A stretch of DNA of 34,962 nucleotides from an uncultured Fibrobacter sp. (GTDB lineage Bacteria > Fibrobacterota > Fibrobacteria > Fibrobacterales > Fibrobacteraceae): positions 1 to 34,962 of the forward strand of contig CAMJNF010000009.1 of assembly GCA_946407235.1 (NCBI GenBank), in the 5' to 3' direction. The stretch's first letter is position 1. The number at the start of each line of letters is the position of its first letter. The position numbers and the translations under genes are program-made. Under the pieces are notes generated by a model. It searched no databases. It was not told the DNA's origin and saw nothing but the letters and a program-made list of their open reading frames with translations. Shown here in pieces: positions 1 to 34,962 of this stretch.

Positions 1-54
1 GTCGTGCCAACGGTCTTCTACAATTTTCGGATTATAACGAGTTTCCATTTCCAT
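1..54 (-). CDS. valS: valyl-tRNA synthetase, N-terminal fragment (continues outside window)
   Basis: Minus-strand translation from ATG at 54: MEMETRYNPKIVEDRWHD, resembling class I Val/Leu-tRNA synthetase N-termini (YxPKxVExRW). Only 18 aa visible. Confidence 0.55.
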   Translation of the reverse strand, partial: MEMETRYNPKIVEDRWHD

Positions 55-74
55 AGTGGGCACAAAGATAGAAA

Positions 75-102
75 AGTAGGAAGTAGGAAGTAGGAAGTAG
101 GA
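75..102. repeat. Heptanucleotide tandem repeat AGTAGGA x4
   Basis: Direct reading: agtagga repeated four times; TAG at 77, 84, 91, 98. Confidence 0.9.
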
Positions 103-193
103 AGGAGAATGTAGCGGGAAATGCTATGAAAAATGCAGGACGGAATGCGTCGCTTTTCTATGTGAATGCGGATATTATGCGATTCACATATCT

Positions 194-472
194 TTAGCAG
201 AAATACGATATCTCGTTAAAGAATTCCGTCCATTTTTTTACAACCTCTTCATTACGTGCCTCGATAATTCGGAGAATGTTCTGCAAAACATGCGGGTTGA
301 TATGCGAATTATTATGAGCCAAGAGGCATTTCCCAGCCTTCGTAATCCAAATTTTAGTTGCGTTTGCAGAAGGCGTGCCTTCCGACACATGGATGTGAAT
401 TGGTTCTAATGGATTATTCTCGTTAGACCAGAAATAAACCCAAAATGATCCGATCTTAAAGATTTGCGGCAT
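194..472 (-). CDS. DUF4160 domain protein (toxin-antitoxin-like partner)
   Basis: MPQIFKIGSFWVYFWSNENNPLEPIHIHVSEG matches the DUF4160 pattern (MPxI...G..I.F...D..P.HIHV). Confidence 0.7.
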   Translation of the reverse strand: MPQIFKIGSFWVYFWSNENNPLEPIHIHVSEGTPSANATKIWITKAGKCLLAHNNSHINPHVLQNILRIIEARNEEVVKKWTEFFNEISYFC

Positions 473-779
473 TGCTAAACCCGCCTTTCTGAGAGAATTC
501 CATTATCAAATGAGCCGTAGACTCAATCACTTTCTTATAGCGATCGATTTCCTCATCTGAAAAACCGAATATATCTTCCCATGTATAGGAGGGTAAATAG
601 CATGTTGCCCGATGGAAGCCGTCTTTTGCGTCGGGCTTCTCAATGTACACCTTGACGCGACCGTCCTTTCCCATTTCGGAATGGACTATTTCAGCGTTAT
701 CGTCAAGTGTCATGAATGGGTACATCATATTGCTTACGGGCAATATAACTTTTTTCGGCCTATCTTGGCTAGTAGTCAT
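456..779 (-). CDS. Hypothetical protein overlapping and upstream of the DUF4160 gene
   Basis: 107-aa ORF overlapping the downstream DUF4160 start by 17 bp on the same strand. Confidence 0.5.
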   Translation of the reverse strand: MTTSQDRPKKVILPVSNMMYPFMTLDDNAEIVHSEMGKDGRVKVYIEKPDAKDGFHRATCYLPSYTWEDIFGFSDEEIDRYKKVIESTAHLIMEFSQKGGFSNAANL

Positions 780-784
780 TTTTT

Positions 785-985
785 TGATTGGATGGGGAAA
801 GCGTTAGACTTTCGCTACGCTCAAGTCTCAACTGTTCGGCTCGGTTATGACAGCTTGCGAGCAATCTGTCGCAACGCTCGCCTTATACAGTTGTCCCCTG
901 ATTGCAGCCGCTACGCGTCTTCCATCACCCCTTCGAGCGGGGCGCTCAGTCGCCGCGCCCCGCAACGCCCCGGGCTTTTATTTCA
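785..985. other. GC-rich non-coding island, candidate dispersed repeat
   Basis: Compositionally distinct from AT-rich flanks; contains inverted repeat GCGGGGCGC (937-945)/GCGCCCCGC (955-963). Confidence 0.4.
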
Positions 986-1051
986 CAGAAAGTGTAATTA
1001 TGTGTGTTTTTCTTATTATTTTTATTGGGAACTATCAGACGGAAGAATGTT

Positions 1052-2680
1052 ATGGATGTTGAAGAATTTGAGCAAAAAATTAGAGAAAATGAATATTCGA
1101 TATTGGGGGGAATAGCTGGATTTATAAGCCTTGTGCTTTTTATATGTGTGTTTATATCGGAAGATGTTCCTACTGGAATAGTTCGTTTTGGGGCTTTTCT
1201 AATTTTTTTATTGATTTCAATTCATTTGCTCAGAAAAAAGAATATCAAATTATCTGAAAATTCAAAAATTGAAAAAAATGACAAGTTTATAGATTTGAAA
1301 GCATTAAAGAACTCTCTCATTCCTTCACAAAAGAGGCTTTTTGATGATGCTTTGTGGATTCATCGAATTTATGAAAGAATATCCTTAAATAAAACATTCC
1401 GTCAACGAGTTGCTAAAGAAATCCATATTTCAAATAATCTGAATCCGTCGGAAGATTTTTCTATAGATGATATTCTTGTATTAGTGATTTGTGCGGATTT
1501 ACTGCATGTCCAAAAACAGTTGGGGCATGATTTTGATTATGGAAATAATGAAAGCTGTGGATTACTTTATTTTATAATTGGAAATGCTATTGCTGATGCA
1601 AAAGGCGATGATAAATGGGATCAAAAAGAAATTCAATCGTACTTTGGTGATCGAGAGAAAAAGGGACGCATTTTAGATTTTGTTATTTTTATAGAACAGA
1701 TTGAATCAACTTATAAAGACAAAGGAATACTCTCTTTAGTTTATGCTTTGGCGCCGACTAAAGAATTTAAAGACCAATTCAAATCAGCTTTATGTCAGTA
1801 TGCCACAACAATTGCAGAAATAGATGGAAATTGCACGGTGCAAGAGAATTTGTGGATTGAAAAATTAAAGGCGTGGGATGGGCTTGTTGAAAATAAAAGT
1901 AATGCTCAATTAAATGATTTAATCGGACTTGACTCTGTCAAAAAAGAAATTTCCACTTTCTATAATTTTCTGTCTTTACAAAAGAGACGTGAAATGCAGG
2001 GATTGCCTTTGCCGACAACGTCATATCATTGTGTTTTTACAGGTAATCCGGGAACGGGTAAAACAACTGTTGCTCGCATTATGGCTGGTTTTTATAAAGA
2101 TCTCGGTATTCTCAAAAGTGGTCATCTTGTTGAAGTTGATCGGTCAAAACTTGTTGCCGAATATGTTGGTCAGACTGCGGTTAAAACAAATAAAGTTATT
2201 GATGAAGCTTTAGATGGAGTCTTGTTTATTGACGAAGCGTACACTCTAGCAGGCGATGGCAATGATTTTGGAAAAGAAGCTATAGATACACTTTTGAAGC
2301 GTATGGAAGATGATCGAAAACGTCTTGTTGTTATTGTCGCTGGTTATACTAATGAGATGAAAAATTTCATTAATTCTAATCCCGGCTTGCAATCCCGGTT
2401 CAATAGGTATATTAACTTCCCTGATTACACCACGAATGAGATGATTCAAATTTTTGAAAAAATAGCTGATAAATATCGTTACACTATTGATGATTCTATG
2501 AAAAATGTGTTGGGGTCTTATATTGATGAGGCTCATCGTCTTAATGCTGAACATTTTGGTAATGCTCGCTTTGTTAGAAACCTTTTTGAAAAATGCATTG
2601 AAAATCAGGCGAATCGAATGGCTCAACAAACAGGTTGTAGCGATCTTAGCACTTTGACTGCGGAAGACTTACCGCATTAG
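1052..2680 (+). CDS. Membrane-anchored TerB-like / CbxX-CfqX (SpoVK-type) AAA+ ATPase
   Basis: Start at 1052 preceded by GGAAG; two hydrophobic helices near the N-terminus; TerB-like 'AEIDGNCTVQENLWIEKL'; Walker A GNPGTGKTT, Walker B GVLFIDEAY, and 'QSRFNRYINFPDYT'. Confidence 0.75.
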   Translation: MDVEEFEQKIRENEYSILGGIAGFISLVLFICVFISEDVPTGIVRFGAFLIFLLISIHLLRKKNIKLSENSKIEKNDKFIDLKALKNSLIPSQKRLFDDALWIHRIYERISLNKTFRQRVAKEIHISNNLNPSEDFSIDDILVLVICADLLHVQKQLGHDFDYGNNESCGLLYFIIGNAIADAKGDDKWDQKEIQSYFGDREKKGRILDFVIFIEQIESTYKDKGILSLVYALAPTKEFKDQFKSALCQYATTIAEIDGNCTVQENLWIEKLKAWDGLVENKSNAQLNDLIGLDSVKKEISTFYNFLSLQKRREMQGLPLPTTSYHCVFTGNPGTGKTTVARIMAGFYKDLGILKSGHLVEVDRSKLVAEYVGQTAVKTNKVIDEALDGVLFIDEAYTLAGDGNDFGKEAIDTLLKRMEDDRKRLVVIVAGYTNEMKNFINSNPGLQSRFNRYINFPDYTTNEMIQIFEKIADKYRYTIDDSMKNVLGSYIDEAHRLNAEHFGNARFVRNLFEKCIENQANRMAQQTGCSDLSTLTAEDLPH

Positions 2681-2695
2681 GAGAATAAACGATTG

Positions 2696-2723
2696 ATGTT
2701 TGCGTGTACAAACATTTCTTTTT
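2696..2723 (+). terminator. Rho-independent terminator after AAA+ gene
   Basis: ATGTTTG-CGTGTA-CAAACAT followed by TTCTTTTT. Confidence 0.6.
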
Positions 2724-2752
2724 AACTCAAATTTTATAAGAAAATTTGAAAA

Positions 2753-5170
2753 TTATTTCAAAAATCCGTATTGATAGACTTGGGGGCGGAGTTTTTCAGA
2801 TAGGGCCTTGTAGGCGGCTTCGAATGTGGCAAAGCTGACGGGAATGGAGTTGCCGGATTCGTTTTGTGCTTTTAAGGCTTGACGGATTTGATACCAGCCG
2901 ACATCGGGGCGGTTGAGTTTAAATTCTTCGCGGATTTTGTGGTTGAAAGATTGCTTGAAGTAAGCGGCCCAAATTTTCTTACCTTCGTCAAGGACCGCCT
3001 GCGCTTCGGCGCTGAAGGTTTTGCCTTCCATGTACTGCACCATGAAATCACTTTCGAAACGGTCGCTTGCTCCTACATCTTCTTCAGAAAAGGGTATAAA
3101 GTGATTGACGATGCTCCATTTTTTGCCATTCCATTCAAGATTGTTTGCACTAGCTGTGAGATTTTTTCCATGGAAAAGCATGTACATCAAACAATCGTCT
3201 ATAAATTCTTGTGAGAGTTCGCTGTTGGGTTGCAAGAATTGGTCGTTATGGTTAATCCAAGTATGGTCTATGAGGTGGCGAACGCTATACACTATAGCGA
3301 CCTGCCACATATTTTCTTTTGTAACATATAGTCCATGCCCGCCGCTATATCCTGAAGAAAAAATAGCGGTATCAGAAGAATGCTGAAAATCATTTGCATT
3401 AACAAAAAGATAACCAATCGCATTATCAGACCAAAACTTACAACGTAAATCTGTTGTACGAGAGGCCGGGGTAACGGCATTTTTTAATGGTAGAATTTCT
3501 TCATCATTATGAATAGGACGGTTAATCCAATCTGTTAAAAGTTTTGTATTCGGAATACTGTAATACTTCTTTTCTCCGATAGGATTTGCGCTCTTATCGA
3601 GAACTTCGCAGGAAATCTCTGAAGGAAATGTATATTTTGATTGTTTCACTTCGCTCGCAATGACGTTTGATGTTTTCCAAATAAGGAATCCTATCGGAAA
3701 GTCACCCTTGAGACCGTCAAATGATTTAGAGTGAACTATAAAACCGTTCAAATATTTTGCGAGCCAGTTTTGTCGAAATATTTCACATGTTTGTGAATTG
3801 ATGTATTTTAGTGTACTGAACATTGCTAGTGTAGCGTTAGGAATTTCCCGTGCAATTCGAGATACGAACTGTAAGAATAGCTCATTACTTGCTCGTCCAT
3901 ATGAGTTCATTCCAACACCTGCCCACTTCGTTTTATTTACGCCAATTTTATTTCCTTTTCCAATTCCATTTCCATTTTCTCCATACGGAGGATTTATCAG
4001 TACTAATAGTTTCTTCTTTCCATCGTTTGCATCGCGAAGGACATTCTGCAAAGTTTGTGGAATTTTATTCGTAAGGTCGTAATCAATTTTTCCGTCATCG
4101 GAAATGTCATCATTCAGATAATCGTATTGAAAACGCTCTGCAGACACGCAAATCTTTGCCGCTTTCATGATGTTCACGTCTTCCTGATCGAGGGTGCTCA
4201 TGAACAAATGACGGTGGTTGGAATGCTTAGCCTCAAGGTTCCCGACTCCGCAACACATATCCCACACGTAGTAATCCTTTTGCCAATTTGCTCCAAGCGT
4301 CTTTTCCAATAAGTCATAAGCCTTATCGACCACGTTGAGCGGTGTGTAGTACGCTCCTTTGAATGTTCGTTCGTCAACGGGAATTAAGCAATCGCGGCGC
4401 TCCAATAAGTAACTTCGAAATTCTTCTTTGGGCGGCCTATCGTAAATCGCCCAGAACTGGCTGTAACCATCCATACTCGCGATTTCGTAAGTTTTCCCGT
4501 TCAACAGGAATATCGGCTTATTGCCTTTGTGTAGCAACTCTGCAGACAAATGTTCGTGGGTACTGACCTTGCCATCACTCATCACATCGGCATAGAAAAA
4601 TTCTGCGTAGTTTTCGGGTTCCGCATTCACGATTTCTTTGCCGATTGTCTCGACCCATTTGTCAAAAACTTGCTTGAGGTTATCGGGTGTAATTTGCGTG
4701 CGAATGATTTCGCCATTCTCAATTGCATTCCGCAGAGTGTCGATGAATTCTTTCTCGTGCGTTTCTATGTTGAAACTTACAAAATGAGTTCCGATATACT
4801 GCGAAACGATATCTAGAGCGTCCTGCGTCACATCGCTTGCGGATTTGCCCCACTTGATGTGAACGTTCTTGTCTTGCAAAAGAGGAAGCGCAACGTCGGT
4901 TTTCATAATGGCTGCTTTGACACTATCGACCACGCAAAGGAATGGTGGAATGTGTTCGCCATCCTTGAGGGCTCGGTGGATGTAAAAAAGCAACTGCGTG
5001 AACATCTCGTAGAGAGATTTCTTGGAGCCGAACTTTGCTTCGAACCAAACTTCGCGTGTTTGAATATCGATTAAGTTTCGCTGAACCTGCTTAAGGTGCA
5101 GTGCCTTAATGTATTCTGCCTTCACATCTTCTTCGGACGAGGCTTTTTGTAGTCTTTCGAAAAGGCTCAT
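2753..5170 (-). CDS. N6-adenine DNA methyltransferase, probably single-chain R-M (type IIG-like)
   Basis: MTase motif I-like DMCCGVGNLE, motif IV NPPY (LVLINPPYGENG), GAYYTP; N-terminal 'LIDIQTREVWFEAKFGSKKSLYEMFTQLLFYI' consistent with a PD-(D/E)XK core. Confidence 0.75.
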   Translation of the reverse strand: MSLFERLQKASSEEDVKAEYIKALHLKQVQRNLIDIQTREVWFEAKFGSKKSLYEMFTQLLFYIHRALKDGEHIPPFLCVVDSVKAAIMKTDVALPLLQDKNVHIKWGKSASDVTQDALDIVSQYIGTHFVSFNIETHEKEFIDTLRNAIENGEIIRTQITPDNLKQVFDKWVETIGKEIVNAEPENYAEFFYADVMSDGKVSTHEHLSAELLHKGNKPIFLLNGKTYEIASMDGYSQFWAIYDRPPKEEFRSYLLERRDCLIPVDERTFKGAYYTPLNVVDKAYDLLEKTLGANWQKDYYVWDMCCGVGNLEAKHSNHRHLFMSTLDQEDVNIMKAAKICVSAERFQYDYLNDDISDDGKIDYDLTNKIPQTLQNVLRDANDGKKKLLVLINPPYGENGNGIGKGNKIGVNKTKWAGVGMNSYGRASNELFLQFVSRIAREIPNATLAMFSTLKYINSQTCEIFRQNWLAKYLNGFIVHSKSFDGLKGDFPIGFLIWKTSNVIASEVKQSKYTFPSEISCEVLDKSANPIGEKKYYSIPNTKLLTDWINRPIHNDEEILPLKNAVTPASRTTDLRCKFWSDNAIGYLFVNANDFQHSSDTAIFSSGYSGGHGLYVTKENMWQVAIVYSVRHLIDHTWINHNDQFLQPNSELSQEFIDDCLMYMLFHGKNLTASANNLEWNGKKWSIVNHFIPFSEEDVGASDRFESDFMVQYMEGKTFSAEAQAVLDEGKKIWAAYFKQSFNHKIREEFKLNRPDVGWYQIRQALKAQNESGNSIPVSFATFEAAYKALSEKLRPQVYQYGFLK
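3635..3667 (-). repeat. Dispersed repeat copy (GTCATTGCGAGCGAAGTGAAACAATC) inside the methyltransferase CDS
   Basis: Minus strand AACGTCATTGCGAGCGAAGTGAAACAATCAAAA encodes NVIASEVKQSK in frame; related copies at 5451-5480 and 29171-29193. Confidence 0.7.
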
Positions 5171-5193
5171 AAGGGCTCCTTCTAGCCCTTATG
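5168..5193 (-). promoter_or_regulatory. Hairpin containing the RBS and start codon of the methyltransferase
   Basis: Minus strand CATAAGGGCT-AGAAGG-AGCCCTTATG: perfect 10-bp arms, loop carries the SD (AGAAGGAG), 3' arm ends in the start ATG. Confidence 0.7.
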
Positions 5194-5194
5194 C

Positions 5195-5236
5195 AGTGCT
5201 GTCAATCCACGAAAAAAGCGTGGTGTCGAATGCACT
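5195..5236 (-). promoter_or_regulatory. Two-part stem-loop in the methyltransferase leader
   Basis: Minus strand AGTGC...CCACG-CTTTTTT-CGTGG...GCACT: paired arms 5232-5236/5195-5199 and 5219-5223/5207-5211. Confidence 0.45.
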
Positions 5237-5241
5237 TACTT

Positions 5242-5366
5242 GTTTCGAGGCTCTGGTAAACCTATTCCCAATAAGCACAAACGACCCACGCCCATTGCTG
5301 GACGTGAGTGTTCACCTTATTCTCGGGAATTTTTGAAATTTACCAGATTTCGAAACAGAGAATAAG
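5242..5366 (-). ncRNA. Candidate structured RNA / structured 5' leader, family unknown
   Basis: Stem 5242-5248/5350-5356 and 5252-5260/5339-5347; stem 5264-5275/5316-5330 with a 3-nt bulge; terminal stem 5284-5293/5300-5309 that pairs fully only as minus-strand RNA (two G-U pairs). Confidence 0.6.
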
Positions 5367-5450
5367 AGCTAACTCTACGTTAAACTCGGTACCCAATTCC
5401 TTGCGGTCTTGGGCTATGTCATAGTGAAATATATAAATATGCGGAATAGA

Positions 5451-5480
5451 GATTGCTTCGCTACGATTGCAATGACGTGA
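5451..5480 (-). repeat. Dispersed repeat copy (CACGTCATTGCAATCGTAGCGAAGCAATC)
   Basis: Reverse complement resembles the element at 3635-3667. Confidence 0.55.
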
Positions 5481-5598
5481 AAAATCAACTTTCGGTTTAA
5501 AAGATTCTACCTCTTGACGAATGGTGAACGTTTGTGTATTTTATAATCGTAGAATTTGTATTTGCGGGTTTTATGCTTGTTCCGCAAAGGAGTGAAAA

Positions 5599-6765
5599 AT
5601 GAAAAAAGTTGTTGCCGCAGCCACAAATATTGGCGAAGTTGATGTTTCGGCAAAGTCTGAATTTTCCTTGATTGATGAAAATATGCTCAAGTCGCGGATC
5701 TACACGATTCGTGGGCTTAAGGTAATGCTTGATGCCGATTTGGCTGAGATTTACGGGTATAGTACAAAGGCTTTCAATCGACAGGTCAAGAATAATATTG
5801 AAAAATTTGATGAAGATTTTCGATTTCAGTTGACAAAAGAAGAGTATTACGAAATTCTAAGGTGCAAAAATTGCACCTTAGAATTTACTGAAACTTATTT
5901 AGAGTTGAAAGAAATGACACTGAAACAGGGTAAGTATACAAAATATTTGCCCTTTGCATTTACCGAGCAGGGCATTTACATGCTCATGACGGTTCTTAAG
6001 GGCGAACGTGCTACAGCTCAAAGCAAGGCTCTTATCCGCCTTTTTAAGCAGATGAAGGACTACATTGTTGCTGAAAATCGAAGTTTGCTGGGTTCTGATG
6101 CTATAGCTCAAATTGCTTCACATACTGTTCAGAATACGAAGGATATTGCTGAAATTCGTGACGGTCTTGCCGAGACGCGTGAAGATGTTTCAGTGATGAA
6201 GTCGGACCTTCAAAAAGTTATGGAAAATTTCATTGATCCTAGCACTTTCAAACATTTCTTGATTTTGAACGGGCGTAAGCTGGAAGCGGATGTCGCCTAT
6301 ATGCAGATTTATGGCTTGGCAAAAAAGTCAATTACGATTGTCGATGATTACATTGGCGTGAAGACTCTGGACTTGTTGCGTGAAATTGCCAAGGGAGTTG
6401 CTGTAACGATTTATAGTGATGAATGTGGCTTTGAAACGTTAACGGATCGGTTGCAGAAGGATTTCTTAAAGGCACGCCCCGACATCTCGTTAAATGTGTA
6501 TGAAACGAACGGAAAATTTCACGACCGCTATATTTTCTTGGATTATGGATTAAAAAGCGAGAAATTATTTCACTGCGGGGCATCGAGTAAAGATGCTGGC
6601 AATAAAATCACTACGATTATGCAAATTGAATACACGGAAGCATATCACAACATCATTGCTATGCTAAAGGAGACTGCCAAAAACACGAAAACATCTTCGC
6701 TCGATAAAAGAACTTTAATTGATGAAAATGCCAATTTTAATGCTAGTACACAGAAAAGTACATAG
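5599..6765 (+). CDS. ORF6N-domain protein with C-terminal PLD-like domain; truncated C-terminus
   Basis: 'IYTIRGLKVMLDADLAEIYGYSTKAFNRQVKNNIEKFDEDFRFQLTKEE...YLPFAFTEQGIYML' is the ORF6N signature; C-terminal 'KFHDRYIFLD...FHCGASSKDAG' resembles an HxK/RxxxxD PLD half-motif. Confidence 0.8.
   Translation: MKKVVAAATNIGEVDVSAKSEFSLIDENMLKSRIYTIRGLKVMLDADLAEIYGYSTKAFNRQVKNNIEKFDEDFRFQLTKEEYYEILRCKNCTLEFTETYLELKEMTLKQGKYTKYLPFAFTEQGIYMLMTVLKGERATAQSKALIRLFKQMKDYIVAENRSLLGSDAIAQIASHTVQNTKDIAEIRDGLAETREDVSVMKSDLQKVMENFIDPSTFKHFLILNGRKLEADVAYMQIYGLAKKSITIVDDYIGVKTLDLLREIAKGVAVTIYSDECGFETLTDRLQKDFLKARPDISLNVYETNGKFHDRYIFLDYGLKSEKLFHCGASSKDAGNKITTIMQIEYTEAYHNIIAMLKETAKNTKTSSLDKRTLIDENANFNASTQKST
5852..5886. 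repeat. Perfect 16-bp inverted repeat with 3-nt spacer inside the ORF6N gene
   Basis: AAATTCTAAGGTGCAA-AAA-TTGCACCTTAGAATTT; encodes EILRCKNCTLEF. Confidence 0.95.
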
Positions 6766-6792
6766 AAAAGTACACAGAAAAGTGTACAGAAA
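6745..6792 (+). repeat. 12-nt tandem repeat x4 (agtacacagaaa), second unit mutated to a stop codon
   Basis: agtacacagaaa/agtacatagaaa/agtacacagaaa/agtgtacagaaa; TAG at 6763-6765. Confidence 0.9.
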
Positions 6793-6938
6793 ATTATTGA
6801 ACTTATTGCTGGTTATGGGCAAATTGTGAAGAATGCTTAATCAGACTTGAATTGTTCAAAGATGGTTAAAGAAAAAAGTCGCCCTCAGCGTGGACGACTT
6901 TTTGCAGGAATTGTTTGTCGAGTTAATTAAAACTGCGG

Positions 6939-8150
6939 CTATTTCGCAACTTTCTTGATGTAGCTGGATTTCAGGTCTTTGAGGAAGTAAGTGCCGTGCG
7001 GAATTTGCAAGGCCTTGAAGGATCCTTCCGCAGACTGCAGGGTTGCTTCGAAGGATTTTACCAACACGCCTGTAGCAGAGAACACGGCGAAGGTTGTCGG
7101 CTCTTGGCTTGCCCACTGGAAATTCTGGGGGATAGCGGTTGTGGAGCTTGTCGGGGCTTCGCTACTGCTGGACTGCACTTCTTCACTGCTGCTAGATTCT
7201 GGGGCGGCTGCGCCAACTACTTCCAATTCCAAATCCATGAATTCAATGACAAAGGAACCGTCGGATTCCGCCTGGATTTCCTTGCCTTTCTGCTTTACGG
7301 TCTTGCCGTCGGCGCCTTCGATTTTTACGCGGAGGGGCACGCTCTTGGGCATCGCCGGATGGGGTGATTCCCAAGTGACCTTGAAACCGCCGTCGATGTT
7401 TGTCGAGGTTGCTTTGTCGATCACGAAGTGGGCGCGGTAGTAAGCTGCCACGCGGCCCATCGGGGCGCGCCACAAGCCTTGCGCTTTGGCTTCGTCCATA
7501 ATGGAAATCATGTCCGAGGCTTCAATGCCGTAACCGAAGCCGCGGCCATCCACGCCGTGGTTCAGCTGCACCGTCCAGGCGTTCAGTTTTTTGGCTTCGC
7601 TCATGTTGCCTTTGGATTGCTGTGTATTGCCTTGATAGCAGTCCGAACTGATGCGTTCCCAAACGGGTTCTTCGTCCCACTTGTACTTGGTGGCGCCTTG
7701 GCAGTTGCGATTGACGATGTGTTCCTTTGCAATTTCGGCTTCTACGGCGTCGTTGTAATAACAGTAGGGTGTTGCGAACGAAACGACTTCAAAGTCGCCC
7801 TTGCTTTCCAGGGTATGCTTGTATTCGGTAATTTCGCTCTTCAGGTTTGCACCGTTGCTGGTCAAGTCGCTGTGCGATTTTGAATGGTTGCCGATTTCGT
7901 GACCTTTTGCGGCCATCGGGAAGTACTTCGGCTGGTTTCCGGCATTCATACCGCCCGTCAAGAAGAATGTCACCTTGATGTCATCGTTCTTTTCGAAATA
8001 ATCCCCGAGGTTATTCAACTGGGATATTTCGCAGTCATCAAAGGTGAACGATACAGCTCCTGGATAACCATTCCAAGGAACTGTGGTGATGGGGCCGGCA
8101 TAGGCTGCTGCGCCCATCAACGACATGACTGCTATGGATGCGATTTTCAT
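6939..8150 (-). CDS. Secreted polysaccharide deacetylase (NodB) with Ser-rich linker and C-terminal sorting-like domain
   Basis: Signal peptide MKIASIAVMSLMGAAAYA; 'AVSFTFDDCE', 'GHEIGNHSKSH' NodB motifs; SSSSEEVQSSSSEAPTSS linker. Confidence 0.85.
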   Translation of the reverse strand: MKIASIAVMSLMGAAAYAGPITTVPWNGYPGAVSFTFDDCEISQLNNLGDYFEKNDDIKVTFFLTGGMNAGNQPKYFPMAAKGHEIGNHSKSHSDLTSNGANLKSEITEYKHTLESKGDFEVVSFATPYCYYNDAVEAEIAKEHIVNRNCQGATKYKWDEEPVWERISSDCYQGNTQQSKGNMSEAKKLNAWTVQLNHGVDGRGFGYGIEASDMISIMDEAKAQGLWRAPMGRVAAYYRAHFVIDKATSTNIDGGFKVTWESPHPAMPKSVPLRVKIEGADGKTVKQKGKEIQAESDGSFVIEFMDLELEVVGAAAPESSSSEEVQSSSSEAPTSSTTAIPQNFQWASQEPTTFAVFSATGVLVKSFEATLQSAEGSFKALQIPHGTYFLKDLKSSYIKKVAK

Positions 8151-8270
8151 TTACCCTCCAAATATTGAGCGCATATAATCTAATTTCAAAGTGCGATTAT
8201 CAACTTGCGTTCAATATCTTTTCCGTTGTTGTAAATGACAACGAAGAGGGATAATATGACAAAAAAGGAG

Positions 8271-8292
8271 ATTCCCGCTCGGTGGCGGGAAT
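8271..8292 (-). terminator. Terminator-like hairpin downstream of the ClC gene
   Basis: ATTCCCGC-CACCGA-GCGGGAAT on the minus strand, followed by CTCCTTTTTT. Confidence 0.6.
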
Positions 8293-8325
8293 GACTGGTT
8301 TACTTAAGAATGTAGATATAGATTT

Positions 8326-9729
8326 TTAAATCTTTATCCTAATCTTCTTCTGCTTGTAAATTGATTGTCCGCCGTTGCACATGTATGCCATGGTGCAGAC
8401 GATGAAGAATGCGGGGAGGCAATTGAATCCGAAGATTTCGCCTGCGATGAGGATGGGGGCCCAGAGCGTGTTGCTTGCGCTTGCGAACACGGCGGCAAAG
8501 CCAAGGGCTGCGGCGAGTGCAACGGGCATTCCGAACATGCTTGCGATGAAGATTCCGAAGGTTGCGCCGATGGCGAAAAGCGGGGTGACGACACCGCCTA
8601 CGAATCCGGCGGAGAGCGTAAGAATCGTGAGTGCGAATTTCAGAATCCAGTCATACCCGGCAATCCCGGCGGCATTCCCTAAATCGGCGGCAGTTCCTAC
8701 AGCATTCGCGGCATCACCGGCAGCATTCGCAGAAGCAAAACACATATCCAACAAGTTTGTTCCAAGTCCAGCGTAACGTCCTTGGAAAAATACGAGTAGC
8801 AAAGCGCTTATTCCAACGCCCATAATGGCGATTCGCTTGATGTTGCTCGGGAACTTCTTTGCAAAGAAGTTTTGCGAGAGCCCGAGGAGTTTTGCAAATC
8901 CGCCACCGACAATTCCGAAGAGCACGCCCATCAGCGCGAGCTTCACGAGGAACTTGCCGTCAAGAGCTCCTTCGTTCGTGAAAATGCTTGCCGAGAATCC
9001 GCTCGCATCAAGAATTGAACTCAAATCCACACTGAACTTGTGAAAACCGAGCATGCTCGAAACTTTGCAGGCGGTGAATGCAGCTGCTGCGGCGGGTAAC
9101 AACGCGCCAAGTTCCAAATGACCGACGAGCAGAACTTCCAAAGCAAATGCTGTGGCTGCCATCGGGGCTTGGAAAATTCCGGCGAAACCTGCGGCAAGCC
9201 CTGTCACAAGCATGATGTGCGCTGCATTTTCGAATGGTAACTTTTTACTTATGTTGTACGAAAGTGCGGAGCCGATTTGCATAGCGGCGCCTTCGCGACC
9301 GGCGCTTCCGCCAAAGAGCTGCGTAAGCCAAGTGCTCACTGCTGCCATCGGGATTGCAACCAATGGAAAGTCGGATTCTTTGTTGAGTCCAACGGCGAAA
9401 ACTTGATCCATGCCGCGTTCCGTCCAACGGCCCCATTTCTTATAAACGAATACGATGGCTGCTCCGCCGAGAGCGAGTGCGGGAATGAAGTAAAGCGGGT
9501 TTGCATCGCGGATTGCAGAAAGTCTGTCGCTGATATCGCCGAAGCATGCGGTGAGTGCGCCGATGATGGCTCCGAGTGTGATTCCTATCACCACGAATGT
9601 CGGCGTGGCGAACCACTTGAGTAACTTTTCTTTAACGCGGGCTTTTGCCATCTTCATCATCTGTTCTTTCATCTCTGGGCTGAACTGATTGAACTGTTGG
9701 CTCGCCTTGCTAAAATCGCTGAAATTCAT
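8326..9729 (-). CDS. ClC-family chloride/fluoride transporter (possibly CLC-F type)
   Basis: GGSAGREGAAMQIG (ClC selectivity motif) and multiple hydrophobic helices. Confidence 0.85.
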   Translation of the reverse strand: MNFSDFSKASQQFNQFSPEMKEQMMKMAKARVKEKLLKWFATPTFVVIGITLGAIIGALTACFGDISDRLSAIRDANPLYFIPALALGGAAIVFVYKKWGRWTERGMDQVFAVGLNKESDFPLVAIPMAAVSTWLTQLFGGSAGREGAAMQIGSALSYNISKKLPFENAAHIMLVTGLAAGFAGIFQAPMAATAFALEVLLVGHLELGALLPAAAAAFTACKVSSMLGFHKFSVDLSSILDASGFSASIFTNEGALDGKFLVKLALMGVLFGIVGGGFAKLLGLSQNFFAKKFPSNIKRIAIMGVGISALLLVFFQGRYAGLGTNLLDMCFASANAAGDAANAVGTAADLGNAAGIAGYDWILKFALTILTLSAGFVGGVVTPLFAIGATFGIFIASMFGMPVALAAALGFAAVFASASNTLWAPILIAGEIFGFNCLPAFFIVCTMAYMCNGGQSIYKQKKIRIKI

Positions 9730-9932
9730 GAAAAATCCTTTTTATGCAACGAAAAGTTTTCACAAAAATAGTTAAAACGGAACGTCTTGTTCCATTTTTT
9801 CTCGCGTTGTCAAATGCTCAATCCTTTTACAACGAGAGTGTTTAAAAAATAGCTTTTGCAAAACTTCAGAATGTATAATTAGGCAAAGGATTGGATTGTG
9901 GTGTATCGCTCTAAACAGCTAAGGGAATAAAT

Positions 9933-12900
9933 ATGAAAAAGTTTTCCAAAGTGGCGTTATTCGGGATAGGTTTGGGTTTTGTATTGTCCTCTTGTAGTGA
10001 CTCGAACAATTCTGATTTTAGCCCTATTGCACCGCCTATCGGTGAAATAAGCTCTGATTCTGGTGCGGGTATCGGTAATCAAACCGACCCATCAAGCGCT
10101 GGATCTCAGCCTGGGCTTTCTGCGGGCGTTATTGGCGGGTCTTCTGCAGCCGTTCCGATGAGCTCTTCGGGAATGTCTTCCCCGGTTCAACAACCGACTT
10201 CTTCGGCGGGCTCAGTAATTCCGTCGTCTTCGAGCGTAGCGACGGTTATTCCGCATTTCCAGGGCAATAGCCCGGTGTTCTTCTCGGAAGTGTCCCCGAT
10301 GAACGTGAACTTCAAGGATAATGATGGAAACGATCCGGGATGGGTTGAATTCTACAACTCGTCCGATGCTCCGGTAAGCTTGAAAGGTTATTCTCTTACA
10401 GATGATTTGTCCAATCCGCGTCGTTGGACTTTTGGAAACGTAACGGTCCCGGCCAAGAGTTACATGATTGTGTTCCTTTCGGGCAAGGATTACGCCGATT
10501 ATGTTTTGCCTTCTGATTCCCTCAACTTGATGGGTTCCGATTGTAGTTCTGAATCTGCTGCAGGCAGCACGGGTGGCTTCAATATCCCTGGTATGGGTGG
10601 AGATTGGGGCGGCGGCATGGGCGGTCAGCAACAGCAGTCCGGCAATAACGTTAGTAATTTGTCGGGTAAGTCCTCCCTTTGCTTTAACGAAGGCGGTGCA
10701 CAACAGGTTGGTGCAGTGATGAAAGTGGCTCAGGGCGGCAGTTATTCGCGCGTTGTGGTCAAGTCTAATAATGCATCGAAAATCAGCAAGGCTAACCAAA
10801 TTGTGGTCCGTGGTTTTATCACCAAGAATCACAAGATTCGCGTGAACTTTAAGGAAGGCGAAAACCTTAGCAGTTGGACTGGCAAGAATCTTCGTGGTAC
10901 GGGCGATTTGTCATCGGTGTATTACGTTCGTTTGGACGATAATGCAAAGGACCTGAACCGCAGTAAAATAACGGCAATGACTTTTGCCACTGAAACCCAG
11001 GGTAGCGAATCAACGACAATCCAGATTACATCGGTAGTTGCTCGCAATCGTGGGCATGAACCGCATGCTTCGTTCAAGATTGGTAAAGATGGTGGCGCAT
11101 TGTTCTTTGTGAATGCCGAAAGTGCGCTTGTGGACTCCGTGCGTTTCGGGAATGTTCCGACGAATGCTTCTTGGTCTCGTGATGGCGCTGGCAAGTGGGG
11201 CTTTGCATTGCCGTCGCCTTATGGCAATACGCTTGGCGAAGTGTTTGCAGAACAAGTGCAAGTTGCCGAAGTGAATATTCCGCCTTCCGGATTCTATTCC
11301 TCTGCGGTGACGGCTACGTTCCCGGCTGGCACGCGCTGCGAACAGGGCGGTGCAGAACCGACTGCAAATTCTCCGGTGGTACAGACAACGTTGTCGATTA
11401 ACGCTACAACAGTTTTGCGTTGCCGTACTTATGCCACGGGCTCTTACCCGAGCGAAGAAATCAATCGTACGTATGTTTTTGAACAGCAACCGTCGCTTGC
11501 TACAATCTTTGTGACGACTGATCCGCTTTCGATGTTCAGCCCCGATTCTGGCCTTTACATGACGGGTAATGGTGCTGCAATGATGGACCCGAAGAAGGGT
11601 GCAAATTTCTGGAGCAACCGTGAACTCCCTGTGTATATCGAGATGTTTGAACCGGGTAAGCCGAAAACGCCTGCGTTTGGAATCAAGGGCGATTACAAGA
11701 TTACAGGGCAGTATAGCCGTGCAAAAGAAAAGAAGTCGTTCGCAATTACCTTGCGCGAAGAATATGGCGACAAACGCCTGAAATACACCTTGTTCCCGGA
11801 TTATCCGGAACTCAAGAAGTTCAAGGCTATCTCGTTCAGAAACTTCGGTAACAATAGCGGTGACGATTATTTGCGCGACCGTTTGGGCACTTCGATGACG
11901 GAAGGTCTCGGCGTGGATTACCAGCGTGGCCGTTATGTGATCGTGTATTACAATGGCAAGTATTATGGCATCCATGACATGCGCGAACGCAACAATGAAT
12001 ACTATTACGAAACCAAGTACGGCTATGACCCGAACGATATAGACCTTGTCGCTACCACGTCGAGTGGCACCAATGAAGCTGCCGCTGGCTCCGCTTCGGA
12101 TTACAAGGCTATGATTGATTGGCTGCAAAGTAATAGCTTGACATCTGATGCAAACTATAAAAAGATTGCAGACCAGGTTGACGTTGATAACTTCATGAAC
12201 TACATGCAGGCTGAAATGTTCTTGAATAACAGCGACTGGCCGCATAACAACTTGAAAAAGTGGCGTGTCGCAAGCCAGAAGACCAAGTGGAAATGGTTCA
12301 TGTACGATGTGGACTTTGGCTTTGGCGTGTCTTACAATACCCAGAATGGCAACGTGTTTAGCTACGTGACAAACGCTAACGGTACGCAGGGCATGGGTGG
12401 CATGAACTTCCCTGGTATGGGCGGCGATTTCCCAGGCATGGGCGGCAACTGGGGCGGTGGCATGGGTGGCCAGCAACCGCAAATGGCTGCAGCAAACGGT
12501 GGTATCTCGGAACATACAATTCTTATCAGCCGCTTGCTTGAAAACGCTAACTTCAAGAACGCTTTCATCAACCGCTTTAGCGTTCTCCTTTCGATGAACT
12601 TCTCTGCCGACAGACTCCTTAAGCGTATTAACGATTTGCAGTCTCAGGTGGAATCCGAAATGACTCGCGATCAGCAGTTCTGGAACTATAATGCATCTTC
12701 GATGAGCAACAACTTGCAGACGATAAAGACGTTTGCTCAGTCTCGTCAGGCTACGGTTCGTGAGCAGATGGAATCGTATTTCTCGCTGGGAGCAAAGTCT
12801 GAAATGACTCTTACCTCGCAGGGCTCGGGCGTGATTTATGTGGACGGCCTCGCATTGGATCAGTCTTCAATGAAGTTGACGTTCTACACGGGCGTGCCTG

Positions 12901-13022
12901 TAACACTCACGGCTGAAGCTAAATCTGGAAGCTCGTTCACAGGTTGGAGCGACGGCGTGACCGATGTGACCCGCAAGGTGAACCCCGGTGAAGTGACCTC
13001 GATTACCGCAGTGTTCAGATAA
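9933..13022 (+). CDS. Lipoprotein with lamin-tail domain, chitobiase-like segment, CotH kinase domain and C-terminal InlB-like repeat
   Basis: Lipobox VLSSC; 'VFFSEVSPMN...GWVEFYNSSDAPVSLKGYSLTDD' (LTD); 'FRNFGNN...RDRLG...YNGKYYGIHDMRERNNEYYYETKYG' (CotH); 'FTGWSDGVTDV...ITAVF'. Confidence 0.85.
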   Translation: MKKFSKVALFGIGLGFVLSSCSDSNNSDFSPIAPPIGEISSDSGAGIGNQTDPSSAGSQPGLSAGVIGGSSAAVPMSSSGMSSPVQQPTSSAGSVIPSSSSVATVIPHFQGNSPVFFSEVSPMNVNFKDNDGNDPGWVEFYNSSDAPVSLKGYSLTDDLSNPRRWTFGNVTVPAKSYMIVFLSGKDYADYVLPSDSLNLMGSDCSSESAAGSTGGFNIPGMGGDWGGGMGGQQQQSGNNVSNLSGKSSLCFNEGGAQQVGAVMKVAQGGSYSRVVVKSNNASKISKANQIVVRGFITKNHKIRVNFKEGENLSSWTGKNLRGTGDLSSVYYVRLDDNAKDLNRSKITAMTFATETQGSESTTIQITSVVARNRGHEPHASFKIGKDGGALFFVNAESALVDSVRFGNVPTNASWSRDGAGKWGFALPSPYGNTLGEVFAEQVQVAEVNIPPSGFYSSAVTATFPAGTRCEQGGAEPTANSPVVQTTLSINATTVLRCRTYATGSYPSEEINRTYVFEQQPSLATIFVTTDPLSMFSPDSGLYMTGNGAAMMDPKKGANFWSNRELPVYIEMFEPGKPKTPAFGIKGDYKITGQYSRAKEKKSFAITLREEYGDKRLKYTLFPDYPELKKFKAISFRNFGNNSGDDYLRDRLGTSMTEGLGVDYQRGRYVIVYYNGKYYGIHDMRERNNEYYYETKYGYDPNDIDLVATTSSGTNEAAAGSASDYKAMIDWLQSNSLTSDANYKKIADQVDVDNFMNYMQAEMFLNNSDWPHNNLKKWRVASQKTKWKWFMYDVDFGFGVSYNTQNGNVFSYVTNANGTQGMGGMNFPGMGGDFPGMGGNWGGGMGGQQPQMAAANGGISEHTILISRLLENANFKNAFINRFSVLLSMNFSADRLLKRINDLQSQVESEMTRDQQFWNYNASSMSNNLQTIKTFAQSRQATVREQMESYFSLGAKSEMTLTSQGSGVIYVDGLALDQSSMKLTFYTGVPVTLTAEAKSGSSFTGWSDGVTDVTRKVNPGEVTSITAVFR

Positions 13023-13070
13023 TAAAATTTCCCGATGCGGTTTTATGGCCGCAATTCAGGTGGATAGCAA

Positions 13071-13101
13071 AAGTGCACGGCAATGCCGAGCACTTTTTTT
13101 T
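13071..13101 (+). terminator. Rho-independent terminator after the CotH gene
   Basis: AAGTGCACGGCAATGCCGAGCACTT stem followed by TTTTTT. Confidence 0.85.
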
Positions 13102-13147
13102 GATGTTGGAATTATGTTGGAAAATAAAAAAATGGGGAATGTAGTAA

Positions 13148-13166
13148 AATGTCATTATTTGACATT
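13148..13166. promoter_or_regulatory. Operator-like inverted repeat upstream of the HIRAN-recCBD operon
   Basis: AATGTCA-TTATT-TGACATT; right arm overlaps a TTGACA hexamer at 13159-13164. Confidence 0.4.
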
Positions 13167-13213
13167 CTAAAACTCTATATTTTCATTGTAACCTTCAAAA
13201 AAGGAGGCCTGCA

Positions 13214-14224
13214 ATGGCTACAGAAACATTTTACGTCAAGATCGAAAACTCAAAAACTACGAGTATTCATGCGTTTACCCGCAGCGAAACCGGTATCATG
13301 GATTACGCAGGCTTGGCAAGTCCTTCTGACGAAGAGCTCGTTCAAATGCAATGTGTTGAAGGGAGCGGTTACTTCACGCCTTCGTGGTACACTTATCTGC
13401 CTGAATTTTTGCAGGCGCAAATTGAGGTGTTCATTCCTGTAAAGGTGCTGCATTTGGATGCAAACCAATATTCTTTTTTGCTGCATATCGGGGCTGTTTT
13501 GCTTGCTGTGCAAGAACGCGATGCACTTTTGGTGGCAGAACTTTTGCAGAGGCGTTCCATGGTGTTTGCTAACTTTACGCCCCTACTTTTGCATGTCGTA
13601 AAACCTGTGGCGGCTGAGGCGTTGTTTGCTTGGGTGTATGGCGGTTTTCGTGGCGATAGCGGTTTCCAGAATATTTATGCGAATGACAAACCTATTTCGA
13701 CTGGCGAAACGGATGTGGCTGCAATTCTTTATGCGGCAGCACATGATGCGTTGGAACCGAACCCTCGTAAGGAATCTGCCGAAGAAATGTTTATTCGTTA
13801 TTTTAGTGAAGAACGTTCTTTCGATTTTACGATGGGAATAGTCGGTGCGTCAAATCATCCTTGGGTAGATGGTGTCGAAAGATTTGGCTGCATTAGCGAT
13901 TCGGCGGCGAGCTTTCATTTTGTCGAAAGTCCTGACAAGGTTGGTAAAAAACGCCAAGAAATCTTTGCGTCGCTTAAGTCTAAAGTGCAGGCGGAACCTT
14001 ATAACCCGCATGACCATAACGCGATTAGTGTTTTCATTGATGATCTAGAGTCGATTGTTAAAGGTGCTCGTAGCAAGAGTAAGGCTGGCTATTTGCGCGC
14101 TACGGGTGCGGCAATTCTTCGCAAGGCGCGTCCGAATTTGTTTAGTTTTAACTCGTCGCTTTGGCGAATTGGCGGTAATCCCGATTATTTCGAGAATGCA
14201 ATCGTCATGAGACTGAAGTTTTAA
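13214..14224 (+). CDS. HIRAN-domain protein
   Basis: C-terminal 'EPYNPHDHNAISVFIDDLE...KAGYLRATGAAILRKARP' matches HIRAN (EPxNxxDxNAIxV...GYLxxxxA); RBS AAGGAGG upstream. Confidence 0.7.
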   Translation: MATETFYVKIENSKTTSIHAFTRSETGIMDYAGLASPSDEELVQMQCVEGSGYFTPSWYTYLPEFLQAQIEVFIPVKVLHLDANQYSFLLHIGAVLLAVQERDALLVAELLQRRSMVFANFTPLLLHVVKPVAAEALFAWVYGGFRGDSGFQNIYANDKPISTGETDVAAILYAAAHDALEPNPRKESAEEMFIRYFSEERSFDFTMGIVGASNHPWVDGVERFGCISDSAASFHFVESPDKVGKKRQEIFASLKSKVQAEPYNPHDHNAISVFIDDLESIVKGARSKSKAGYLRATGAAILRKARPNLFSFNSSLWRIGGNPDYFENAIVMRLKF

Positions 14225-14247
14225 CAATTTTTTTATAGATTGCGGTT

Positions 14248-17200
14248 ATGCTGCACCTAAAGTTTGCGTTGAATCTCAATAATCTCGCTGATAAAATGAT
14301 CGACGAGATTTCTCGTTGTTGGAAAAATCCGTTTGAAGCTCCTGTTATCGTCTTTCCGGATCCCAAGATGGAACAGTGGTTTCGCTTGCGCTGGGTGCAA
14401 AAAAAAGGTGTTCTTGCGAATCTGAACAATAGCATGATTGACCGGTTTCTTTTTGAAATTCTGGTTGGCGATAACGATCAGCTCAAGAAACTTTCATCGG
14501 ACATGCTTGCGAATGTCATTATTTCGTATCTGCAGCAAAAAACGGGTGAAAAATTCAATTATGAACTTATAGGCGATAGCGTCAAATCGTATCTCGAAAG
14601 TGATGGCGTTATTGATGAAAATCGTCTTTTCGATTTTGCGAATGTCGTTGCGGGGCTTTTTCTGGAATACGAAACGAGCCGTCCGAGCGGTTTTATCGCG
14701 GATTCGGAAACGGGCGAAAGCGCAAAGGGAATTCTCGATTGCTGGAAACAGGGGGAGCTGCGCGATTTCTTCTTGATGCGGGACGGAAGCCCGGTCGCAA
14801 ACGAGGAATGGCAACGCAAGCTGTATTCTGCGGTTTTTCATGCCGATGGAAAGGATAAATCGCTGTTATCGCAGGTGTTTGAAAAATCAGCGGAAAAGAA
14901 AGGCAAGGATGTAACCTACTTGACGCTGCCGTATCTGTATGAAGCGTGTAAGGATAAAAATGGCAAGGCGAAATTTCATTACGATAGCGACCTTCCTGTT
15001 TTTATTTTTGGCCTCTCGGGGATGGGGCAGTTCTATCGCGTTATTTTGCAAGAGTTTTCTCGCAATCATGAAGTCTATGCTTATGTGCAAAACCCTTGTA
15101 TGGCGTTTTGGGAAGATTGCAGTGGCGTCCGGAAACCTCTGGAAAGCATGCGTCTTGCGGTTCCTGCTCTTGCAACGGATCCGACTGACGAAAGCGAACT
15201 GATTGACGAAAATGAAAACGAACTTTTGAGATATTGGGGTAAGGCCGGCCGCGATAACATTAAGCTTTGGAGTATTGCTACCGATTACAACTTTGTTTTT
15301 GATGGAGATTCCATTGTAGACCGCAACAGCGAAATGCCTTGCGATACACTCTTGCATAACGTGCAATGGATGATTGCAAATCGAAAGAATTGCTTCCATG
15401 AAAATTCAAATATTTTGAGCAGGGCTCCGTTCAAAGATGATGAGTCCTTTAGCGTAACGACGGCTCCATCGAAGATTCGTGAAGTCGAAGCGCTGCATTC
15501 GCACATTTGCCGCCTGCTTTCTGAAAAAGATGAAATGGGGCATCCGAAAGCAAATATTGCGGATATTCTCATTGTGTCTCCGAACATTGACGATTATCGC
15601 ACTGCGATTTTCCAGGTGTTTGACCAGACTCGTGATGGTTTCCACATCCCGTTTAACATTGTCGATTCTGCCGCTCGCGATTCGTTGACGGCGAATGCGC
15701 TTGCGATTCTTTTTTCTATTCGTGAAAAGGGTACGCTTTCAAGACCGGACTTTTTTGCGCTGATGCGAAATCCCGTGGTGCAAAATGTCCGTAGAATTCA
15801 TGCGGATGAAATTTCCGATTGGCAGTCTTGGACGACCAACATGAATATTTACCGCGACCGCATTGCCGATGATAATGGTGTAAAACGTTGCGAAAAATCT
15901 TGGATTACGGCGACTAGGCGCATTTTGCTTTCTCGCTTTAGCTATGGTGGAGTGCAATCGGAAGAGGGTGAAATTTTGCCCTATAGCGATATCAGCAGCA
16001 GCGATAGCAATTCGCTGTACCGCTTTGTTGACGCGATTGATTCACTCGAAAGCTGGATGGATAAGGATGCCTGGGAAAAGAAATATGGTTCGCCCGACGT
16101 GTCTGCAGAAAATCTTTCTGCGGTTTACCAGTTCTTAGATTCTTGGCTTTGCATGGGAAATCCGCCCAAGGAACTGGCGGGCGAAAGCGTTATTTACCAG
16201 TCGATTGCGTCTGCCCGTGAAAATTTGGAATACCAGTATTTCGCGGGTAGTGAAACGATTTCGTTCAAGTGTATTTCGCAAACGTTGCTTTATGCGGCGC
16301 GAGGTTCGGAATACAGTTGTGGTAGTGTTTTCATTAACGGGCTTACGTTTATGAAGTTCGCTCCGAACCGCATTGTGCCGACAAAATACCTCTTCTTTAT
16401 CGGGGCTGATGCCGCGAATTTCCCTGGAGTCCGCAATACGAATACGCTGGATTTGCGGAAGTCTTGCCGCCCTTGGCCGGGCGACGATTCGGTTGTGTGC
16501 AGAAATCGTTATGGATTCCTTTGCGAACTCATGAGCACATCGGACGGATTCTTTATCAGTTATGTGAATAAGGACTTGCAAAAGGATGAAGATTTTTATC
16601 CATCGTCCATCGTGAATGATATCCGCGGATTCTTGCGGAATGCGCTTAAAGCGTCTGGCGTAAACGATTCCTCGGTTTTGAAAAATCTATGGCCCGATAT
16701 TAATATTCCGCTTGATGAAACGCGCTCTTGGGAATCGCTTTACACTCGCCGAGAAATTCGCAATAAGAATGCTCATTTGGAATTTGGCAATGATCGCTTG
16801 GTAGTCAATTTTACGCCCGATGAAGAAAGTGGCGGAGACCCGCGCCTTCCAGAACAAGTGAATATTTATCAGTTCAAGGAGTTCCTTAAGGATCCGTTTG
16901 AATTCCGTGTGGGTCAGATGATGCAAATCGAAGAAGAAAAGGAAGATCCCGAAAAAACGGAATTTGAGCCTGTTGTTGCCGATAATTTGCAAGTGTCTAT
17001 CTTGCGTCGAATGCTCTTGGCGCAGAAATTGGGCGTTTATGAAAACGAGCATTTGAAAACGGAAGAAAATATTCGTCTTTATGCAATTTCTAAGGGCCTT
17101 CTGCCAAAGAGTTCTTTTGGTGAACGTGTTTGGAACGACATTTATGACGAAATCAATTGCTTGGCGCACTTTGTTGAAGGCTTGTATAACCGCAACGAGT

Positions 17201-17814
17201 TCCAATACGGACGCCGAGCGATTGAATTGAAAATGAATGGATGGACGCTTTTGGGAAATATTTCCTTGCTCACGCAAAACGAAAAATGTGTACACTTGAT
17301 TGAAATTGCGGGCGTCAATATTCATCCGTATCATTTCTTGGCGGGGTATATCCAGGCGCTGGCCCTTATTTGCGAAGCGGATCGGAAAAAGGAACCGTTG
17401 CCCGAGATTTACGTGGATTGCTATTCTAAGACAACATGGCAATCGAAGCGTATCAATCGCTCTCCGGCAGACGCAGAAGCTCTGCTTGAAAAAATTTATC
17501 GCAAGATGTTTACGGTGCAGATGGATCCGTGCGGCAAGTGGGGACGCTACAGTAAAGTCCTCCCGATTGATATGGTGGATGATGATAAGATTGAATCTTA
17601 TGACGATTACATTAATGCGTTTAAAGATGAAAATAATTCACCTTGGAAATATTTTGCTGGTCGCAAGCTTTTTGATGTCAAAAAAGTTTGCGGTTTCCCG
17701 GAAAAATATTTTATGGATCTTTGGGAAAAAGAAGTTGTTGATCTCAAGAATTTGACGCCGGATTTGTGGATTCCCGAGAATGATAGGGGAGGTGTTGTCG
17801 ATGTCGCAGATTAA
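14248..17814 (+). CDS. recC: Exodeoxyribonuclease V gamma chain RecC
   Basis: N-terminal 'FPDPKMEQWFRLRWVQKKGVLANLNNSMIDRFLFEIL' RecC-type; operon with recB and recD. Confidence 0.85.
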   Translation: MLHLKFALNLNNLADKMIDEISRCWKNPFEAPVIVFPDPKMEQWFRLRWVQKKGVLANLNNSMIDRFLFEILVGDNDQLKKLSSDMLANVIISYLQQKTGEKFNYELIGDSVKSYLESDGVIDENRLFDFANVVAGLFLEYETSRPSGFIADSETGESAKGILDCWKQGELRDFFLMRDGSPVANEEWQRKLYSAVFHADGKDKSLLSQVFEKSAEKKGKDVTYLTLPYLYEACKDKNGKAKFHYDSDLPVFIFGLSGMGQFYRVILQEFSRNHEVYAYVQNPCMAFWEDCSGVRKPLESMRLAVPALATDPTDESELIDENENELLRYWGKAGRDNIKLWSIATDYNFVFDGDSIVDRNSEMPCDTLLHNVQWMIANRKNCFHENSNILSRAPFKDDESFSVTTAPSKIREVEALHSHICRLLSEKDEMGHPKANIADILIVSPNIDDYRTAIFQVFDQTRDGFHIPFNIVDSAARDSLTANALAILFSIREKGTLSRPDFFALMRNPVVQNVRRIHADEISDWQSWTTNMNIYRDRIADDNGVKRCEKSWITATRRILLSRFSYGGVQSEEGEILPYSDISSSDSNSLYRFVDAIDSLESWMDKDAWEKKYGSPDVSAENLSAVYQFLDSWLCMGNPPKELAGESVIYQSIASARENLEYQYFAGSETISFKCISQTLLYAARGSEYSCGSVFINGLTFMKFAPNRIVPTKYLFFIGADAANFPGVRNTNTLDLRKSCRPWPGDDSVVCRNRYGFLCELMSTSDGFFISYVNKDLQKDEDFYPSSIVNDIRGFLRNALKASGVNDSSVLKNLWPDINIPLDETRSWESLYTRREIRNKNAHLEFGNDRLVVNFTPDEESGGDPRLPEQVNIYQFKEFLKDPFEFRVGQMMQIEEEKEDPEKTEFEPVVADNLQVSILRRMLLAQKLGVYENEHLKTEENIRLYAISKGLLPKSSFGERVWNDIYDEINCLAHFVEGLYNRNEFQYGRRAIELKMNGWTLLGNISLLTQNEKCVHLIEIAGVNIHPYHFLAGYIQALALICEADRKKEPLPEIYVDCYSKTTWQSKRINRSPADAEALLEKIYRKMFTVQMDPCGKWGRYSKVLPIDMVDDDKIESYDDYINAFKDENNSPWKYFAGRKLFDVKKVCGFPEKYFMDLWEKEVVDLKNLTPDLWIPENDRGGVVDVAD

Positions 17815-20800
17815 ACTTTTCGATATTAAAGAGTTTCATTTTGGAGACAACCTTTACATTGATGCATCGGCGGGAACGGGCAAGACATACACCATCCAGC
17901 AGTTGGTGGCGAAATTGGTCCGTGGCGAAAATCGCCATGCGGGGATTCCTCTTTCTAAAATTCTGATTGTCACGTATACGGATAAGGCCACAGGTGAACT
18001 TCGTGACCGCATTCGTCAAAAGATGGAAGATTGCCTTGCCGAAGAAAACTTGGAATGTTATCGCGAGGCTTTGCAGAATATCCATACGGCTCCGATTTTT
18101 ACGATTCATTCTTTTTGTCAAAAAGTCTTGCATGATTTTGCGTATGAAGCGGGCTCGTCATTTAATTTGGATGTTGTTTCAGATGATGGTATAAAGAATC
18201 TAATCCAGAGGCTCGTTCGAGATAAGTGGTCGTATGAAAAAGATTTTGTGAATCTGCTTTATGCAACGGACTTTAAAATGGATTTGTTCGTCTCGAATTT
18301 TGTGAATGCCGCCAATCGCATTTTGCAAAATCGCGATGTGAAATGTTTTTCGCCAGATTATAGTTCGCTAGAAGGAATTTTTGAATGGGTGCCGGGTGCA
18401 CGCGATGCATGGAATGTCTTGCTTGAAAATAAGGACGAAGTTTACGAAGAAGTCCTCAAGACGAAAACGAATAAGCTGAAATTGTCGGATTTTATTGATG
18501 CGATAAAAGCGTATGATGGAACTGGAAAACTTTTTCCGGGGACGAAATTCAAGTCGAAATGGCGCGGTGTCTGGGGTTCTGATGAGTTGAATAACGCTGT
18601 GGATCTTCTTTTTGAAATCAAGGACATGGATTTGCAAAAAGATTCTATTAAACTTTTCCAACAGTTTATATTCAATCATGTGGATGAAGTCGTTGCGCAG
18701 TGGCAAAAGGAAAAGCGCGATAGTAAATCGCAATCCTTTAGCGATATGATTAACGCGGTTCATGATTCCATTATGAACGAAAATGGCGCTCTTGTCCGCA
18801 AATTGCGCGAAACCTACCGCTATGCGATTATAGATGAATTTCAGGACACGAATCAGTTGCAGTGGGATATTTTCAAGACGATATTCTTGAATGTCCCGCA
18901 AAATGAAGGTTTTCCCGAAAATAACATCGTAGTAGTGGGCGATCCGAAACAGTCGATTTTCTCGTTTCAAGGAGCGGATGTCGATGTTTACCGTCGTGCC
19001 ATCGCTGAAATTGGCGATAAGAATGGTCGTCGTCTTTCAACGAATAACCGTTCGAGCGATGATATCATTGATGCCTGCAATGAACTTTTCCAAGGAGATT
19101 TTTTTGAAAATGGAGAGTTTAAGAATTCCGAGACGCCTCCTGAAGAACGCAAAAAGCTATCGCCTGCTTTGAATGGTGAAGCAACGCCGCCGTTTTGGAT
19201 TTCTTATTTGGCGGATGAATATGAATTTGCCGATTTTGCAGTGCGAAAGATTGTGGAATGTTGCGCGCCCAATGCAAACGACAGTTCAAAAACGTCTTTG
19301 CAGGTTTACGATAAAGAGAAAAAAGGCCTGAGGAATGTGCGCTTTTCGGATTTTGCAATTCTTTCGCGCACAAGAAGCGAAATGGAAGCGATGGAAGCTG
19401 CCATGGCGCAAGTCGGCATTCCTTATACGCGCTATAAGGATTCGAACTTGTTCTACGGAAAGGAATGCGCTCATTGGATTTCGCTTTTGAAAGCGCTTGA
19501 TGCTCCAGATTTTTCTAGTTGGAATCGAAAATTCTTGAACGAAGCTCTTGTCACGGATTTTTTTAGAGTTCCGCTAGATTCTGTCGAAAATGAATCATTT
19601 GTGTACCCGACGGGACATGTAATGAATTTGTTTGTTGTATGGCGCCAGCTTGTTTCAAAGAGGCGCTGGGCGGAGTTGCAGGAGAGCATTTACCAGGAAA
19701 CAGAAATTGACAAGTATTTGAGTACACCTGCGACTTTGCAGCAATTGGCAAAGGTCAAACAAATTGGTTCGTATATTTTTGACTACTTGTACAACAATCA
19801 TGTTTCGCTTGAGGAAGTTATAAAGCATTTGCAAGGGCTTGCGGGTGCTTCGGAAAATGTTGACGATGCGGATGGAAACTTGGTGGCGAAGGGGAGCGAT
19901 TTTGATGCGGTGAACCTCATGACGATCCACTCCTCAAAAGGCCTTGCGTTTCCGATTGCCATTATTACAGGCGGGCTTCGTGGCGACAGCAATCGCAAAG
20001 AACGTGAACCTTATGCGTTTAGTGCCGATGGTCGAAAATTCATTGGCTTTGATGCTAGCGTATCGCGTACAACGAGCAAGCAAGAAGACCATGCGGAATG
20101 GCGCCGCTTGATTTATGTGGCCTATACGAGAGCGGAAGCTTTGATGATTGTTCCGCAGTATAAAATCTGGTATAAAGAAGAGAAAGGCAAAGAGGACGAA
20201 ATTCAAACGGATGAAAATGTAAAATGGACGTTGAAGGAATCGAATCCGTTTGCTTTCTTGGCGAGTGCGGTAGAGCGCATGACGCATACAAAATACGCTC
20301 GAATGCCCAAAGAAGATTTTTACGCTACTGCTGATTATGCCGCATTGAAAAAAATGGTAACACAGATTTTGCAGAATGCGAAAAAAGAATCGCTTGATAC
20401 AAGTTTGTTGCCTGATTTCAAGAGCTTGCAAAGTCGCGTGGATGACGCTTGTATCTACCAGTATTCTTATTCTAGCTTGGCCTCTAAAAAGCGCGTACTT
20501 GAAAGTAGAACGGAATCGCGTTATCTTGAAAATGCAGATATCTCGGTTGATGGAAATCGCACAAATCGCGAAGAAGTTTACGAGTCCGAAGCAAATGCTC
20601 TCGATATTGCCTTGACGCCGATTTCGAGGGAGCTGAAAAGCATCATGATTGATGATGCTTCTGCTGTAGTGCAGCCCTGTGAAAACTACGACCGAAATGC
20701 GATTGTCGCCAATATTGCGAATTACCCGCGAGGTGCGAATTTGGGTGATGCGTTGCATAAGGTATTCGAGAATCTGGATTTTGAAACGATTGGTAATCTG

Positions 20801-21469
20801 GCGGATGAAAATGCGGCTTGCGAAAATGCTTTGCTCCGTAACTTGATTACGGATATGTATCAAGGAAATTCTATTCATATTCAGGAACATCCGGAGTGGA
20901 ATAAGCTGACTGCAAGTTTTGTCTGGAATACGATGAATGCTGAATTCCCCGAAGTTCATGGCGGCGTGGCAACCGGGAAGAATTTCTCTCTTAAGGATTT
21001 GCCGGCAAAATCTCGCCGCGCAGAAATGGGATTCCATTTGGATAGTCATGATTCAAAGGAATCCTCTTGGGTGAATTGCCTTTGCAAGGGTTTTATAGAC
21101 TTGATGTTTGTCCGCAAAGGTGAAAATGGTGAAGATTACTATTCAATTCTAGACTGGAAATCCGATGTCATGGACGATGCGGAATACAGCGACAAGACTT
21201 CGCTTTCTCGAAAAATCGAAGAAGATTATTCTGTGCAACGAGTCCTTTATTCTTATGTGCTAATCAAGTGGCTTAAACAGTTCTACGGCGGTATGACTGA
21301 ATCGCAAATTTATGACAACCATTTTGGTGGCATTTATTATGCACTTGTTCGCGGGACAAAAGCCAACACTTGCAATGGTATATATTGCCAAACTTGGAAA
21401 AGCTTTGATGACCTTGAAAACAGTTACCGCAATGTAACGGCATTGATGAAACGCGGCGTGAGGGAGTGA
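17801..21469 (+). CDS. recB: Exodeoxyribonuclease V beta chain RecB (UvrD-like helicase/nuclease)
   Basis: Walker A DASAGTGKTYTIQ, 'AIIDEFQDTNQLQWDIF', 'VGDPKQSIFSFQGADVD', nuclease motif 'SILDWKSD'. GGGGAGG RBS supports ATG 17801 over 17780. Confidence 0.9.
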   Translation: MSQIKLFDIKEFHFGDNLYIDASAGTGKTYTIQQLVAKLVRGENRHAGIPLSKILIVTYTDKATGELRDRIRQKMEDCLAEENLECYREALQNIHTAPIFTIHSFCQKVLHDFAYEAGSSFNLDVVSDDGIKNLIQRLVRDKWSYEKDFVNLLYATDFKMDLFVSNFVNAANRILQNRDVKCFSPDYSSLEGIFEWVPGARDAWNVLLENKDEVYEEVLKTKTNKLKLSDFIDAIKAYDGTGKLFPGTKFKSKWRGVWGSDELNNAVDLLFEIKDMDLQKDSIKLFQQFIFNHVDEVVAQWQKEKRDSKSQSFSDMINAVHDSIMNENGALVRKLRETYRYAIIDEFQDTNQLQWDIFKTIFLNVPQNEGFPENNIVVVGDPKQSIFSFQGADVDVYRRAIAEIGDKNGRRLSTNNRSSDDIIDACNELFQGDFFENGEFKNSETPPEERKKLSPALNGEATPPFWISYLADEYEFADFAVRKIVECCAPNANDSSKTSLQVYDKEKKGLRNVRFSDFAILSRTRSEMEAMEAAMAQVGIPYTRYKDSNLFYGKECAHWISLLKALDAPDFSSWNRKFLNEALVTDFFRVPLDSVENESFVYPTGHVMNLFVVWRQLVSKRRWAELQESIYQETEIDKYLSTPATLQQLAKVKQIGSYIFDYLYNNHVSLEEVIKHLQGLAGASENVDDADGNLVAKGSDFDAVNLMTIHSSKGLAFPIAIITGGLRGDSNRKEREPYAFSADGRKFIGFDASVSRTTSKQEDHAEWRRLIYVAYTRAEALMIVPQYKIWYKEEKGKEDEIQTDENVKWTLKESNPFAFLASAVERMTHTKYARMPKEDFYATADYAALKKMVTQILQNAKKESLDTSLLPDFKSLQSRVDDACIYQYSYSSLASKKRVLESRTESRYLENADISVDGNRTNREEVYESEANALDIALTPISRELKSIMIDDASAVVQPCENYDRNAIVANIANYPRGANLGDALHKVFENLDFETIGNLADENAACENALLRNLITDMYQGNSIHIQEHPEWNKLTASFVWNTMNAEFPEVHGGVATGKNFSLKDLPAKSRRAEMGFHLDSHDSKESSWVNCLCKGFIDLMFVRKGENGEDYYSILDWKSDVMDDAEYSDKTSLSRKIEEDYSVQRVLYSYVLIKWLKQFYGGMTESQIYDNHFGGIYYALVRGTKANTCNGIYCQTWKSFDDLENSYRNVTALMKRGVRE

Positions 21470-21471
21470 TT

Positions 21472-23445
21472 ATGGCAATCGAAAAAGTAAATGTTGATGG
21501 TTCGGTAGCTGAATTTTTTGAATTGCTCCGCGAAATGCGCGGGATTACTCCGATTGCTGAAAAAATGCACAAGTTGCTTTGTGATTTGCAGCAAAAACCT
21601 GCAATGAGTACGTCTGCGCAAAAGGTTTTGTACATGTATCTTTCGCTTTTGGAAGATGGCAATACGCGAATCCCGCTAGATGAAAAAATGCTTTTTGCAA
21701 AGTGGTCGCAAAAGTGGAATGGGCTTGTCGTGCAGGCGGAAAGTCGCGATGCGCTGCGGGGCTTTAAACGCGATGAATTGTATCTAAGTGCCGATGCTTT
21801 TTTGCCCATCATTCGTGATGGCGTTCAAGATATTCTTTTGAAAGGCTATTCGCAGATTATTGGCGATGATTCGACTCTATTGCATTTGCAAGAAACTCCT
21901 CAATGTCGTTATTTGATTTCGTCAAAGCATCTAGAAGATAAAATTCATATCGAAAATATTTTCAAGTCCGGAATCTTTAAGGAATCGGTGATTGAAAGTG
22001 ATGCGGTTCCGCAAGCGAAAGAATTTGTTCGAAGCTTGTTACGCGAAGGCTCGCCGATTGATTTTGACGATCGACAGGCTGAAGTGATTGCCCGTGGTGC
22101 CTTGCAAAACCTGATTATTACGGGCGGTCCAGGAACTGGGAAAACGACCGTTATCGGTTTTTTGCTGTGGAAACTTTTTGCAAGTGATGCCCGTTATTTA
22201 AACTGGGATTTGTTTATGGCGGCGCCGAGCGGAAAAGCGGCAGACCGACTTGCCGAAAGTATGGAAGATACTTTGCATGAAATTTCGGAAAACGTGCGGA
22301 GTGAACATCCTGAGTTTGTTGAAAAACTTGCAAAAACTTCAAGCTATACATTGCATCGACTTTTGAAATATAGCGTTTCGAAAGGTGGATTTACTTTTAA
22401 TGCCGGTAATCCGCTTCCAGAAAAGGCTATTTACATCATTGATGAAGCGAGCATGATTGATGTGTCGCTGTTTGCGGCATTTTTGCAGGCGCTCCCGCCT
22501 AGCGGTGATTTTAAGCTTTTTATTTTGGGGGATCCGAATCAGTTGCCATCGGTTGATGCTGGGGCTGTGCTCGGAAACATCCTGGAATTCGATCGTAATT
22601 TTGTGGTGAAACTTATTCGTTCCAATCGCTTTAATGATGATTCTAAAATCGGTGTACTTGCCGGAAGAATCCAACGCGGCGAGAACATCGTTTTTGAAGC
22701 ATCTCCGTTTGATTCGCGTGAAGCCTATTGGGAAACTCGCGATAGCGTGAATCTTTTGGATTTGGATGGCGACCGGAATCTTTCCCGCAAGGAAGAATTG
22801 CGTTCAGTCGAAGCTTTGGTGCGCAAGTGGACAAAAAAGTTTTACGCCCCGCTTTTGAGTCTCGCTGCTTCTGTCAATCCTGATGTTCCTGAAGAATGTG
22901 TTTCATCGGAGCAATTAAGTATTTGCGAAAAACTTTGGAATGTTGCGAATCAAGCGCGAATTTTGTCTGCAGAACGTCGTGGCAATCGCGGTGTTGAAAT
23001 CTTGAACCAGATTGTTTCGGAAACGCTTACGCAAAGCACTGCAACGCGCTTTGTAGGGCAAATTTTGATTTTCAACCGTAATCAGAATGAATTCAAGCTC
23101 TATAACGGTGATACGGGAATCGTGGTGCGCTCCGAACGGCACGAACAGCTTTTCTTGATGCTGAAAAAACAGTCTAGGTTCAGCTTTTTCCCGCTTTCGT
23201 ATTTCCCAGAGGATTGCTTGGAGAGTGCGTTTGCGATTACAATTCACAAATCTCAAGGTTCTGGCTATCCGAACATTTTGATGTTCTTGCCTACGCGCAA
23301 AGGTCATCCGCTTTTGAATCGTCAAATCCTTTATACGGGGGTGACCCGTACGAAAAAACAGAGCCTTACGATTGTGGCAACGCCTGAAACATTCAAGGCT
23401 GCTTGCGAAACCGTTATCGAGCGCGATACGGGTATAGCGCTGTAG
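21472..23445 (+). CDS. recD: Exodeoxyribonuclease V alpha chain RecD
   Basis: 'LIITGGPGTGKTTVIGFLLWKLF', 'IIDEASMIDVSLFAAFL', 'ILGDPNQLPSVDAGAVLGNI', 'FAITIHKSQGSGYPNILM'. ATG at 21472; the ORF track uses GTG at 21466. Confidence 0.9.
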   Translation: MAIEKVNVDGSVAEFFELLREMRGITPIAEKMHKLLCDLQQKPAMSTSAQKVLYMYLSLLEDGNTRIPLDEKMLFAKWSQKWNGLVVQAESRDALRGFKRDELYLSADAFLPIIRDGVQDILLKGYSQIIGDDSTLLHLQETPQCRYLISSKHLEDKIHIENIFKSGIFKESVIESDAVPQAKEFVRSLLREGSPIDFDDRQAEVIARGALQNLIITGGPGTGKTTVIGFLLWKLFASDARYLNWDLFMAAPSGKAADRLAESMEDTLHEISENVRSEHPEFVEKLAKTSSYTLHRLLKYSVSKGGFTFNAGNPLPEKAIYIIDEASMIDVSLFAAFLQALPPSGDFKLFILGDPNQLPSVDAGAVLGNILEFDRNFVVKLIRSNRFNDDSKIGVLAGRIQRGENIVFEASPFDSREAYWETRDSVNLLDLDGDRNLSRKEELRSVEALVRKWTKKFYAPLLSLAASVNPDVPEECVSSEQLSICEKLWNVANQARILSAERRGNRGVEILNQIVSETLTQSTATRFVGQILIFNRNQNEFKLYNGDTGIVVRSERHEQLFLMLKKQSRFSFFPLSYFPEDCLESAFAITIHKSQGSGYPNILMFLPTRKGHPLLNRQILYTGVTRTKKQSLTIVATPETFKAACETVIERDTGIAL

Positions 23446-23470
23446 CCTGCGCACATTTCTGGCATGCTCG

Positions 23471-23507
23471 CAAAAAAAGAAAAGCGAAACGGTGTTTCCG
23501 TTTCGCT
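23471..23507 (-). terminator. Rho-independent terminator for the ACT-domain gene
   Basis: Minus strand AGCGAAACGG-AAACA-CCGTTTCGCT then TTTTCTTTTTTT. Confidence 0.8.
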
Positions 23508-23528
23508 GTTTCGACCAACGACCAATGA

Positions 23529-23954
23529 CTATCCGAGCATTTCTTGGGTGCTGAGCGTCTTGAAGTTCTTTTCTTCCAGGACCTTGAGCGCCTTTTCGGT
23601 ATCGCTAAAGCGAAGAATCATGACGTTCGTTGCCGTCGAGCATTCAGACGGGTAAGCGTACATGTAGTCAATCTGCAAGTCGCCAAGAACATCCAAGAGG
23701 TCGGCGAGACCGCCAACTTTGTCTGCAACAGGGCATGCGACAACGTCGGTAACGGTTGCGCTGAGGCCTGCCTTGGCAAGAACATCGACGGCTTTTTCAG
23801 ATTCATTCACGATCAGGCGGATAAGGCCGAATTCGCCGGAGTCGGCGAGCGTGAGCGAGAGAAGGTTGATGCCAGCGTCAGCGAGCGAGCGGCAAACAGC
23901 CTGGAGACGACCCGGACGGTTCTGAACAAAAACGGAAACCTGTGGAATTTTCAT
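23529..23954 (-). CDS. ACT-domain protein
   Basis: 'QVSVFVQNRPGRLQAVCRSLADAGINLLSLTLADSGEFGLIRLIV' ACT fold; adjacent to a phenylacetate-CoA ligase gene, a common pairing. Confidence 0.85.
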   Translation of the reverse strand: MKIPQVSVFVQNRPGRLQAVCRSLADAGINLLSLTLADSGEFGLIRLIVNESEKAVDVLAKAGLSATVTDVVACPVADKVGGLADLLDVLGDLQIDYMYAYPSECSTATNVMILRFSDTEKALKVLEEKNFKTLSTQEMLG

Positions 23955-23980
23955 AAAATTTCTCCTTGTATAAACGTTGC

Positions 23981-24100
23981 TAGGTAATAGGCGTTAGGGA
24001 TTAGGCTTTAGGTGAACAATCGCGGCAGAGCCGCCCAATAGAGATGCACGAAGTGCATGATTCTTATTCCTAATACCTACAGCCTACAACCTGTAACCTA
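23981..24100. repeat. Inverted pair of 7-nt-period TAGGNNN arrays
   Basis: TAG at 23981, 23988, 23995, 24002, 24009; opposite-strand CTA at 24070, 24077, 24084, 24098 (CTG at 24091). Confidence 0.8.
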
Positions 24101-24102
24101 AT

Positions 24103-25452
24103 TTAAATCTTCTTTCTGTTGTCGATGACTCGCTTGGCCTTGCCTTCGCTACGCGGCAGAGAATCCGGTTCGCAAAGCGTGACAATCACAGAAATGCCAA
24201 GAATCTGTTCGATGGAGTGCTTGAACTTCTTGGAGAGCTGTTCCATATCGCTCATGGAGTCGCTCACCATGTCGCGAGAAACTTCCACCTTGACTTCGAG
24301 CGTATCCATGTTGTTCTTGGTGTCGAGTACAATCTGGTAGTGCGGCAAAGCCTTTTCGGCGCGGAGGAGTGCTGTTTCGATCTGGCTTGGGAACACGTTC
24401 ACGCCACGCATGATGATCATGTCGTCGCTGCGGCGGCCAATGCGGCGGATACGGCGGATGGTACGGCCGCATGCGCACTTGGTCTTTTCGATAGCGGTGA
24501 TATCGCGGGTACGGTAGCGGAGGATCGGCATGGCGCGCTTGCTGAGCGTACTGATGACGAGTTCGCCTTCTTCGCCGTCCGGAAGCGGTTCGAGAGTTTC
24601 CGGGTCCACGATTTCGGGGTAGAAGTGGTCTTCGAAAATGTGAATACCATCGCGGCATTCGCATTCGCAACCCACGCCCGGGCCAACAATTTCAGAAAGA
24701 CCGTAAATGTCGTAAGCTTTGATACCCGTCTTTTCTTCGATGTAGTCGCGCATGCCATCGCTCCACGGTTCTGCACCGAAGATGCCGCGCTTCACGTTCA
24801 ACTTGGAAATATCGACGCCCATCTTTTCGGCAACGTCGATAATGCGGACAAAGTAGCTCGGGGTGCCACCGACTGCGGTCACGCCGAAGTCCTTCATGAG
24901 CATCACCTGGCGTTCGGTATTGCCGCCGCTAATCGGCACGACTGTGGCGCCGAGGGCTTCGAAACCGCCGTGAATGCCAAGGCCGCCAGTGAAAAGGCCG
25001 TAGCCGTAGAAGTTCTGCACAATGTCCGTGCTGCGGAAACCGCAGGCGAGGAGGCCGCGCTTGACGACCTGAGCCCAGACTTCCATGTCTTCCTTGGTGT
25101 AACCGACAACAATCGGCTTACCGGTGGTGCCGGAGCTTGCATGCAAACGCACGACTTCGCTCATGTCCACTGCAAAAAGCCCGTACGGATAAGTGTCGCG
25201 CAAGTCCTTCTTCATGGAGAACGGAATCTTCACGATGTCCTTCAAGGTCTTGATGTCATCGGGGGTCACGCCCTTTTCGACCATGCGTTCGTGGAACAGC
25301 GGGACCTTTTCGTAGGCGAGCTTCACGGTTGCACGCAAACGCTGCAACTGCAATTCGCGCAATTTTTCTTCGGGCATAAAATCGAGCGCCATTTCGGGCA
25401 AGATCTTGTTTTCTTCGTCGTTCCAGGCTGTAGATCGCATAGTATCCTTCAA
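24103..25452 (-). CDS. paaK: Phenylacetate-CoA ligase family AMP-forming enzyme
   Basis: 'LHASSGTTGKPIVVGYTKEDMEVWAQVVKRGL', 'YDIYGLSEIVGPGVGCECE', 'RYRTRDIT', 'RRSDDMIIMRGVNVFPSQIE'. Confidence 0.9.
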   Translation of the reverse strand: MKDTMRSTAWNDEENKILPEMALDFMPEEKLRELQLQRLRATVKLAYEKVPLFHERMVEKGVTPDDIKTLKDIVKIPFSMKKDLRDTYPYGLFAVDMSEVVRLHASSGTTGKPIVVGYTKEDMEVWAQVVKRGLLACGFRSTDIVQNFYGYGLFTGGLGIHGGFEALGATVVPISGGNTERQVMLMKDFGVTAVGGTPSYFVRIIDVAEKMGVDISKLNVKRGIFGAEPWSDGMRDYIEEKTGIKAYDIYGLSEIVGPGVGCECECRDGIHIFEDHFYPEIVDPETLEPLPDGEEGELVISTLSKRAMPILRYRTRDITAIEKTKCACGRTIRRIRRIGRRSDDMIIMRGVNVFPSQIETALLRAEKALPHYQIVLDTKNNMDTLEVKVEVSRDMVSDSMSDMEQLSKKFKHSIEQILGISVIVTLCEPDSLPRSEGKAKRVIDNRKKI

Positions 25453-25761
25453 TAGAGGGTTAGGTTAAAATTTTTCGCCTTAAATATATATAATGCACTT
25501 GCGTTGCGTTTAATTTAGGAGCGTTTCTTTTTCTTTGCGAAAATGCTCGGCTTGCGATTATCCATATATATGGGGCCCCCTTTGCGCATAGCGTAATACT
25601 TTCAGAAAGTGTAAAAACTGCATGTAGGGCGAATCTTGTTCTCCATATCTTCCGAACATCGGTTGTTGGGGCGCTTTTAAAAAATGTCCAGTGGGCGCGG
25701 GTGTGTAATTTTTGTATTTTTGGGCAGAAAATTTAAATAAACTGCTTTTATAGGTAGGTCT

Positions 25762-28548
25762 ATTCTGCGTTCTCGTTCGCTTTTATTTGTTCTTGCTTTG
25801 GTCGGTATGTCGAATGCCCAATTGTTGGACATGTCGCAGATTTCCGACAAATATATGGTTGAGAATAAGATCAACAAGATTAGTGTCGAAGGCACTCACC
25901 ATATGGATGATCGTTCGGTCCTCGGACGTATCGGAATCCGCACTGGCCAGAGCTATTCCCCGACAGCGCTTTCCGAGAAAGTCCAAAATTCGGTCAGCAC
26001 ACTTTATGCATCTGGTTTATTTGACGATGTGACTGCATGGGTGGACTATGTGGGCGATGACGGTTCTTATGTGGACTTGGTGTTCAAGGTCAAGGAACTT
26101 CCTGCACTTGATACCGCAATTTTGGATGGCTGCGATGAAGTCTCCGAAGATGACCTCCGCTTGAAAATCCGCATGATTCCGGGCCAGGTCTATAGCAAGG
26201 CCCAACTTGAACGTACACGTCAGGCGATGCTTGACCATTATCGTTCCGAAGGCTTCCTCCTTGCCGAAGTGGGCTACCGCGAAGAGCCTGTTGATGAATA
26301 CCAGAACAAGGTGACATTCGTGATTCGTGAAGGCTCCAAGGTGCGTATCCGAGGCATTGACGTGAAGGGCAATGATCACGTGCCGGTCGAAGAAATTTCG
26401 GAACATATGCTTTCCAAGGAAAACCAGTGGTGGGGCGGCGGTGAATTCAAGGAAAATGTCTTTGAAGCTGACCGCGATACCGTGCTGAATGTATTCCGTC
26501 ATTTTGGTTACCTGGATGCGGAACTCAATGATTACCATGCCGAATATCTACCGGATTCAACCTGCTTGTTCTACCTTGGACGCATGGTGCCGGTTGGAGA
26601 AAAATTGGCTCCGCTCTACACGCAGTTGAACGATGCTTTGGCCGATTCGACAAGCCCGCTTTACAAGATGGCTGGCAAGCCAACGATGGAAGTGACGCAC
26701 TTTTATAGACACATGCGCAAGGCCGGTGACAAGAATCCGGTGACAAGGCGCATGCCGCAAGTCAAGGACGAAGAAGCCGCCTGGAAAATGTTGAACGACA
26801 TTATCCGTTATGAATCGGCTCGTAAGGAATGGCTCAATCTCGTTGCCGGCAAAAACTGGAACAACCCGAAAATCGATTCTCTCTTGAAAATCAAGAAACG
26901 CACGGCTTACGAAAGCAAACTCCTCGTGCGCTACATGATCGAAGACTTGATCCCGGCTCTTTACAAGTATGATAACATCAAGACTTCTAGCGATATTATC
27001 GTCCATATTGATGTGACCGAAGGCCGTCGTTACTACATGGGCGGGCTCCACTTTACGGGTAATGAAGTCCAGAGTGACGCCATGCTTGGCTATGTGTTCC
27101 GCCTCGATAGTGGCGCTGTGTTCGACCAGTATCTCTACGAAGCTTCCCGCAAGGCTTTGCTCGATTCCTATCGTGAAGATGGTTACCTCTTTGCCCAGTT
27201 CGAGGAAGAGAGAACGTTCGAAAATGATTCTGTCGTGAACCTCGCCTTTAAGATGAACGAAGGCTTACCGGCCCAGATTCACAAGGTGCATGTGCGCGGC
27301 AATACCAAGACAAACGAAAAGGTTATTCGTCGTGAAGTGCGTCTGTACCCGGGTGATACGTACCGCCAGTCGGCATTGGAACGCAGCTTCCGCGACATCA
27401 TGCAGCTCAACTACTTTGACATGGTTGTCCCGGATATCAAGGTCGTGGGTGAACAGGAAGTGGATTTGGACTTCGCCGTTCAGGAAAAGCAGGCCGGTAC
27501 GGGTCAGTTCAGCTTGGGTGTTTCGTATAGCGAAAGCGATGGCTTTGTGGGTACGGCTAGCATTTCCATCCCGAACTGCTGTATGGGCGATGGCCAGCAG
27601 GCTGCCCTTAACCTCGAATACGGTGCAGACAAGAAGAGCGCTACAATTAGCTTTACCGAGCCGTGGTTCCTGGATAAGCCGATTACGCTGGGTGCAAGCC
27701 TCAGCTACTCTTGGTGGAACATGGAAGATTCCTATGAACATGACATCACTCGTTATGGCGGAAACATCTTTGCTGGTAAGCGCTTGAAATGGCCGGATGA
27801 CTACTTCTACGGTCAGATTGGTTACGGCTGGCTCATGAACGACCAGGGCCCGAATATCCCCAATAGCTATGTGGTTTATACGGGTATCGAATCGGCGTTC
27901 AACTTCCGCATCCAGCGTGATGACAAGAACTTGCCGCAGTTCCCGACGGACGGTTCCCGCTATGTGCTCGACGTGCAGTGGGCGAACAAGTACTTTGGCA
28001 GTGATTTTGAATTTGTAAAGGCAGACCTCTCTATCAAGTGGTGGTTCCCGCTCTTCCGTGACCGCTTGTCAATTGCTCTTACAAATGAATACGGCGTTAT
28101 CTTTGGTGACAAGTTGCAGCACCGCACTCTCTATAGAATGGGTGGTGTGCTTGGCTATGACGGTATGCTCCGTGGCTATAGCTCTGGTTCTATTGGTTAC
28201 AGCCGCTTGGGCCGTAGTTACCAGTATGTCGGCGCAGAACTCCAGCTTGCCCTTGTGCCGCAGACGTTCTATCTCTTGCCGTTCTTCTTTGATGCCGGTA
28301 ACGTATTTGGTGAACGCATCGATTTGGATAACAAGATTGAAAAGCCGAAGAAGAACCCGCTCACGGAATGGGATCCGACTTCGCTCAAGAAGGACATTGG
28401 TTTTGGCTTCCGTGTTGTAGTCCCGATGCTCGGTATTATCGGTTTCGACTTTGCTTGGCCGCTTGATCCTGGTGAAGCCTACAATGGTACGAAGTACTCT
28501 AAGGTGGGTGATATGGAATTCAACTTTGTCATTGGTCAGGCATTCTAG
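25762..28548 (+). CDS. bamA: BamA/Omp85 outer membrane assembly factor (start codon uncertain)
   Basis: POTRA-like repeats ('VEGTHHMDDRSVLGRIGIRTGQSYSP', 'KVRIRGIDVKGNDHVP', 'IHKVHVRGNTKTNEKVIRREVRLYPGDTY'), C-terminal barrel ending in F; signal peptide LRSRSLLFVLALVGMSNAQ begins upstream of the first usual start at 25798. Confidence 0.85.
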   Translation: MLRSRSLLFVLALVGMSNAQLLDMSQISDKYMVENKINKISVEGTHHMDDRSVLGRIGIRTGQSYSPTALSEKVQNSVSTLYASGLFDDVTAWVDYVGDDGSYVDLVFKVKELPALDTAILDGCDEVSEDDLRLKIRMIPGQVYSKAQLERTRQAMLDHYRSEGFLLAEVGYREEPVDEYQNKVTFVIREGSKVRIRGIDVKGNDHVPVEEISEHMLSKENQWWGGGEFKENVFEADRDTVLNVFRHFGYLDAELNDYHAEYLPDSTCLFYLGRMVPVGEKLAPLYTQLNDALADSTSPLYKMAGKPTMEVTHFYRHMRKAGDKNPVTRRMPQVKDEEAAWKMLNDIIRYESARKEWLNLVAGKNWNNPKIDSLLKIKKRTAYESKLLVRYMIEDLIPALYKYDNIKTSSDIIVHIDVTEGRRYYMGGLHFTGNEVQSDAMLGYVFRLDSGAVFDQYLYEASRKALLDSYREDGYLFAQFEEERTFENDSVVNLAFKMNEGLPAQIHKVHVRGNTKTNEKVIRREVRLYPGDTYRQSALERSFRDIMQLNYFDMVVPDIKVVGEQEVDLDFAVQEKQAGTGQFSLGVSYSESDGFVGTASISIPNCCMGDGQQAALNLEYGADKKSATISFTEPWFLDKPITLGASLSYSWWNMEDSYEHDITRYGGNIFAGKRLKWPDDYFYGQIGYGWLMNDQGPNIPNSYVVYTGIESAFNFRIQRDDKNLPQFPTDGSRYVLDVQWANKYFGSDFEFVKADLSIKWWFPLFRDRLSIALTNEYGVIFGDKLQHRTLYRMGGVLGYDGMLRGYSSGSIGYSRLGRSYQYVGAELQLALVPQTFYLLPFFFDAGNVFGERIDLDNKIEKPKKNPLTEWDPTSLKKDIGFGFRVVVPMLGIIGFDFAWPLDPGEAYNGTKYSKVGDMEFNFVIGQAF

Positions 28549-28566
28549 CTTGATTGGAGGTGCGCT

Positions 28567-29082
28567 ATGTTTCGCAAGTTGATAGTTTTTCTTTCGATAG
28601 TCTTTGCTTGTGCAAGCTTTGCTGAAGATGGTCTCCGCATAGCTCATGTTGATTCGAAGATTATCTTTGACGGATTCAAGGGCACTAGGAAGGCTCAAGA
28701 AGAATACGATCGTCAGGTGGCAAAGTGGGAGCAGCAGGCAAACCTTCTGCAGAAGGAACTTGCTGCTATCAAGGAAAAACTTGATAAGCAAGTACTGATG
28801 CTCTCTGACGAGAAAAAGCGCGAACTTGAGGCCGAATATAATAAGAAGGATACAGAACTCAAGTCATTCATCGATCGCGTCTACGGACGTAATGGTGAAC
28901 TCATCACCGAAAACGAAAAGGTGAGTGCCCCGATTATCCAGCTTATCCGCAAGGCCGTGAACGAAATTGCGCTCCAGGAAGGCTATGACATGGTCGTGGA
29001 TCGTGCCACCGGCGCTGTACTCTTCTGGAAAAAAGAAAACGACCTTACGAATAAAGTGCTGAACTATTTGAATAATAGGTAG
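28567..29082 (+). CDS. OmpH/Skp-family periplasmic chaperone
   Basis: Signal peptide, 'LRIAHVDSKIIFDGFKGTRKAQEEYDRQVAKWEQQANLLQKELAAIKEKL' coiled coil; directly after bamA. Confidence 0.85.
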   Translation: MFRKLIVFLSIVFACASFAEDGLRIAHVDSKIIFDGFKGTRKAQEEYDRQVAKWEQQANLLQKELAAIKEKLDKQVLMLSDEKKRELEAEYNKKDTELKSFIDRVYGRNGELITENEKVSAPIIQLIRKAVNEIALQEGYDMVVDRATGAVLFWKKENDLTNKVLNYLNNR

Positions 29083-29144
29083 TTTGTAGTTGGTAGAACT
29101 TAGAGCTTAGAACTTAGAATGGAGTTGCTAGTTCTAAGTTACTA
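29080..29144. repeat. 7-nt-period TAG array followed by an inverted repeat
   Basis: TAG at 29080, 29087, 29094, 29101, 29108, 29115; AACTTAGAA...TTCTAAGTT arms follow. Confidence 0.8.
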
Positions 29145-29170
29145 GAGGTGTCGCAGCATTCGCTTTTTCA

Positions 29171-29193
29171 CGTCATTGCGAGTGTAGCGACCA
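29171..29193 (+). repeat. Dispersed repeat copy (CGTCATTGCGAGTGTAGCGACCA)
   Basis: Shares CGTCATTGCGAG-GTAGCGA with 3635-3667 and 5451-5480. Confidence 0.5.
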
Positions 29194-29226
29194 CTAGCCC
29201 CATCCAGTTAAATTTTAATAGTGAAT

Positions 29227-29261
29227 ACCCCGCAGTTCTGAAAGCTGCGGGGTGTGTTTTT
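29227..29261 (+). terminator. Rho-independent terminator after bamA-ompH
   Basis: ACCCCGCAG-TTCTGAAAG-CTGCGGGGT followed by GTGTTTTT. Confidence 0.85.
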
Positions 29262-29350
29262 ATTGGATGATTGATGCCGAATTCTTTACAGCTTTAGCGC
29301 TTTGGCTCTATCCCAGGTAGATTTTTTGTATTTTGTTTTGCCTTGTTCGC

Positions 29351-29725
29351 TCAGTTTTTTGACGTGATCTTGTCTAAATTTTTCAATACTTCCCAATATC
29401 CGTTACGAGTTGTACCAATGTGGCGAATTGCTGGATTAGAACCATTCTTAAGCTTGTTAAGGTAATACTTTATTTGATTTGTATCCATTCCCAATGATTG
29501 GGCCATTTCTCCTTGTGTTATATAGGGATTGTTTTTGAGAGCTTGGAGAATCAAAAGCTCTTTTTCGCTATATTGGGTAGGATTAGGTAGTTTTTTGTTC
29601 CACGAAAGAGATATCCTAAAATCGCCATGAAAATCTTGCATTTCCGGCTCTGGCAAGTTGTATTCTTGCATTGCTTTAAAAATATTTGGAATGCCGCTAC
29701 CCCAAGATTTTATCGTATTGTTCGC
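29351..29725 (-). pseudogene. 5'-truncated AlbA/Schlafen-type regulator remnant with C-terminal winged helix
   Basis: Open frame extends upstream of the annotated ATG: 'ANNTIKSWGSGIPNIFKAMQEYNLPEPEMQDFHGDFRISL', the expected upstream ATPase motif, then hits TAG (29726-29728). Confidence 0.65.
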
Positions 29726-29752
29726 CTAATTCTTCTTTAGTCTTTTGATTTT

Positions 29753-30901
29753 TTAACCTTGCTTGTTCCCGTTGTCAAATGTGGCGCAGTATTCGCCTAG
29801 CAATTTTTGAACCGTTTCTTGCGGAATCAACTTCTTCTTGTATTCTGCGATCAATGTCGGACTCATCGAACGATTCATCGCGTATTCAACAACAACTTGA
29901 TCTGCTGAAGGACAAAGAATCATACCGATGGAGGGATTTTCGTTTGGCTTTCTCACATCCCTATCCAACGCTTCCAGATAGAATTCAAGTTGCCCCAAAT
30001 CCTTAGGATGAAACTTTGTTGTTTTTAGTTCGATTGCAACTAAAGCTTGCAAGCCTCTATGATAAAAGAGTAAATCGGCTTTGAATGTAGATGAACCGAC
30101 CTGCAAAACATATTCCATATCAACAAAAAGAAAATCCTTGCTGCCGAGTTCCAAAATGAAGTTCTTCATTTTCTCTACAATAGATTTTTTCAGTTTATTT
30201 TCCGAATGCTTTTGCGGTAAGCTTAAAAAATCTAGGAAGAGTTCGTCCTTAAAGGCTATACCTGCTTGCGGATAATTTTTCAGCATCCCTTTTGAAAGAT
30301 TCTTCTTTGAACGTAAAAGGGTCGTGAAAGTATCGTTCTTAATACAACGTTTCAATTCCCTGAAATTAAGACGCTCTTTATTTGCGTAGAGCATATAGAA
30401 AAGACGTTGTTCTTTTGTTTTGCAATGACAAAGAATTTCTACGTGGTTTGAAAATGATGTAAGCGAAACAACCTTCGGAAACGAGCTTAATTGTGCAGAC
30501 GGTGTCTGCACAATTTCCATCTTTCTATTTTTCTTTGTGTCCGTTTCCAATTGTGCAGGTTCTGTCTGCACAAATTCAGAGTTCAATTTTTCAGCAACAA
30601 AATTCAAGAATCCTTCCGATGAATATTCATCGTAAAACATGACCATGTTGTAGATGTTCCTTTTGCTGAACCCTTTCAGCGTAGGATCTTGCGTATGAAT
30701 ATAATCAGCAAGTTCGGCGACAACTTTTGTTCCCCATTCGTTGCTCTTTATCTTTTGACTTACATATTGCCCGACAAACCACACTGAACTAAGGTGCTTT
30801 TCGTTTACTTCACTAGCTGCCAGCGAACGCATTCTCTGAATCTGGTTTAAAATCGTTGAAAAATGCGATTGTAGTGTTTTTTCATTTACTTTTTTAGTCA
30901 T
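29753..30901 (-). CDS. DUF1016 / YhcG-family PD-(D/E)XK nuclease-domain protein
   Basis: 'SSVWFVGQYVSQKIKSNEWGTKVVAELADYI', 'GFSKRNIYNMVMFYDEY', 'FKADLLFYHRGLQALVAIELKTTKFHPKDLGQLEFYLEALDRDV'. Confidence 0.9.
   Translation of the reverse strand: MTKKVNEKTLQSHFSTILNQIQRMRSLAASEVNEKHLSSVWFVGQYVSQKIKSNEWGTKVVAELADYIHTQDPTLKGFSKRNIYNMVMFYDEYSSEGFLNFVAEKLNSEFVQTEPAQLETDTKKNRKMEIVQTPSAQLSSFPKVVSLTSFSNHVEILCHCKTKEQRLFYMLYANKERLNFRELKRCIKNDTFTTLLRSKKNLSKGMLKNYPQAGIAFKDELFLDFLSLPQKHSENKLKKSIVEKMKNFILELGSKDFLFVDMEYVLQVGSSTFKADLLFYHRGLQALVAIELKTTKFHPKDLGQLEFYLEALDRDVRKPNENPSIGMILCPSADQVVVEYAMNRSMSPTLIAEYKKKLIPQETVQKLLGEYCATFDNGNKQG
30489..30515. repeat. Perfect 12-bp inverted repeat inside the DUF1016 gene
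   Basis: AATTGTGCAGAC-GGT-GTCTGCACAATT. Confidence 0.95.
30549..30576. repeat. Second, diverged copy of the DUF1016 palindrome, 60 nt away
   Basis: AATTGTGCAGGTTCTGTCTGCACAAATT; TTGTGCAG/CTGCACAA arms. Confidence 0.85.
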
Positions 30902-30946
30902 TTGGCGTATTCCTTTTGGCAGTAAAATAGATTATTGGGGCGGTGA

Positions 30947-31040
30947 GTGCAATAGCGATCGTTTCCTTCGATTGGACTAATGCTCCTTGCGTTATAGAGG
31001 GGCTGTTTTTGAGGGATTGGAAAATCAAAAGCTTTTTACT
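30947..31040 (-). pseudogene. Winged-helix fragment similar to the 29351-29725 gene
   Basis: Minus-strand translation SKKLLIFQSLKNSPSITQGALVQSKETIAI aligns with SEKELLILQALKNNPYITQGEMAQSLGMD. Confidence 0.65.
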
Positions 31041-32419
31041 CAGACAATTAAATTTCTTTTCAAATTATTTTCTTCTTCGCGCATCGCTGCCCGAAATTTT
31101 TCAAAGCTCCCTTTTATCTCGGGAACTGTAAATGGCATGATGGTCAGCTTGATTGAATCGTCGTTATAAAGCGTCAAACTTGATGCTCGGTGCGTCTCAT
31201 TGAACTTTACGGGATGAATTAAGAACCCCTGTTTTGATTTAAATCTAAACAGGTAGGCTAGCATTTGAAATGCATCATCGCGGCCTAAACCGCCATTTAG
31301 TTGCTTATACTTGGCGTCGATAATTGCTGTTGCTGAATCTACTTGGCCTTTTGCCGTGTTGCAACCTATCATAAAATCGGGGAAAACCCAGCGTCGATTT
31401 TGATGGCCGTCATTCTTGAATAGATATTGAGCCCCTTTGCCTGTTCTATTGTTGGGGTGGCGCAATTTCTCCTTGAATTGTTCTTCTAGCACGATATTCA
31501 AGTATTCCTCCCAAAGACTTGCTCCGTCAAATAAAATTCCGTTTATTTGATGTTCTGAATTTTCACCATAACTTAACTTTTTATGCATTAGAATAGCAAT
31601 GCATAACTTGCGTAGGGGCTCGTATGCTGTATAATAGGGATGTGTTATTGGACGGAGATTTTTTGAGATAATTTGTTGACGGGTATTTCTGCTATAGCTT
31701 GATGTAGCTTGTTCGATTGCTTTTACATTATCAAATGTTTCGGAATAAACATCGCTGCCTAAAATTGACTTTCCGAAAGAACGCAAACGGATATATTCAA
31801 TTGTGTGGCGTATCAACTGTGTGATGTTGTTATCCGTAGTGTATTCGCGTGTATGGTATGCGACCTTTCCATTGAAAGGAATGTTATACCGTATATGACG
31901 AGCGATATCGATTGGACCACGAACATTTGCATCGTTGTATTCTCGAGTTACGTATGCTCGATAAACGCCTTGTTTTAAAGCGTTGTTCAAGTAACCGGGG
32001 AACAGATAATACAAAAAATCAAAGAAAGAATCTTCGCCTGCATCGGTTCGTGGCGTGTATGCTACATTACAAATCTTTTGCAACATGTAGTGTAAAAAGT
32101 AATTCTTGTCATTTAAATCAAAACGCGAAGTAATATTGACTCGGATGTCGTTCTTGAGACTTATGAAGCCCATTATATTGCCTGTAGAAATCCTCGGCGT
32201 TGTTTCGTCTGAATAATCTACATTGAAAATAGCATCGTTATCTTTTAAATCTAATTCCTTTGAAAAGGGAGGATAGATGATGAATCTGAATTTTTCACTG
32301 GCTAACGATTTTAAATCTTTTCCGGCAATGCTGTCTAAAGCTCTTCGAATTTTTTCGGGAGACGAATCAAGAGCGAATACTTGATTTTGCGTATTGTCTT
32401 TTAGAGTAATTAACTTCAC
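31040..32419 (-). CDS. mcrC: 5-methylcytosine restriction system component McrC
   Basis: PD-(D/E)XK core 'VFPDFMIGCNTAKGQVDSATAIIDAKYKQL'; coupled to mcrB (2-nt gap). Confidence 0.85.
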   Translation of the reverse strand: MKLITLKDNTQNQVFALDSSPEKIRRALDSIAGKDLKSLASEKFRFIIYPPFSKELDLKDNDAIFNVDYSDETTPRISTGNIMGFISLKNDIRVNITSRFDLNDKNYFLHYMLQKICNVAYTPRTDAGEDSFFDFLYYLFPGYLNNALKQGVYRAYVTREYNDANVRGPIDIARHIRYNIPFNGKVAYHTREYTTDNNITQLIRHTIEYIRLRSFGKSILGSDVYSETFDNVKAIEQATSSYSRNTRQQIISKNLRPITHPYYTAYEPLRKLCIAILMHKKLSYGENSEHQINGILFDGASLWEEYLNIVLEEQFKEKLRHPNNRTGKGAQYLFKNDGHQNRRWVFPDFMIGCNTAKGQVDSATAIIDAKYKQLNGGLGRDDAFQMLAYLFRFKSKQGFLIHPVKFNETHRASSLTLYNDDSIKLTIMPFTVPEIKGSFEKFRAAMREEENNLKRNLIV

Positions 32420-32421
32420 GA

Positions 32422-34812
32422 TTAATTTTCGCTTATTTCGTCAGAAGAATCTTTTGGGTCTTCGTTCATGGAATATGCTTTTTCCAATTTTTTGAATTTT
32501 TCGCCACTTTCGTCAATGCCGCGTAAATATTCGCGGACAACGCCTTCGATATGGTATTCCCAAAGCTGTTGGAATCGTTGATTGGTATCACCGCTGTAGT
32601 TTTTGAGTTTTAAGAAATAAGCAGGGCCGATATCGTATGCTGAAGAAAGTCCTTCTGTTTGTTCAATTGCAGCATTCAAAGATTGCATTCGTTTTATTGC
32701 TTCATCCGCATATTCTGCAATACCATTCTCGGTATCGCTTAGCATTTCAATGCGGTCATCAGCCTTGATTTCTTTGAATGCGAATCTACGACGCATTGCA
32801 AAATCCATGCTTTCGACGCTGCGATCAATGTCGTTCATTGTACCGATGATATACACGTTTTCGGGGACGAAGAAACCTTCTGTAAACGTATCGTCGTCAT
32901 CTACAAGATTTTGATACTGTGTCTTTATTTTTCCTTTCTTTCCACGATAACCTGGATCAATAGCGAAGAAAAGTTCTCCAAAAATCTTAGATATCTCACC
33001 ACGATTGATTTCATCAATGATAAAAACAAAGTTTTTTCTGTTTATTTTTATTGCTTCAATATTTTCTTTTTTTATTCCATTGTATTTGGATACAAGCTGA
33101 TTTATGGCCCAACGATATTGGATGTAATCTAAATGATTTGCTCCATTAATATATTTTTCTGCTATATCGTCAATTTCTTTTTGGGTCATTTTATCATGTG
33201 CTATCTGTTTGTCTTTTAATAAACTGAATAGAATTTTCAAGTATTCTTTTTTTGTATTTTTGTGCCTTCCCGATTTTGTGCTAAATACAATCTGCCCCTT
33301 ACTAGACAAAGAAACTCTTAAATCTCCTTTTTCTGTTTTGTATGTTGAGATTACTTCATTATCAATATCATCTTGTAACTCTGCATAAATTTTTTCAAAT
33401 ATTTCATCATCTTTGGTTTCTTGAATGCTGCGATTACTGTCAGTTATATTTTTTATTGCTTTTTTACAGAACCGCTTAAATTCTCCATCTTTAAGTTCAA
33501 ATCCATCAGCCTTGCCATTCTCTCCTTTGGCTGGTCGAAGTCCTTCAACAAAGTCAGTATAGTCGTAGGATTGATGAAATTGAACAAAGCCGATTTCTTC
33601 ATCGGAACAGTCCATAGATTTAGCAATCTGTTTGGCTAAATATGTTTTACCGGTGCCTGGAGCGCCATGAAGAATGATGTTGTGATTTGCAAGTAAAAGA
33701 TTTTTGCAGGCTTCTGTTGTCTTGTTTGTCATAGAGCCAATAAAGTCTCCAAAAATAATTTTAATGGCTTCGTTCCCATTAACAGGAAAAAGTGTTCCGA
33801 ACCAACCTCCTTTATCCATTTTAGGACCCTTCCCATGGAATAGATTGTCGGTGTCTTTATTTATTTTTTCAAGGTTAACAATTCCATTTTCTTTATCTAC
33901 AGAAGTAACTTTTGAAATTTGCCAAATTGTCAAATCATTAGTCCCGCCATAAGAATGAAATGCAAAGAAATCACCTTCTTTTATTTTTTTGATGTTGTCC
34001 CATGCTTGCTTTGCACCCTTATTTGGAGATTCCCTATCCCATCCAATTCGCCAGTATTCATTTTTTTGAAATTCTTCTAATTTGCTTTCTTTACCGTCTT
34101 GCCATTTAATACCCCCGGACCAAAAATTAATTTCATCAATCGGACGAGTGTTTTTCCATGCGTTGTAAGACAATGTGGGTATAGATTGGAGTTCTCCAGT
34201 ATGTTTTTTTTTATTTAAAAAATCTAAAAGTTCATTATATTGCAGGGATTTCGGTTTCTTTTTATCTATTTGCCAAGAATATTTTTCCTTAAGATAGCTT
34301 GAGGTGTTGTTGTCTAGTGGGCATAATTCTTCTGGTCTTATCCAGAAAAAAGCCATAGTCAATTTAGCCAACGCAATACCATCTATTTTTAAAGCATTAT
34401 CAAAATCAGAATCGTCAAACTTAGATTGTTGAACGTCAAGAAATAGTTTCCATAATAAATTTATATCATCTTGCTTGTTTGCATAAACAGAGTTGATGTT
34501 GTTTAAAATGGGAATTCCATCCCAATCAGCTGGAGCAGAACTCTGTAGCTCAAATTTATCTTTGAAGTATGTAGCGATTTCATTTCGCCGTTGAAATGTA
34601 GAACGGTTTAATAGGCCAAATACTGTAAATGGATCAATGTCGTTGATTTTTGAAAAAAGTTTATTTGTCAAATAATCACGGTATTTTTCACGAATACCTT
34701 TTATGATTTCAATAAGAGTTTGACGATTTTCTCTGTATTCACATAATTTGTGGGCGAGTTCCTTAAAAAAGGGAATCCACGTAAAATTATTTGTTGTTGG
34801 TATGTCAGACAT
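32422..34812 (-). CDS. mcrB: McrB-type AAA+ GTPase with N-terminal EVE/PUA-like domain
   Basis: Walker A 'LHGAPGTGKTYLAKQIA', 'FIIDEINRGEISKIFGELFFAID', 'IGTMNDIDRSVESMDFAMRRRFAF'; upstream 'EYWRIGWDRESPNKGAKQAWDNIKKIKEGDFFAFHSYG...TIWQISKVTSV'. Confidence 0.85.
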   Translation of the reverse strand: MSDIPTTNNFTWIPFFKELAHKLCEYRENRQTLIEIIKGIREKYRDYLTNKLFSKINDIDPFTVFGLLNRSTFQRRNEIATYFKDKFELQSSAPADWDGIPILNNINSVYANKQDDINLLWKLFLDVQQSKFDDSDFDNALKIDGIALAKLTMAFFWIRPEELCPLDNNTSSYLKEKYSWQIDKKKPKSLQYNELLDFLNKKKHTGELQSIPTLSYNAWKNTRPIDEINFWSGGIKWQDGKESKLEEFQKNEYWRIGWDRESPNKGAKQAWDNIKKIKEGDFFAFHSYGGTNDLTIWQISKVTSVDKENGIVNLEKINKDTDNLFHGKGPKMDKGGWFGTLFPVNGNEAIKIIFGDFIGSMTNKTTEACKNLLLANHNIILHGAPGTGKTYLAKQIAKSMDCSDEEIGFVQFHQSYDYTDFVEGLRPAKGENGKADGFELKDGEFKRFCKKAIKNITDSNRSIQETKDDEIFEKIYAELQDDIDNEVISTYKTEKGDLRVSLSSKGQIVFSTKSGRHKNTKKEYLKILFSLLKDKQIAHDKMTQKEIDDIAEKYINGANHLDYIQYRWAINQLVSKYNGIKKENIEAIKINRKNFVFIIDEINRGEISKIFGELFFAIDPGYRGKKGKIKTQYQNLVDDDDTFTEGFFVPENVYIIGTMNDIDRSVESMDFAMRRRFAFKEIKADDRIEMLSDTENGIAEYADEAIKRMQSLNAAIEQTEGLSSAYDIGPAYFLKLKNYSGDTNQRFQQLWEYHIEGVVREYLRGIDESGEKFKKLEKAYSMNEDPKDSSDEISEN

Positions 34813-34898
34813 ATAAACCTCTCTATCTTAATTATACATTTTGTTGTTCGGTATGCGTTCAATTATTGCGAAAACAAACCTTGATTGGGGGTAAATGC

Positions 34899-34961
34899 CT
34901 ATTCTTGCTTTTCCCATAGCTCTTTCAATCTCTTGAATGCGGCCTTGAACCAATTTGCGTC
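34899..34961 (-). CDS. C-terminal end of an ORF running off the window
   Basis: Minus-strand frame DANWFKAAFKRLKELWEKQE* open to the window edge; too short to identify. Confidence 0.35.
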   Translation of the reverse strand, partial: DANWFKAAFKRLKELWEKQE

Positions 34962-34962
34962 A

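What the first reader, a model, noticed from the sequence alone, without database searches (positions are those of the whole stretch)
5242..5356. Undescribed-looking structured RNA in the 5' leader of a DNA methyltransferase/R-M gene
Seen: arms 5242-5248/5350-5356 (GTTTCGA/TCGAAAC) and 5252-5260/5339-5347 (TCTGGTAAA/TTTACCAGA) close the element. Inside, ATTCCC-AATAAG (5264-5275) pairs with CTTATT-ctc-GGGAAT (5316-5330). A 10-bp terminal stem, 5284-5293/5300-5309, has two C-A mismatches on the plus strand that become G-U pairs on the minus strand. So the RNA should be read from the minus strand, toward the methyltransferase gene. It fits no family I recognise: no RNase P, SRP or tmRNA signature, and it is short for 6S. 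It could be a cis-regulatory leader or an independent small RNA.
Basis: partly seen in the sequence, partly recalled or inferred. Interest (0 to 1): 0.75.

Follow-up and report, generated by a model that had tools for sequence, protein, structure and literature searches.

The report
RNA on/off switch before restriction genes
In front of a DNA-modifying defence gene of a Fibrobacter (a rumen and gut bacterium) lies an RNA that can fold in two mutually exclusive ways, one of which should stop the gene from being read; the same undescribed switch precedes many different defence genes across the family, so these bacteria seem to gate much of their restriction-modification arsenal with one RNA device.

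Summary
The finding's hairpin (5242-5356) is one of two alternative folds of a ~209-nt minus-strand leader RNA: conserved promoter -10 TATATT at 5433-5428, inferred 5' end at 5420, U-run at 5217-5212. Both folds are supported by compensatory changes in 109 distinct homologues, and G-U pairs outnumber A-C mismatches 790 to 47, so the RNA is read from the minus strand.

It matches no Rfam family. It occurs in 90 of 112 genomes of the window's bacterial family (Fibrobacteraceae), up to 18 copies per genome. In eight near-complete genomes, 25 of 51 examined copies precede restriction-modification genes of every type and 8 precede FISUMP surface proteins.

Best explanation: a new family of transcription attenuators that gates readthrough into R-M and other accessory genes. 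It has no conserved leader peptide. The trigger is unknown, and transcription and termination are inferred from sequence, not measured. Novelty: new variant of a known kind.

The parts
5428..5433 (-). Promoter -10 element TATATT, 7 nt upstream of the inferred start
   Evidence: A TATATT-like AT-rich block at this spacing precedes the GACATAG start in most of 99 aligned copies. Inferred, no TSS data.
5391..5420 (-). Inferred transcript 5' end (G5420, GACATAG 5420-5414) and 5' hairpin P0 (5414-5391)
   Evidence: GACATAG found in 85 of 99 copies; the arms change together between copies in the alignment; folded.
5358..5380 (-). Strand A (ACGTAGAGTTAGCTCTTATTCTC): pairs with B in the terminator state
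   Evidence: A:B helices, A2 columns 41-49 with 92-109, 94-97% paired; whole structure 30 double-change cells vs 12.5 in shuffles, 0/500; 27 copies.
5325..5357 (-). 5' variable arm: outer 5' helix strand, hairpin HP1 (GAAAU-CUGGUAA-AUUUC), inner 5' helix strand
   Evidence: Hypervariable but always complementary to 5242-5268: 66 double-change cells at a single pair. HP1/HP2 stem counts.
5299..5324 (-). Strand B (GAGAATAAGG...CACTCACGTCC): pairs with A (terminator state) or C (antiterminator)
5269..5294 (-). Strand C (GGGCGTGGGTCGTTTGTGCTTATT): pairs with B (antiterminator) or D (terminator)
5242..5268 (-). 3' variable arm: inner 3' helix strand, hairpin HP2 (AGG-UUUACCAGA-GCCU), outer 3' helix strand
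5218..5241 (-). Strand D (AAGTAAGTGCATTCGACACCACGC): 3' strand of the terminator
   Evidence: Terminator C:D 95.2% paired in 109 distinct copies; 45 double-change cells vs 7.5 in shuffles, 0/500.
5212..5217 (-). U-run (UUUUUU) directly after the terminator; most full-length blast matches to other copies end at or near it
   Evidence: U-rich tract present in the copies listed
5242..5356 (-). Long hairpin named in the finding = the antiterminator
5168..5193 (-). Hairpin CATAAGGGCT-AGAAGG-AGCCCTTATG over the ribosome-binding site and start codon (possible translational layer)
   Evidence: Stem of at least 9 bp over the start codon in 32/140 copies vs 21/420 control positions. Start codons called heuristically.
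2753..5170 (-). Downstream gene: 805-aa DNA methyltransferase (DMCCGVGN, NPPY), probably an R-M enzyme
   Evidence: no Pfam, NCBIfam, PHROG or PDB match

Best explanation
The element is the antiterminator form of a bistable transcription attenuator in the 5' leader of an R-M gene, and a member of an undescribed leader-RNA family of Fibrobacteraceae. RNA polymerase starts at about 5420 (inferred from the conserved promoter). The nascent RNA first folds strand A with strand B. When C and the 3' variable arm emerge, B:C and the complementary variable arms zip into the long hairpin, probably nucleated by contact of the loops of hairpins HP1 and HP2 (inferred). That hairpin holds C, so D cannot complete the terminator and transcription runs into the gene. 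If zipping is prevented or A:B is stabilised, C:D forms a terminator followed by six U and transcription stops at about 5212, leaving a ~209-nt RNA. For this copy the computed resting state is readthrough, so the regulated step is probably induced termination. Shown by computation: both folds, their mutual exclusivity, strand, location and distribution. Inferred: transcription, termination and resting state. Not known: the trigger. My ranking: a shared trans-acting RNA-binding protein (about 45%), a purely kinetic or fixed partial terminator that limits expression of costly genes (30%), a small molecule (15%), the terminated RNA acting back on its own leader (10%).
For: Antiterminator fold: 93.0% of cells paired, 103 double changes vs 33, 0/500; 972 vs 302 in 109 copies. 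Terminator C:D: 95.2% paired, 45 vs 7.5, 0/500, slid controls 33-54% paired. A:B. Invariant core strands pair with two partners each. Copies ending in a U-rich tract. Nascent folding: A:B in the minimum-energy fold at 110-150 nt, long hairpin from about 160 nt on. Antiterminator more stable by a median 8.6 kcal/mol in 83 copies; in insert-bearing copies the terminator is the minimum-energy fold in 15 of 20, so the balance is real and tunable. Position: 100 of 111 copies end within 130 nt of the next same-strand ORF, whose families are unrelated to each other (counted from its list). Conserved promoter -10 and 5' end.
Against: No transcript, termination or expression data. A:B covariation is weaker at the 5' extension (helix 1, 58% paired). 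For this copy the terminator fold is 7 kcal/mol worse than the antiterminator, so without an effector it may rarely form. No ligand site or effector was identified. Counts cover related sequences, so shuffle numbers are not probabilities. The antiterminator counts on A2 lean towards that structure because the alignment was fitted to it.
Confidence: 0.85

Rival explanations
1. Independent small RNA: the product is the ~209-nt terminated RNA acting in trans, and the downstream gene is incidental.
For: Own promoter and intrinsic terminator. The two variable arms of each copy are complementary (median -31 kcal/mol), so a terminated copy could pair with its own nascent leader.
Against: The element sits just upstream of a same-strand gene in 100 of 111 copies. 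The terminator competes with a conserved antiterminator, which a free sRNA would not need. Trans pairing between copies is as weak within genomes as between them (-10.1 vs -10.4 kcal/mol), so there is no sign of selection on trans pairing.
Confidence: 0.1
2. DNA-level element: a mobile inverted repeat or recombination site (integron attC-like, MITE or IS end) that carries defence cassettes.
For: Multi-copy, always beside accessory, horizontally variable genes; near copies about 5 kb apart flank a two-gene system in L058, L065, L066 and L068.
Against: G-U:A-C 790:47 in one fold and 277:5 in the other shows single-strand RNA selection. Copies keep promoter, fixed orientation and spacing to the start codon. 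Outer arms read GTTTCGA...TCGAAAC, the opposite orientation to attC core sites (RYYYAAC...GTTRRRY; from my knowledge). The neighbouring second copies are themselves full model matches. No phage or plasmid record matches.
Confidence: 0.03
3. Ribosome-dependent (trp/erm-type) attenuation controlled by a leader peptide overlapping strand A.
For: The four-strand layout is that of trp attenuators.
Against: In 53 copies scored, only 1 has an ATG-started frame over the start of strand A, 17 have none, and frames and lengths are not conserved.
Confidence: 0.04
4. Processive antitermination or transcript-stabilising leader (like lambdoid put or EAR elements): the RNA modifies polymerase or protects the mRNA rather than choosing between terminator and antiterminator.
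For: One conserved leader before many long operons; the long hairpin is the resting fold.
Against: Needs no conserved local terminator, yet C:D plus U-run is conserved with compensatory changes.
Confidence: 0.06

Closest known systems
Transcription attenuators with mutually exclusive terminator/antiterminator (trp-type, TRAP- or ANTAR-controlled leaders)
   Same: Four strands, two exclusive folds, intrinsic terminator just upstream of the gene.
   Different: No leader peptide. Hypervariable complementary arms with paired loop hairpins. The set of controlled genes is R-M plus surface proteins, not metabolism.
Riboswitches (Rfam)
   Same: Leader RNA whose folding decides termination; one class seen before many genes.
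   Different: No Rfam match. No conserved unpaired core typical of a ligand pocket in this class. Ligand unknown.
ssNA-helicase RNA (RF03070)
   Same: The start-codon hairpin CATAAGGG...CCCTTATG resembles its stem (12.6 bits, E 8.7).
   Different: Far below the gathering score of 41.5; not found in 41 genomes (its control rang nowhere).
D12-methyl and similar candidate RNA motifs before methyltransferase genes (recalled from the literature, not read here)
   Same: Leader RNA before a DNA methyltransferase gene.
   Different: No Rfam family matched at E up to 10 apart from four chance-level hits. The present RNA precedes many unrelated gene families.

Membership tests
Transcription attenuator (terminator/antiterminator leader) | Intrinsic terminator (stem plus U-run) between promoter and gene | tested here: met
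   C:D 95.2% paired with 45 double changes vs 7.5 in shuffles; U-rich tract in listed copies
Transcription attenuator (terminator/antiterminator leader) | Mutually exclusive antiterminator using a terminator strand | tested here: met
   Strand C pairs with B or D; both conserved
Transcription attenuator (terminator/antiterminator leader) | Measured change of termination in response to a signal | not testable with these tools
   No expression data
trp-type ribosome-mediated attenuator | Leader peptide overlapping strand 1 | tested here: not met
Riboswitch (known class) | Match to a described aptamer class | tested here: not met
Riboswitch (any) | Direct binding of a small ligand | not testable with these tools
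   Needs in-line probing or in vitro transcription
6S RNA, RNase P, SRP, tmRNA | Covariance-model match | tested here: not met
Integron attC site | RYYYAAC...GTTRRRY core sites and a neighbouring integrase | tested here: not met
   Outer arms are GTTTCGA...TCGAAAC; no integrase search was made
MITE / IS end | Terminal repeats with target-site duplication, insertion independent of gene orientation | tested here: inconclusive
   Orientation and distance to the gene are fixed, which argues against; target duplications not searched

The most novel reading that the evidence does not exclude
A family-wide defence regulon: one signal, such as phage-induced arrest or a shared RNA-binding protein, flips the same RNA switch in front of R-M systems of all types and of surface proteins, so these bacteria turn much of their arsenal up or down together at the level of transcription termination.
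Probability: 0.25. Interest if true: 0.9.

Novelty: new variant of a known kind. Interest (0 to 1): 0.72.

Why it matters
R-M genes are usually thought to be controlled by C proteins, antisense transcription or phase variation. Here one structured leader, conserved with compensatory mutations in 90 of 112 genomes of a bacterial family, precedes type I, II, IIG and III systems, a DISARM-like helicase and FISUMP surface proteins. It would be a common RNA regulator of unrelated defence systems, and it makes a concrete question testable: what do Fibrobacter sense before they transcribe restriction genes? The four-strand swap with variable self-complementary arms is also an unusual attenuator design.

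Tried and rejected
1. Known RNA families: Rfam at gathering and E<=10 on the window, gathering on nine other loci (one tRNA only): nothing; tRNA/tmRNA: none. 2. RF03070 after a weak look-alike: no match in 41 genomes, but the control rang nowhere, so uninformative. 3. Leader peptide: rejected. 4. Orthogonal barcodes, i.e. variable arms selected against cross-talk within a genome: not supported; trans energies equal within and between genomes (orthologous copies were not excluded). 5. Mobile DNA element: disfavoured by G-U polarity and position. 6. First start-codon-hairpin test had a range error in my script, redone. 7. Viral-contig scans failed three times for lack of an answer; phage and plasmid records gave no match. 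9. Literature: no paper found joining Fibrobacter and leader RNA; two structured-RNA/attenuator surveys hold nothing relevant; most subscription papers are not in the library.

Full report
WHAT IS THERE. All arms named in the finding are at the stated coordinates. The minus strand folds far better than shuffles and better than the plus strand (-55.4 kcal/mol, z -8.0, against -41.7, z -5.1). Rfam has no match at gathering score, and only four chance-level ones up to E = 10. The nearest same-strand gene, 2753-5170, starts 42 nt after the U-run and encodes an 805-aa protein with the SAM-binding motif DMCCGVGN and the catalytic motif NPPY of N6-adenine DNA methyltransferases. Library matches to it are weak or absent.

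IT IS A FAMILY. A DNA search with 5170-5420 found matches in 86 of 112 genomes of the window's bacterial family, often several per genome, with the conserved stretch running past the finding's arms and ending at the U-run 5217-5212. A covariance model from 27 copies finds it in 90 of 112 genomes and in 6 of 11 genera, up to 18 copies per genome. Outside the family only two other genomes of the phylum match. An exact 22-base core occurs in 52 stretches of the species-representative genomes, 48 in records named Fibrobacter, Fibrobacteraceae or Fibrobacterales, including Fibrobacter intestinalis ATCC 43854; the four others are short contigs of gut metagenome bins labelled Bacteroidales (two), Clostridia and archaeon, which may be binning errors. 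The window's own genome holds a second copy, before a C5-cytosine methyltransferase.

TWO FOLDS. Both are right. Four core strands, A (5380-5358), B (5324-5299), C (5294-5269) and D (5241-5218), pair either as A:B plus C:D or as one long hairpin with B:C inside. C:D is followed at once by six U: an intrinsic terminator. The long hairpin is the antiterminator. Counts: long hairpin 93.0% paired, 103 double-change cells vs 33 in shuffles, and 972 vs 302 in 109 distinct copies, on an alignment fitted to it. Terminator 95.2% paired, 45 vs 7.5, on an alignment not fitted to it. A:B, with its less conserved 5' extension, 86.6% paired, 30 vs 12.5. Slid controls pair in 32-57% of cells. G-U cells outnumber A-C cells 790 to 47 and 277 to 5, so selection acted on the minus-strand RNA.

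VARIABLE ARMS. Between A and B, and between C and D, lie two arms that are very variable from copy to copy yet always complementary. Each carries a small hairpin (HP1 GAAA...UUUC, HP2 GG...CC) whose stem is conserved although most of it is not paired in the long hairpin, and whose loops are complementary; HP2's closing pair takes four standard pair types. I read this as loop-loop contact that nucleates zipping (inference). The idea that arms differ in order to avoid cross-talk within a genome was tested and not supported.

HOW IT SHOULD RUN. A TATATT -10 element 7 nt before a conserved GACATAG marks the start at 5420. In silico, A:B is in the best fold of the nascent RNA at 110-150 nt, and the long hairpin from about 160 nt on. 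At full length the antiterminator is favoured by a median 8.6 kcal/mol in 83 copies; the terminator wins in one. In a sister class with a ~65-nt insert in the apical loop the terminator is the best fold in 15 of 20. So the default of this copy is probably readthrough, and the signal probably induces termination. There is no conserved leader peptide. The effector is unknown.

WHAT IT CONTROLS. Among 111 fetched copies with a downstream ORF, 24 precede HsdM (type I), 16 type IIG/ISP enzymes, 15 type III Mod and 13 the window's methyltransferase family; others precede MmeI-like, EcoRI-type and D12 methyltransferases, a DrmD-like helicase, a PLD/SNF2 helicase, DUF4417, EndoU and NERD proteins. That set was ranked by similarity to the window. 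As a less biased set I took the matches in eight near-complete genomes (57 matches; 51 examined): 25 precede R-M genes, 8 FISUMP surface proteins, 18 others or unknown (my count; some assigned by blast to a tested relative). Seven of 25 HsdM genes in those genomes have the RNA within 140 nt upstream, and one more follows an HsdR gene that has it. So the RNA is strongly associated with R-M but not exclusive to it.

LIMITS. Gene starts were called by a simple ORF rule. Copies are related, so shuffle counts are not probabilities. No expression data exist here. The literature library lacks most subscription journals, so a prior description cannot be excluded, though none was found.

Noticed in passing
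L051 (G032:C26), around 9670-9853 minus: A natural copy in which the 3' half and the terminator are deleted, so that the 5' half runs straight into the ribosome-binding site of a three-gene system (443/543/543 aa). It may be a constitutive variant.
   Followed up: no
L163, L165, L166, L173, L174, L176, L180, L198 and others, about 240-258 nt: A sister class of the same switch with a ~65-nt extra structured domain in the apical loop, before C5 methyltransferases and FISUMP surface proteins; the terminator is usually its best fold. The insert could be a sensor domain.
   Followed up: partly
window 5599-6765 (+) and L258 1963-2961 (+): Both copies in the window's genome have a divergent ORF6N-domain gene (the window one matches the candidate defence model PDC-S05) directly upstream.
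   Followed up: partly
window 5168-5193 and other HsdM and methyltransferase leaders: A shared TAAGGGCT...AGCCCTTA hairpin over the ribosome-binding site and start codon before unrelated gene families: a possible second, translational layer.
   Followed up: partly
window 14248-23445 (+): RecC-, RecB- and RecD-like genes in a row (a RecBCD operon); an McrC-like weak match at 31040-32419 (-).
   Followed up: no
L063, L035, L036, L051 (443/543/512-543 aa genes): A three-gene system with no clear Pfam or PADLOC match for its first gene (TM2-like stretch) that carries the switch: a candidate unknown defence system. Likewise DUF4417 proteins (nuclease-like PHROG match) and the TPR protein of L161.
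   Followed up: no
L058, L065, L066, L068: Type III Mod/Res pairs with a full switch in front and a second, more divergent switch copy about 5 kb on, before the next gene.
   Followed up: partly
upstream of several copies, e.g. L033, L043, L045, L160: A repeated palindrome GTCATTCCCGCGAAGGCGGGGATCTCC lies just upstream of the promoter in many copies.
   Followed up: no
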